Below, piece by piece: positions 1 through 64,000 of a stretch of 64,000 bases of DNA. The notes beneath the pieces are model-generated. The model ran no database searches. It was not told the DNA's origin and saw only the letters and a list, made by a program, of their open reading frames with translations. A program made the translations under genes and the position numbers. The stretch lies in NCBI GenBank assembly GCA_029834535.1, contig JAQMWT010000544.1:124001-188000 (forward strand), read 5' to 3'. Position 1 is the first letter of the stretch, and every line of letters starts with the position of its first letter. The stretch comes from Chrysophaeum taylorii (lineage: Eukaryota > Sar > Pelagophyceae > Pelagomonadales > Pelagomonadaceae).

Positions 1-2
1 AA

Positions 3-1397
3 GAGGAGGAAGAAGAAGAAGGTAGGGCGGCGGTGATCAAGGATCTCCTTGCCAAGGCGGACGCCGCCGCGGAGCGCGCCGAGATCGCCGCGCACGCGAG
101 CGCCGAGGACGCCGAGGCGTCGTCGAGCGCGGCCGAAGAAGCGCGCGGTCGAGCAGACGACGTGAAACTCGCCGCGCGCGGCCTCGACGACGAGGAGAAC
201 AACAAAGTGCTCGGGGACGACGCCGAGATGGCGGCCTCGGGGGCCGAGGACTACGCGTCGCAGGCCGCGACTCTTGCGGAAAACGCCGAAGCAGCGGCAG
301 ACGCGGCGCGAGAGGCGGCGAACGGCGTCGAGAACGGAGACGAGAACGGAGACGAGAACGGAGGCGCGGCGGCCCTCTGCGCCAAGGCCGAGGCGTCCGC
401 GCGTCGGGCCGAGACTATCGCGGGCGAGGTGGCCCAGCGCCGCGAGACCGCGGAGCGGTTCGCGACCCAGGTTATGGACGCGATCGAAGCTGCCCTCGAG
501 GCCGTCCAGCACCAACAGGACGCGGCCGACGAGGCGGCTGTTCGAGACCAGATCGACGAGTTCGAGCAGTTTGTCCGAGAAGAAGACTCTATATTCCGAA
601 CATCGGGGGACGTCGCGGGCGAGGCCAAAGACCTCGCGGCGCGGGCCTCGGACGCGCTCCACCGCGCCCTCGACGCGCGCGATCAGGCACGCGCCGAGGA
701 GGCGGCGGAGGACGCCGACGACTGCGCGCGTCGAGCCGAGGCCCTCGCCGCGACCCCCGACGCGCCCCCGATCGTGGGGGAGTGCGCGAAGAGCGCGCGC
801 GACGACGCCAAAGCTGCCCGGGTCGCGGTGACACCACCACCACCACCACCACCCTCGGAATCGACGCCGACCTGCGCCTTCTGCTTTCCGGACGGAGACG
901 TCGATCTTCCGGTCGAACTCTCGGAAGAAGCGGCGGCTTTGGTCGGGCCGGGCGTCCTCGTGCGGCTCCGTCCCTTTGTCGACGCCCCCGACCACGGCTG
1001 GCAGGGCCTCGACGACCGCACCAAAATTGGCGTCGTCGTGCGCCTCCAATCCAATACGGCGATCGTCGCGTTTTCCGGTCTCGACGACCGCCCCTTTAAG
1101 GCCCGCTGCGCCGAGCTCGAGGTCGTCCACGACGACATAGAGGGCGAACTCTTGGTCGACACCGTCAAACGCGCCCACCATGCTTCCATTCTCAAGTCCC
1201 GCGACGACCGCCTCAAGCTCCCGGGCTACGGATACCATCACCGCCACGTCGAGCCCTCCATCGACCCCACCGCCGAGCCTCCGCCCGCCTCCAACGGCAC
1301 CGACTACGCCAACGCCGTCTTCAAGCCCTTTGCCGCGCCTCCCGACGAACAATCATACGACGATATCATCGACGATGCCCCTCTCGATCGAGGGTAA
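3..1397 (+). CDS. Ala/Glu-rich coiled-coil protein with MIB/HERC2-like domain, 5' truncated
   Basis: The reading frame is open to the left edge of the window (acidic Glu run before the GTG at 33), so the true start lies outside and only the C-terminal part, about 460 residues, is seen. The first two thirds are Ala/Glu/Arg/Asp-rich with heptad-like spacing and should form long helices or coiled coil; a short Pro run follows (about base 830-855). Bases 905-1150 encode a compact globular stretch with the pattern of the Mind-bomb/HERC2 (SH3-like) repeat: a V-x-V-R-L-R-P start, G-W, K-I-G-V-V, then an A-E-L-E-V-V end. In known families this fold binds peptides in ubiquitin ligases; no RING is visible here, so the function is open. 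It ends with TAA 60 bases before the ferlin start. Confidence 0.7.
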   Translation, partial: EEEEEEGRAAVIKDLLAKADAAAERAEIAAHASAEDAEASSSAAEEARGRADDVKLAARGLDDEENNKVLGDDAEMAASGAEDYASQAATLAENAEAAADAAREAANGVENGDENGDENGGAAALCAKAEASARRAETIAGEVAQRRETAERFATQVMDAIEAALEAVQHQQDAADEAAVRDQIDEFEQFVREEDSIFRTSGDVAGEAKDLAARASDALHRALDARDQARAEEAAEDADDCARRAEALAATPDAPPIVGECAKSARDDAKAARVAVTPPPPPPPSESTPTCAFCFPDGDVDLPVELSEEAAALVGPGVLVRLRPFVDAPDHGWQGLDDRTKIGVVVRLQSNTAIVAFSGLDDRPFKARCAELEVVHDDIEGELLVDTVKRAHHASILKSRDDRLKLPGYGYHHRHVEPSIDPTAEPPPASNGTDYANAVFKPFAAPPDEQSYDDIIDDAPLDRG

Positions 1398-1457
1398 TAA
1401 GGGTTATTGTTATGAGAGACCACACTTTCTTTCTTTCTTTCTTGCTTGCTTGCTTAT
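1398..1457 (+). repeat. Short intergenic spacer with CTTT/CTTG microsatellite
   Basis: A 60-base gap between two same-strand genes. It ends in a pyrimidine tract of (CTTT)n followed by (GCTT)n immediately before the ferlin ATG at 1458. It may hold the 5' UTR or core promoter; no TATA box is obvious. Confidence 0.6.
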
Positions 1458-4400
1458 ATGGCCGAGCTGGACGATCGCATAGAGGTGCGCGTGATCGGCG
1501 CCGAGGACCTGCCCGAGGTGGAAGGGGGCGAGTGCAACCCGTTTTGCGTGGTGGTGTGCGGGGGCGAGCAGGAGCAGACCTCGGTGGTGAACGGGACGTC
1601 CTCGCCCGAGTGGCCCGATTCGCAGCGCATGGTGTTCAGCGGAATTTATGACAACGACGACGCCCACCTTCGCGTGCGCGTGATGCACAAGGTGCTGAGC
1701 GGGGGCGAGGTGGATCTCGGAACGGCGATCGTGAACTTGAACACGGCCATGCTGGGCCCGGGGATCGAGGTGGACGGATGGTACGAGACGGAGAGAAAAG
1801 GTCGAGTTCGCGTGAAAGTGTCCTACTTTCTCGGCGACGAGGAGGAGTATCTGGATGATTTGGAGGAGGATGATTTGGAGGAGGCTGGGAAGGCGCCGAA
1901 TTGCTTGAAGGGCACTGTGATTCGCGCGCGCGGTCTCGTAAAAGCGATGGAAGCGTGCGCGAGCGTGAAGTGCGGGTCGAGCAAGTTCGAAACCAAGGCC
2001 GCGCGAAAATCGCGGGCGCCGGCCTTCGACGCCGATTTCAAGCTTCCCGCTACTGGGACAGAGATCGTGATGATCAAGGTGAAATCGAAGGGATTTTATT
2101 ACGAAACCTTGCTGGGACAGGCGGAGATCCCCGTCGTCGAGGTCGTCTCGGGAGCGACCAAGTGGTGCGAGCTGCGAGGACCAGACAACGTTCTCGACTT
2201 TGACCGCGGTCAGCTCGAGATCCAAATGGAGTTCGTGTACGACAAGAGGCAGCCGCCTCTCAATATTTTTCACCGTCGTCGAGAAGAAGAAGAAGAAGGA
2301 CGAGTCGTACGAGAAGACGACGACGACGAAGAGGAGGAAAGACGGGCGTTGACCGCCAAGGAAAGGGAAGAAGCCGAGGCGAGGAGGGAAGCGCTTTCGA
2401 TGATGGCCGGGAGGGTGCTGGACGAGAGGCTGAGACCGCGGATGGCACCGGGGGACTATCAGATCCAGGTGCACGTGATCGAGGCGCGGGATCTCCGAGC
2501 TCAGGACTACGGCGGCACGTCGGACCCGTACTGTCGCGCCAAGGTATTAGGCAAAACGAAAAAGACGAGAGTCGTCAAGAAAGTCACGTCTTGCGTCTTC
2601 GACGAGACGCTTTACTTCAATTTCCGCGACCTGAAGAGCGCAGCTATCGAAGACGCGACCGTGGAGATCGAGGTCTACGATTACGACTACTTGACGGCTC
2701 ACGACTTGATAGGCAAAGTGTCGTTCGACGCCAAGGCTATTCACGCGCGCGAAAATCACGAATTCTATCGTCAATGGGTTGGACTCGTCGACGCGCGGGA
2801 AACAAGGAATTATCAGGGTCATCTCAAGGTTTCGGTGACCGTGCTGGGGGCTGGCGACGACCAAAAGCCTCACGACCTAGACCGCGAATACCAGGAAGAA
2901 GTAGCCGCCGAGGAAGAGGCCGGCGGCGACGGCGTCGTGTTGTCGTCCGCGACCGTCGCGGGAAACTTGGTGTCGTCGTCGTCGTCGTCGAGTAGTTTTT
3001 TGGTCATTTCGGTGTGGGGTGCCGAGGACGTGCCGGCGACGGGGGTTGGGTGGCTCTCGTCGTCAGAAGGTCTCCAAGCCGCGGTGCGAGCGTCCTTCGC
3101 AGGATCCACGATCCAGACCTCGACGATCCGCGTTTACAACCAACGAAAGACGCTTGCCGTCGATTTCCTGGAAGAGCTGTGGATTCCTGTGAAAGAGCCC
3201 GTCTCTGCGCACCTCGTGCATATCGCCTTGGTCCATCATCGCCGAAAAATCATCGCCGGATTGTCTTCTTCGTTGGATTACCGCGAGCTTCCGCGAGACG
3301 ACGGCAGTAATAATACTCAAAAGCAGCACCAGTACCGATGGCACAACCTCTACGGCGCGCCTTTTGGTGGTGGTGGTCGTCGAGCGAAGAATGCTAATCG
3401 TCGTCGGGAGGCGATGCTGGAAAATCGGTACGGCGACGAAGCGTCGACGTACCGGGGGCGACTCCTACTGTCCGCTCGCGTGGTGACGACCTCGCAGCAG
3501 CAGCAGCAGGAGCCTCACAGGAAACAGATTCAGCGGCGGCGGCAGGCCTCGCTGTCGCGACCGGCGATTGCCAGGTACGCTTTGTCGGCGTTCGTAGTGA
3601 CGGGGTCAGAGATTCCCCGGATTGATTCGCACGCGCGTATCGTAGCGAAGATTGGAAACAGATCTTTGGAGTCGGCGTGGCAACCCAACAACAAGGAGCG
3701 AGGCGTCGTCCGCTGGAACGAAATTATCAAAGCTAAAGGCATCGAGCTGCCCGTTTTGTTGGAGGAAATTCCAGACGTTTTCATTTATCTTCAACGAAAG
3801 AAGGATCTGAAAATCGTGTCGTACGCGAGGATCCCCGCGGCCAAGCTGCTGAAACACAGGTTCGACGCGAGCGAGCCCGAGTGGCACCAACTCGCGAGAG
3901 AACCGGCCGCGTCTCCTTTGGCGCCGCACCGCGACGCCGGGGCTATCCTTTTGCAGCTCGGCCTCGCCTTGCAAGAGGATGCGATGGATTGCCCGTGGGA
4001 CGAAGCTCGGCTTGTGTCGCGAGCGACCGACCTCTCGCCGTTCTGCGTCCGCGTTTACGTGTATCAGGCTCGAGATTTGCCACCCTCGGACGCGAACGGG
4101 CTGGTAGATGCGTACGTCAAGGTGCGGCTCGGCGGACACAAGGAGAAAACGCGAGTCTCGAAGAAGACGACGGCGCCGATTTTCTATCAAACGCTTCAGT
4201 TTCACGACGTGCTCCCGAAAGACGCGCGGTACGGGCCGGACGTGGTGGTCCAGATCTGGGACGCGGGGTTGGTGTCGAACACGCCGCTCGCCTTGCTACA
4301 CATTCCGCTCAAAGAGTGTCCGGTGATCTCGGAGTCGGCGACGGCGCCCGCGCCGACGTGGCGCCGCCTCCAAGACCGCGACGCCGAGCCTTTGGACGGA

Positions 4401-7082
4401 TTTTTGTTGGTAGCGGCCGCCTTGATCCGAAAGCGCGACGCCGCTGAGAAATTGGAGCGCCCGCCAGACATAAAGCCGCAGATGCGTCGCGCCTTTGTGG
4501 AAGTGACCTTCCTCGGCGTCCGGCAGCTCAAGGGTTTTTACGGTCAGAATCCCTCGAGTCCCTACGTCCGGGCCGACGTCGTCGACGACGTGTCGATCAA
4601 GACCAAACCGGCCAAAGGACGAAACGCGACATTCGCGGAGCGAAAGTGCGAGCCGCTCGAATTGCCGGAGAATCCATTATTCGCGCCAAAAATGGACGTC
4701 CGGGTCTACGAGAGCGGAGGCCTCGCCAGCGCCGGCGCTCTCCTCGGAGCCTGCGCGGTCGATCTCTCCACGAAGATGCCTTGGAACTCGGACGCCTACG
4801 TCCCGCCCCAGACGGAGCTCTTCTTCCCGGAGGAGGAGGAGGACGAGAAGAAGGAGGAGGTGGTGGTGTCGCAGCAACAACAACAACGGGACGACGCCAC
4901 CTCGTCGTCTTCTTCATCATCATCATCAGCAGGGGGAGTGGAAGAGGGTCGTCGTCGCGACGACGATCTTCTTTTTGGCGGCGGCGGCGGAGACGAAGAA
5001 AAGGACGACGACGACGACGAAAGGGAGGAGCTTTTGGGGGCCGAGGACCGGCCGCAGTTGGAGCTGGAACAGTGGTCCGAGCCGCCGCGCGGCCGGTCGG
5101 CCCGCGACGACGGCATCGGCGCGTTCAACCCGATGGTCGTCGACGACCTGCCGCCGATCCTCGAAGACGTGCTGTACGAGGAGGAAGTCCAGCGCGTCAT
5201 CGAGGAAGAGGCGGCGGCCGAAGAGCATCAACGCGGGTTTTTGGCGGCGATCGAAGCACGACTGGCCAACGCGACCGACGTGGACGCGATGATCTCCGGC
5301 GAAGAAAAATACAAACTGAGCGAGCTCGACATCGAGTTCCCGACGCAATGGACCGACTCGGACTATCTCAAAGGCAGAGACTGGTGGCTGCGGCAGCAGG
5401 ACGCGCTCGAACTCGAACACTATCTGAAAACGAAGCCCTTCGAGACCTACACGCTCTACCGCGGCAGACACGATCCGAATCCCGCGAAATCCACGCTCAG
5501 GCCCGTCGGCGAGCTCAAGGCTATCGTCAGAATTCTCGAGGAGGATCCCGACCTCTACGAGGTCGATCCGTTTCTCCCAAAACATCTCCTCGAACCCGCG
5601 CCCTATTGCGTGCGACTCTACGTTATCCGAGGCATGAATCTCCAGCCCGTCGACGGTAGCTCGTGCGACCCGTACTTGAGGGTCAAGCTCGGCGCCGACG
5701 ACGTCGTCGAGAGGCAAAAGAGTCACAAAACCAGAACTCTACGGCCCGACTTTTACGAGACGTTCGAATTTTTCACCACCCTCCCCGGCCCGTCTATTCT
5801 CAAGCTCCAGGTCAAAGACTGGAACCGTTTTTATCCAGTCCACGAGCTCGTCGGCGAGACTAGAATCGACGTCGAAGACCGCTGGTTTCACAGGGCGTGG
5901 CAGGAGCTCGAGAAGAAGCCCGTCGAAGTGAGGAACCTCAAGAGCGACACGTCCTCGGTGGTGCAAGGCCAAGTCCAGTTGTGGCTCGACGTGCGACCCG
6001 CAGCAGCATCGAGGGAACCTGCCGTGCCGCTCGTCGCGCCCGAGTCGAGGGATTTCGAGGTTCGAATCGTCTGCTGGAGAAGCAAGGAAGTCGCGAGGGA
6101 TATGGGCGACTATTACTGCCAGTTCTGGATCGGCGACACCAAAAAGCAAAAGACCGACATCCATTGGCGCTGCCAGAACGGCCGAGCTTCCTGGAACTGG
6201 AGAATCAAAATTCCCCTCGAGCTCCCCCTCGACTCGCCGGAGAAGGGCCGCCTCACCGTGCAGCTCTGGGACCAGGACATCATCAAGTGGAACGACGTGA
6301 TCGGCGAGGCTCAGATCGATCTCTACCGCTGGTTCTTGAAGGCCTACCGCGACCAGCGCTCTGTCCAGGTCTTCAAAGTCATCAACGACGCTATTAAAAA
6401 AAAAAAAAACGACGAGATGGGCGTCGCCAACGAGGAAGATCTCCTCCTCGACGAAGAAGAAGAAGAAGAAGAAGAAGATGATGATGATGATGATGATGTC
6501 GAGAACCCGCTCCTCGACAACGCAGCTGGGGAGGAAGCCGACATCGAGGAAGGCGGCGCCGCGCCGCCGCCCGAAGACCCACCCCCGAAGAAAAAAAAAA
6601 AGAAAAGCGAGGAGCAGCCGCCCGAGCAGCAGCAGCAGCAGCCGCCGAGCAAGGCGGAAGCGGAGGAGAAGGACGCCGCATTTCTCGTCAAGCAGCTCAA
6701 GGACCTCGTCGGCCTCGGCGACCTCGACGAAACGGCGCAATGGATTCGAATGACCTATCACGATAAGAAGCGAAACCGAGTCTACTCCCGCGGAAGTGTC
6801 GCCATCTCGATCGAAATTCTTCCCAAGGAGGAAGCCGAGCTGCGACCGGCGGGCTTTGGGATTTCGGCGCCAAACCAAAACCCCGTCCTACCGCCGCGAA
6901 GTGGTCGCCTCTCGTTCACGCTCAATCCGTTTGTCATGCTCGGCGCCTTGTGCGGACCAAAGATCGCGACTATGATCTGCTGTTGCCTCTGCCTCGCTGC
7001 CTTTCTCTTCATCTGGTTCTACGTCGGCATGTTCTACGAGGAATTCTACGAAGAATACCAGGCCTTTGAGAGTCTAGCCTAG
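1458..7082 (+). CDS. Ferlin-like protein with multiple C2 domains and C-terminal membrane anchor
   Basis: About 1874 residues, close to the usual ferlin length. The first ATG in frame is at 1458; the frame opens slightly earlier at a TTG. About seven C2 modules can be seen: residues ~5-130, ~150-260, ~335-470 (G-T-S-D-P-Y-C), ~850-970 (V-D-A-Y-V-K-V), ~1000-1110, ~1375-1490 (C-D-P-Y-L-R-V-K-L-G) and ~1530-1630. The last resembles ferlin C2G in its T-D-I-H-W-R and W-N-W-R core. Low-complexity acidic, Gln and Ser runs separate the modules. A single hydrophobic segment (residues ~1835-1860) lies almost at the C-terminus, the tail-anchor topology of ferlins, with the C2 domains in the cytosol. 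Known ferlins act in Ca2+-dependent vesicle fusion and membrane repair; that role here is inferred. No introns are evident. Confidence 0.88.
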   Translation: MAELDDRIEVRVIGAEDLPEVEGGECNPFCVVVCGGEQEQTSVVNGTSSPEWPDSQRMVFSGIYDNDDAHLRVRVMHKVLSGGEVDLGTAIVNLNTAMLGPGIEVDGWYETERKGRVRVKVSYFLGDEEEYLDDLEEDDLEEAGKAPNCLKGTVIRARGLVKAMEACASVKCGSSKFETKAARKSRAPAFDADFKLPATGTEIVMIKVKSKGFYYETLLGQAEIPVVEVVSGATKWCELRGPDNVLDFDRGQLEIQMEFVYDKRQPPLNIFHRRREEEEEGRVVREDDDDEEEERRALTAKEREEAEARREALSMMAGRVLDERLRPRMAPGDYQIQVHVIEARDLRAQDYGGTSDPYCRAKVLGKTKKTRVVKKVTSCVFDETLYFNFRDLKSAAIEDATVEIEVYDYDYLTAHDLIGKVSFDAKAIHARENHEFYRQWVGLVDARETRNYQGHLKVSVTVLGAGDDQKPHDLDREYQEEVAAEEEAGGDGVVLSSATVAGNLVSSSSSSSSFLVISVWGAEDVPATGVGWLSSSEGLQAAVRASFAGSTIQTSTIRVYNQRKTLAVDFLEELWIPVKEPVSAHLVHIALVHHRRKIIAGLSSSLDYRELPRDDGSNNTQKQHQYRWHNLYGAPFGGGGRRAKNANRRREAMLENRYGDEASTYRGRLLLSARVVTTSQQQQQEPHRKQIQRRRQASLSRPAIARYALSAFVVTGSEIPRIDSHARIVAKIGNRSLESAWQPNNKERGVVRWNEIIKAKGIELPVLLEEIPDVFIYLQRKKDLKIVSYARIPAAKLLKHRFDASEPEWHQLAREPAASPLAPHRDAGAILLQLGLALQEDAMDCPWDEARLVSRATDLSPFCVRVYVYQARDLPPSDANGLVDAYVKVRLGGHKEKTRVSKKTTAPIFYQTLQFHDVLPKDARYGPDVVVQIWDAGLVSNTPLALLHIPLKECPVISESATAPAPTWRRLQDRDAEPLDGFLLVAAALIRKRDAAEKLERPPDIKPQMRRAFVEVTFLGVRQLKGFYGQNPSSPYVRADVVDDVSIKTKPAKGRNATFAERKCEPLELPENPLFAPKMDVRVYESGGLASAGALLGACAVDLSTKMPWNSDAYVPPQTELFFPEEEEDEKKEEVVVSQQQQQRDDATSSSSSSSSSAGGVEEGRRRDDDLLFGGGGGDEEKDDDDDEREELLGAEDRPQLELEQWSEPPRGRSARDDGIGAFNPMVVDDLPPILEDVLYEEEVQRVIEEEAAAEEHQRGFLAAIEARLANATDVDAMISGEEKYKLSELDIEFPTQWTDSDYLKGRDWWLRQQDALELEHYLKTKPFETYTLYRGRHDPNPAKSTLRPVGELKAIVRILEEDPDLYEVDPFLPKHLLEPAPYCVRLYVIRGMNLQPVDGSSCDPYLRVKLGADDVVERQKSHKTRTLRPDFYETFEFFTTLPGPSILKLQVKDWNRFYPVHELVGETRIDVEDRWFHRAWQELEKKPVEVRNLKSDTSSVVQGQVQLWLDVRPAAASREPAVPLVAPESRDFEVRIVCWRSKEVARDMGDYYCQFWIGDTKKQKTDIHWRCQNGRASWNWRIKIPLELPLDSPEKGRLTVQLWDQDIIKWNDVIGEAQIDLYRWFLKAYRDQRSVQVFKVINDAIKKKKNDEMGVANEEDLLLDEEEEEEEEDDDDDDDVENPLLDNAAGEEADIEEGGAAPPPEDPPPKKKKKKSEEQPPEQQQQQPPSKAEAEEKDAAFLVKQLKDLVGLGDLDETAQWIRMTYHDKKRNRVYSRGSVAISIEILPKEEAELRPAGFGISAPNQNPVLPPRSGRLSFTLNPFVMLGALCGPKIATMICCCLCLAAFLFIWFYVGMFYEEFYEEYQAFESLA

Positions 7083-8088
7083 TCATCATACGCTCTTACT
7101 TTGATTGATTCGGATTTTTTCGGATTCGAGGGGTCTGGAGCTTCTTCGGTCGCCGGAGTAGTGTTTCCTTTTGTCTCTTTTACTAGATGCCATGCTGGTG
7201 TTGCAGTTCACTTTTCGAAGCGACGAAAGTGTTCTGAAGATACGAAAAATAAATAACTGTGCGACGAGAGTGACAGACAGACAATAAGTCGCCAACTCGC
7301 TTGTTTTGCAGCGAGGCGCTGCTGTCGTCTTCGCGCGGAGCTTCGGGCTCGTTGTTGTTGGGCGACGCTCTGCTCCGCAGCGCTACACCTTTTTTTTGTG
7401 GTGGTGACCTCGGACGCGCCGTCGACGGTCATTCTTTGGTCGGAGACAGACGCCTGTCGTCGTCGCCTCGTGTTCCGCGAGCCTCCGACTGCGCGTCGGC
7501 CGCCAACGCCTCTATTCGCTCGTTATTGCCGAGATATCCACCTTGACCGTCGTCGCCCTCAACGATCTCCTGGCCCTTATGGCGTGGCGCGCACCACCCC
7601 ATTCTAACGTCTTGTATGTTGGCAAGACACTTACTTTGTTGGCGTCCGTCTTCCAGTGAGATAGATGTCCCTGCCGAAAAAAACGCGAACAACACAGCGC
7701 CTCATTTCTTTGATGCTAGACACAAAAGCGAGCGGCATTACAATGCCCGACACACACACCTCGCGCCGGGGTGATTTTTGGTTTTTGCCGAGAGTTTGTG
7801 TTTGTTTCCAGAAGCATGATGGTTCTTGAGGAGCCCAAGTCCCAAAAGAGTATCAGCGATCGCACCACATATGTTGTCTCTCGAAGGTGGAGGCTGCTCA
7901 GTCCCATATTAAAATAACACGAACCGCCGGAGGAGTCCCGAGTAATTTGCTGCCCACCGGGGCTTTAATAATATGATTATATCTCGCTTACAACACACAC
8001 AGAGTCCCCTCTCTCGACACGCCCGCCTCAACATAAGCCTCCCCACAACGGACCTAAAGTTTAGTCGTCAGAACAACAAGAAGCTGAT
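7083..8088. other. Intergenic region, no supported gene
   Basis: About 1 kb between the ferlin and transporter genes. The ORFs here are short (under 90 codons) on both strands and show no recognisable domain. The left part should hold the ferlin 3' UTR, and the A/T-rich stretch just before 8089 the transporter's 5' UTR. Nothing else can be supported. Confidence 0.6.
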
Positions 8089-9291
8089 ATGGAGGCGCCT
8101 CTGATCGAGGTGGGCACGCAGCCTCCGAAAGTTCGCGGCGCGGGCGTTCTATCGTCCGTGGCCAACATCGCGAACAGTGTCCTCGGCGCGGGTATTCTCG
8201 CGCTCCCGTTCGCGTACGCACGCGCGGGTGTCTGGGGTGGCACTGTGTTGGTGTGCTGGTCGGCGGCGCTCAACGTGTTCACGATGCACTTGCTCTCGGC
8301 GACAACGAGGCGCGTCGAGGACGCGAGCTTCCGAACAATCGCGTCCCTCGTCATGCCGAAGAAACTTCATTGGGTGTTCGACGGTATTGTCGTCGTACTC
8401 ATGCTCGGCCTCAGCGCGTCGTACTTGATGATCTTTGGAAATCTCGTGTCGCAGTGCGTGAGGGAATTGGAGGTCCCAAAAATCGTCCAGAACAGGGTTT
8501 TTTGGGTCTTGGTGGGCCTCGCCCTCGTCGCCCCGCCGTCGTTCGCCAAGTCGCTCGATGCTCTCAAGTTCACGTCGAGCATCGCTATGGTACTTATGGG
8601 ATACGTCGCCGCGGTCGTCGTTGCTTACCGAGCGGCCCCCGGAGCGTGCGACGACTCTCCACACTGCGGGGGGACCGTCAGAAACCTCAAGCTCAACTTG
8701 GCGACGCTCGAGGCTTTGTCGTTGACGACGTTCGCGTACACGGCTCAAACGCAGCTCGTCTCAGTAGCAAACGAACTCGACGCTTATACTCAGAGGAAAA
8801 TGGACGCTGTCATCGCATCGAGCATCTCGTTGTGTTGCGCGTTGTATTGCGTCGTAGGCCAGCTTGGGTACGAGACGTTCGGAAACGTCGTCCTGTCCAA
8901 CGTCCTCGAGTCGTACCGGCCGACGCCGCCCGTCTCGGCTGCGAGAATTGCGATTTCTTTCGTCGTCGCATTCTCCTACCCTCTCATGGCCCAGCCCTGT
9001 CGCATTTCCCTCGTCACGCTCCTGCGCGCGAGCCCCAACGCCTGCACGCTTGGCATCCTCGCGTTTTCTGCGACCGTCGCGGCGACCGTCGACGACCTCG
9101 GCGCCGTCCTCAGCGTCATCGGCGCCACCGCCTCCACGGCCATCGCCTACGTCATCCCGGCGTATGCTTACATTCGCCTCTTCACCGGAGCTGCCCCGCG
9201 CTGGAAGCTCCTCGCGGCAAAATTCGTCTTCCTCTACGGTATCGCCACCGTCCCCCTCTGCCTCTACTCCACGGCCATCAACCACCCCTAG
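8089..9291 (+). CDS. AAAP/SLC38-type transmembrane amino-acid transporter
   Basis: 400 residues, a normal length for the amino acid/auxin permease family. The N-terminus carries the family hallmark: a short cytosolic head, then the sequence A-N-S-V-L-G-A-G-I-L-A-L-P (residues ~24-40), the unwound TM1 that forms the substrate site. About ten to eleven hydrophobic segments follow to the C-terminus. The ATG at 8089 is the first in frame and sits just before TM1, as in relatives. Known members carry neutral amino acids with H+ or Na+ across plasma or vacuolar membranes; the substrate and membrane cannot be read from sequence. Flanked by long non-coding stretches; no intron is needed to keep the frame open. 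Confidence 0.9.
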   Translation: MEAPLIEVGTQPPKVRGAGVLSSVANIANSVLGAGILALPFAYARAGVWGGTVLVCWSAALNVFTMHLLSATTRRVEDASFRTIASLVMPKKLHWVFDGIVVVLMLGLSASYLMIFGNLVSQCVRELEVPKIVQNRVFWVLVGLALVAPPSFAKSLDALKFTSSIAMVLMGYVAAVVVAYRAAPGACDDSPHCGGTVRNLKLNLATLEALSLTTFAYTAQTQLVSVANELDAYTQRKMDAVIASSISLCCALYCVVGQLGYETFGNVVLSNVLESYRPTPPVSAARIAISFVVAFSYPLMAQPCRISLVTLLRASPNACTLGILAFSATVAATVDDLGAVLSVIGATASTAIAYVIPAYAYIRLFTGAAPRWKLLAAKFVFLYGIATVPLCLYSTAINHP

Positions 9292-11804
9292 CGTAGGCGT
9301 CATTGTGTACTACATTTTTGTTTGCACCACGGGACTTTTTTTTTTCGCAACGTTGTGTGCGCTGCTGCCTCGCGAGTAGTAAAAGCAAGCAGCCGCGCGC
9401 GTTGGATATATGTAGAGTCTGTCTGGGGGTGATTGACTCCATTTCCGCCTCGTTAGTTTCGACCCGCTGTTGTCCGTCCTCCTAGGCTGACAAATAGTTT
9501 CGACCCGCCGCGCTACATTCACCCGCGAGGTCCACGTGGTCGCACGCACGCCTTTTCGTCGAACAAGGTGCAGCCGCTCAAGAACGAACGATTAAGTTGT
9601 GAGAGAGAGAGACGAGGTCGCTTCAAATCATGAATCGTCGTCGAAGAGTTTAAGCTCTGGCGGCTTTTGCGAAATTTGAGAACAATTGGCGAGCCAAAAG
9701 AAGGACCGCTGACGCAAGCGCCGTGATGGAGGAAATTATCTTAAATTATGCTTGTGTACACCTTGGGTGTTTAAAGAAGGACAATCGACGAAAACGACAA
9801 GTTCAAATCGCGCAGTCGGTTCGTTCGGCTTCGCTGTCGTCGTTGACTCTAACAAACGAAGTGTAAATATCCTGTGCATGATCATGAGCCACCTGTTCTA
9901 TGGTCGCTTCAAATCTGCCATCCGGCGGCGGCGGCATGAAGAACATACTCATCGACATCAGCTTCCGGTTGCTGCCGTCGCAAGATCTCATCACTCCATA
10001 TGAATGCTGGCGTGTGGTGTTCACGAATTGTGTCCAACAATCGCAAGTCTCGTGAACTGACTCTCACCGCGTCCCTTTGCAGCATATCCTTGCATGTACG
10101 CTTTTCCTCTTTATGGTACCGTGCCACAATTTCCCGATGGAGCCTGTATCCGCGACCCAGTCCATCCACCGAGATAACCATCCACCGAGATAATCTACCC
10201 GCAACTTGCGCCTCTCCTCTGGACAAAAGAGCGTTCGGCATTTGCAAAGGGGCACGCTGGGGCTCTTATATTTAGAATGAGTGGCACTCAACAACTCGAT
10301 CACCTAACGTAGGAAAGCTAGGCACAGACACTAGCGAGGACGTAGGTATGCGACGCTGAGTTTGCAACAAGATGGACATCGGCACGCCCAGGAAGGACCC
10401 CGTCTTGATCTCGACGACGCCCGGAGCCTCGTGATGATTTTTGGCATATTTATCAAAAGGTTGTAGTATGCTGAGGAGGAGGAACTGGAGGTTCCACCGA
10501 GATAAACAATAATAACCCACCGGGCAGACTGTAATACCTGGCGATAATGTCGCGTCAGCGCGTGTGCTTTCATTAAATAGCAAGGAGTGGCGGCTTAGTG
10601 CCGTTCTCTACCGGCTTCAAATCATCGAAGTTGCAGGATTTATTTGCCAAGTTCGATTTGGTCAACTTTGATTTTGAGGCCCTTGTTATTTTGGAGCCCA
10701 AGCGAGGCACCCCCAAAGTCGATCGAAGTTGTTTCAAACGCCAAGTTGATGGCTCGAGGGGTGTCGGAAGAGCAGAAGCGGTGGGCGTTGCGGTCGATCG
10801 CGCCCGGGTGGACCGACCCCCATGACCAAGCAGGCCTGGTATCCGCGTGGTACGTGCCCCGACAACACTTCCTTGAAGACGGAGATAGTGCGTCGGGCTC
10901 AAATTCTCGGAAAGGAAGCGCCGTGCGCCTCGAATTGGAACTGGCAGGCATTGGTTGACTGACTGGCGAGGCATGAGTCACCGAACGACGAGCGAGGACG
11001 ACGACTGGAACGAAGCCGGCGCCGACACCGCGCACACGGTCATACGGGGACCAGCTGCGCTCGGTGTTCCTGCGTCGCCGGTACGGACGCAGCCGTCGCA
11101 CTCTCAGATCAGCCCGAATTAGCCGCCACCTCCTGCGACTCAGCACTGGACCCGCCAGCACAGCCACCCGCGGATGGCCAGCGACTTTGTCAAGCTGGGG
11201 ACAGACTTTCTCTTGCGGGACCAGACGGCGATGCGGGCCGAGCTGGACGCTGAGGACACCCACTGGTTATGGAAAAAGGTGGCCGCTACCTTCAACACGC
11301 CCGACGACGCCGAGCTCCGTACGAACCTCTTCCTTCTTAGCAAGGACGGCTAAAAACCCCGAGGATCTCACCAATCTCACTCCGTTCCCCAGCCCTGGCC
11401 ATGTCGCCAGCGCCACCACGATCAAGAAAAAGTTTGCCGACGACCTACGCGCCCATATGCGCCCGCTTGACCTCTGCGCCCCTCTGAACTCCCGTTCCCG
11501 ATCAGAAAAAATGTGTATTTTAAAGCTATGCGCTCGCACGTTTTGGCGGACACACAGGGTTTAGGTGGACAACAGGCGGCGGCACGCGGCGTGCCGCGGC
11601 GGCCCGCTCGTCGCAATCCACGAGCGCAATGAGGCGACGACGTTTCACAACTCGCAAGACGACCTCGAGCATCCTTTTCCGCTCGAGCCTCCTCTTCCGC
11701 TCGCCGTCACCACTTGCGTGCTTGAAGTACTTGCAAGCATATTCGACCATGAACCAAAACAACATAGCGCACGATTTTGTGAGGGTTTAGTGTCAAGTTC
11801 GTGT

Positions 11805-11880
11805 TCGGCCATCCAGGAGGGCCAAAGGCGCGTCGGTCGGCATCCCGGCCTACGCCGGATTCATCGATAGCACACATCTA
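11805..11880 (+). pseudogene. PIF/Harbinger transposase fragment (DDE_Tnp_4-like)
   Basis: One frame reads V-G-I-P-A-Y-A-G-F-I-D-S-T-H-L-D and then a stop. This matches the G-x-I-D-x-T-H motif around the first catalytic Asp of PIF/Harbinger transposases (compare the better-preserved copy at 49960-50531). Stops and frame changes lie on both sides, and the rest of the gene cannot be followed. Inference from one short motif, so confidence is low. Confidence 0.35.
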
Positions 11881-12349
11881 GACTAGGAGTATAAACCCAT
11901 TTTGTCTGTAGAATCTGCTCAGCGTCACCACTGCCTTAGGCCAGGATGCCGATCGACGCGTCCTCGACCTCCCTTTGACATCCAATATCAAGTTTCACCC
12001 AAAACCCTCCCAAATTCCTGCACTAGTGACTGCGCCTGATTCCAAGCATCATGCAGGGGGGGTCCAAGCCGCCACCCGGGGAGAAGTTGGAAGAGGCGCG
12101 AGGTCAATCAATCAACGCGCGGTGGCAGCGATCAATCAACGCGCGGGTGGTGGCGTCGCAAGAACGACGAAGACGGCCTTCAAGGCAAGTATCGATCGAG
12201 AACGGCGCTTGGTACTACCGCTGTCTGCCCTCCTCTTGTTTCGTGCCGGGAAAGTATATAACGTCTGTGGCAGAGTTACCACCGAACTGTTCTCACAGTT
12301 GGGGCAAGATATTCCTAAACCCTGGGCAGGCAGGGCGATGGGTGGTAAG

Positions 12350-12420
12350 GAGTAATATTAAAGGGTTAGGGAGTATAATTAAGTGGTAAGGGAGAAAATT
12401 AAAGGGTTAGGGAGTATTTT
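12350..12420 (+). repeat. Telomere-like AAAGGGTTAGGGAG doublet
   Basis: A near-identical block, ATTAAAGGGTTAGGGAGTAT, occurs twice about 42 bases apart, with a diverged GTGGTAAGGGAG between. The core contains one TTAGGG each. Too short to call a telomere array; it may be an interstitial scar or a transposon end. Confidence 0.35.
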
Positions 12421-14008
12421 TTTTCAGAGGTTAGAGTTTGCGGTGTCTCTTGATTTTCGTGTGTCGCTGGTAGTGCCTCGCTGAGGAGCCGACGAGCGCG
12501 ACAACATGTCGGCAGAGCATGTATTGGAAGTGCTGCTGGACACTACTCCCGCAACTGTTGATGACCTCCACGGACGAAACGCGCTTCACACCAACCCGGC
12601 TCCACTGGTCTTACAACGCAGGTGACAAGCATGACAAGCTTCGTCAAGTAGCGACCAACGTGAAAGATCCCGACGTTTACGACGAAGAAGACGACCACGG
12701 CGACAACGATGTCGACCCCACGATCGATCCGACAATCAAGCCCCCTTTGAAAAGGTCTTCCTATCTGAGCGCGGCGGCGTCAAGTGGTTCTGGAGTCTGC
12801 GGCTCTCTTCAAGACGCTCAAGGTTGGCAAGCAGCACCAAGGCTTCTTCTGGGACTCGGACAATTTTCTCCTTCAGGTCGAGGACGTCCTCGATGTCATG
12901 GAGATTTGGTACCTTCGTTACCAGTTCCTAATTGAGGTCGAATACCACTCGTTGGGACACGCATCGCTCGCTCAGCGGCCAGCTCGACAAGTTCGGCGAC
13001 ATCGTTCCGGGGACCTCAACCAAGGAGATCCTCGGGATTCAATTGCCCGGACTTGAAGAACGAACTCAACCTCCTCCAGCAGCTCGTTCTTGACCGTGGC
13101 CACATCCTACTTTCGTCGCCGAAATGCCACCCAGAGCTCGCCGGCGATGGCGTATGGCTGGGGCCAGTCAATGCGGTACTACCGCCAACATAACACCGGA
13201 ACAGAAAGTGAGATGGCGCGCCGACAACGTGAGCGCGTCTTCGACAGCATTGGCCCCTAAAGCCTTCCGCCTCTCCGGCTCGTGCGGTTCTCTCGCGTCG
13301 CCCGCGAGTACAAACTCGTCTACCGCTGCTGCGAGGACGGGGGCACCGCCGAGTTCGAACACGCCAAAATCGAGCGACAAAGAGAGGCTGCGTGTCTCTA
13401 GCGCAAACACTCCTCCCATCGCGCGCGATCGACGCGCCAATTATATCCGCGTTGACTCTGGAGGAGGAGGAGGAGGAGGAGGATAATGTCGCTGACTAGC
13501 TATATGCATGACTCTGGTGATGAACTCGGCACACGAAAAGCGTGGCGAGGGGACTAGGAACAGTCCCCTCGCGTATCGGGGCCGCTCTGCCGTCCGAATT
13601 GAGTCGCTTCCGACCACTCGCGGCACGTAGGGCGTCGAGATTGGACTCGTCATACAGTCGCCAACTTCAGGCATGGTGTATATAAGTCATACGGGCGGGT
13701 ACCCATTTGCACCACCTTCGCAGACAGACAGCCCAAGAGGACCCCCTCGGCGGCGGCTCGAGCGAAGAAACTCGAGTCCAAATCGACCGCGCTTGATCTT
13801 GGAGAGAACGGGGCTTAATCCCCCCCCACCCCTGGCCTACGAGACTTTTTTTTTTCGCTTGGAGTTTCGGGTCATCGCTGTAAAGGTGAGGATGACGTGT
13901 TCTTCGGGAAAGGTAGGGAAGTTTTTGTCGCCAAGGTCAAGGAAGGTGCAAATCTCAAGTATCCAATACATATTGACTCCTAACGGCTTCTGATCGGAAC
14001 ATAAGATC

Positions 14009-15148
14009 ATGTTGATCAGGAGAGCATCGACACTGTTGCTGCTGGCGATGGGTGCGGCGCTGCCGCCGACGATGCCGGTGAACCACAAGCCGTTCGGGGC
14101 CCTCGAGCACGTGAATCTGAACACGGCGTGGACGCGTTCAACGGAGCGTTTTTGGTTCGATATCATGAGGTGTTCGTCTGACGATCGCGCGCTCGACGTG
14201 CTGAACGCGACAAACGAAGCGAGGCGGCAACGAGGGGACCCGTTGATGGGCGGCCTCGACTGGCTTAACGTCGGGTTGCAGCAGTTCCATCTTCCCACGG
14301 ACGACGCTCTCGAACGACGTCCGCAACAGCTCCGAGGCGAAATCGTGCTGTCGTGGCCGCGGGACAAGATTTCCGGCCTCCGCGATCGCCTCGAAGACGC
14401 CAACTATATTGTCGATGCCGACATACGGTTCGTGGGGCCTCACGGCAACCGATTCAAGGTCGAGCCCGGCGATACGTTTTTCGGCCCCGCGAACGATCTC
14501 GGTTCGGACGCTCGCGACGCGCTGCCGGGCGGACCTTCAGAGGGCCTGGGAATCAGGGCCGTGAGGCTCGACGTCCCAAGAAACACCACAACCCGCATCT
14601 GCGAGTTCTACTCGGTTGTGTTTGACGCCGACGCGCAGAGCACGGGCACGACGTGCGTCGTGCTAGTCGGATTCCACCAGAGCCTCGAGTTTGTCGAGAC
14701 GGACGTCGTCCCCGAGTATCAGGGGGAGCACGTCGCCTTGTACGTCGCCGAGGGCTACGCGTTCCGCGAAGCCTACTTCAGGGTTCACGATAAGGCGATC
14801 GTCTTCCACAATCCGCGATCCCCCCAAGTCCTCTACGACACTTACGACAACGTCCTTCGCTTCGACGAGTTCCGCTTTAAGGATATCGTCGACATCCACA
14901 CGGGAGATCTCCTCTACGAACTCGAGCACGAAATACGCTCCCTCGACCACTCCGGCTTTCTCCTCAAACACCGCATCCCGGATGATGATCCTGCTCGCGC
15001 TGCTGCTGCTGCTGCTGCGGATGGTGACCGCACCTCCGAGTCTGACTCCTCCTCCCTGGGACAATCCTCGCCTCCTCCCGCCACCTCCCTCCTGCGTCAC
15101 CACCTTTGTACAGAAGACTCGTCCGCGCGCCAGCCGATCCTCTTCTAA
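14009..15148 (+). CDS. Secreted VOC-superfamily (glyoxalase-fold) protein, two modules
   Basis: 379 residues. The N-terminus (M-L-I-R-R-A, then a Leu/Ala-rich core, ending near residue 20) looks like a signal peptide. Residues ~30-150 and ~185-290 each resemble one VOC half: a beta-alpha-beta-beta-beta order starting F-G-A-L-E-H-V-N-L-N, with a F-W-F-D helix and an F-V-G-P-H-G-N-R-F-K-V end in the first. The fold is used by glyoxalase I, dioxygenases and resistance proteins; classical metal ligands are not clearly conserved, so no reaction is proposed. The C-terminus is Ala/Ser/Pro-rich and disordered. The ATG at 14009 is the first in frame and gives the signal peptide. Downstream is repeat-rich DNA. 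Confidence 0.65.
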   Translation: MLIRRASTLLLLAMGAALPPTMPVNHKPFGALEHVNLNTAWTRSTERFWFDIMRCSSDDRALDVLNATNEARRQRGDPLMGGLDWLNVGLQQFHLPTDDALERRPQQLRGEIVLSWPRDKISGLRDRLEDANYIVDADIRFVGPHGNRFKVEPGDTFFGPANDLGSDARDALPGGPSEGLGIRAVRLDVPRNTTTRICEFYSVVFDADAQSTGTTCVVLVGFHQSLEFVETDVVPEYQGEHVALYVAEGYAFREAYFRVHDKAIVFHNPRSPQVLYDTYDNVLRFDEFRFKDIVDIHTGDLLYELEHEIRSLDHSGFLLKHRIPDDDPARAAAAAAADGDRTSESDSSSLGQSSPPPATSLLRHHLCTEDSSARQPILF

Positions 15149-18100
15149 AGTGAAGATGAACACCACGCTGGAAAAGATGCCATCGCCTTATGTCAGCAGA
15201 CACAATCACAGTTCTCTTCTTTTCGCAGCAGCAGCAGCAACACCCCCGCCATACTTTTTTTTTTTCCAGTGGCTGTTGTTGTGCATGGGTGCCACCCATA
15301 TGTTCCGCCGAGCTCGAGATGAATGAATGAATCGGTGCCGTCCGTGTCGGAGCCTCTGCGTGCGGCCCAGCAATGTCCACCCCCACATTGGGTGTATACC
15401 CAACTACGTGCATGTTTTACTAGTGTATTCTTTCTCTATTGTTTCGTTCGGATTTCATACGAGTCCTGCCCGCCCGAGAACACACCAAAAAACCTACTTC
15501 GTCCACACAAAGGATTTTGGGCCTCTTTCCGTCCGTTGAAAACAGCATTTTCTCTCCCTTACCCTCTATCTGCTTCTTCTGCTTCTTTAATAGCGCTTGC
15601 AGTCTCGGTCTTTACGGCCCAACACTGCTATATATATATAGCGCGTCCCGTATGGCTGCAGCGCACTACGTACTTTTCTTGTTACTGTCGCTCAAAATCC
15701 CTCTGCCGGTGTGAACGATAGTAGTAGACTCCCACCCTGATTGCCCTTCGTCGTGTGCAAATAAACTCACTTTCCTCCTCTTGTGCCGAATGCGCTGGGA
15801 CGGGTGGTTGTATTCAACAACCTCCGGACCGCACATGGCGCTCCTCTGGAGACGACTTCCAATTAACTCATCTACGGTCCTAAGCGTGGTTTTGGGAGGA
15901 TGGACACAACGCATTCTTTTTGTTTACTCTTTCGAAACTTTCGAAACAAAGCAGCAGGTCCGACTACATCCCGACTAGGTCCCGCGTACTTATCTCCGCC
16001 CGTCAGGCACATCCCTCATACCCCACAAACCCACCCAGAGCCGACACACCGCCATTCAACTCGAAGCAAAAAGACTCCATTTTGTTCTTTATTCTCTTCT
16101 TGAAGTTCTTTTTTCGATTTATTAACTTCATCCCCGAGTCAACAAGTTCGTTTTAAACCTCCTCTCTATACTAGACTAGCGCCCAAGGCACTGTTGTAGC
16201 AGGAACCTCTTAGCTAGAGACAGACGGGCGACTGATATGGTGGATTAGCCGTGTCGTCAAGATGCTCGAGCCCACGGCGAGGTCCAAGAAGCAGATTAAG
16301 ACTATCGACCCCCTCGGTAAATCTAGGTGAGAACCTGAGGCTGGGTACGTACAAGCCGACATCCGACGCCATCAAATGTAGGTGGGATATCGACGCCCCG
16401 GAATTGTATCCTTGTTGATCTGCCCTATCTCGACGCGTACCACCTTTACGCCGTCTCCTTCTTCGACGGCTTCATTGTACAGACGCGGGTCGCGGATCGC
16501 CGACTTCGTCGCACGCATCTATGTCATATCTAGTCGCCTGAACTCCATCGATGATGATGAACTGCTGGTATGTATCCCTAGTCATCGCCCGGAACTTGGC
16601 CGGGTCGATTCGAGCGTCGTGTTTCTGCGGCGTAGCGACTGGTGGCGTCTGCTGATTCTTCGTCGTCGCCGCGGTCGAGAAGATCGTCGTAGGAGTCCAA
16701 ACGCTTCTTCTTGCAGGGCGAAGGCTTCGTCAGGGTAAAAGGAAGCGAGTCTCTCTGCTGCTTCCTTACATCCAAGCTGCCTAAAATACGACAGTCGCGC
16801 GAGACTGTGCCCGCGTTGGAATTTCGCGGAGTCTGTCAAAAATTACGCGACTTGACCGACTCTCGACGCAATGACTGTCTATAGTTTTGTGAGTTCGCAT
16901 TTGTGTTGGGCTGTATGTAGTGACCACCTCGATAGTACAACGCATCCTTCGCCGTTCCCCATAATGTCTTCAGTTGCCTAACTGTCGATTTCTTCTGACG
17001 CCGATGTGGCGCGCGCCATTTCGGTAGTACCACTCTGCTGACGCCAAGATAGGGGTTGTGTCGACGGGGTGGTTGGCGCATATTGGTTCCGGGGCATGCC
17101 GGTGTTGGGGACATTTTTCGTTCATGGCTCGCATCCCCAAAAAGGACGCTGCCCCTTTTCTTCGTGAGCGATACGTAAGCGACCAAGCGGTTGCCACCAC
17201 CACCACCACCACTTGAACATGTGAAGGCAACATTTTTTAAAAGGACCTTTCTCCCTCCAAGACCCCACAACAGTAGACGATCTCTCGTCGTCTCAAAATC
17301 CCGTTCGCTTTGACGATTCCCCCCATTTCACTTCAGTTTGTTCCTAAATCCCCAGTTCTAGTCCAGCTCTTGAGCTACGCGTTCAAAGTCCAGAGCTCGT
17401 CACGATCCGGCCCACTTTCTCCCCGTGACGTGACCTTGGCGACGAAGACGGCCCATCAATATATCTCGATGGCGACGAGTCGTCGCTAGTGTCGGTCTCC
17501 GTCCATGACTGCGCCTGCAAGGAAGTCTTCTTGTCAGTGTCTTGAAACAGATGTCAACTCGTCGTCTCAGACTTCCTTGCGGGAATGATTTCGCCAGCAG
17601 TGGCGCAATGAGGGCTTCGCGGATCTTCCTCGTCACGCTCGATTGTTTCAGCGACCAGGATTCACGTCTCCTTTGGATTGCTACCTTCTCTTGTCTCGAA
17701 ATGAATTGACGCCATTTGTCGTGGATGATGCACAATATTGATTTTGACTCTGGAATGAAAATGCCCCGTCGAGGGACTTGTGCGTAACCTTAACGTCTGT
17801 GGCATTGGATTCAGCTATTTTCACCCAGTCCGCATCGCGTAGCCGATTGTAAAGCTTGTTTATTAGGGTCCACGACGTCGGGTTCGACCTTAGCTTCTGG
17901 ATGCGCCCTTGGTTGGAGGTGCGTACGAGTGGTACGCGTTTCGCAGCTTGTTCTCCAAAATAACCTTTGCCTTCGGTTTTCGTCGCGCAGCCCTCGTTGA
18001 CTTTGTGCGCGTTGGCGTTTTAGCCTTTGCTCGTGAAGGAAGGAAATCCTCCAGACGCTGACTTTGTTGAGCAAGGGAGCGGCGTGTTGTGTTGTTCTCT

Positions 18101-18430
18101 CCCTCGTGTCTCCCCGTTCATTTCGTTCTCGGATTCTCGGTTGTGCCTCCGCCGTAACTTTGTGCAATGGCATTGCTTCGTCGTCGAATCTCCGTGGCTG
18201 TTATGTTTCGAGGCGCTAGGGCTCAAGTCGCTGTGCTGTTGGGTCTAGTGCTTCCTCGTTCGTTGCATAGAGAAATTTAACAACTCCAGACGGTTTCCTC
18301 GTCGGATAGTGAAACGATGCGACAAAACTGATTAGAGTTTGTGTTCTATTCTGAATGGGGAAGGAAGACCCTACAAAACTTATCCCCCTGGACCAACAAG
18401 CTTCCTTTGGTTCGACTGGCGTCGTCGGTT
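15149..18430. other. Intergenic region, no supported gene
   Basis: About 3.3 kb with only short ORFs on both strands. A TATATATATA run lies near 15635, and several poly-T runs are present. Minus-strand pieces at 16580-17270 and 17400-18170 are basic and broken by stops; they may be decayed transposon genes, but no diagnostic motif was found. Confidence 0.5.
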
Positions 18431-19190
18431 GGTTAGAGCCTCGGTACAGAAGCCAAACTATGAGAATGATCCGCCACCCGACAGTCGAAACAAGTCTCGG
18501 AATAGACGCGGATCGCGTATCGATGCGGAACACAATGATCGCCTGATGTCCCACACCCTTCGCATTGACACGGACATTCCGAAGCCCGTGATAAAGGAAC
18601 AACAGCACGAACACGGTGTCCTCACCAATGTGGCAAACAAATCTACATTCTTCCAAAACCCCGCAAGCTTACAGTTTGCTGCTACAACAGCGATGGATTG
18701 TTCGCGGCGTAGGACAACGACTTTCGTAAAGGCTAAAAAATAAACTTGGCGTGAAAAAAAAATTTCATGAAAAGATGATGAGGGAAAGAAGAGGAATCTC
18801 CTCGGTTTGCAACGTAACTCCACGTGCGCGGGCTGATGGATGGATGTTGTGCGAGATTATATCGCCAACGCAGAGCGACTAGCACCGCCGCAGGCCGCGC
18901 CGCGTAGGCGATGTCGGCTACCTGGCCGAGACGAGGCGAGTTTGTGGTGGGTAAAAAAATGTAAGGCTGCGAGAGCGAATTGTTTCGTTGTTTCGTGTCG
19001 CTCGGCTCGGTGCTCGAGACGAACGGCGGGGAGTGTGGGATCGTACAAAGGCTAGGGTGCTGCGATGCCACACCCTTGGCAAAAAAAGGTTGGCTGGGTC
19101 GTATGATGTGGTCGCGCGTGGCGGCGAGGGGGTGTCTAGAGTGAGGCGCGTGGAGTGTACGTCATTCGAACCCTCATATGCTCAAACGGC

Positions 19191-20373
19191 TTACCATTCG
19201 TCCCCAGAACGGCCAGCGCGCGAAATTTTCCTCTTTTTAGTGCTCTCGACGTCAGATTTCGCTGGGGCCGGAAATACACCGTCGAGAATGTCCTTCTTGT
19301 TAAGCAACGCGTGCCCGAGGAGCTCGACGATCGAAGCTCGCGTAATAAGAAGAACCTGCCCCGTCACGAGCTGGTCCAGTGGACAGCCAAAGGCATTTAT
19401 GAGCGCGATAGATCTGACCGAACTGCTCTCGGTGATGGTGAGGTCGTTCGTGATGAGGAACTTGACCGTGTCCTTGACGAAGCGCGTAACTTGCTGCTGA
19501 CTTGAATGGCCGCTAGAACTACCTGAAGTGCGTATGCCACGGGAATAAGAGTTGTAGGCGGAATTGCATTGCATCGTCGTCTGAACCGCTGGCCACATTT
19601 TTGAAGACTTTGACATGCACTGAATGGTGTTGGCAACGGCTCGTGACGCGTTCAGTTGCAATTCGCCTTTCAAGCACGTGAACAACGGTGAGCGCAACGC
19701 CTGGACGACGCTCTGGAGGAGGGTATGCATCACGGACGTGTGATTCTCTTTCTTCTCCTCCTCTTCTTCCTCTTCCTCCTCTTTCTTTTTCTTATGCTCC
19801 TCCTCCTCCTCCTTCTCATCCTCCGATTCCGGCATCGTGGCGTCAATAACTAACTAACTAACTAACTAACTAACTTCAGACCTCTCCCGAGCATGGGAGC
19901 CAGGCCGGACTGACAGGAGCCTGCCAGGAATCACGGGCCTGTACACGAGGAGCGCCGAGAGGTCGGTCGGCGGAGAGTGACCATCAAGCTTGTCGCCATG
20001 CGCGACGAGGAGACCGCGATGTGACTGACAACCAACTCGTTGATAACCTTCCGTCTTCGCCCCCCGGCCATACCCCGTCCCACTGCGAACGTTCCGGCTG
20101 CCAACCGGCACGCCCGGGAGGCGAATAGGTGGTGCCAACCTACGCCGGGAGGGCGGATGCCCTCGCAAGGCTCAGGATTCATGAGGCACCGTCCTCCATC
20201 GCAACCGCAGTCGGCGATTAGGGTAAGGAAGAGTTAATGATTGCGCATAACGGCGTCTGAAGGAGCCTGATCAGCCCTTCGACGACATCGGACGTCGCCT
20301 CCATGTAGATTATTCGTCCATCGCTGCCGCGCAGGATGTCAGCGGGTAGGCCGTCGACAGTTAGCTGCGACAT
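19191..20373 (-). pseudogene. DUF674-like gene copy A, split by insertion
   Basis: The 5' part (ATG at 20373, M-S-Q-L-T-V-D-G, then G-R-I-I-Y-M-E-A-T and L-L-Q-T-P-L-C-A-I-I) is followed by an insertion of about 385 bases that introduces stops. The rest, from about 19845 down to 19191, continues the same protein: a long Glu/Lys run, then S-P-L-F-T-C, and the core F-L-I-T-N-D-L-T-I-T-E-S-S-S with L-L-G-H-A-L-L-N-K-K-D-I-L. If the insert were removed the frame would be close to intact, so the insertion is the main lesion. The DUF674 assignment rests on the family pattern described for copy B. Confidence 0.75.
19850..20233 (-). mobile_element. Retroposed insert with (TTAG)n tail inside copy A
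   Basis: Relative to copies B-E this stretch is extra. Read on the minus strand it ends in six or seven TTAG repeats, and the flanks carry a short imperfect duplication (ATTAAC / ATTGAC). A simple-repeat 3' tail plus a small target-site duplication is typical of SINEs or truncated non-LTR elements. No tRNA-like A/B boxes were recognised, and no reverse-transcriptase motif is present, so the class is uncertain. Confidence 0.5.
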
Positions 20374-20517
20374 CCTGTTAGGATTCTTACGTGTTCGACA
20401 CACACAGCAATTTAAATTCCGTTCGACTCAACGGTTGGATACAAAAGGCGGAGAAATTCAGAAAGAAAACTTGGAGAAAGGAAGGATCTGGAGGAGACCG
20501 CGGGAGAGGCCTTCGAG

Positions 20518-20715
20518 GGTTTTTAAAGGTCGACTGCTAAGAAGGGGGGGTGCGTGTGGGTGGTTGAAGGCCTTCGAGTGTCTTTAAAGGTCGACTGCGA
20601 AGAGGGAGGGGGGGGTCGACTGCTAAGAGGGAGGGGGAGCGTGAGAGGGCTTGATTCTTTTGGTGGTTCGCGTGGGGACACGAGGGATTTGCCTGGAAGG
20701 CGGAGGTGGGTATTT
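20518..20715 (+). repeat. Solo copy of a dispersed LTR-like repeat
   Basis: Contains three partial copies of AAAGGTCGACTGCTAAGAGG, then a G-rich tract and GATTTGCCTGGAAGGCGGAGG. The same order occurs at both ends of the element at 21245-22485 and at 33055-33180. It lies inside the upstream flank of copy A where copies B and D have unrelated sequence, so it looks like a solo terminal repeat with local duplication. Confidence 0.45.
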
Positions 20716-21244
20716 CAAAGGCCCCTTAACAAGCCGGTTTTTGCCTGGCTGATTGGCTTGGTCGATGTCGATGGTCGCTGTGCCGGGTGGTACATTGCCG
20801 AAGAGGAAGGTGATTAATCCCCCTGAACACGCGTCGACTTGAATGACGGTGTCCACTAGCTGTCCACTAGCGCTCGTTGTGGTTGTTGTGGCACTGATGC
20901 TGGCCTGGTACGATCCGGCCGAATGTTGCGACTACTCTCCAATTAGATTCTGGTTTCTAATCCGAGTCGATACGGATAACGATGTTCGCCGGTTGCCAAT
21001 ACCCAACACACTGCTGCGGAAAGTCGGCGGTTTGACCGCGACGTACCGACGCTCGTGATGAGAGAACGAATCGGACCCGGTCTCCTCCACTAACGTGACT
21101 TTAAAAGCTTACTCCCACCCCCGCCTGCAAAGCAGCGAGAACTGACGCCGCCCATTTTCAAACGCGGCGCGAATCCAGAGAGGCGGAAGAGAACGCGGAC
21201 AAATTGGAACCATCAGCCTCATCACACGCAACTCGTCGGGGGGG

Positions 21245-22485
21245 GGGGGTTAAAGGTCGACTGCTAAGAGGGGGTGCGAGCGTGGGCTTAACGGTTTTGG
21301 TGGGTTATGTGGAGGTGTGAGGGATGTGCCTGGAACGCGGAAGTGCGTATCGCGCTCATGGGCTGGGGGTAAGGGCGTGAGGGCTGCCTGCTAGGCAGGG
21401 CCTAGTCGGGGTCATCGCCGAGCCGCGGGGCGGGCGAAGAGAGGGCGCCACCGCCCGTGCGTCGTGCGCTTGCTGCCACCGGACGTATGTGCGACGATGT
21501 GCGACGTCCCGCCGAGCGCGGGCGCGAGGGGTGGGACTGCCTGAGGCGGCGGCATGGCTGAGGGCGGTGAAGGCACAGCGCGCCCGGCCCAAGGCGCTTG
21601 CGATCCCCCACTCGCAGTAGACACGGGGAACTTGGGCCGTCTTGGCCTCGGTGAAGTTGGCACAACCATCGGCACAGCCACTTTCCACCCAGGTCTGCCC
21701 GCGCGGCGACGCGCTCTGCGCAGGTTTCGGCGAGGGTATGGCATGGCGCACTGGCCTCACCAAAGACGAGGATAGCGACGGTGCCGTAGCTTCGTACCCG
21801 CTGCTTGACAGGGCCCGAAAAGCCGGGCGGGGGCGACGCACCATGCTGGGTGATGGTGGCGTCCACGTCGCGAGCGCGTTCGAGGTACTCGGAGTGGACT
21901 TGCTCTGCGCGCCGATCGACAGGCGAAAGGTGGGAGGGATGGAGGGCGTGGGTGGAATAGAGCAAACCCCATGCGAGGGTTTGAGGTCGTAGAGTTGCTC
22001 TGTGTTGAGTATGGTGAGGATGTCCGGGATGACGTCGCGTCGTGCGAGATTGCCTTGATACCGGCCGTAGAGAAGGATGCGAAGGGCAGGGGCGACAACG
22101 TCAGCAAAGATGTCGAAAATCTCGGACAGGGCGGTGATGCCGGCCTCTTTGACGTTGGTGAGGACGCGTTCGAGTTAGTCGTCATGCCGGGCATAGTCTG
22201 CGCTCCTCCGCGGTAGCAGAGGCGGAGCTTTGTGAGAAGCAACTTGCTGCGAGCGTCGAGAACGACGTCAGTGCCCAGAATGCGAGTATCCACGAGGCTC
22301 GAACAAGCTGGAGAGGGGTAGCCATAGTATTGGGCACACATCTCGGCCCAGAATTGGAAGAAGCTGTGCCACACGTTGATACAGGTATACCAGTAGTGGT
22401 AGAAGCAGGGGGGGTAAAGGTCGACTGGTGAGAGGGGGGTTGAGTGTTTTGATGGATGTGCCTGCGTTGCGGAGGTAGGTAACCC
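21245..22485 (-). mobile_element. Candidate element with ~90-bp direct terminal repeats
   Basis: The left end (21248-21345) and right end (22408-22482) share, in the same orientation, a G-run, AAAGGTCGACTG, GAGAGGGG and GGATGTGCCTG..GCGGA. The host spacer sequence resumes on both sides, judged by the homologous D-E spacer at 31380-31430. The interior has a minus-strand frame, with a frameshift near 22180, encoding a helical, Gag-like stretch (F-F-Q-F-W-A-E-M, then E-I-F-D-I-F-A-D-V-V). Part of it, A-N-F-[TA]-E-A to A-L-S-H, is conserved in a second copy at 33660-34140. No reverse transcriptase is present; a non-autonomous LTR-type element is the best guess. Confidence 0.4.
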
Positions 22486-23355
22486 GTCCAAGGGTTACTT
22501 GCACAGATAGGCTATCATCCGCGAGCTGTCACGCTGGGAAGGAGACGAACATATTGTCTACTACAAGGATGTGCGGTGGAGCTTTACAGTCTTGCGGATC
22601 ACGCAAGGGGCCGTTGTGATCTGGCGAACAAAAGGCCGTGCGACGCGCAATATTCGCAAGACAAAGAAAGGAGGGGGAAGGGGGGAGCATGAGACATAGT
22701 CTCAACGAACTTTTGAAGTGGAGCGAGTGACATCCAAAGCGAACCTCATTGCAGCGAAGCTAAGAGCTCCCTGCTACAACAGTGCCTTGGGTGCTTGACA
22801 GCGGTATCCCACATTCTCAAAAATGAGCTTGGGTCATTGTTGAAGATTCCCATCGAAGAAAAGAAATGAAGGCAATGGGAATTTCTCTCCTCCGTTCGCA
22901 ATCCAACTCCGAACCTGTACAACTGCGGGATGGTTGGGGAATGATGGTTGGAGTACGAGATAATAACCTTCACGACGCTAACGCAGAGCGACGAACATCG
23001 ACGAAGCTGAAGGCCATGCAGGCGCGGAAGCTGTCGGCCCTCTGGCTGCTGAGATGAAGGGCGTTCGAAGCGAGTTTGCGGTGGGTAAAAATACGGCTGT
23101 GAGACGATGCCGCGGGGATAACTAGGAGAAGCCCCGGAGGACGCGGGGTGTAACGCCTCGCTCGGCCCGGTGCTCACGGCGGAGGGGGTGTAGGGTCGTG
23201 CAATGGCTGGTGGTTAGGTTGGTGCGGCGACACCACAACCTTGACCTCGGGGGTGCCTGGGTCGTATGATGCGGCCACGCGCGGTGGCGAGAGGCGCGTG
23301 GAGTGGAGCGTGTGGGGTGTTTGTTCTTCGAGTCCGCGAAGAATCAAGCGGCGTG

Positions 23356-24072
23356 TCATTGGTCCTTAGCCTGGTCACCGCGACAATTTTTGTTTGTTTT
23401 GACGCGCGCAACATTCTTCGATTGAGTGAGCTGGGGACTATATTTCGCTGGGACGGGAAATACATCGTCGAGAATGGTCTTGTTGTTGCGCAACGCGTAC
23501 ATGAGGAGCTTGACGATCTTAGCTCGCGTTATCAGAACCCGCTCCGTCACGAGCTTGTCCAGAGGGCAGCCAGAGGCACTCACGAGCGCGATAGACGTGA
23601 TCGAACTGCTCTCGGTGATGGTAAGATCGTTCGTGATGAGGAACCTGACCGTGTCCTTGATGAAGCGCTGAACTTGCTGCTGACCTTGTCGGCATCCGGA
23701 ACGACCATGTGAGTTCTGCGGCTGAGCCGCTGTCCACGTTGCCGAAGAGTTTGACATGCACTGAATAGCGTTGCCAACGGCTGGTGAAGCATTCAGCTGC
23801 AATTTGTCTTTCGAGCACGTGAACAGCGGCGAGCGCAACGCCTCGACGCTCTGGAGAAGGTTGAGCATAATGGAGTTGTGATCCTCCTCGTCCTCTTCCG
23901 TCGTCTCATCCTTCGATCCCGCCCTCGAAGCGTCAATAATTGCGCATAGCGGCGTCTGAAGGAGCCTGATCAGCCCTTCCACGACCTCTGCCGTCGCCTC
24001 CATGTAGATGATTCGTCCGTCGCTGCCGCGCAGGATGTCAGCGGGTAGGCCCTCGACAGCTGGCTGCGACAT
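23356..24072 (-). CDS. DUF674-like protein, copy B, intact
   Basis: 238 residues; ATG at 24072 (M-S-Q-P-A-V-E-G), the start used by all copies. Residues ~18-46 (G-R-I-I-Y-M-E-A to L-L-Q-T-P-L-C-A-I-I) match the first conserved block of plant DUF674 (AEA..FVD.L...L..PLGTI). An acidic linker follows, then L-L-Q-S-V-E-A-L-R-S-P-L-F-T-C, then the second block F-L-I-T-N-D-L-T-I-T-E-S-S-S (residues ~140-155), which matches the F-x-V-T-D-D-L-x-V-x-P motif. The end L-L-M-Y-A-L-R-N-N-K-T-I-L-D-D-V-F matches the L-L-K-A-S-L-x-S-x-x-x-L-T-D-x-F motif. The function of DUF674 is unknown. No signal peptide or membrane segment, so probably cytosolic or nuclear. The family assignment comes from remembered family patterns, not a search. 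Confidence 0.75.
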   Translation of the reverse strand: MSQPAVEGLPADILRGSDGRIIYMEATAEVVEGLIRLLQTPLCAIIDASRAGSKDETTEEDEEDHNSIMLNLLQSVEALRSPLFTCSKDKLQLNASPAVGNAIQCMSNSSATWTAAQPQNSHGRSGCRQGQQQVQRFIKDTVRFLITNDLTITESSSITSIALVSASGCPLDKLVTERVLITRAKIVKLLMYALRNNKTILDDVFPVPAKYSPQLTQSKNVARVKTNKNCRGDQAKDQ

Positions 24073-25824
24073 CCTAACAGGATCTTCTTATGTACGCCTC
24101 GAGCGCCCTGTGTTCCAACACGGATGGGTCTTGACGGCCGCAAGAACTCCGGCTCCTCACTACGTCCACTTGAAGTTTAACGAGGATCCGTTTGTGGTAA
24201 GAGTGGAAATTACCAGACCGTTTTATAACTGTTCTTTTGCGTCCAAGGAAAACAGAAAGCTCAGAAAACAGTGCCGGACGTCAGTTTGCGGTCAAGGTTT
24301 TTTTTTTTCCCTTTCTACCTCGTGCTCGCTACTCTCCTTTCGACATCGCACTCGACCCGAGACCATGTCCACGGGCGGGCGGGTGGCCGAAGAGCTCGGT
24401 GGACGACTACGTGATCACAGTGTGTAAGAGTGACGGCACGTTCGAATGGAATGCGCGGCACGCACTCACTAACGGGCAGTCAGGGGAGGGGCACTGAGAA
24501 AGAAGACAGCATCGTCCCGACGCAGGAGGGGATTCAGTAGGGCGTGGGAGAGCACCATTGTGCAAGGTCGGGTGTGGCGGTTTTCGGTGGACTCGCGTGA
24601 TGTTGCGGTTGGAGACGTCGAAGACTGGCCACAGGAACGCAAGCGGTGGTGTGCTGGCGAAAGCGAGGTGCGTGCACGATATGCTGTCCGTCGGGGCGAC
24701 GGCATTGGTGCGCAGAGTACCACTTGTGTTCGACACGCACGGCAATTCAGATTTCGTTCGATTTACGCTCTTCGAATGGCGTCCGACTGCTAGAAAAGGA
24801 AGTAAAAAAAAACGTAGGGAATGATGACGAGGGTCCCTCAACAGGCCTGCTTTCTGCCTGGCTGAGTGATCAGGTCGATGCCAAGTGTTGCTGGTTTGTT
24901 CGATGCCGAAGAGGAAGCTGATCATGATGACTCTCTCTAATTTGGGTCCACGTGTTTGACGTTCCTCGCTCGCGCTCGTTATGGTTGTCGTGGCACCGAT
25001 GCTCGTCTGGTAGGAACCGGCCGAAAGTGCGACTAGTTTTCAAATAGATTCGGGTTGCGAATCTGAGTCGATACACAACGATCGCCCGAGACCAATACCC
25101 AGCACTCTACTTCTGCGAACATTCGGCGGTTGGACCTCGATGTACCGAAGACCGTGTTGAAGGAACAACGAGGACCTGGTCTTCTCCACCAACGTAGCAG
25201 AAAAACTCACTCCCATCCCCGCGTGCAAGCAACGGGAATTAACCCCGCCCTTTTCAAGCGCCGCGCGAAGCTAAGAGCTCCCTGCTACAACAGTGCTTTG
25301 GGCGCTAGACAGCAACCATCGCGCAGGCTCCGAAATGAACTTGAGTCGCTGGTGAAGTTTTTCAAAGCAGAAAATAATGAAAGACGGAAGGGATTTTCTC
25401 CGGTCGCAATGCAACTCACAACCTGCACAGCTAGCTGTGGGGTAGTTGGCTGGTGTTCGGGATTATAACCGGCGGCGCGCCAGCAGAGAAAACGACGAGC
25501 ATCGGCGAAGTGGCAGGCCGTGCAGGCACCGAAAGCTATCTATCAGCCACCTGGCTAGGATGAATGGCATTCGAAGCTAGTTTGCGGTGGGCAAAAATAA
25601 GATTCGGAGAGCGAGTTGTTTTCGTGTCTTTCGGTGCCCGGGGGGGCAGGGAGTGTGGGATTGTGCAATGGCTGATAGTTTTGTGGGTGCGGTGTGTTCA
25701 CAACCTTGGCCAAAAGGGTAGGCTGTGTCGTGAGATGTGGCCACGCGTGGCGGCGAGGCAATTGGAGCGTATGTCTTTTGAGCCCGCAAAGGCTCAAGCG
25801 GCATGCCATTCGTCCTCAGCCCCG

Positions 25825-26500
25825 TCAACGCGGGAAAACTTCTCCATTTTTTGTATGGCTGATATCAGAATTTTTTGCTGGGGCGGGAAATAAATCATCG
25901 AAAATAGCCTTCTTGTTGAGCAAGGCAAGCCCGAGGAGCTTGACGACCGTAGCTCGCGTAATACGAACCCGCTCCGTCACGAGCTTGTCCAGTGGACAGC
26001 CCGAGGCATTCATGGATCTGACCAAAGTACTCTCGGTGATGATGAGGTTTGTCGTGATGAGGAACTTGACCTCGTCCTTGATGAAGTGCTGAAATTCAAG
26101 AAGATGGCATCCGCTTGGGTAACAATAACGGAGTAGCTGACACGTTGACCACGTTGAAGAAGACTTTGAATTTTTTCGGAAACGTCTAATGAAGACTTCA
26201 GTGGCAATCCGTCTTTCGAGCACGCGAACAACGGCGAGCGCAACGCCTCGACGCTCTGGAAAATGTTGTGCATCACGGACTTGTGGTCCTCCTCGTTTTC
26301 CTCATCATTTTCTTCCGTTTCCGTCGTCTCATCCTTCGATTCCGCCCTCGTGGCATTAATAATTGCGGATAGCGGCCTCTCAAGGAGCCTGATCAGCCCT
26401 TCCACGACACTCGGCCTTCGCCTCCATGTAGATGATTCGTCCGTCGCTGCCACGCAGGATGTCAGCGGGTAGGCCCTCGACAGCTGGCTGCGACAGACAT
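25825..26500 (-). pseudogene. DUF674-like gene copy C, frameshifted
   Basis: The homologous ATG is at 26500, but a 4-base duplication directly after it (ATGTCTGTC instead of ATGTC) and one extra base near 26408 shift the frame; another shift lies near 26200. The pieces otherwise align along the full length: the block V-V-E-G-L-I-R-L-L-E-R-P-L-S-A-I-I, an acidic linker, then F-I-K-D-E-V-K-F-L-I-T-T-N-L and the C-terminal L-L-G-L-A-L-L-N-K-K. It also lacks the usual upstream flank, which is displaced 2.6 kb to the right. Confidence 0.72.
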
Positions 26501-26524
26501 CCTAATAGGGGATCCTATAAAGAG

Positions 26525-29135
26525 ATCCCCCTGGACCCTGTACTGGACTTCCCCCAGGGAGCCTCGTAGTGACCGGTCTCATGTCATCGTTGCGTTCACA
26601 CACGCGCTGCTATGCAGCCACCACCGCAACATTTGAGACGCTTATGACGCCGCCCCCATTCCAGCGGCCGACGCGTCGGCCGACCCGCTCTTGACCTTCA
26701 CGAATTTCGTGCATCTCTGGCGCGCCGACGACGACTTAAACCCCACCACAGTCTCAAGGTCGCCAACGCACGCGCCTTCCGCCACGATCGCATCCGGCTC
26801 GAGAGCATGGTTTCCGGCATCCAGTGCGTCACGCGCCCGCCGGCCCCACATCGCGTCGTCGCTCTAACTCTGAGAAAGCGGCGGCGTAGTTCCTAAAGCG
26901 AATACTCGGGCAGACGGTCCGCGGCGTTTGAGGTCACGTCCGAAATCGACGACGGGGCTGACAAATGGCGCGCACTCGAACGCCTCGTCGGTCCAACCTC
27001 CGCGGCCGTGGCCGAGCATGAAGCCCGTGCGAAAGTGCGCGCGCTGTCCTGGGCCTCATCTCCCGCGCGAACGTCCGGCGTTACGCCAAATTCGAGGAAG
27101 TCGCCGCGGCCCTCTGCGACGCCATCGATCCCGACAATGGGGGCCCGCCGCAGCTTTTTCTACGTACACTAGATTTGGATCGATAGCATATATGTTCGCG
27201 CCGAAGAGCCAGACATACCTCGCGATGCTCGAGGCCCGCCGCCGCCTAGGCGTCGACCTCCCGCTCTCCCTCGCCTCCCACGGCTACCGCCGAGGCTGCT
27301 TCGCAGGCTCCGACGCTGACCGCCCCCTCGGCTGCCGGGGCCAACGTCCCTGTCCGCGTGAAGACGCTTCTCTCGTCCACCCGTCTGCATGTCCAAACGC
27401 CGACGTTGTCTTCGTTGTACCGCCCTAATGTGCGGGGCCACGCGGGCGCCTTCACCGCGGGACACTGCCCCGCCGCTCGCACGCGTTTATCTTCGCTTCT
27501 TCCTGGATTGCGCCGCTCAAGTCCAGGCGACAGCCCACTGTTCCTTTTGGCGTGGCACCGTCTAACCGCAAACGCGAAGGACGGGCCCTTCGCGCGCGAG
27601 TCCGGCACCACCTGGTTCGCTCGCGACTTGCGCGGCCACGCATTCGGCTTTCGCGACATCAACGCGGTGCCAACGTTCGGCATAGACGTACTCTCTTTGC
27701 ATGCTCTTTCGAATTGTAGAGGTGCCATTTCGGCTTAGAAGATGCCGGAAGTTCGCGCCCGATCTTCTGCGGCACCGGTTACGAGCTTTGCCTGGGTACG
27801 CACGCTCGCCTTTTCTTCATCGACCTATGCGACGACCGGCACCTCGCCGCGCGAGTAGCAACGCCCGGCACCCTGACCATCCCTGTCACCGTGGCCCCGA
27901 CCCATGCGGTACCTCATTTCCACGTTCTGACGGCCACTCCGGCGACGACGGAGTCTCTTGTCGCGGCAGCAACTGAATCGCCAATAAGTCAGTCTGGGGA
28001 TCCTCCTGATCTTTTTCGACCCGTGAGTACAGAATTGTCAAGGCTGCACGCAATGCTGCTCGCTCGCCTTCTTTCTGTTTCGGCAGCGACCGTACGTCGA
28101 AGCTTTTCGCCGCAGACGGTCGCTCATCCGGTCCGTGGTGCCATTTGAAGGTGGTGAAAACGATTCGTCTGCATCTTCGGGGACGATGGCATCCGTGGCA
28201 TCCTAGAGGACGCGGACGATGACGACGCGTTGCAGGACCTCATCAACGATGATTCCAAGCGTCGTAGCTAGTCCGACGCCGTAATTCATGCGCCCGACGA
28301 CGACTCGGGCGACGGACCACCAAAGCTCGCCTTTGGTAGTACCCTTTCCCTAATTCCCCTCAGGTCTCCGCGGATCAAGAATCGACGAAAACAAGGAGAA
28401 GATGGTGGTGCCTCGATCCTGCAACTCTATGGCCCCCACGAGGGTGATGACCATGCCCGCGACCGCCGACGCGGCGATCAGACCCAATGACGCGCCGCGG
28501 GCCGCCGAGCTGCTAAAACTACACGCGCCGCTCCCCCCACGAACCTTCGCATTGACCCCAACGTTGCTGATCTATGCAGCTCGTGCCGGCGCATACCGCA
28601 ATCTGTTCGCCGACAGGTTAAGGACGACGCGCATCAACTTATGCGGAATCTCTCTTGCCGCCGCAGCACTCTCGGACGCGCTACGTAGCACGCCGAGGCC
28701 TCTTATCTTCGAGCCAACTCTTTCCCCATTTCTGGAAGGACGTTCACTTTGCCGCGGAGGTTCACCCAGATGGCGCGCTCGCTTGCTCGCTGTCGGTCTG
28801 CATAGGCAAGAGCGGCCACTTATGACGACAACGCCGCTGTCGTCTCACGATCTCTCGGACCCCGAGTCAGGGCACACGCGCCACCAACACACCCGGTTTG
28901 CTCCGGACGCCATTGACACCCGCGAGATCGACGTCCTGACAGCAACCGCCTAGATGGTCGCCGACACGTTCACCAAAATGGACGACGAGGCGACGTCCTC
29001 GTGCTGCGACGACTTGGTCACCGGCTACTCCCTCCGGCCGTAACCCTGTGACTCTCCCCTTTTCTTCCTCTTCACTCCTCTGTCTCCCATATATTTGTCG
29101 GCGCTTCACCAGATCCCTGGACGTCCACTGGATCA
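26525..29135. mobile_element. Large insertion of unknown type upstream of copy C
   Basis: In copies A, B and D a short flank separates the ATG from the GCCGAAGAGGAAGG block; here about 2.6 kb of GC-rich foreign sequence intervenes, and the flank resumes at about 29140. The ends carry a loose inverted similarity (ATCCCCCTGGACC at 26525; its partner ending near GGATCAGGGGGA at 29136), but the right one overlaps sequence native to copy D, so it may be chance. Inside are broken Ala/Arg/Pro-rich frames on the plus strand (about 26930-28950) with no recognisable domain; none is annotated as a gene. Confidence 0.4.
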
Positions 29136-30028
29136 GGGGGAAGCCGCGGGAGAGGCTCTCGTGGGTCCATCAACAGGTCGGCTTGCTGCTGCGTGATGTG
29201 GTCGATGCCGATACTCGCTGTGCCGGTTTGTTCGATGCCGACGAGGAAGGTGATCAAACCCTCCCTAATTTCGGTCCACGAGAACGACGCTGCTCGCTTG
29301 CGCTCGTTATGGTTGTTGTAGCACGCATGCTCGCATAGAACGATCTTCCAACGGCAAGCAAATGCACCAAATACCGTCAGGTTTCGAATCCGAGTCGATG
29401 CGGAACTCATAATGGCCGCTTCCCAATAACCAACACACTGCTGCGGAAAGTCGACGGTTTGACCTCGAAGCACCGAAAAACTTGTGTTGTTGTTGAACCG
29501 CTGTCTTCTCGGCCAACGAAGCAGTAGCAGCTCACTCCCACCCCCGCGTGCAACCAACGAGAACGGACGGAGCACGCCCTTTAAACGCGGCGCGAAGCTA
29601 AGAGCTGTCTCCTACGAGACAGTGCCCTGGGCGCTAGACAGCAACCATCATGCAGGCTCCAAAATGTACTTGGGTCGTTGGTGAAGTAGTTATTCAAAGA
29701 AGAAAAGAATGAAGGGCAGAAGGAATCTTCTCTGTTCGCAACGCAACTCGGAATCTGCACAGTTCTGAGGTAGTTGGTTTCACAACGAGTCTGATGGTCG
29801 GTGTGCGAGAGTACCGCCACAACGCCAAGTATGGCCTCGAGAAAGAGGGAGGGAGAACTGTTTCGTGTCGCTCGGGGCGGCGGGGAGTGTGGGATCGTGT
29901 ACTGGCTGATGGTTCGGTGGGTGTGGTGTGTTCACCACCTTGGAAAAAAGGGGTGGCTGTGTCGTAAGATGTGGCCACGCGTGGCGGCGAGGCATGTGGA
30001 GTGTAAGTCTTTCGAGCCCTCAAAAGGT

Positions 30029-30739
30029 TCAAGCGGCATGCCATTCGTCCTCAGCCCCGTCAACGCGCGAAATAATTTCTGTTTTGGTGCGACCGATATC
30101 AGAATCTGCCGGGGAGGGAAATAAATCGTCAAGAATGGTCTTCTTGTTGAGCAACGCAAGCCCGAGGAGCTTGATGATCGTAGCTCGCGAAATAAGAACC
30201 CGCTCCGTCACGAGCTTGTCCAGTGGACAGCCGTAGGCATTCATGAGCTCGATGGATTTGACCAAACTGCTCTCAGTGATGGTGAGGTCATTCGTGACGA
30301 GGAACTTGACCTCTTCCTGGACGAAAAGCTGAACTGGTCTAAGCTGAAGATGGCTAGCGCCGAAATAACCAAGTTTCTGAAATTGTGGCCACGCTGCCGA
30401 GGACTTTGACATGCACTGAATGGTGTCGGAAACGTCTAATGAGGACTCCAGTGGCAATCCGCCTGTCGAGCGCGCGAACAGCGGGTAGCGCAACGCCTCG
30501 ATGCTCTGGAAAATGTTGTGCATTACGGACGTGTGGTCCTCCTCGTCCTCCTCCTCTTCCGTTTCCTTCTTCACATTCTTCAATTCCGCACTCGTGACAT
30601 TAATAATTGCGGATATCGGCCTCTCAAGGAGCCTGATCAGCCCTTCCACGACACGGGAATTCGCCTCCATGTAGATGATTCGTCCGTCGCTGCCACGCAG
30701 GATCTCAGCGGGTAGGCCCTCGACAGCTGGCTGCGACAT
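30029..30739 (-). CDS. DUF674-like protein, copy D, intact
   Basis: 236 residues from the conserved ATG at 30739; the frame is open 27 codons further upstream, but that part is not shared with the other copies. It keeps both DUF674 blocks: G-R-I-I-Y-M-E-A-N with R-P-I-S-A-I-I, and F-L-V-T-N-D-L-T-I-T-E-S-S. The C-terminal helix L-L-G-L-A-L-L-N-K-K-T-I-L-D-D-L-F-P is intact. The middle Cys-rich part seen in copy E is absent, replaced by G-Y-F-G-A-S-H-L-Q. It is closer to copy C than to B or E (shared R-P-[LI]-S-A-I-I-N and L-G-L-A-L-L-N-K-K). Function unknown. Confidence 0.75.
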   Translation of the reverse strand: MSQPAVEGLPAEILRGSDGRIIYMEANSRVVEGLIRLLERPISAIINVTSAELKNVKKETEEEEDEEDHTSVMHNIFQSIEALRYPLFARSTGGLPLESSLDVSDTIQCMSKSSAAWPQFQKLGYFGASHLQLRPVQLFVQEEVKFLVTNDLTITESSLVKSIELMNAYGCPLDKLVTERVLISRATIIKLLGLALLNKKTILDDLFPSPADSDIGRTKTEIISRVDGAEDEWHAA

Positions 30740-32040
30740 CCTAATAGGATCCTGCGTGTTCAACACACACTGCCTTTTATATTCCGTTTGGCTCAACGAT
30801 CCGGTCGTGACAAATAACAACAGAAGGGAGCAAAAAAACGGCGGGATCAGGAAGAAACCGCCGGAGAGGTGTCAAGGGTCCCTCACAGGCTGGCTGATTG
30901 ATTTGGTCGATACCGATGGTCGCTCTGCCGATTTGCACATCGCCGAAGAGGAAAGTGATCACCCCCCCCTATACTTGTGCCCACAAAAATGACGTGGTTT
31001 ACTCGCGCTCTTTATGGTTGTTGGGACACGGATGCTCGCCTGGTGGGATCCGGCCGAAAGTTGCGACAAGTCTTAAAGTAGATTCGGGTTCCGAATCCGC
31101 GTCGATACGGAACACGATGATTGCAGGTTTCCAATATCTAACATACTGCCGCGGAAAGTCGGCGGTTTGACCTCGATGTACCGAAGCCCGTGTTGAAGGA
31201 ACGACGCGGGCCCGGTGTCCTCGGCCATTGTAGCAGCAAGAACTCACACCCACCCCCACGTGCAAGCAACGAGCACTAATGCCGCCCCTCACACTCGGCG
31301 CGAATCCAGAGAGGTGAAAGAGAACGCGAACTGTCTAAGAACAAACAGGAATCCCGCCACACCACGTGCCACTCGCCGGGGGATGGGTGGGTTACTTTCA
31401 TAAACGAGCTGTCATATGCTTGCTTTCACACTGGGAGAGAGACGGACAGAGCGCATACAAGGATGTATCGTAGAGCCCGGCAGTCTCACGGACCACGCAG
31501 GTGGGGGGCGATGTGAACTGGCGAAAAAGAGACCTAGGCCGCACTGCACGCTATTTTTGGCAAATTTTGCAAGGCAAAGAAAGGCAGAAGTAGAAGAAGG
31601 GGTAAGGATGAGCCATAGTCTCGACACATATATGAAGTGGACCAGGGGTGAGGGACATCCTAGCACACTCCGGCGTACCTCCCTGCAGCGAAGCCAGGAG
31701 CTCCCTTCGACAACAGTGCCTTGGGTGGAAGACTGCGACTATCTTAGGCTCGAAAATGAACTTGGGTCTTTGGTGAAGATCTTCTGAGAAGAAAAACATG
31801 TAGGAAAATACATGAAGGGCAAGTGAAGGACAAAGGGTTTCTTTTCCGTGTCGCTCGGCCCGGTGCTCATAGCGGCGAGGAGTGTGGGGTCGTGCGATGG
31901 CTGGTGTTGACGTGGGTGCGGCGTGGGCACCATCTTTGCAAGAAAGTGCTGGCTGTGTGTCGTATGATGTGGTCACGCGCATTGGCGAGAGGTGTGTGGA
32001 GAGAAGCCTTTGATTGTACGTTCCTCGAGCCCGCGAATGC

Positions 32041-32901
32041 TCAAGCGGCGTACCATTTGTCAACGCGCGTACTTTTCTTCGTTTGAGTGTGCTTGACTTC
32101 CGATTTCGCTGGTGCAGGAAATACATCGTCGAGAACAGCCTTACTATTGAGCAACATGTGCTTGAGGAGCTTGACAATCGAAGCACGCGTAATAAGAACC
32201 CGCTCCGTCACAAGCTCGTCCAGTGGACAGCCAAAGGCATTTATGAGCGCGATAGATCTGACCGAAGTGCTCTCAGCGATGGTGAGGTCGTTCGTGATGA
32301 GGAACCTGACCGTGTCCTTGATGAAGCGCTGAACTCCCTGCTGCATTGGTCGGCATGAAGAGCAATAACCGCTAGAATTACATGAAGTGTGCGCACCACA
32401 TGAACTACAGTTGTTGGTGGCATTGATGAAGCGCTGAACTCCCTGCTGCATTGGTCGGCATGAAGAGCAATAACCGCTAGAATTACATGAAGTGTATGCA
32501 CCACATGAATTACAGTTGTTGGTGGCATTGCGTTTGACCGGCGTCTGAACCGCAGGCCACGTTGCAGAAGAGTTTGACATGCACTGAATAGCGTTGGCAA
32601 CGGCGGATGAAGGCTTCAGTTGCAATCTGTCTTTCGAGCACGTGAACAGCGGCGAGCGCAACGCCTCGATGCTCTGGAAAATGTTGTGCATTACGGACGT
32701 GTGATCCTCCTCGTCCTCTTCCGTCTCCTGCTTCCCATCCTCTGATTCTGCCCTCGTGGCGCCAATAATGGCGCATAGCGGCGTCTGCAGGAACCTGATC
32801 AGCCCTTCCACGACCTCTGCCGTCGCTTCCATGTAGATGATTCGTCCGTCGCTGCCGCGCAGGATATCAGCGGGTAGGCCCTCGACAGCTGGCTGCGACA
32901 T
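32041..32901 (-). CDS. DUF674-like protein, copy E, with duplicated Cys-rich segment
   Basis: 286 residues, ATG at 32901. Both DUF674 blocks are present (G-R-I-I-Y-M-E-A-T; F-L-I-T-N-D-L-T-I-A-E-S). Unlike the other copies it has, before the second block, a 35-residue segment rich in Cys (C-x2-C-G-x4-C-x4-Y-C-x2-C) present twice in tandem. Plant DUF674 proteins also carry a Cys-rich, zinc-ribbon-like part in this region, so the segment may be ancestral and its doubling recent. It is the rightmost, and by open frame an intact, member of the array. Confidence 0.77.
   Translation of the reverse strand: MSQPAVEGLPADILRGSDGRIIYMEATAEVVEGLIRFLQTPLCAIIGATRAESEDGKQETEEDEEDHTSVMHNIFQSIEALRSPLFTCSKDRLQLKPSSAVANAIQCMSNSSATWPAVQTPVKRNATNNCNSCGAYTSCNSSGYCSSCRPMQQGVQRFINATNNCSSCGAHTSCNSSGYCSSCRPMQQGVQRFIKDTVRFLITNDLTIAESTSVRSIALINAFGCPLDELVTERVLITRASIVKLLKHMLLNSKAVLDDVFPAPAKSEVKHTQTKKSTRVDKWYAA
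32331..32540 (-). repeat. 105-bp in-frame tandem duplication in copy E
   Basis: Units 32331-32435 and 32436-32540 differ at only a few positions. The unit is 35 codons, so the frame is kept; it doubles the Cys-rich segment. Confidence 0.9.
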
Positions 32902-33000
32902 CCTAACAGGATTTCTTCAAGTAACAATAGTCATGTCTTCGGTCTTGTGGTTGACTTTGAACTTACCAAAATGAATAAAATCAAGGATCCCACGTGTTCG

Positions 33001-35405
33001 ACACACCCACTCTCGATTCGATAAAAGTTCGGGTGGGCGTTCAGCATTGGAATTTTTAATGGTCTCGACTGCTAAGAGGGTGGTGGGAGTGCGAGCGTGA
33101 GCACGCAGGGCGTTCGTAAAGACCGCAGTTTTATGGCTCTCTGGTGGTCGACGTGGTCAAGGGACTTCATCCGGCGCAACGCGGCGGCCATTTGCTTATC
33201 CCCAATGTCGCTCGCGCTGCCCGTCGTGTATTCCCGGATACCAATTGGCGCGAGTAATGGTTCCAATCCCGACGGTCCCGGGCAATCCCAGCATCAAAAT
33301 GTCAACTCCCGTCACGTTTTTGGGCGATATCACCACGGCCTATTTGGCGGTTAAATTGGCCGCATTGCACCTGTCTGGGAAAGCCCCCCTTTTCTTTGAT
33401 GCCCGGTATTATGGCTCCCGGGATGGTTGTGATGTTCAGACCGCACTCGCTGTCGCTGCGCCCTAATATGATTCGGCGTGCGCTGGCATTTGTTCTTGCT
33501 TGCGGTTGCCGAGGACACCTCGGACGCCGACGATAGTGTTCCTGTATGGCTGGACAGGGAGGTTACCCTACGTCGCTTTGATTTTTCGGGCTTCTTCATC
33601 GACTACTACTACCCGCAACAGAATGTAAGCAACCGGGTGCAAGTTGTAACAACAGCATAAGGTACGTCCACATCACAACTGGTGACGATGAGGGGTAGTT
33701 AAACGCGACTGCCAAAAAGGGGAAGGTCGGCGACAACGCTTCCAGGGGACAGTGCGCGGAGATGTTTGAGCTACTGGAGGGGATGAAGAAACAGGTACCC
33801 AGTGGGCAACAGGTAGCTGGAAGGCGAATGGTCCAATCGGGGTCGTCGCCGTGCCGCGCGAAGAGGGGTAGGGCCCCGCCCACGTCCTGCCGCCTGACGT
33901 ACGTGCGACGGAGTGTGGCGTCTTGCTGAGAACGGAAGGCCTGGGTGAGGCGGCGACGTGGCTGAGGGCAGCGAGAGCGCAGCTTGCCCGACCCAAGGCA
34001 TTGGCGAGGCCCCGCTCGCGGTAGATACGGCAAAGTTGGAACACGTTGGCCTCGGCGAAGTTGGCGCTGCTGCTGCTGTCGCTGTCTGTCAGCCCACGAT
34101 AAGGGGTCCTTTTCAGCTGGGCTCCCTTCTCGACCAATTTTTTTCTCTGGAGAAACTGTCGCTCTTGTTTCGTCGAACAGCGCCCTAGGGCTTCACTTCA
34201 ACACGAAGTGGAAGAATATCTGTTGTTGATGCGAACGCGTCGGACGAAGAACGCGCGGAACAACAATGGTCTCACTGCAAACACCCGCGGCCGCGCCTCG
34301 GCGGGTTACCATCCTGGGTGGACAAAATTCATGCGGATCGTTTGGAGCGGATGGCAGGGTGGCCTCGCGGCACGGCTGCAGCCGTTCAACTCGAGAAATG
34401 ATGGTGACCACCACGCGTCGTTCTCGTAGCACACCCGCTGCAATTTGATAATATCAAGGGCCGGCCAACCAACAGCGAGCGCGAGGTCGAGGACTGTACA
34501 AGCAGAATCAGCTGCGGAGCCAGGGAGCGGACTACTCACAGCAAGCTGCACATCGTTTGCGCTGGCACGGGTGATGGTGCTCGGCCGAAACGTCATCAGC
34601 AATGGAGATTTGGCATTGCCATCATGGCAGGACTCGAAGACAAGGTGACTGGCGGCGCCATAACACATTTGAACTTGAGGAAAGAGCGCCTCAATCATCC
34701 GTGCGGCGTACGGGCCGGTCGACGCGCGGGACGCGGAAGGTGACGCTCGTCTGTGAATTGGAATACCGGTCTTACCACCGAGAGCTCCTCCCAGGTGCGG
34801 CCGACGGAAAAATCGAAGTTTTTTGGCACGAGTATCATATCTGCGTCACGGGTCGCGGCGGACACACCCGCATTCATGCTAGCGCTAGTGGCGACCAATC
34901 AATCACCTTAGATAGATCCAGAAGGCTGCGCGGCCGTTTCGCGTTCTTGCGTATGTTTATGACTGCAGACTGGGATCCTAGGGCGTGGCTTGTGCCGGCT
35001 CCTACGGCCATTAAAGTCTCTCGGGTCGATTTACGCCGTCTCTCAGAGAGACGCCACCGCGCGATCGACATTTTTTTCCTGCCAACACCAGAAAGAAAAC
35101 GGCGGTTAGTCGTGTGCCTTTCTCTTTCTTCACGATAGAACCGCTGGACGACGTTTCCCTATCTTCGTCTCTGCTCCTTGGCGTGCTCATCTTCTCTTAT
35201 CGCCGCCATCTTCTCGCCCTTCTTCTTCTCCCATTCCTCCCTCGTGCACTTCTCCGTCCGCCGTGGTCGGTCATTCTTACTAAAAAAACAAGACTCGCCA
35301 ACTGCCTCATCATCCATCGTGCCCCCTCATCTCGTCTCGTCTCGTCTCGTCTCGTCTCTTCTCTTCCAAAAAAAAACACGCAAGGACGAATAATGATAAA
35401 AGGTC
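33001..35405. other. Repeat-rich intergenic region
   Basis: At 33055-33180 lies another copy of the LTR-like repeat (CTCGACTGCTAAGAGGG). At 33660-34140 is a stretch about 70% similar by eye to 21400-21690, the interior of the candidate element. No ORF can be supported from 34200 to 35400. A (CTCGT)n microsatellite spans about 35330-35357. Confidence 0.5.
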
Positions 35406-35410
35406 AGAGA

Positions 35411-35917
35411 CTAGAGGGTGAAGGTGCCGAAGGAAGGGCCGTCTTCGTCTTGCGGCTCAGAGGTGTTGACTTTGGAGTAGTCGAGGTTGGCATAGGTCGC
35501 ACTCGCCGTGATGCGGTACTTGACCGAGACCAGAACGTAGAGGAATGCGACTACGAGTAGTTGGATGCCCGGCCACAAGAGGATCGAGGTAAAGCCGAGC
35601 ATGGCTGGTGTCGTAGCGACGTAGAGGCTGGCCCGAATCCAGCCGTGATGAAAAGCCGTATCCTCAATCAGTCGGTCCTTGAACTTGAGACACGCGTAGG
35701 AGTGGCAGTAGAGCGCGGGGAGCTCGATGACGGCGACGAGGAGGCCAACGGCAAAGGTGTAGACGGCGGCGAGGATCTGCCAGAATCCAACGTTCAGGAA
35801 GCAGCCGACGACCCCGACACCTAGGCAGACGATCGTCGTGATGGCGCCGGCGATCCCGGCGTATCGGTCCCACGGGACCATCTGGAACGTGTTGGACACA
35901 TTGCTGAGAGAGGCCAT
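35411..35917 (-). CDS. TVP18/CG6151-P-like four-pass membrane protein
   Basis: 168 residues, ATG at 35917. Four hydrophobic segments lie at about residues 20-42, 45-68, 98-116 and 118-135. The second contains V-G-L-L-V-A-V-I-E-L-P-A-L-Y-C, matching the V-x-E-[IL]-P signature of the TVP18/Flower (CG6151-P) family. That family includes Golgi membrane proteins of yeast and the animal Flower protein. The C-terminal tail is short, acidic and polar. A role in Golgi or vesicle membranes is an inference from the family. First gene of the compact minus-strand cluster; 113 bases from the next ORF. Confidence 0.65.
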   Translation of the reverse strand: MASLSNVSNTFQMVPWDRYAGIAGAITTIVCLGVGVVGCFLNVGFWQILAAVYTFAVGLLVAVIELPALYCHSYACLKFKDRLIEDTAFHHGWIRASLYVATTPAMLGFTSILLWPGIQLLVVAFLYVLVSVKYRITASATYANLDYSKVNTSEPQDEDGPSFGTFTL

Positions 35918-36030
35918 TAATTATGTCGGCGAAGCTCTTTCCATCGTGCTTCGTCTATCTGGGGTCTGTTTTGTTGTTGTGTCAACGGACGTGTAACAGC
36001 AACGGATCTCTATCTTTTTTTCACTCAGTC

Positions 36031-36900
36031 TCACAAGCCCCCCGATGCGAGGCCGAGGAGGTGGCCGTCGACGATGAGGTCGACATCGTAGGTGCAAGGG
36101 AGGATGAGGATTGTGCGGAGGGAGAGGAGGTCGAACCTAAGTTCGGGGGGGTTGATGGTGGGCGCGAGGCCCTCAATTGTGGGGAAGCTGGTGGGGCTAA
36201 GGGAGCGGAAGCCATCTGTATCGTCGGGGTCGGGGACGACCTCGAGGCGCGCCGGAAATTGGAGTCTGAGGAGAATCGTCGGCGCGGAAACGTCGTCTGC
36301 GGGAGGAAAGAGGACGAGGTCGTCGCCGTCGTCGTCGGGAAAAGAGGGTCCCGCGAAGGTCTCGAAAGCAACCCGGGCCTTGGCGACGTCGTCGTCCGAA
36401 GCCGCATCTTTGCGCCGAACGCACGTGGCAGCCTCCACGACGAAGGACCAGGTCGTCCCTTGGAGTTCGGAGACGGCGTTCTGGACCACCGTGTCCAGCA
36501 TCGTTGCCGGTCGCTTGGAGGCCGTGGTGATAAGGGTTCTCGCCAGGCGACGAACGACCCGGAACAGAGTCTCGGCGCGCAATCGCGACGCGCAATCGCG
36601 GCGTCCAGTAGTGCCGTAGATCTGTTGGTGCCATGCTGCCTCGCTCGTCGCGGCGCCGAATGGGCCTCTGAAGAGAACCCGGAATTGTCGGCACACGACG
36701 GGGAGCGCGGCGCGGTGTTGCCTGAGCCCCTCGATCACGCTGCTCGTCGAGAACAACGGCCGAGTCAACGTCTCGAAGGGAGCTGCGTCGACGGCGACAG
36801 ACGAGGTAAGCCGCCAGTACGAGCAACGCCCCGCGGGACTCACGCTCGCCAGGTAGCTCAGGACGTGCTGCGCGACGGGAGATGGAATTCTAGTGTCCAT
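36031..36900 (-). CDS. Hypothetical protein, possible degenerate F-box-like N-terminus
   Basis: 289 residues from the ATG at 36900 (a GTG two codons earlier is only an open frame). The N-terminus I-P-S-P-V-A-Q-H-V-L-S-Y-L-A-S-V, with later V-C-R-Q-F and a W-H-Q-Q-I-Y-G, has the spacing of an F-box followed by a Trp motif, but this is weak. The remainder is mixed helix with Asp-rich loops; no signal peptide, no membrane segment. The antisense frame is open along most of the same span, so codon composition alone does not settle the strand; the minus strand is chosen because it keeps ordinary amino-acid composition and fits the cluster's direction. Confidence 0.5.
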   Translation of the reverse strand: MDTRIPSPVAQHVLSYLASVSPAGRCSYWRLTSSVAVDAAPFETLTRPLFSTSSVIEGLRQHRAALPVVCRQFRVLFRGPFGAATSEAAWHQQIYGTTGRRDCASRLRAETLFRVVRRLARTLITTASKRPATMLDTVVQNAVSELQGTTWSFVVEAATCVRRKDAASDDDVAKARVAFETFAGPSFPDDDGDDLVLFPPADDVSAPTILLRLQFPARLEVVPDPDDTDGFRSLSPTSFPTIEGLAPTINPPELRFDLLSLRTILILPCTYDVDLIVDGHLLGLASGGL

Positions 36901-37111
36901 CGTCACACGGTATTATGTTTCAGCAATAAGTAGTTTTTCGGCACTTTTTGAAAGAAAGAAAATGCTATCCGGTGGTGCGAAAAACCGATCCGTTAACTTC
37001 CTTTCGGGAAGAGCGGGAGGCCGAAATCATTGTTTTCCTTCGAATTATTGTGACACTTTTATGTTCATAGAACGACACATTTTATTGTTGAAGTTCGTCG
37101 TACCTCCTTAC

Positions 37112-37140
37112 TGTAGTAGTAGTAGTAGTAGTAGTAGTAG
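37112..37140 (+). repeat. (TAG)n microsatellite
   Basis: About nine TAG triplets between two minus-strand genes. Confidence 0.9.
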
Positions 37141-37161
37141 TTCAACGCAAAATCAAATACA

Positions 37162-38088
37162 TCAGCCCTGTCTTTGAAGGGCGGGGTGGACCATCCGACG
37201 TCGACTCGCGAGGAGGGCCAAGATGAAAATCAAGATCGCCGAGGGCACGAACCAGCAGCACAAGCAGGAGGATTGGCGCTGGGTTCGGACGCGGATCGAG
37301 GCGACCGAGGCCGCGTAGCGCCACATGACGTACTTGAAGCGCGAGGAGTGGCACAAGCGGCCAATGACAAACTGGACCCCGATGAGCACGACATTTCCCC
37401 AGAAGGCAACTCTGTACTGTGGTTTGTGGAACTTGCCGCTGGGGTAGTTTGCTATGACGTCGGTGCCGCTGATCGCCGACAAAAAAGTAAAGTAGCAGCC
37501 CGCATCCCACCAGAACTTGTGCAAGGCAGCAGCTGGGGAGAGCGTGATGAAGGTGCGGCAGCACGAGGCCGCCATTGCCGCCGCGACGAGGGCGTGGACG
37601 CTCCAGAAAAAGACGTTGAACAAGCACATCCATCGTTCGAGATCGCAGGCTGAAAGTTCGTTGCGTTTTCGGATAGCGAACCTCGTCGAAAAGGCCGCGG
37701 CGCAGGTCATGTTCCAGGAGCACACCAACAGCATGATCCGAATCTTGGTGTTGTCCGTGGGGAGGACGCTCGGGAGCATGAAGAAGAACGACGCGTAGGT
37801 TGTAAACCAGCAGCAATAGTATTGCACCGAGTACTGCCTCGTTTTGAGGACCCCCGTCAGCGACAGCATGAAGGCGACGACGCACCGTCGCATGAAGATG
37901 TCCCCTTTGCGGACGCGACGGAGGCGTTGGTTGGCGATGTGGGCTATCGCGCCTTGCCCAGCGCCCGCGGTCACGAGGCCGTCGCCAAACCGTCGCTCGG
38001 TGTTTATTGCCTGGAGTGGCCGCCGTCGCGCGCGCATTCCGCGACCCCCTTCGGGCGTCCCCGGCGGGCCTTGCCGATCCACCGCCAT
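37162..38088 (-). CDS. Polytopic membrane protein, family unknown
   Basis: 308 residues, ATG at 38088. After an Arg-rich N-terminal ~65 residues there are six to seven hydrophobic segments: around residues 68-80, 90-108, 115-135, 150-178, 190-210, 228-245 and 270-292. Several Cys and Trp residues sit in the segments. Seven segments with a basic N-terminus would fit a receptor-like or transporter-like fold, but no family signature is recognised. The stop at 37162 and the 60-base gap to the next gene's stop at 38149 show tight packing. Confidence 0.55.
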   Translation of the reverse strand: MAVDRQGPPGTPEGGRGMRARRRPLQAINTERRFGDGLVTAGAGQGAIAHIANQRLRRVRKGDIFMRRCVVAFMLSLTGVLKTRQYSVQYYCCWFTTYASFFFMLPSVLPTDNTKIRIMLLVCSWNMTCAAAFSTRFAIRKRNELSACDLERWMCLFNVFFWSVHALVAAAMAASCCRTFITLSPAAALHKFWWDAGCYFTFLSAISGTDVIANYPSGKFHKPQYRVAFWGNVVLIGVQFVIGRLCHSSRFKYVMWRYAASVASIRVRTQRQSSCLCCWFVPSAILIFILALLASRRRMVHPALQRQG

Positions 38089-38148
38089 AGTACTTACGAT
38101 GACTGAAGAAAGACGACAGCATTCCTCCTATTGATTACTGCTATAGTA

Positions 38149-38253
38149 CTATTCCCGCCGCCGAACGGGGTCCCAGGGTCGGAGGGGTGGGGCGCGCATT
38201 TCGGGACCAGCGGGAAAGGATGTGTCGTACGGGGGGACGCCCCCCCCGAGTCC

Positions 38254-38288
<35 letters not shown>

Positions 38289-39345
38289 CCTTCTCCCCGA
38301 GCAGCTTGATGGTGGCGTAGTTGAAGCGCGCCGAAAGCGCCGCCCTTTGCTCGGGGTCTTTCCAGAAACGGGCCTTGAGGAGCGAGGGATCTTCGACCTT
38401 GCCCGGGTAGTCGGCGGTGCAGAGGGAAAAGTCCGAGACGCTCCAGTCGGCCTTTGGGTCGTCGTAGCCTTCCGGGTCGTCGTCGTCGTGGAGCGTGGTG
38501 TCGAGGCGGTCGACGAGCATCGCGTAGGGTCGGCCGCCGTAGGACAAGCGACACTGGCCGCCGGGCGCGAGGTCCTCGCGCATCTTTGCGTGGATGTGGA
38601 ACTGGTCGGTCGGGCGGAAGATGGTGTGTTCCTTGCAGACGACTCCCAGAATCCTGCCAATCGCTCGTCTCGGGACGAGCTGGCCGAGGTCCCGTCGGCC
38701 GAGGCGGTAGCTCGCTCGCTCCTCCGGCTTTGTCAAATTCGAAACGAGGTCATCGACGCGGTCGACGAAGTCCTCTCCTACCACTGCGTCGTCCTGCAGC
38801 AAGACCCCATACTCGTATTCAGACGAGAGCAAAAAACCGAGGAAACGAAGATACGTAAGCCACCACGCCGTCGGGCCTCGGGCCTGCTTGATTCGGACCC
38901 CGAGGAGCTCGAAGTCGTCGCGCAACGAGTCGTGCTTGTCGGTGGCATTGAAGACCACTAGTCCCGGGATTCGCGGAGCGAGGTGTGAGCGCACGTGTTC
39001 TTTTGTTTCGGCTTTCGAGCTCGCGACGGCGAACAGCACTTTGCCTCGTGGGAGCTGTGGGACGGGTCCCCCGAAAAACGTGCGTCTGCGCGCGGGCGCG
39101 TCGGGCTCCCACGCGGGGACATCAGGGAGTCGTTGGTCGAGGAGTGCTCCGCACACGAAAAATTCGGGCAAGCCGCGCCACAAGCAGCTGCTCCGCGCCT
39201 TTTCTTCTTCTTCTTCGCCACTCTCGCAGACGCACCAGTGGGTCCAGGGCGTGCGCTCGTAGCACTCTGCTGCCGCGGGGTCGTACCGCTTCCATTTCTC
39301 CAGTGGTTGCGCCCGGCAGACCGCCAAGAACAGCACCAACAACAT
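38149..39345 (-). CDS. Secretory glycosyltransferase-like protein, single domain
   Basis: 398 residues with a clear signal peptide (M-L-L-V-L-F-L-A-V-C-R-A, cut near residue 12). Residues ~28-75 form a Cys module (W-T-H-W-C-V-C, S-C-L-W-R, F-F-V-C-G). Residues ~100-340 resemble a GT-A glycosyltransferase: a first strand G-K-V-L-F-A-V, then W-W-L-T-Y-L-R-F-L-G-F-L and, at 180-187, V-L-L-Q-D-D-A-V, a D-D motif in the place where metal-binding acids sit. The pattern is closest in feel to GT25-type enzymes, but the family is not certain. The C-terminus has a polyQ run (TTG repeat on the plus strand, about 38252-38290). Paralogous to each third of the gene at 42466-45405. Confidence 0.6.
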
Positions 39346-39403
39346 CTCACTAAATTATTGTTCCAGCCCCCCGAACAATAATAGTAAATTCTCAACTCGT
39401 TTT

Positions 39404-39457
39404 GAGAGGAAGCTATGACACTTACCCCTGCACCACGTCCCCACCATAGTTCTCACA
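39404..39457 (+). repeat. Left direct repeat of the Copia remnant
   Basis: GAGGAAGCTATGACACTTAC through GTTCTCACA; matches 42406-42462 with about four differences. May be a very short LTR or an LTR end. Confidence 0.65.
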
Positions 39458-40584
39458 TCCCCATTTCAGTTCTCACATGGCAGCAGGTGTTCTCCACGGT
39501 CGAGCCTGTGCTTGACTTCGTGGCGACTCCTCTTTGGCTTCAGTTCATTGCTACGTGTTCGGTTCGTTCTCGTCTCTCATGTCCTCGATCGCAATTAAAG
39601 ATAGCAAGCTTTCGCAAAAACTTGATGCCTTCAGCGGTGAGCGACATTTTTTTTTTTCCACCAATGGTCACGTCGTCGTCGCGAACATACAACGTTGATA
39701 TCCATGAAAACCGCGACATGAACTTCACGCGACTTTACAAGCGCAACACCGATGTCTACATGGGCCATGGGGATCGCGTAGCGAACTTCCTCAACAAGTT
39801 CATCATCGGAGTATACAAGTTGCTCGGCATTGTACCTATCACCGGAGTTCAAGTTGCTCGGCATTGTACCTGATCCGACGCACCCTCGAGTGTGTCCTCG
39901 CATTTGACTACGTGCATCGTGCTTCAAGACTTACTGGCTTTGTTTTATCGTCTCGCGTTTCGTACCGACGACTGTGGTTGTACCCTTGAGAAGTTCAACA
40001 ATAAACAACTTCGATGGCATGCACAACCACTACCGTTGCGCTATCCGCCGCGTCGTCAGCCACGACTTCAGACTCTTCCAACTGACCTACCCTAGACGCT
40101 CCCCTTTCCCAACAACCTGGCTCTACTCGGTTCCGACGCACTACCCAATGTCATTTTGTCGCCTGCGAGGATCACTTTAAGAGGGACTGCCGCAAGTTTC
40201 AAAGTTCCTAGCTATTCCACGACAACGCGCTACCCACCATCGCCGTTCTTCTCAACAGCGCAACACTTCCAATGCCTCCAAAAACACCCAACAACACCAA
40301 CCCAAAACCACCACCACTAACACTACCTTTTCTGCTCCTATGCCTACTCCCACCTTGACTGATTCTAGTTCCACTCCGCCGCTTTTCTTAATACCACCAT
40401 CTATTCCACCCCCTTCACCGCCTTAAACGGCCACACCCACCGTCTCACATACCCCTCCCGATACTCTGTCTCATGCCAATCAAGATAATTCCAAGTCAGC
40501 GTGTGTACCGCCGAATGTCTGATGCAAGCACATCAACAACCCCATCCCACGGAAGCCCCTCGTTTTTTTTTTTAGCTCCCATTG

Positions 40585-40830
40585 CACAGGCGCCCTTCGT
40601 TCTGTATTTTCCGCTATTCGTTGCTCCTCTCCTCGTTCTGTATTTTCACCTCGTCGTTGCTCCTCCCCTCGTTCTGTATTTTCCCCTCGTCGTTGCTCCT
40701 CTCCTCGTTCTGTCTTTTCACCTCGTCGTTGCTCCCCTCCTCGTTCTGTATATCGCCTATTCGTTGCTCCACTCCCCGTTGTGCATTTTCACCTATTCGT
40801 TGATCCACTCCTCGTTGTGCTTGTCGGTTT
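40585..40830 (+). repeat. 36-bp minisatellite within the Copia remnant
   Basis: About six or seven copies of a GTTGCTCCTCTCCTCGTTCT-based 36-base unit, each encoding a 12-residue hydrophobic repeat (V-A-P-L-L-V-L-Y-F-H-L-V). The copies diverge to the right. Confidence 0.8.
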
Positions 40831-41760
40831 TGGTAAAACCAGCGAATCACGTTCCATCGCGCATTTCACCCGCCACAACTAAGCTGTGCCTGTCAATTTT
40901 TCGCGTGCGCAGCTTTCGTGCTTCCTATTTGGTTGGATCGCTCATCTTCGGGATCCTGGACAGACGCTTCTTTGCTGTGTGATTTGTGGTTCTCCTTCGC
41001 GCACTATCGCCTTTTCGCCGCTTTTCTGACATTTAAAATCCGGTTTTGCTATCGCAGTGAATTCCGTGCTCAGCACTGCGACGCCATCTGCAACGTTCTT
41101 ACGTGCCACAACTGTTTTGCCACTATCGCCAACCCACCGATGGTTTCAAAATCATTTACACGCTCCGTCGCTCTTGGTATGGTTGCAAACAAGCTTGTCG
41201 TAACTGTTGGCTTTACTTAGAACGCTTCCTTGTCAATGATTGTAGCTTTGTCCGCGATTCTGGTGCCACTTGCAGCTACACACTCATGCTTATAGTCTAC
41301 TGTCGTTCAGCGCCTTGTTCTCGTCGTTGATGATCTTCTTCTGGCGCACCCTTGTCCTTGCCTTGGTCATTACCCAGCCTTCGTCCTCCGTTTCCGAACC
41401 TTCACTGATGTCAACGAGCTTGATCTGACCACTTACGTTGGTCTCCGCATTACGCATGCTCGCGCACAACCAGACTTGACTCCCGCTCCCAAAGTTCTTC
41501 CTCTTTCTGCGGCTGCTTCTCCTGCACCTGGCTCCCCTGCTCACGTCTTCATGGCACGCATCCCTTTTCGTCGTATTCTCCGTTGTGTCTTGTTTCTTTC
41601 TGTTATGCCTCGCCCTGATATTCACTTGGACCGTCAATCCGTGTGCGCCTTTTACTGACAATCCTGGTAAACCCCACTGGCGCGCCTTATCTCATACCCT
41701 CCGTTATCTCCATGGTACTCAAGATCTTGCCCTTGTTCTTGGTCGCGCTTCTAAAACCCT

Positions 41761-42138
41761 TTGTGTCTCTGTGGTTATTCCGACTCCAGCTGGGCCGACG
41801 ACCCTGATGACCGCCACTCCACTACTGGTTTTTGTTTTCTCCTTGGTGGCTCTATGATCTCCTACTGCTCCCGCTCGCAGTACCTCCTCGCCCGCTCCTC
41901 TTTTGAAGCTGAATTGCTCGCTCTTTACGCCGCCGCTACTGCTAAGCTCTCTTGGCTTCTCAACCTTTTCGATGAATTTGCTCTCCCTCGTCACACGGTA
42001 CCAATGTATGTCGATAACAGAACCACCGTCACCCAAGTCCGTCTCCAATGTCTCGCGCGGCGCACCCGCCACCATATTGATATTCGTTTTTACAGCACCG
42101 CCGAATATCATCATCGCAACCACATCATTGATCTCTAA
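41761..42138 (+). pseudogene. Copia RNase H fragment
   Basis: 125 codons with the family order: G-Y-S-D-S-S-W-A, D-D-R-H-S-T-T-G-F-C-F, S-F-E-A-E-L-L-A-L, D-N-R-T-T-V and H-I-D-I-R. It is open internally, but upstream and downstream parts are in other frames and broken. Confidence 0.85.
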
Positions 42139-42405
42139 CACATTCCCTACCTTGACAACATTAGCGATATCTTCACCCGCAGTACGGAAGCTCCTTCCTT
42201 CCTCCGGCTTCGTGCTCGTTACCTCACCTCGTGACTTCTTCGCCCGATATCTCATATGTCTCTTTCTGCCACAATGCCTTTCCTGACGTCTGTCTTCCTT
42301 CAAGCTTCTCCTCTGTAAGCGTCTCAACTTACCCCTTCTTCCTTTTCTTTCTTTTCCAGCACTTAGCCCTTTTTTTTCCTTCTCTTTCTTTTCCAGCACC
42401 TGTTG

Positions 42406-42462
42406 TGTGAGGAAGCTATGACGCTTACCCCTGCACCCCGTCCCCACTACAGTTCTCTCACA
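42406..42462 (+). repeat. Right direct repeat of the Copia remnant
   Basis: TGTGAGGAAGCTATGACGCT through TTCTCTCACA, four bases from the stop codon of the three-domain gene. Confidence 0.65.
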
Positions 42463-42465
42463 CGT

Positions 42466-45405
42466 TTAGTGCTGTTTGACCGTCTGGTGGTTGTAGGTTG
42501 TGGCCAGGTCGTCGAAGGCGGCGCGGTGGTGCCAGAATTGGGCGGCGAGGAGGGCGGGGTCGTGGACCTTGCCCGGGTAGTCCCGGCCGCAGAGGGAGGC
42601 CGGGCGCGTGTTTGGGGGTGGCCAGTCGTCCCGCGGGTTGTAGAGATCCGAGAGATTTTTGATGTTCGTGGGTGTGGCGTCCTTGCGCTCGCGCTGGACG
42701 AGGCCGTTGTAGGGCTGGGCACCAAAGGTGAGCGGGCACTGACCGGTAGGACCGTCGTTGCCCATTCTCGCCGCCGCGTGGAAGCCGTCGGTGGGATGGA
42801 AAACGACGTCTTGGCCGCAGACGATCCCCAAAATCCTACCAATCGCCTGACGCGGAATGAGCTGGCCGACGTCCCACTTGCCGAGGCGGTAGGTGAACCG
42901 TTCCTCGGGGGGCGTCATGTTGCGGACGAGGTCTTGGATTCGGTCGAGAAAAAAGTTTGGCACGAGCGCGTCGTCTTGGAAAAGGACGGCGAACTCGTAG
43001 TCTGTGGTGAGGAAAAAGGCCAAAAATCGGAGGTAGGTGAGCCACCAGGCCGTCGGGCCTCTGGGCTGGTCGATTCTAGCTCCAAGCAATTCAAAATCTC
43101 GCCTCACGCGGAGAGTGTCGGATTTTTCGGTCGAGTTGAAAATCACCAAATCAGGGATAACTGGTCTCAAAAAATTCTCGACGTGCTCGACGCGGATGCG
43201 GTCTGACTGGAGGACGGCGGCAACGTACAAGATCTCGCCGGGGGGTAAGTTTTTTGTTGCTGGCCACCCGCTATACGAGTTGTCCCGCCAGGCGCCTCCG
43301 ACTTTCGGCAGCCTCGGGTGCAAGACTCCGGCGCACGGAAAAAAATGGGATTCGGAGGTCCAAAGGCAGTTTGGGGTCGCGAGGCACGTGCACCGGTGAG
43401 TCCAGGGGACTCGCCGGAGGCACGCGGCTCGCTCGAGGTCTTTTGTGGACGTGGAAGGCACGTAGGGCGTCGGCGAGTCTCGCTTGGTCGTTACGTGGTT
43501 GTGCACCTTTTGCGCTCGCGCAATCCCGCCGGGCCATGCGTTCTGGACGATCAAAAGAGAGCGATCAACTCTTCCCGGGTAGTCGGAGCGACAGAGACTT
43601 TGGTTGTTCTGGTCTACGCTCGAAAAGTCGGCGGCGGGTCTGTACGCGAGGTCTGCCTCGCAGCGGGCGACGACCTCGGGAAGCATCGAGCTCATCTTCC
43701 CGCGTACCATCGAGTCGTCCAGGGCGACGAGGTCTTCGTATGGGCTTCCACCGTACGTCAGCCGGCATTGGCCGACGGCGGGCTTGATGGGCCTGCTTTG
43801 AAAAAATCGCTTGGTTTGCCAGATGCTGTCGCGCGCGCACGCGACGCCGAGGATCCTCGCCGCCGCGCTCCGCGGTACGAGCTCTCCCACGTCCTCCGGT
43901 CCCAAAAAGTAGCTCGCGCGCTGCTCTGGAACCGACATGTTTCGGATCAAATCGTAGACGCGGTCTACGAAGTCGTCCTTGACGACCGCCGAGGGTCGCA
44001 GTAGCACGCCGAAGCTTTTGTCTGATTTGACGAGGAGCTCGCCGACGAACCTCAAATACGTCAACCACCACGCCGTGCGTTCGAGGGAGGGAATGAAAAT
44101 CCGGACGCCCACCAGCTCGAAATCCTTCCGGATCGTCGCGTTGTCGGTTTCGTCGAACACGACCAATCCAGGTATCCGAGAGGCGAGGTGGGCGACGAGG
44201 CCTGGATCGGACCCGCGCGGCGCGGCGACCGCGAACAACACCTCTCTATCGCCGGCCCGTTGTTGATTCTCGGGCACGTCGGGGAGCTGCCGGTCCAGAG
44301 AAGCCAAGCACGGAAAGAAATCTGGGACGCTCGTCCAGAGGCAGGTCGAGACGCGCGCGGCGTCGCGAGCGCAGGCGTGAGTCCAAGGCGGCGCGCCGTC
44401 GCGCTCGGTGTGGTCAACCGTCCTCCTGAGCTTGAGAGTCCGACGGTTGAACTCCTCGGCGAGGACTTGTAATTGCGGGTCCTTCACCCAGAACTCGGCG
44501 TGAAGCGCCGAGGGGTCAGAGACCTTGCCCGGGTAATCTAGTCCACACAACAGACTCGAGTCGACGCGGCCGATCGGCCGCGTGTCGTTCGTCCGGCCCC
44601 GCACGAGCTCGGCGTAGGGGCGGCCGACATACGTGAGCTTGCACTGGCCAAAGGGCGGGTCTTCCTCGTCGAAATCAGCGACCCCAAACTCGTCCGGCGA
44701 CTGCGTCAAGTTAACCTGAGCGCACGCGACGCCCAACGCTCGCCCGATCGCGCGCCGCGGAACCAACAGACCCGCGTCGCCGGGCCGCCCGAGCCGGTAC
44801 GTCAGCCGCTGCTCGGGCCGCGTCATGTTCCTCACGAGCTCCATGACCCGCTTGGTAAAGTCTTGGGAAATTTCCGCGTCTTCTCGAAGCAACACGCCAA
44901 ACTCGACGTCGGACGCGAGCACAAATCCCAAAAATCGCAAATAACTCGCCCACCGCTCGTTGTTCTTGTTGGAAAGTACGATGAGCCCGGGGATCTGGGC
45001 GCGGAGGGCCTCGACGGAGGCCGACATTTCTTGGGAAGCGGCGACGACGAACGCGACGACGCTGCGCCTCGCCCGCGGCGGATTTCCCCCGAAAAAGGCC
45101 GCGCGGCGCGCGAGGGCCCCGGGCCCCCCCCACCGCGGCACCTCGGGCAGCACCAAATCCAGCAGCCCCGCGCACACGAACAACTCGCGCTCCGCCCAGA
45201 GGCACTTCTCATCAGCAACGCTATCGCCGCCGCCGCTGGAGCACAGGCATCGGTGGTGCCAGGCCACGCGCTGCGAACACTTGCCCGTGCTGCTCGCGTT
45301 GCTGCCTCGCACCACCCTCGTGATGCTCGTCCGGTGCTCCCGTCGCGCCGCCCCCAACGACGACACGGTGGTCATCGCCACCATCAACGCTCCTCTCATC
45401 ATCAC
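42466..45405 (-). CDS. Three-domain secretory glycosyltransferase-like protein
   Basis: 979 residues, ATG at 45405, with a hydrophobic N-terminal signal-like segment. It consists of three tandem copies (residues ~40-330, ~335-625, ~660-979) of the module found singly at 38149-39345: Cys module (C-L-W..F-F-x-C), strand, W-x-x-Y-L-R-F helix, D-D motif, then L-V-P-R-x-A-x-x-R-x-L-G-V-A-C and a closing D-Y-P-G-[KR]-V. The acidic motif differs between copies: R-E-D-A-E at 174-178, R-P-S-A-V at 470-474 (acids lost), Q-D-D-A-L at 810-814 (kept). Only domain 3, perhaps 1, is then expected to bind metal. Several N-x-[ST] sites fit a luminal or secreted location. The exact glycosyltransferase family is uncertain. 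Confidence 0.62.
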   Translation of the reverse strand: MMMRGALMVAMTTVSSLGAARREHRTSITRVVRGSNASSTGKCSQRVAWHHRCLCSSGGGDSVADEKCLWAERELFVCAGLLDLVLPEVPRWGGPGALARRAAFFGGNPPRARRSVVAFVVAASQEMSASVEALRAQIPGLIVLSNKNNERWASYLRFLGFVLASDVEFGVLLREDAEISQDFTKRVMELVRNMTRPEQRLTYRLGRPGDAGLLVPRRAIGRALGVACAQVNLTQSPDEFGVADFDEEDPPFGQCKLTYVGRPYAELVRGRTNDTRPIGRVDSSLLCGLDYPGKVSDPSALHAEFWVKDPQLQVLAEEFNRRTLKLRRTVDHTERDGAPPWTHACARDAARVSTCLWTSVPDFFPCLASLDRQLPDVPENQQRAGDREVLFAVAAPRGSDPGLVAHLASRIPGLVVFDETDNATIRKDFELVGVRIFIPSLERTAWWLTYLRFVGELLVKSDKSFGVLLRPSAVVKDDFVDRVYDLIRNMSVPEQRASYFLGPEDVGELVPRSAAARILGVACARDSIWQTKRFFQSRPIKPAVGQCRLTYGGSPYEDLVALDDSMVRGKMSSMLPEVVARCEADLAYRPAADFSSVDQNNQSLCRSDYPGRVDRSLLIVQNAWPGGIARAQKVHNHVTTKRDSPTPYVPSTSTKDLERAACLRRVPWTHRCTCLATPNCLWTSESHFFPCAGVLHPRLPKVGGAWRDNSYSGWPATKNLPPGEILYVAAVLQSDRIRVEHVENFLRPVIPDLVIFNSTEKSDTLRVRRDFELLGARIDQPRGPTAWWLTYLRFLAFFLTTDYEFAVLFQDDALVPNFFLDRIQDLVRNMTPPEERFTYRLGKWDVGQLIPRQAIGRILGIVCGQDVVFHPTDGFHAAARMGNDGPTGQCPLTFGAQPYNGLVQRERKDATPTNIKNLSDLYNPRDDWPPPNTRPASLCGRDYPGKVHDPALLAAQFWHHRAAFDDLATTYNHQTVKQH

Positions 45406-45420
45406 GAACGATGAAATTGT

Positions 45421-45500
45421 ATCATCATCATCATCATCATCATCATTGTGGTGATTTTTGTGCCAACCTCTCCCGAATAATAAATAATAATAATAATAGC
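45421..45500. repeat. (ATC)n and (AAT)n microsatellites
   Basis: ATC repeats at 45421-45447 and AAT repeats at about 45478-45499, in the 143-base gap between two minus-strand genes. Confidence 0.85.
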
Positions 45501-45548
45501 TTTCTACAAGAACAGTAATAATAAGAAGTGTAGGCCCATACTACACTA

Positions 45549-47213
45549 TCACAAAAAATCCACTACTGGATTTTGGGAGCGGAGCCAATCTTGCCAGCGC
45601 GCGGCGAGCCAGGTGTCCGCCTCGGAACGGGACATGGCGTCGACGTCGGGCTCGGGCGTCTGCGTGAGCTTGGAGAAGAGGCGGAGGTTGCGGCGTTGCT
45701 TGAGGCTGGGCTCGTCGAAATTGCATTTGGATTCCTCGGAAGCGCCGTCCCAGGAACTGCAGTGTCCCGGCGTCGTGGGGGCGGCGGCCGGCGGGGGGTC
45801 CCAGGGGGCCTGCGGGTCGGGGGCGTCGGGGAGGTGGAGGGGGGTGTCGGTTCGGGGGTTAGCGTTGAGTAATTCGTGGAAGGAGCCGGCCCAGGCGTCG
45901 CGTTTTGTGAGGAAGGAGGACAAATTGAAGAGGTTTTTGATTGTCGCGGGAATGGAGGTGAGCTCGAACTGACTCGTGTTGGAGGGGCCTTGGCGGGGCT
46001 CCTGGATAATGGAGTGGTTCACGAGCGGGGAGATGAGCATCGCGGCGCTCCGGAGGCCGAGGCGCCGGAAGTCGAAGGGAAGCTGCTCGCCGCAGCGGCC
46101 CTGGAGGTTACAGGGAGCGTCGTCGGCGGGCACGCCCTCGTAGGGCGGGACGACCGAGTCGTAGAAGCCGCCGGCATCGTCGTAGGCGACGAGGAAGAGC
46201 GTCTCGTTCCACTTGGGACCGCTCCTCAGGGCCTCGTATACGTCCTTGAGGAGGCGCTCGCCCTTGGCGACGTCGTAGCACGGGTGGTCGCAGGCCTGGA
46301 GGGGAGGGTTTATCCACGAAAATTCCGGCAAGGTTCCGTTTGCAGCGCGCTCGTAGAAGACGGTCTGCGACTCGAACGCCTCGACGTATCGCGCGACGCC
46401 CTCCATCGCGACGTCGGGGGTGTTGATGGCGCTCGCCGAGTCGTCGGTGATGGGATCTTCGCCCTCGCAGGGCGTGCCGTCGAGGCCGCAGGTCGAGTTG
46501 AGAAAAAAGGCGAAGGACACGTTGTGCTCCCGCATCGAATCGTAAATCGTCTTCTGAGGAAAAGATACGTTCTGACCCCCGCAGTCCGAATAGAGCTGGT
46601 TGTCGCGCATGCCGCAGGAGGTCCCGCTCTGGGCGAAGAGATGGTTTGGCGACGAGGGCCCGGGCACGGCCGTGAAGAGCTTGTTGAAGACGCCGAACGA
46701 GTCCGCGACCGCAGCCTTCACGGGCAGCTGCTCGCGCGAAAACAGCCGCACGGCGGTGCTGTTTTTTCGGAGACCGTGGATGAACGAGTACAGGTCGCTC
46801 TGGTTCGCGTAGGGATATTCGTACGCTCGCAGCATGTCCTTCGCCTCGAACTTGCTGAAGAACTTGTCGTAGTTCGGCGCCGAATCGCACGCGTAATCGG
46901 CCCCGCAGGTGATGTTGATCCCAAAGTCGGGATATGCCTCGTCGTACGGGACGAAGTTGTTCGAGTCGAACCCGGGCAAATCCATGCACGCGAACATGTT
47001 CTCGGCGGGGTGGTTCTCCATAAAAAGGACCACAAAATGGTCGATCAAGTTCTGCCGCGGTGGTGTCGGATAGATGGGTTCGACGCGTCCGAAGGCCCCG
47101 CGACGGCCCATCTCCAGGAATTCGGCCGTATACTCCTCGAGGAGATCACTGTCGCCACCACGAGTGGTGGTGGTGGTGGTGGTGAGAGCGATGAGGAGGA
47201 GGAGCCGCAACAT
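45549..47213 (-). CDS. Secreted phosphoesterase of the phospholipase C/acid phosphatase family (PF04185 type)
   Basis: 554 residues, ATG at 47213, with an N-terminal signal peptide (L-R-L-L-L-L-I-A-L, then a Thr run). The core follows the family: V-V-L-F-M-E-N-H-P-A-E-N-M-F (residues ~61-74, the metal/nucleophile loop normally M-E-N-x-S-F/H), P-G-P-S-S-P-N-H-L-F (~195), Y-D-D-A-G-G-F-Y-D-S-V-V-P-P (~350) and F-R-R-L-G-L-R. Relatives are plant non-specific phospholipases C and bacterial acid phosphatases, which hydrolyse phosphate esters. Many Cys residues and N-x-[ST] sites fit an extracellular or vacuolar enzyme, perhaps for phosphate scavenging (inference). The substrate cannot be read. Divergent, 76 bases from the repair gene. 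Confidence 0.85.
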   Translation of the reverse strand: MLRLLLLIALTTTTTTTRGGDSDLLEEYTAEFLEMGRRGAFGRVEPIYPTPPRQNLIDHFVVLFMENHPAENMFACMDLPGFDSNNFVPYDEAYPDFGINITCGADYACDSAPNYDKFFSKFEAKDMLRAYEYPYANQSDLYSFIHGLRKNSTAVRLFSREQLPVKAAVADSFGVFNKLFTAVPGPSSPNHLFAQSGTSCGMRDNQLYSDCGGQNVSFPQKTIYDSMREHNVSFAFFLNSTCGLDGTPCEGEDPITDDSASAINTPDVAMEGVARYVEAFESQTVFYERAANGTLPEFSWINPPLQACDHPCYDVAKGERLLKDVYEALRSGPKWNETLFLVAYDDAGGFYDSVVPPYEGVPADDAPCNLQGRCGEQLPFDFRRLGLRSAAMLISPLVNHSIIQEPRQGPSNTSQFELTSIPATIKNLFNLSSFLTKRDAWAGSFHELLNANPRTDTPLHLPDAPDPQAPWDPPPAAAPTTPGHCSSWDGASEESKCNFDEPSLKQRRNLRLFSKLTQTPEPDVDAMSRSEADTWLAARWQDWLRSQNPVVDFL

Positions 47214-47289
47214 TATTAATTATTTTTTTTTGTGGCACGCTAACCCCCAAGAAAAGAAAAGAAAACGGCCGATTCAAAACAAACAAAGG
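47214..47289. promoter_or_regulatory. 76-base divergent promoter region
   Basis: Lies between the oppositely oriented starts at 47213 and 47290. Contains a T-run and an AAAAGAAAAG purine tract. Both 5' UTRs and core promoters must lie here or in the coding ends; no specific site is identified. Confidence 0.5.
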
Positions 47290-48888
47290 ATGGAGCAGCA
47301 GCACCAGCTTCTTCTGGAGATGTTTCCGGGCAAGGTCGATGCCGTCCGGCGGGCGTTGGAGCGCGGGAAGGATGTGCAGGGGGCCGTGGAGATCCTGTTG
47401 GGGGAATCGAGCGGTTCGTCCGACGACCTCGCCGCCATCAGAAGGCTCAGGGCCGAGGAGTATCAGACGAGGACCAAGCGGACGATCGATCTTACCGAGG
47501 AGGCGGAAGAACCCCAACCCCTCGAGGTGGTGAGCTACAACGTGTGGTTCGAGGAGCCCCCGAGCTTCGCGGTTCGCATGGCAGCGATCGGTCGGCTGTG
47601 CGCGACGGCGCGCGTCGTCGGATTTCAAGAAGTGACCGAGGACTCGGAGAAGCTCTTGCGAGCGTCGCTTCCCGCAAACTTTCGCTTCGCGCGGCAGCGG
47701 ACTCCGGCGCCGTACTACTGCTTGCTCGCGGGGCCGGGGCTTTTGAGTTCGAGAACGGTCCCCTTCCACGATACGATCATGGGACGGGGAGTGTTGCTGG
47801 GACGCGTCGAACGGTCGGCCGCCGACGTCGTCGTCGTCGGCGTCACTCACCTCGAATCATTCGTGAAAGGTGTGGAGGGGGTCGTCCGCGAGGCGCGTGC
47901 GAAGCAGGCTGTGGAGGCTCAGGAGGCCGTCGAGGCCGAGGTGAAGGCGACGAGCGCGAGCGCGGGAATCTTGATCGGCGACACGAATTGGAACGAAAGC
48001 GACGACGGAGAGTTTCCGTTGCGCGCTGGCTGGAAAGACGCGTGGCAAGGGGACGAGGCTACGCGATACACCTACGACGGCAAGGCCAACCCGATGCTCC
48101 GCCACAAGTTCCGCCATCGCTACGACCGGATTCTCGCGTTTGGACGGGATCGAGTCGGACCTCTCCGGTTGCTGGGGACGGAGCCCGTCGGGGGAACCCT
48201 CGTGCGCCACAACTCAAAGGTCCCGATGGCACCCTCCGACCACTTTGGCGTCGCAGCAACCCTCCTCGGCCACCACGATCCTCCTCCGACGACGAAAAAA
48301 AAATCGACGACCAACTGGCCGAGGTCGTCGTCGTCGTCGTCGTCGTACCGCGGGGCGCTCGTGCCGGCGCCGTTCCGGCTCGTCGAGGGCACCCTCCTCG
48401 TCGCCGAATTCAACGGTCCTCCTCTCGCCGAGGCGACCAAGCTCGCGGGCTTCGACTTCGATGGAACCCTCGCCGACCGCGATTTCCGCCGCAAGGACCA
48501 TTGGGCGCACGTCTACCCCCACATCCCAAAGGCGCTCGCGTCCCTTTCGAAAAGCCACAAGATCGCGGTCCTGACGAACGAGTCCGTCGACCACCTCAAA
48601 AACTCCGGACCCATCGCCAACGCACTCAACGCAAAGTGCGGCCGGCTCAGGGCCTGGGCGGCGGCCCTCAAAGACGTCCCCGTCCTCGTCCTCGTCGCCT
48701 TATCGAAGAAGACGTGCTTTCACAAGTCCAAGGGCTCCGGTATGTGGACCAAGGCCGTCGCAGACCTCAAGATCACCGATACGTCGGCCTCCTTCTTTGT
48801 GGGGGACTCGGACGACGACCGGAACCTCGCCCGCCTCGCGGATGTTCGATACCACGATACCCACGCCTTCTTCCCTCCTTTAAAGTAG
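47290..48888 (+). CDS. TDP2-like phosphodiesterase fused to PNKP-like 3'-phosphatase
   Basis: 532 residues from the ATG at 47290; the frame opens earlier but overlaps the divergent gene. Residues ~5-40 resemble a UBA/CUE-type helical domain, as at the N-terminus of TDP2. Residues ~78-328 form an endonuclease/exonuclease/phosphatase domain with TDP2 landmarks: S-Y-N-V-W (82-86), F-Q-E-V-T (112-116), G-D-T-N-W-N (230-235), Y-T-Y-D-G-K-A-N (260-267), R-Y-D-R-I (277-281), S-D-H-F-G (316-320). After a Lys/Ser linker, residues ~386-530 match the PNKP phosphatase: A-G-F-D-F-D-G-T-L (386-394), V-L-T-N-E-S (427-432), K-G-S-G-M-W (481-486), F-V-G-D-S (503-507). TDP2 frees 5' ends from topoisomerase II adducts; PNKP removes 3' phosphates. 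The kinase domain of PNKP is absent. Probably nuclear DNA-end cleaning. Confidence 0.88.
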   Translation: MEQQHQLLLEMFPGKVDAVRRALERGKDVQGAVEILLGESSGSSDDLAAIRRLRAEEYQTRTKRTIDLTEEAEEPQPLEVVSYNVWFEEPPSFAVRMAAIGRLCATARVVGFQEVTEDSEKLLRASLPANFRFARQRTPAPYYCLLAGPGLLSSRTVPFHDTIMGRGVLLGRVERSAADVVVVGVTHLESFVKGVEGVVREARAKQAVEAQEAVEAEVKATSASAGILIGDTNWNESDDGEFPLRAGWKDAWQGDEATRYTYDGKANPMLRHKFRHRYDRILAFGRDRVGPLRLLGTEPVGGTLVRHNSKVPMAPSDHFGVAATLLGHHDPPPTTKKKSTTNWPRSSSSSSSYRGALVPAPFRLVEGTLLVAEFNGPPLAEATKLAGFDFDGTLADRDFRRKDHWAHVYPHIPKALASLSKSHKIAVLTNESVDHLKNSGPIANALNAKCGRLRAWAAALKDVPVLVLVALSKKTCFHKSKGSGMWTKAVADLKITDTSASFFVGDSDDDRNLARLADVRYHDTHAFFPPLK

Positions 48889-49016
48889 TCGGACCCCCGC
48901 AAATCTAAGCACCGCGTCCCGTCGAAAGGCCCGGTCGGTAACCGTGTTGGAGAAACCACCTTACTATAGGACGCAAGACTGACTGCGAGCGACGGCGGAC
49001 CGCCACGCGACTCGGG

Positions 49017-49718
49017 ATGATGACGAGACAAAAACCATCCGGCGGTCAAAGGCGAGGCGGGAGACCACTCGCCGACCCGAACCCGCGCCTCGCCGTCCCG
49101 CTTGCGCTTCGCCACGCCCAAGGCCGAGGCCCGTGCACTCGACAAACTTTGACCTCTCGAAGGCCTTTTCTCACTTGTTTTGTACGAGATTTTATAGTGT
49201 CTTCGAAACAAACTTCTTCGTTAGGGTTGTGGCGCGCTGTCACTAATAACTCATCCTCTACACTTGTACGGCGGCCTATGGTGGCATTCTTCGTGGCGAT
49301 GGCCGTGGCGCGTATCATTGCTTCCATAGGGGGATCATCATTCGGCGTCCTAACTCTCGCCGTTGTCGTCGCCAAAAAGTCGGAGAGACTTGCCGACTCG
49401 TTCGACAATGGCGTCGAACGAGTTGTCGACTCGTTCGACAAGGGTGTCGAACGAGTTGCCGACTCGTTCGACAAATTTGTGATCGTCTTTGCGGTGATGA
49501 TTTTGTTGGCTGTGATCGTCTTTGCCGTGGTGATGTTGTTGGCTGTGAACGCTTATGTCGTGGTGGAAACAAGCAAACGCAATCCGCCCACAAGCAACAC
49601 CACCCACGGAGCCCCCCCCAGAGACGGCCGCCAAACGACCATCGAGGCACTTCCCGAACCCTCGGGTCTGGAGGACGATCGGACGATGCGGGGTAGAATA
49701 AACAACAACCGCGATTAA
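49017..49718 (+). CDS. Hypothetical small membrane protein with 11-residue repeats
   Basis: Open frame of 233 codons. Residues ~88-120 contain a hydrophobic segment (M-V-A-F-F-V-A-M-A-V-A-R-I-I-A). A helical repeat then follows, D-S-F-D-[NK]-G-V-E-R-V-x, nearly three times, and next a second hydrophobic segment made of two near-identical 11-residue units (V-I-V-F-A-V-x-x-L-L-A). The N-terminal 80 residues are basic and of low complexity, so the true start may be a later ATG such as 49278. The minus strand is open too. No family is recognised; it may be a real small gene or part of a repeat. Confidence 0.35.
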   Translation: MMTRQKPSGGQRRGGRPLADPNPRLAVPLALRHAQGRGPCTRQTLTSRRPFLTCFVRDFIVSSKQTSSLGLWRAVTNNSSSTLVRRPMVAFFVAMAVARIIASIGGSSFGVLTLAVVVAKKSERLADSFDNGVERVVDSFDKGVERVADSFDKFVIVFAVMILLAVIVFAVVMLLAVNAYVVVETSKRNPPTSNTTHGAPPRDGRQTTIEALPEPSGLEDDRTMRGRINNNRD

Positions 49719-49959
49719 GAACCACCACCTAAGCCCCCGCCGAAATTCAGGGGTGTGTGGGCAACAGATGGTTTTTACGTGCGCAAACGACGCGCCTTGG
49801 GCCCCTCTGCGCAATTCGACGTGCGTGTGAAAGTTTCTAGAGCACGACTAAATTCGCCAATCGTCTGGCCGATTGTGGCCGAAACGGTGAGAGCAAGCAA
49901 TCGGTTGCCAGTTCCCGTTCGACAAGTTCGAAAACCCAATGAACTAATAACTCTGAGAA

Positions 49960-50531
49960 ACGATGAACAGCTCGAGACAGCGTTCGCGGAGCGGAAACGT
50001 CGTCCGTGGCTGCGTAGGCGCCGTCGATGGGATGGCGGTTTGCATCCGCAAACCGCATTTCGCGAGAGTAGTACGGCGGCAAACCCTGGCATTATTACTA
50101 CAACCGCAAGGGCTTCTACGCCCTCAACCTTCAGGCCGTCTGCGATGCGAAGGAGAAATTTCTCTTCGGCAGTATCCGGTGCCCGGGGAGTACTCACGAC
50201 TCCACCGCTTGTTTCGACGCGACCTGGCCGGCCACGGAGCTCGACGCTGGGCGGATCTTGCAACCGCACTGGACTGCCGGGGACGTCGCCTGCCTACCGC
50301 GCCAGTGACTTCATGGTCGTTCCCTGGCCAGGGCGTAACCTAGACACCTGGAAAAAAGACTGTATCAACTTCTGGCATTCCAACTCCCGTATCACCATCG
50401 AATGTGCCTTTGACATTCTGACGGCGGTGCCGTGGGGGATTCTCTGGCGGCCGCTAAACTGCTCGTTGTTGACGTCGACTACGCACGTCGTCTTCGCGTG
50501 CATAATCCTGCACAATTTGTGCATTAATTGA
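49960..50531 (+). pseudogene. PIF/Harbinger transposase pseudogene (DDE_Tnp_4)
   Basis: Three successive frames together give the family order. First G-C-V-G-A-V-D-G-M-A-V-C-I-R-K-P (about 49992-50060, first catalytic Asp). Then Y-Y-N-R-K-G-F-Y-A-L-N-L-Q-A-V-C-D and R-C-P-G-S-T-H-D-S (about 50088-50215, second Asp). Last, in another frame, F-W-H-S-N-S-R-I-T-I-E-C-A-F-D-I-L (about 50370-50420, catalytic Glu) and I-I-L-H-N-L-C-I at the end. At least two frameshifts separate them, so the gene is dead. Terminal inverted repeats were not found. Confidence 0.85.
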
Positions 50532-51517
50532 TGCGTGCCTCGACAGCAGCAGACAGGTGGAGTATTTGCGAGGCGACGGTGGCAGCTTCTTCGTGGAGCG
50601 TGAGCCTCTTCTCGAACCAGGGGGGCGGCTATGGGCTGACCAGACCTTGCATGGCACTCAATGTCGGCGATCCGATCTCGCTTCTGCCCTCGGCGTGCTG
50701 AAATCACGAACACACTACAGCGCGCAGCCTTGACGCGTACGTTCTGCCCGGTCGAAATTCCGCTACTAAAGAGCCTCGACTCGTGGACCACCGCGCGCCG
50801 CCTATCGGGAGTGACAACCCCCACATCTCGAAGTCCGCGCGAGCCGCTCGTTATCGATGAAATAAATTAAAGGAGGACGCAACATTGGAGTGGTGGAATA
50901 GATCAAACGAGCGAAACCTTCGCTGAAGAGCGACGAATGAGGAGGGCTAATGCGAGGTGCAAGGCGAACAAGACGAGAAGATAAGATAAGGAGGGACCAG
51001 ACAATACTGCCCTATTCGTCGTCAAAGAGAATCGTCGCGGCAAGTCTACGGCGCTTGACAGTGAGTTTTTCGGAAAGAGCGCGGGGTCTCTGCTACCCTC
51101 AAGTTCAGCGACGGTGGCGCTTATGGCTAGGATGTCCGCTCTTTTATTCTCGGCTGTTGCTTTCTTTGTCTCGGCTTCGAGGTACCACAGCGCTTCGACG
51201 GCCGCCTTCTCCAACTAAGAACTGGTTCTGTACATCGTGCATTTCCTTCTGCTTCTCCCGGATATCCCGGCGAGACTTCCTCACCCCGATTCGTTCTCTT
51301 CTGGTTTCGACATGGACTTAGCCAGAATCTCAGCTGCGCTCTAACATTCGCATTTCGGCCACCGCCGGAGCTGCCACGACTGATGCTAGAAATCCGTGAC
51401 GATTCCCTCGCATTTGGGTTCCGGTTAACAAGCTGTTGCAGTGGTGCACTTGCATGGCAATGATCCGTTTCGGCTCCTACCTCCACCGAAACAGAAAACG
51501 TTGCGCTCTTTTGCAAG
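50532..51517. other. Intergenic region, no supported gene
   Basis: Only short, low-complexity ORFs on both strands. It may include the 3' flank of the Harbinger element. Confidence 0.5.
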
Positions 51518-51567
51518 GTGTCGGCGCAAGGCCCGAGAACGGGAGCCGGTCGCGTCGAGAGATCCGC

Positions 51568-51850
51568 GATGTCGCGATGGGTCGGTCTCTCGTGTCTGGC
51601 TGTTGCTGCAATTCTCGACGCGATAGTGGGTCCGTGCCATCCCCAGTGGCAACTGTGGATTGATTGTGCCGCCGCAGCTCTCGCTTGTAGCGTTCCCTTG
51701 TTCGCCAGATGTCGCGATGGGTCTCTTGTGTCTAGCTGTCTCCGCTGCTTCTCGCGGTGAAAATCGGTCCGCGTTATCACGTCGCGCATCACCACGTACA
51801 GCGATGGATTGATTGCGCCGCCGCAGCCGCCGCTTGCTGCGCTCCCTTCG
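51568..51850 (+). repeat. ~140-bp imperfect tandem duplication
   Basis: Both units start GATGTCGCGATGGGTC (51568 and 51708) and include TGGATTGATTG..GCCGCCGCAGC (from 51656 and 51805). The second unit has several indels, so the duplication is not recent. It lies at the 5' end of the broken membrane-protein frame. Confidence 0.75.
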
Positions 51851-52547
51851 CTGCATTCCATTACGTCGTCTACTCCCATTGCGACGAGCTTTCCCGAGTT
51901 TCCAGAGTCAACGAGAGCGCAAGGCACGGGGTCGATGAAAGCGCCAAGGCACGCAGTAAGCTAAAGAACTACACCGACATCGTCTCAGTGGTCGCCACTC
52001 TCGCATTTGGCATTGCCGTGAACTCGTTCTCTCAGGGATTCGAACGGAAAGAAGACAAACCCCGATTCTTCAAGGTAGAGTTCGCCTTCTGTACCTGGAC
52101 GGCGTCCGGATTGTGTGTTTCCTCGCGATGCAATTCATCTCGCTGGCCGCAGTTGCCTTGTCGGATCGCGACCTCGAGAATCGTTTCTTCCCGAGACAAG
52201 AGGAATGCCGAGAAGTCGAGAACCCCCGAAAGTACTTGGTCGCAGGCCTGGCGCACTTGATTCTAGGTTGGGCTTACATCTTGATCTCCTTCCTCATCCG
52301 AGGCGGGAACAAATACGGGGGCCAGGCAGTCGTTGTCCTCGATTTCTCAATGCCCTTCGCCTTCATTTGGCCATACTCCTCTTACACAGCCCTGAAGACG
52401 CCTCCTCGCGGTGGCGCGCCAGCTCTTATTAGAGTTTTCTTCGTTCAACACTCGCAACGCTGGAGAGGGGTCTTCGACCTTCTTGCCATAGACGCGCGGC
52501 GTGACGAAGCCCGTCTCCGGCTCGACGGACTCCGTAGAGAACAGTAA
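51757..52547 (+). pseudogene. Frameshifted four-pass membrane protein, unknown family
   Basis: The frame from 51757 encodes a coil (S-K-L-K-N-Y-T-D) and the first hydrophobic segment (I-V-S-V-V-A-T-L-A-F-G-I-A-V); it shifts by one base near 52105-52115 into a second frame that carries three more segments (L-A-M-Q-F-I-S-L-A-A-V-A-L, Y-L-V-A-G-L-A-H-L-I-L-G-W-A-Y-I-L-I, and F-S-M-P-F-A-F-I-W-P-Y) and ends at 52547. Continuous hydrophobic periodicity across the junction suggests one original protein. A short intron at the junction is possible but no good splice pair was seen. Function unknown. Confidence 0.45.
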
Positions 52548-52696
52548 TTTCAACTGCGTTGCCCTTCAGCAGAGTGAGAGCAGTGGTAGTCTGCCCTCGT
52601 ATCTGTCTCCAGTAACGAGGAGGACAGCACGGTGTGAATATATAAAAAAATTGAAAAAAATAACAACATAGAAAATAACACAGCGTTTACTTAAAA

Positions 52697-52787
<91 letters not shown>

Positions 52788-52790
52788 AAG
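52697..52790 (+). repeat. (AAAT)n microsatellite
   Basis: About 23 perfect AAAT/AATA repeats over some 94 bases. Confidence 0.95.
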
Positions 52791-54227
52791 GTGCTAAAAG
52801 TAAGAGAGCTAGCCCTAGGATAGGGGATATTAACCCTAAATCAAATTTTCTATCTCTACGCCCTCACAGATTGAACTCGGTGAGCGAAATCTGGATCAAA
52901 CTAAGCAGGAAGCGACTTTCCATCGACAAGGATGTGTAGAGAAATCTGCTAACTCCTACCCTTATTCCGTCCGTTGAGAACGCGATCTCTTCCTTGCCCT
53001 TCTCCTTCCTTTCTACACAGTCAATTAATACTCTGATCTGTGCTCACGCTCATCATCGTATGGTCTAGCGCGCCCCGCAGGTATGTAGTAATTACATGTT
53101 ACCCTGATGTGCTGCTATGTATCGTCTGTCGTGTGAAGAGGCTGGGGGGACCACTGCCTGGGTTCCCTGAAACCTACATTTTTGCCAGACTCACGCGGTG
53201 AGACGGGATGGTCTCTCAGTGATCTCACCACTGCCTAGCGGAATACTCAGCAGGTTATGGGACCAGCGGGGTCCTGAGGGATCATGTGTTGCATGCACGT
53301 TTACCATTGGGTTTTGGATCGTTACCGCGCCGATCTAGCCTCGCCATGCAACACAATTGTTTGTATACGCTATAACATGGGTTTGTACATAGCTACATCG
53401 CACACGTTAAGACTGCGTACCCCCTGTGTGCTTTTTGTAGTATCGTATTGTCGTGAAAGTGTCGGTGTGTGTGTAGTCTGTACAAGTCCTGTATTGGTTG
53501 TGCACGCACGCTTGGAATATTTTTTTGGTATGTCCTCTTTTTTGGATGCTCCACGATAGTACACAACATGCCGCTCTCCGAGCACCCCCTTACCACCTGC
53601 CTGTTCAGTGTATGCCCCTTTAACACTGGCAGAAACCACAGTTTTGCACAGTTGCCAAATAGGCGCTTCCATTGTTTACCTGATGAGTGTACATAGACAC
53701 CACCGCTAGACAGAGCCCCCTAGAATGTTCTAGATGGTGTCAATTCTGCTCTCTGACAACCCACAGGTTCAGTCACAGTTCTCTTGTAGAACGAGCAGTA
53801 AAGGTCGCACCCAAAGCAGTCTGGGTGCTGACATTCCCTTACTTAAGGTTCCCGTTGATTTTCTCAGCGAGAACAACCATTCCAACACCAGAGTGACGGT
53901 GTTCACCTTGGTTATGTTGAAGATTTGAATACCAGGTGCCTCATATCTGAGGCGTTCCCACTCATATCAGACCAAGTAGCACAGTTGGCTACTGTTTGCT
54001 ACGCTAACGAGGTCAGGGCTTTTCCGCCCGAAATTAACGATCGCCTTGAGGATGGTGAATGCAACCTTAACCTCACCCATTCTCGCGAACTTGCTCTCGG
54101 CCTAGCCAGCCATTACCAATAAATACTTAAACTTTTTCGATGCAGTGTCTCCGAATGATGTCTCGTATTTGAATCAAGAATTAAACGCTGTTGTGTACAT
54201 ACAATTGGTGTACATGTTGTTCATTAA
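52791..54227. other. AT-richer stretch left of the large retroelement
   Basis: Base composition drops in GC compared with the host genes. Short ORFs only. This is where a 5' LTR and primer-binding site would be expected, but the 3' LTR is outside the window, so no terminal repeat can be matched and no convincing primer-binding site was seen. Confidence 0.4.
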
Positions 54228-55373
54228 ATGTGTGCGTTCTTTCAAGCACCTCCTGTTTCAAATCAGCCGTTGGACACCCACGTTTTCGAACTTGACCTCA
54301 CGCAGAACTCTTTCCCACATCTGTTTCCGACCGAAATGTCGTTAAACTATTGGCCAGAACGTTTTACTGAGTCTGGACCCAGCGCTATTCTTACTACTGA
54401 TTCCAATGGGCGGCTTTCCTTATGCCATACTGCCGAGTCGGTAAACTTTACTGAAGCTGCCCTTGCCCAGCTCTCTGAGGAGCAGCGAAAATGAACTATC
54501 CTCTGACAACACCAGCAACAATCGCCACGATAGAGGATGGGTCGACTGGTGCCTCATCTATGAAACACGCACCTCCACTAGAGCGCAACCTGAAGCCAAC
54601 AGACTATGTCATCCTTCTGACTCTTCAGCTATTCTTGAGTACGCACTGGACCTCTACAACTCAGTGTCCAATACCACAAGCGATAAAAGACGCCTAGAAC
54701 CGCCAGTCTCTTGGATCCCTTACGTAGAAGGATTGTCCACACATCGAAAGCCCAAATTACTGCTAACTCAACTGCTGGACTCCACAGACACTGAACTGGC
54801 GCACACAGCACATGTACTTGCGTCACTTACCAACTCAGCCAATGGACAACAGTCGAAACCCGCATTTAACGCACGACGCCTACGTAACTCAAAAGACGCT
54901 AGTCAGCCCTTCTTCCCCAATGATCTTAGCTACTACCGATCCGGTGACTCCTATTTCACCAGAGCCCGCAGTCCTGGTCAATCTAACGATCGCCCCGTGT
55001 ATGCTCGCACCTTTGACAGACCTTCTCGATCTGATATGAAATTGTTAGATCGCACTAAGCATACTATGCATGCACTCAAAGATCAATTCCGGGAGCTCTC
55101 CAAATACGTCAATCAAACTACTATACTACCTCTCAGCTGCAAGATAAGATTACAAAGATATTTGAAACGTTGTTGCAATCTGCAGATATTATCGCTACTA
55201 CGTCTAACCTACAGACAATAATAGTACAGACTTGCTCCGCTCAAATGATTAACTTTCCTATGCCGAAGATATCATTCGGAATGTTGACATACATCTATCT
55301 GCCTTCGACCGAAACGTCGTTAAACTGTGGGGGAGACCAACCTACCATGCCTGCACACCTCTACTCCATCTAA
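54228..55373 (+). pseudogene. Gag-like region of the large retroelement (frame-broken)
   Basis: Three overlapping frames (54228-54494, 54463-55221, 55170-55373) cover this region. The middle one is a polar, Ser/Asn-rich protein of ~250 residues with a helical stretch near its end (T-K-H-T-M-H-A-L-K-D-Q-F-R-E-L) that could be coiled coil, as in Gag proteins. No CCHC zinc knuckle was found. The motif T-E-x-S-L-N-[YC] occurs at 54330-54350 and 55308-55328, and T-A-E-S-V-N-F at 54429-54449. Identification as Gag rests on position before the protease, not on homology. Confidence 0.45.
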
Positions 55374-56382
55374 CTCAAGTGGCATCAGCTCTTCACCAGC
55401 CACTGCTGCCGCGGAATCAGTCAATTTTACAGCTGACACCATAGCAAAATTGTCACCTGTGCGACTTACGGAGCTCTCGTCACATGTCACTGCAGCAATG
55501 TGCCGAAGGAGTTTCGATCAAGCAGCGGCCAATACTACATTGTCGAGCAACCCACAAGATCTCTCACCATTCGATCTTAACAACGGTCTCGGCAAGGACA
55601 ACGGGGAACCTACCGCGCACGTCGTTCCTATTACCTCTTCACAAGTTGTGGTCACCTCAAAAAAACTGCTCACTCGAACTAATTTGTTCGCAGCCAGCAT
55701 CCCTTCTACCAGTGTACCTCGCGAAAACGCTTTTCTCACCAAATACCGGAGAGACCATAATCTTCCCCTCCATTTTCAATTTCTATACTTGGACAGTTGT
55801 GCCTCCATCTCGCTGATGACCACATTTGATTTTGCTTTACCGAATCACATTTTTCCCGTAGACGCTAAATGTGCCCCAGTTGTCCAAACTGCCACTGGAC
55901 AACAGCAGGTATCGCATATCATGTTTATGAAAAATATAGTATCGCCTTTACCTGCTCACCCAGGCATTGACTACGTCAAGCTTGACTATGTCCTCAAACC
56001 GGTGCAGGGTCGACACTTATTTATCCTAAGTGCCCCCGAATGGAACAAGGCTCAGCTAACTGTCACTCTCAATGACAGTGAACAGCCAAATATGTCGCAT
56101 CTCACTAGCTTACTTGATAAAGACGTGCATGTGCCCATTCACTACGTCGACCACGACCTCCCGGCACTACCGTGTCTACCCTACACACTTGCACGCGATA
56201 GGAACCTTGAGCTACGTTCACTATCCTTCCCGCTGAAGAGGTACAACGAAAACCGTGACCTTTGCCACTATTACAATTACCTGGTCACCAAGCTCAAAAC
56301 TCGACCGTGGCTGCGTACTCTACTTCTCAACCTTCGGAAGCAGAATGAATATGTAAGAAACAACACTCCACCTCTCACCTGA
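55327..56382 (+). pseudogene. Retroelement aspartic-protease region
   Basis: 351 open codons ended by TGA at 56380. Near 55783-55812 it reads F-L-Y-L-D-S-C-A-S-I-S-L, the active-site loop of copia proteases (L-D-S-G-A-S), followed about 30 residues later by V-V-Q-T-A-T-G and a repeat of hydrophobic strands. Gly of the D-S-G triad is replaced by Cys (TGT, one base from GGT), which would impair catalysis in this copy. The motif A-A-E-S-V-N-F lies upstream at 55408-55428. The frame resumes after the stop and runs into the methyltransferase, so pol was probably one polyprotein. Confidence 0.7.
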
Positions 56383-56409
56383 CTACGCACTCGTCCAGCA
56401 TTCCTATCA

Positions 56410-58340
56410 ACTACCAACAATGGCTCTCGCAAACCAACTGTCATGTTACTATGCTCTGGATTGTCAACACCTGCGTTTCTGTCACAGGCCACCAATGACT
56501 TGGGCTTAAACATCAACGTTAAGATTGCTGTTGAGTCCGACGAAACGCTTGTACGCATGTTACGCAAACACTTTCCAAAGATTATTATTTTCGAATCTCT
56601 ACCCTCCTTCCTCAATCATCTCCAGTCTATAACGGAGGATGAAAGACGGAATTTTTACTGTGATGTGATAGAAATCGCTCCCCCTTGTACCAACCGAAAT
56701 CTTCACAAGAGCACCAAAACATCCGACTTGGCCAGTTTGCTCGATGACTCCCTCTTTGACAGTATGCTATCTGTCATCAAACTACTCAAACCCTTAGTTC
56801 TACTTGCGGAGATGACACCCCCTCACAAGTGTATTCACAGGGATCACATCTCCGTAGCTAACCTCATTCACGCCACACTGGACTACACTGTTGATGTAGT
56901 CGACCGCTTCCCTACCTATCTGTGCGGCGATTATCAATCTCGGGACGATGGATCTGCATTGCTCGCAGGTACAACACTGGACCCATGGACATCCTGTCCT
57001 GGCCGAACCAGCACCCGAAGCGCTTCTTGGACATAGCAGATGACGTTAACTCCGTGCCTAAAACCCTCTGGCTCTCCAAGACTCTGTCTCAAGGCTGGGT
57101 TCGCACTTACCCAGATCCACCATTGGTTCACTCCCCCAAGACGTTTCCCTTGTACTCTCGTACTGGCTCCGTTCGGTTAAGCTTCTATGAGCTTGAGACC
57201 CTCAACCTACTCTTCCTCAGGCTTCATTCACAGCAAGCTTTCGAACAACATACACATAAAACGCACTCGGAGTGTTCCTATCATCACCTTGGCTTCAAGA
57301 GGTCTTCTAATCAACCACTACCCGGATCATCAAATCCTCTCCGCCTCAAGGCATTTATCACTCTATACAATTTGTTCGCCAGAATCTCGCCGAACAACGC
57401 TACACCTGTATCTTACTATGTTGCGATCTTCGAAACTAACCAGCCCGCTCCTAGGCTATTTCTTACAACTTCCTCATCTACCTTCAATATCCACACTCTT
57501 ACCGGTGGACACCACTCTGATGGCAACTTACTAGTTGAGAACAATGCAAGCAAATACCAGGCTTCCATTGACGCTTATGGATCTACTTACACCCTAACCG
57601 CCAGCGATAATCCCGCCGATAAGAAGCTCCATCTCGACTCGTTTCAGGGATACCTATGGCTAGTGCAAGCCTACCCCCTTGTCAACGCAGCCCACAACAC
57701 TGTCCCTGCCATCCGCAACTTACTCCAACAGTGCTCTCTTGTTATACCTGACTGTCTCTCACAACCAATCTTCCGATCAATTCACTTTCAAGGACAGATA
57801 TTTTTCCTTGGAAGATTACCATCTTTCTCATAGCAGGTATATTGGCTACTTACGCGGCAGCGACCGCAAGCTCGGATCCAAAATTCACTCTATGTCGGCT
57901 CCATTGCCAACTATCCGGGGATATGCCAATATCATCTTGTTGGACCCTCGCAACGGCAAACTCCGCTACCCCACGCGAGTCGAACTTATCAAAGCCAACA
58001 ACCACACTCGCTTCCAGACGTCCTTCTTACTTTCATTGAAGAAAGACTTATGCTACGACCCACTCAGCAATGCTCTAGCTGCGGGCACTTATCACACCCT
58101 TTACACCCACATCTGTCGCGTGGTCGCCGATATGAAGTCACTTATGTTGAACCCTTCCTTTCAACATGACAGTGCTACCTTGAAGAAGACTTACGTATCT
58201 ACCTTCCTCACCCGTGAACTGCTTCTTTCCAGTCACAGCTCAGACACTATCTTTCAGGCGGCTGCATGCATTCATGAGTCATATTTCCAACTGCAGCTGG
58301 ACCGAAAAGTCGTTAAACTACCATTCCTCAGGAACAACCC
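56410..58340 (+). pseudogene. C5 cytosine DNA methyltransferase domain in the retroelement
   Basis: Motif I: M-L-L-C-S-G-L-S-T-P-A-F (from 56443), then I-A-V-E-S-D-E-T, the acidic cofactor-binding residue. Motif IV: D-V-I-E-I-A-P-P-C-T (56662-56691), with the catalytic Cys codon at 56686-56688. Motif VI: L-L-A-E-M-T-P-P (Glu codon 56809-56811), in place of E-N-V. Motif VIII: D-Y-Q-S-R, then after a one-base frameshift near 56940 G-R-W-I-C-I-A-R-R. Two later places could be motif IX: R-L-S-F-Y-E-L-E-T (near 57175) and R-Y-P-T-R-V-E-L-I (57976-58002). The second follows A-P-L-P-T-I-R-G-Y and precedes S-N-A-L-A-A-G-T-Y, which resembles motif X (G-N-A-V). The enzyme family methylates cytosine C5 using AdoMet. 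All motifs are present, but frameshifts break the copy. Confidence 0.75.
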
Positions 58341-58549
58341 CTGAAGAAGCCCTTGCTATAACTCCCACTGTTGATGATGCTGACACTAACGATGATCCTG
58401 ATGCCCCATCATTAGACGCACCCACAGAGCTCAAATTCAATGTCCGTCGGAAGAAACACATCCCGGTCAAAGCAATCCCTCGCAAATCACTCGCCCATGG
58501 CACCGTCGAATACCAAAATGCCAAAGAACGCGCCACCGCTTCCACAATG

Positions 58550-59500
58550 TACATCACTGTCCTGATATCGTTGCCGCCAAAGCCCCGGACGTTCTTGCTC
58601 GCCCTGGCTTCTCAGCATCCGATATTCCCACAGGGATATGTGCATAGACTGCATTTGCCACAACAAACGTCACCGCCACGCCCATACTAACGAAATCAAG
58701 CCCAACTTTGAACAGACCCACCGACCTGGTGAAGTCTGGGCCTGCGATGGTGGCTACGTAACCATACCTTCTGAATGGGGCGGCTTCTCCCATATTATCG
58801 TTTTCAAAGAACTACTATCGAAGTTCCTACTCGCCTACTTCACTCGCACTACTAACGCCACCGAATTTACTCGAGCATTAGACTACCTGCATACCTTTTG
58901 CAAAACTCAACTCAATGTGCATCTACGCACAGTATACTCCGACGCGTTCCGGCCGTACTTCAGCCAACACATCACTACTCCCTACAGGGTCGAACACGGC
59001 ATGAACCTTGTTGCGTTCCCACCTTACCTTCACCATTTTAACCACGAAGTCCAACAGAGCATAGGCTTTGTCGCCTCCGCCTCCTCTACTCGCCTCCGCA
59101 ACCTTCTCAATGCCCATTACCCTGGCGCCAAGATCGTGGAACCTGCCATCCACTTCCCATGGGTTGTAATCCACACCATCCAATCGTACAATCTATTGCC
59201 AAATGCCTCACTCAAACGCATTCACCACGCCATCATCAGTCCTCGACAGTTTATCTATAATCAACTAGCAACACCTCAACATGATCTCCTCAAGATCTTT
59301 GGCAGCGAGTGCTTCCTCCTCATTGAGCCTCATGAAAACCACAAGTATGAGCCCTCTCGGCGCCGCTATCTCTACCTGTGCTGCGCCAACTCCCAAAACC
59401 CACTTGTCTCTCCTCATGTTGACCATCAAGCTGATGTTGTCCTTAATCCTGAAAATGGCCAGCTTCGCATCACCTCTAAACTGACCTTCACCTACATGAT
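58550..59500 (+). pseudogene. Copia pre-integrase zinc motif and integrase core
   Basis: V-H-H-C-P-D-I at about 58548 and, one frame later from 58638, C-I-D-C-I-C-H-N-K-R form a plausible H-H-C-C zinc finger. The core then reads G-E-V-W-A-C-D-G-G-Y (first Asp), V-Y-S-D-A-F (second Asp) and H-E-V-Q-Q-S-I-G (Glu), the D-D-E order of retroviral-type integrases. From 58638 the frame is continuous into reverse transcriptase (to 61136), through a Pro-rich linker at about 59620-59720. The zinc motif and core are in different frames, so one frameshift near 58630 breaks this copy. Confidence 0.8.
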
Positions 59501-60479
59501 CCGCCGCTCCACCTTGGATCCTGAACATGCTCCTCCACCTGATGCTCCGCCAGTATCCTTCGACATTAACCCTCATCGCGATGAAGACCCCGATGATGAA
59601 GACCCCGATGATGCGTTGCAGAGGGGGATTCATCCTGAGAGGGGGCGCACGCCCGCTCCTGCCCCGTCGCCAACTCCGCCTCCTTCTCCTAAGCCTACAT
59701 CCGCAGCCTCACCACCTGCTGACGACACTACTTCTCGTGACGACAATACCATTTCGCCACCGCCAATTCTCCCTTCTTACAAGGACTTGTTCTCTCAAGA
59801 CCACCTTCAACTTGTCCCGGGGACTAAGCGCCCCAACCAGCGTAAAGCCTCCTCCATGACTTCTGTCAATGCTCGGCTCCAAGCTTCTACGGTTGGTGCC
59901 TATAAAGCCGCTGGCGGCAAACTCGCTGACTTCCGCTGGGACCTTCAACATCGCTTTCTCGATTTCAAATCACCCACCCTCTCCTCCCTCAACACCTCTG
60001 GTGGCATCCACTGGACGGCTCTCTGCCCAGAGGGGGAACAGGCTCTGCTGGTCAAACACCTCCTTCCATTGCGTACCGATCTTCTATCTCGCTACCCCTT
60101 ACTAGATGGTGCTTTCTCGCAAACCAAATGCGCATCCAGCATCCCAGTAGCTACACACCTCCTCACCGATGCCACTCCTAGTGGCCACCTCCCGCCTTCA
60201 CTTGTCGCTATGTTCATGGAACATGCTTCAGCGTTTGGTGTCTCTCCATTGCAATACGCTTACTGTTACCTGGCACCCACCAGTCTCATCGATCACTCGC
60301 CATCTGAGTTTGGCGCTACATCCGCCGAACTGTCTGACCTGGAGGAATACCTCCTATGCACTACCGAGTACATCACCCAGGTACTTCATGAGGAACCCCT
60401 CCTGGTTGTTGCCTTGGAACCTGACCACTCTACCCCTTCCACTTGTGCCACTCACGCATATCCTGAAGTCCTCTACACT

Positions 60480-62360
60480 GCTTCGACCGAAACGTCGTTA
60501 AACTATGGCTCTCCAGCCACTATAGGTCCGGACGAATACAAAGTCCAAGAGGCCGACGTATCCATCGACGAGTACAAGCTCAAGTGTCTTCAAGGCCTTT
60601 CCCCTGAAGACAGACAAGCCTATGTCAAGGCCATCGCAAAGGAACTACATGATATAGTGCGCTTCGGCTGCTTTAAGCTATCTCTACCTGATGCCTCTAC
60701 TCGTCCAATTGACAGCCGGCTCGTCCTCAAGATCAAGACGAACGCGTCTGGCGATTACATCAAGCACAAGGCCAGATTAGTCTTGCGTGGATTTCTAGCC
60801 TCACTTGGCGCTGATTTCTTTGGGACGTTCAGCCCTATGGCAACTATGACCGCCATACGTGTCATCTTAGCAATTGCGGCGTACAAAAGACTACCGGTCT
60901 ACCATAGTGACGTGCCCAACGCGTTCGTCCAGTCCGACATCGACGCACACGTCTACGTCCAACTCCCGGATGGCATCAAACTACTTGATCCTCACGACGA
61001 TAAATACCGTGGCCGCCGCTTACCCAAGTTGCTAAAATCCCTCTATGGACTCAGACAATCTCCCTCTCTCTGGAACAAAGAGATCGACGGCTTCTATCGG
61101 AGTCTTGGATACAAGCGACTCCATACGGATACGTGATTATATGTGCGCACATCCCACACTCGCTTTGTCATGTGCAGTTTATCAGTGGACGACATTGTTA
61201 TAGTGTTAAATGATGACACTCTCCGCACAGAGTTACAAGGTGCGTTACATGAGCGTTTCTCTGTGGAACAATTCGAGCCAGTCCATACTCGTTTGGGAGT
61301 GCGTGTCTGCCGAACGTCGGATGGATCCATATCGTTAGATGTCAAAGCCGAACTAGAAGCATTATTTACCGACCATCCCATACTAAAAAACCTCACCCCA
61401 CTACGGTATCCTATGTCATCCACTTTTACTTATAAAGAAGGCTCCCCTTCTACCGATGTGGAAATTTATATCCACGATCACTTCGCTACTCTACTTGGTA
61501 AATTGGTCTTCACGCGAGTTGCTTGTCGCCCCGATTTCTCCCGAGCTATAGGACGCTGTTCCCGAGGTATGCACTCTACCACCTATGTGCATATCCAAAT
61601 GCTCGGTCACCTCCTAAGGTACCTCAGTAAACCTGCCAATCGAGCTCTTCGTCTCTGGTTGCACCCTAAAGGGAATGCTATCGAAAACCATATACGCGTT
61701 ATTTCACCTAATAGAGTTGACCTGTCAACAATAATCGACTACCGGGACAAAGACGTCGCTGCTGGCAAGTTCGACCCTCTAGTTGCTATGGTGGATGCCG
61801 ACAACGCTCCTTCACTGGAACAGGAAGACAGAAAGTCCACTACTGGCTTTGTTTTCTACCTGTTCAACTGCCTCATCGCCTGGAAAAGCAAACTACAACC
61901 CATAGTTTCGTGTTCTACCCACGAAGCTGAGCTTATCGCTCTCAGCATCTGCGCTGACGAAGCAGTCTGGCTCCGTAAGTTACTTCTTGAGCTCTCGTTT
62001 GTTGTTAATCCGACATTCTATATGAATACGCAAACTGACCCTCCTTCCGATTTTGACGCTGATGACAATCCTATTGCCGAGGATATGCGCTTCATCAGAA
62101 GCCTACCCCTTTTGTCTGATAATGCTGCAGCTGTGCACACTTCCAACAATCCTGACGGTTCTTCTCGTAGCAAAGCCCTTTCCACTCGATGGTTCAAAAT
62201 TCGCGAATATGTCGCACTACAGAAAATTCGTGTTCACCATGTCCCTGGCAAGTTAAACGTAGCTGATGGCTTCACAAAGCCTCTTGCAGCCGACTTTACC
62301 ACGCTCCGTTCTCTTCTAGGTATGCACCATGCTACTGACTCAGACCAAGAAGATACCTAA
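60480..62360 (+). pseudogene. Copia reverse transcriptase and RNase H
   Basis: Starts after the T-E-T-S-L-N-Y motif at 60486-60506. Landmarks: K-A-R-L-V-L-R-G-F (about 60768), F-S-P-M-A-T-M-T-A-I-R, D-V-P-N-A-F-V-Q-S-D (the first catalytic Asp region), S-L-Y-G-L-R-Q-S-P, then the V-D-D active site in L-S-V-D-D-I-V-I-V (about 61180-61206). An in-frame TGA at 61134 interrupts it between the two. RNase H follows: D-R-K-S-T-T-G-F-V-F-Y, C-S-T-H-E-A-E-L-I-A-L, L-S-D-N-A-A-A-V, H-H-V-P-G-K-L-N-V-A-D. The same frame serves both ORFs (58638-61136 and 61143-62360), so a single point change would explain the stop. Confidence 0.9.
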
Positions 62361-62434
62361 TCTCTAGCCCTGACCGCAATGTCATTAAACTAGCCCTCAT
62401 CTTTTGCCACTACTTTTTGTGTACGTCGTCGCCA

Positions 62435-64000
62435 ATGCATCACTGGCGCAGCAACCACCCACGTGGAGTCACGCCCGCCCGACGCGAGCTACCTCGCACA
62501 CTTACGCCCGCTGAGTCGTCTACCAACACTCCTCCGAACCGTAGGAAACCAAATCGCGACGACATTACTCGTCTGCTCTCATCCTCTGCTGCTGCGATCC
62601 GGCCTGGCTCCAACCCCCTAACCACGTTTGCCGATGCTGTCGTTTTAAATGTTTCTCAGCAGGAACATGGATCATCTATCACGTCAGACCAAAAATTCAA
62701 AACTCCTTTCACCGGTCTCTTATCATCTTTTCTACATACTGACCTATTCAAGGCACTTGATTCCATCTACGCATCTCGCGATCACTTGGACTACCAGATC
62801 TTCATGGAACTGTCGAACTTTTGCTCAGTCAGGACACCAGTCGTCTTCCCTCTGCCTTCTGCACCTTCAATATATGCTACACTTTGCTATCGAGGTCTCA
62901 AGAAGGAGACCCAGCAATCCTCATTTCACTGCCTTCAATGCTTCGACAACGACGGCAAACCGCTCCAAATCTGTGTCTCCAATTATAAAAGGAAGATAGA
63001 CGAGCTACCTGCTGCTGTCCTAGAACATCTCGCCAGCGAATCACATATTCGAAATGCCTTCATACCTGTCTCTATCCCGACTATGGGTATGTGTTGTGCG
63101 TGTAGAAACTCTGACCACATTGCCCTCTCGTTTCTTTTCCTCGCGTGGAACGCACGTATAATTGTTTTTCCTTGTGAGTCATCACCCGCTGGTCACCTCC
63201 GTGCCACCATCCTCCGTGTTTTCTTTCTCCCATTGGACCTGCAAGCACTGCTCCAAGAACTAATCAAGGAACACGCACTACCCGCTGATATTATTATTAT
63301 TATGCCTTCCCCAGTCACAACAGATTCACAAAATGCGGTGGCCTACCCCTTCAACCTCAAGTTTATTTCTCGGCTTCATCTGGAACACCTGTCGCTTATT
63401 GTGACAATTGTTCGCACACATGTAAAGAAACAGTCGATTATTAAGGCAAGCGCTTATCAGCCTTTGGTTCACGCTCTCTGCCGCTCTCTCGTACATCACA
63501 TTACTGAGTACAACACACTGGCACATGATGAACGACCACCATCTATCTTTGACGAAATATCTTCACCAACTACCTTTTGCGACACCGATCGCAAAGATTT
63601 TGCTAAGCTCTTATCATCACGTTACCCCGATCTCTATAACGAACTTACCGCTGCGACCGAAAAGTCAGTAAACTACCCGCCAGTGGCACCTACTGCCCCG
63701 GCACCAACACAACCTAGTACTACTACCTCTCCAGATCTTGCGGCATTATCCTCTCAGGTGACTCAACTTACCCAACAGGTTACAATTCTCCAAACTTCAT
63801 ATGGACAAATGGACCAACGTCTCCACGCCTTAACTACTGAAAATGCTGCCTTACGGTCTGATTTAACTACTGCTGTCACAGACCTCCGTGACATGGAAAA
63901 TCGGCTATTCCCAGCCACTACTAATACCAACGTTCTGCTGGTAACCCTATTCAAGGTGTGTGAGTTACTCAACAGACTCACTCTTGCTTTGAATGACCAA
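62435..64000 (+). CDS. Long open frame after RNase H, 3' end outside the window
   Basis: From the ATG at 62435 the frame is open for 522 codons to the last base with no stop, so the protein continues beyond the window. It starts 75 bases after the RNase H stop, with a motif relic (T-A-M-S-L-N, then stop) between. Residues 1-70 are basic and Pro/Ser-rich; ~85-390 look globular with Cys pairs (C-L-Q-C and C-C-A-C); at 63656-63676 lies T-E-K-S-V-N-Y; then a Pro/Thr linker and a strong coiled coil (S-Q-V-T-Q-L-T-Q-Q-V, onward to residue ~490). No domain is recognised. It may be a third module of the same element or the Gag of a second copy in tandem. Confidence 0.65.
   Translation, partial: MHHWRSNHPRGVTPARRELPRTLTPAESSTNTPPNRRKPNRDDITRLLSSSAAAIRPGSNPLTTFADAVVLNVSQQEHGSSITSDQKFKTPFTGLLSSFLHTDLFKALDSIYASRDHLDYQIFMELSNFCSVRTPVVFPLPSAPSIYATLCYRGLKKETQQSSFHCLQCFDNDGKPLQICVSNYKRKIDELPAAVLEHLASESHIRNAFIPVSIPTMGMCCACRNSDHIALSFLFLAWNARIIVFPCESSPAGHLRATILRVFFLPLDLQALLQELIKEHALPADIIIIMPSPVTTDSQNAVAYPFNLKFISRLHLEHLSLIVTIVRTHVKKQSIIKASAYQPLVHALCRSLVHHITEYNTLAHDERPPSIFDEISSPTTFCDTDRKDFAKLLSSRYPDLYNELTAATEKSVNYPPVAPTAPAPTQPSTTTSPDLAALSSQVTQLTQQVTILQTSYGQMDQRLHALTTENAALRSDLTTAVTDLRDMENRLFPATTNTNVLLVTLFKVCELLNRLTLALNDQ

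Follow-up and report, generated by a model that had tools for sequence, protein, structure and literature searches.

A putative C5-cytosine methyltransferase behind a conserved in-frame UGA in the pol region of a multi-copy Ty1/copia retrotransposon lineage

A C5-cytosine methyltransferase-like domain (MT) lies between the protease (PR) and the integrase (IN) of a Ty1/copia element in the window (the whole stretch of 64,000 nucleotides of DNA that was analysed), and copy numbers and selection data support that it is a regular, selectively conserved part of this copia family, present in very many copies. Our favored explanation, to which we give a probability of roughly 0.58, is that the MT is a genuine component of pol in a multi-copy Ty1/copia lineage organized as gag-PR / UGA / MT-IN-RT-RH / ORF3 (RT, reverse transcriptase; RH, RNase H; ORF3, a third open reading frame [ORF]), for which we propose readthrough of the UGA, packaging of the enzyme, and methylation of the cDNA. 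The MT heads Pol, and readthrough is probably required to reach it.

The element in the window is 11.9 kb long and lies on the plus strand, with most of its length within the window, as delimited by its LTRs and a 5-bp TSD (Table 1). Its assignment to Ty1/copia is based on an RVT_2 (PF07727) match, the order PR-IN-RT-RH, LTRs with TG...CA ends, and the 5-bp TSD. A first-pass annotation, made from the sequence alone, had described a copia protease and a copia integrase flanking the domain in the same orientation, and this was confirmed: the protease active site at 55786-55809 is followed by IN, RT, and RH on the same strand. PR and RH are named here by motif and position, without a Pfam match, and IN is supported by an rve-like match at 58719-58967 (E = 9e-5, below the cut-off) and by a match to SH3_retrovirus (E = 0.0026). 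The 5' and 3' LTRs of the window copy are ∼92% identical, and the copy is dead, with frame changes in gag, MT, and IN (including three within 56383-58345) and one stop that splits RT. A second copy (C127) has LTRs that are 97% identical and the TSD CTGAG. The third ORF of the window copy (window 62339-64000 plus L043 1-453) is 36% identical to that of another copy (L040 3374-4987). Half-tRNA priming is expected for copia elements. We take the putative primer-binding site GGTTATGGGACCAGCG to resemble the complement of an initiator-tRNA anticodon arm, a look that belongs to the stretch following the 5' LTR, GGTTATGGG[AC]CCAG, both in the window (53253-53268) and at another locus (L039 1969-1984); a pattern search for a host tRNA fitting the primer site gave no match.

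Table 1. Features of the window copy of the copia element (window coordinates unless a locus is named)
Feature	Position	Strand	Remarks
TSD GGATG (5 bp)	52930..52934	.	Partner right after 3' LTR at L043 863-867
5' LTR, TG...CA ends	52935..53252	+	
Putative primer-binding site GGTTATGGGACCAGCG	53253..53268	+	
gag part, frame-broken pieces	53940..55318	+	Match to gag-PR ORF of another copy
20-nt repeat ACCGNAANGTCGTTAAACTA, copy 1, gag region (TEMSLNY)	54330..54349	+	
20-nt repeat, copy 2, pre-PR joint (TETSLNC)	55308..55327	+	
gag-PR ORF end	55426..56379	+	Terminal residues ...NNTPPLT
Protease active site YLDSCASI	55786..55809	+	
In-frame UGA, gag-PR/pol boundary	56380..56382	+	Putative readthrough stop; context UGA-CUA here
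C5-cytosine methyltransferase-like domain (MT), pol head	56383..58325	+	Motifs I, II, IV, VI, VIII, long TRD, IX, X; frame-broken
Motif I LLCSGLSTPAF	56446-56478	+	
Motif II VESDE	56530-56559	+	
Motif IV EIAPPC	56671..56688	+	Catalytic-type Cys
Motif VI VLLAEMTPP	56797-56823	+	
Motif VIII CGDYQSR	56923-56943	+	Continues as RWICIARR 56946-56969, other frame
First IX-like segment RTGSVRLSFYELETL	57159-57203	+	
Pre-IX APLPTIRG	57898-57921	+	
APLPTIRG + motif IX + motif X block	57898..58110	+	
Motif IX GKLRYPTRVELIKANN	57955-58002	+	
Motif X SNALAAGTYHTLYTH	58066-58110	+	
20-nt repeat, copy 3, MT/IN joint (TEKSLNY)	58301..58320	+	Putative protease cleavage site
Integrase region	58537..59500	+	Two frames in window copy
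20-nt repeat, copy 4, IN/RT joint (TETSLNY)	60486..60505	+	Putative protease cleavage site
RVT_2 reverse transcriptase, then RNase H region	60696..62357	+	RVT_2 E 2.8e-27, first frame
Third ORF after pol	62339..64000	+	Continues beyond window end; coiled-coil-like weak Pfam matches
20-nt repeat, copy 5, right after pol stop (TAMSLN-stop)	62373..62392	+	
20-nt repeat, copy 6, within third ORF (TEKSVNY)	63656..63675	+	
3' LTR, past window end by ∼0.55 kb	L043 552-862 (window-equivalent 64552-64862)		

The ordered motifs I, IV, VI-like, VIII, and IX/X-like that had been claimed for the domain were found at 56446-58110, all between the copia PR and IN. Under the C5-MTase scheme, which we assume for the motif names (I, II, IV, VI, VIII, TRD, IX, X), motif I, the motif IV Cys, the motif VI Glu, the motif VIII Arg, and motifs IX and X are present in order, and motifs I and VI are atypical: in the window lineage, motif VI reads AEM and not ENV, and motif I is without its usual Phe. 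The region from VIII to IX spans ∼290 amino acids. What had been read as a duplicated motif IX turned out, in the alignment to a second lineage (lineage B, see below), to be one segment of the TRD region plus the true motif IX. Four natural copies keep the MT open across 644-645 residues. Conservation, counted by locus identifier over the sequences that cover each site (with the C127 copy counted twice and the window included), is 35 of 36 for both the motif IV Cys and the motif VI Glu, 38 of 39 for the motif VIII Arg, and complete (32 of 32) for the motif X Asn.

Searching the 70.8-Mb genome with one MT piece of the window gave 150 scored matches out of 909 candidates; one is the window itself, and the 149 further matches have identities of 70-96%. 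An RT piece gave 150 scored matches out of 1561 candidates, and for 64 of these 150 listed RTs, an MT from the list lies 3-8 kb upstream (at 4.07-4.22 kb in 37 cases), the other 86 having no MT among the MT matches listed. When 18 slices upstream of unpaired RTs were inspected, 10 contained an MT (some partial or diverged) and 8 contained none. Two of these eight are deletions that join gag-PR to pol with different ends: both have lost the PR end, one along with the complete MT and one along with the first half of it; the rest comprise one lineage B pol, one LTR, and four slices without similarity to the element queries used. MT pieces were present in three of three loci of a further subfamily (subfamily C) that were fetched by RT. 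No MT-less sister clade was seen in the small sample of 18 slices, in which loss of the MT looks sporadic. The domain, noted at first in one copy, thus recurs in at least 149 further matches, and copies without it are scattered, two of them being demonstrable deletions. Median dN/dS values within subfamilies A1 and A2 were 0.135 and 0.056, respectively, for MT motifs I-VIII, 0.164 and 0.110 for motifs IX-X, and 0.186 and 0.174 for the PR end; these are within-subfamily medians, with dS saturated in 144 of 156 A1-A2 pairs (MT I-VIII) and, within A2, in 50 of 650, and the pair counts include both orders and one copy twice (L036 = L039).

The window lineage (lineage A) alone gave no significant match to PF00145, NCBIfam, or the PDB, in which only chance matches were obtained. 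PF00145 matched none of nine frame pieces of the window and nothing in subfamily C, and its two matches among 17 lineage sequences (one of them the window piece) were sub-threshold. Protein database searches returned nothing at E ≤ 0.001 with the MT of lineage A and nothing at E ≤ 0.01 with that of lineage B; the corresponding search with IN-RT returned seven distant copia-type proteins, and no relatives were found in the viral contigs that were scanned. The case for the window MT as METHYLTRANSFERASE rests on homology to lineage B, a second copia lineage of the same genome, two copies of which have PR, MT, IN, and RT together in a single open frame. PF00145 gave 57 matches over the whole genome (70.8 Mb), and 8 of these were opened: the first two are host genes and the six others (L003-L008) are lineage B elements. 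The open frames of these two lineage B copies have 1951-1952 and 1868 amino acids, and the longer one matches PF00145 with an E value of 1.1e-7 (32.1 bits; cut-off, 22) alongside RVT_2. The membership in PF00145 that the first-pass annotation had expected therefore fails for the window lineage, with a best E value of 0.0072 that is below the cut-off, and holds for the homologous lineage B, in which PF00145 and RVT_2 match the same ORF. The RVT_2 E values are 1.6e-38 for lineage B and 3.5e-43 for subfamily C. The protease active site reads D-S/T-C-A, with Cys for Gly, in lineage A and subfamily C (window 55786-55809; L039, gag-PR ORF; L078), and DGGA in lineage B. Downstream of the 3' LTR of the window element, at a distance of ∼2.5 kb, is a lineage B element with an MT (L043 3384-4500, C544 about 191384-192500; MT match, 192291-192881).

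Subfamily C, which was found from RT matches, is ∼50% identical to A across the first 300 residues. A profile of A plus C aligned with B over 484 columns with a score that none of 300 column shuffles attained, the longest shuffle alignment covering 132 columns, and a further comparison of A plus C with B gave an E value of 0.0046 with an alignment that runs through motif X. Without subfamily C, the comparison of A with B gave a borderline result, with equally high scores in 1 of 150 and in 4 of 150 shuffles, and its reversed control reached as high a score over 33 columns. Joint profiles of A and B matched C5 MTases exclusively in the PDB at E values up to 0.1, the best matches having E values of 2e-6 and 1.3e-5, followed by M.HhaI at 0.003-0.005; lineage B drives these matches, because no MTase is found in the PDB with A by itself. 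None of the 36 PDB sequences matched by the A-plus-B profile at E ≤ 10 is named DNMT3, and bacterial enzymes, DNMT1, and DNMT2 are among them. Outside the general motifs, A and B have in common a PP after motif VI and an IP..LW after motif VIII. The MTs of A, B, and C are taken here as one family, and a single MT capture preceding the A/B/C split would therefore be the simplest reading.

The domain had been described as placed inside the polyprotein rather than in a separate ORF, a description that needs revision: gag-PR and MT-IN-RT are set apart by a conserved UGA. Of 31 distinct copies (the window, C42, and the copies that match best), 28 have a gag-PR frame that closes with TGA and is followed directly, without a change of frame, by the MT; two of the remaining three have the TGA plus a nearby one-base frame change, and one is rearranged. 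The exact junction pattern, with the three bases at the stop left free, occurs at 69 places, of which 68 have TGA and 1 has TTA, and subfamily C has TGA at the same junction (followed by CGC in one C copy). The frames are open on either side of this conserved in-frame stop, as in gag-pol layouts of the readthrough type. The bases after the UGA, in 29 copies, are CUA (21 copies), CUG (2), AUG (4), and AUA (2), and UGA followed by CUA is a leaky context. Our best guess from these patterns is that the UGA is passed by readthrough; the six of 29 copies that have UGA-AUG or UGA-AUA, and not UGA-C, count against it. Nothing unusual was found in the RNA structure downstream of the UGA in five sequences (z, −0.01 to 0.75), and RNA structure was rejected as a readthrough stimulator on this basis. 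UGA as a general sense codon is disfavored by 34 TGG and 0 TGA codons in a 2085-codon DNMT5-like host frame, a suggestive count, as this frame was picked as open. In lineage B, PR lies in the frame of the MT and gag overlaps in another frame, which suggests that its gag-pol switch is a frameshift and not readthrough; the overlap of gag with PR-MT-IN-RT lies near CTTTTTCGCTGA (L044 3097-3133).

A 20-nt repeat, ACCGNAANGTCGTTAAACTA, occurs six times in the window (up to 2 mismatches; 0.02 expected), all inside the element, and encodes T-E/A-x-S-L/V-N-Y or nearly so in the fitting frame. Among 30 other loci (up to 3 mismatches), 28 carry the repeat at the pre-PR joint and 21 at the MT/IN joint, the other 9 being without it in the stretch expected to contain the MT/IN joint; it is also found at the IN/RT joint in two other copies, and in ORF3. 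The repeats at the joints are likely protease cleavage sites of the retroviral SxNY kind. The copies agree at the nucleotide level beyond what the encoded residues require, one of them lies after the pol stop, and the stretch expected to contain the MT/IN joint is without the repeat in 9 of 30 loci; the repeat may therefore not be only a cleavage site. The conserved third ORF downstream of RNase H also has an SLNY-type site.

For the window lineage, we propose that the UGA is read through by a small fraction of the ribosomes and that the MT would accordingly be produced only together with IN-RT-RH, in the Gag-Pol fraction, and would then be packaged in the particle. Cuts by PR at the SLNY sites would release the MT, which would methylate newly made cDNA at its cytosines, either ahead of integration or during it, and new copies would thus reach the genome already marked. 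A broader account, which we put forward tentatively and at somewhat less than even odds, is that an ancient MT capture gave rise to a Ty1/copia branch in this algal lineage and that a PR-MT-IN core would be shared by two or more deep lineages of this branch, one of which is too diverged for PF00145; in one lineage, the MT would come first in Pol, be rationed by the UGA, and be cut out at SLNY sites, and the cDNA would be methylated in the particle before integration, the element writing its own epigenetic state. If true, a PR-MT-IN core with a UGA-rationed, Pol-first MT would be a new pol architecture.

Alternatively, the UGA might be passed by termination-reinitiation, by insertion of selenocysteine, or by splicing of the RNA in a way that joins the two frames. 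The selenoproteomes of some chlorophyll-c algae are large, which would favor selenocysteine, and 4 of 29 copies have UGA-AUG; in three copies with the CUA context, however, the first in-frame AUG stands at codon 20-21, inside motif I, and reinitiation would therefore give a truncated MT, while the complete absence of TGA from the DNMT5-like frame with its 34 TGG codons is suggestive against such passage. We consider these routes unlikely, although they deserve mention. It is rather unlikely, too, that the fold was kept and catalysis lost, leaving a DNA- or chromatin-binding part that targets Pol: the strong divergence from PF00145 and the altered motifs I and VI (AEM) of the window lineage would fit this, but almost every sequence counted retains Cys, Glu, and Arg residues of the catalytic type, and constraint on the MT is stronger than that on the PR end.

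C5-MTase folds include RNA enzymes such as DNMT2, and the MT might be an RNA C5-methyltransferase whose substrate in the particle would be the genomic RNA or the tRNA primer and not the cDNA. The likeness of the putative primer site to an initiator-tRNA anticodon arm is in keeping with this idea, and RNA methylation is raised for the LINE-type DNMT by de Mendoza et al. (PMC5890265). We nevertheless judge it quite improbable, as the comparison of the lineage B MT with the host DNMT2-like protein reached a BLASTP E value of only 0.52, the ∼290-amino-acid VIII-IX region would be better suited to recognition of a DNA sequence, and the tRNA pattern search was without a match. That a host DNMT gene was inserted by chance in one dead copia copy has a negligible probability and was rejected; the window copy is indeed frame-broken, but there are 149 further matches at 70-96% identity, colinear with RT and under purifying selection, and the sister lineage B has a homologous domain at the same place.

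Retroviruses of the murine leukaemia virus type make Gag-Pol by readthrough across an in-frame stop, and the layout described here is similar in that a gag-side product and pol are joined over a conserved in-frame stop. It differs in that the stop is UGA and not UAG, that the MT and not the protease comes first after it, and that nothing unusual was seen in the downstream RNA structure of the five sequences. Among the closest described elements is KnitGypsy-Dnmt3 of the charophyte Klebsormidium nitens, a multi-copy LTR Gypsy element with a Dnmt3 in Pol and a Ka/Ks of <0.2, as given in the accessible part of de Mendoza et al. 2018 (PMC5890265). Both are multi-copy LTR retrotransposons with a cytosine MTase within pol; however, the element here is Ty1/copia and not Gypsy, one of its lineages is too diverged for PF00145 whereas the KnitGypsy enzyme is a recognisable Dnmt3, and the stop-codon gate present here is absent from the description in that part of the paper. 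The same text describes SymbioDIRS-Dnmt3 and SymbioLINE-Dnmt of the dinoflagellate Symbiodinium, with hundreds of copies, conserved catalytic residues, and purifying selection, reports that the DIRS enzyme methylates CG de novo, and presents Symbiodinium Copia elements as being without any DNMT domain (PMC5890265). The lineage here shares the many copies, the conserved catalytic residues, and the purifying selection with these DIRS and LINE elements, but is copia. A later paper (Mol Biol Evol 2025, PMC12344493), in the part available, refers to DNMT3 members in 'LTR Copia and DIRS' elements and cites the 2018 paper for streptophytes and dinoflagellates; it thus names Copia as a DNMT carrier, whereas the cited paper calls the LTR element Gypsy, and that part contains no structure, alga, or MT lineage like the one here. 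No description of this MT-copia lineage was found in the titles and abstract openings listed by searches of open-access papers.

Few cases exist in which a genomic parasite carries the class of enzyme that is used to silence it; Ty1/copia, described here with its layout, and a further algal host are added to them. A gene that may mark the element's new DNA is thus present in many mobile copies in this genome. The abundance of natural copies, the existence of two deep lineages, and a stop codon that would ration the enzyme make it directly testable what a retrotransposon gains from a DNA methyltransferase. Surveys based on PF00145 can miss such elements, as a lineage with at least 150 scored matches is invisible to it.

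The two host genes among the PF00145 matches encode a 2085-amino-acid DNMT5-like protein with PF00145 and SNF2 (L081 68-6322) and a 360-amino-acid PF00145 protein (L001 1498-2577) that we presume, by its features, to be DNMT2-like and that lies beside a gene for a chlorophyll-binding antenna protein of the chlorophyll a/c kind. From the host DNMT genes and the antenna gene, we infer a photosynthetic algal host that encodes methylation enzymes itself, and given the DNMT5-like gene, it probably has DNA methylation of its own. An antenna protein of the chlorophyll a/c kind argues against a charophyte, and 70.8 Mb would be a small genome for a dinoflagellate. The earlier view that the domain is of host type was not borne out by BLASTP, in which the lineage B MT, the one MT lineage compared, showed no significant similarity to the DNMT5-like or the DNMT2-like protein (E = 0.52 for the latter). 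The observed/expected ratios of CpG are 0.89-1.04 in the MT element stretches and 0.72 in the LTR, versus 1.23 in window positions 1-50000 and 1.47 in the host DNMT5-like ORF; TpG/CpA is raised in the element stretches, the G+C content differs between the compared sets, and the element stretches compared all come from MT-carrying elements. This CpG pattern fits methylation of the element, but the host's own enzymes could cause it.
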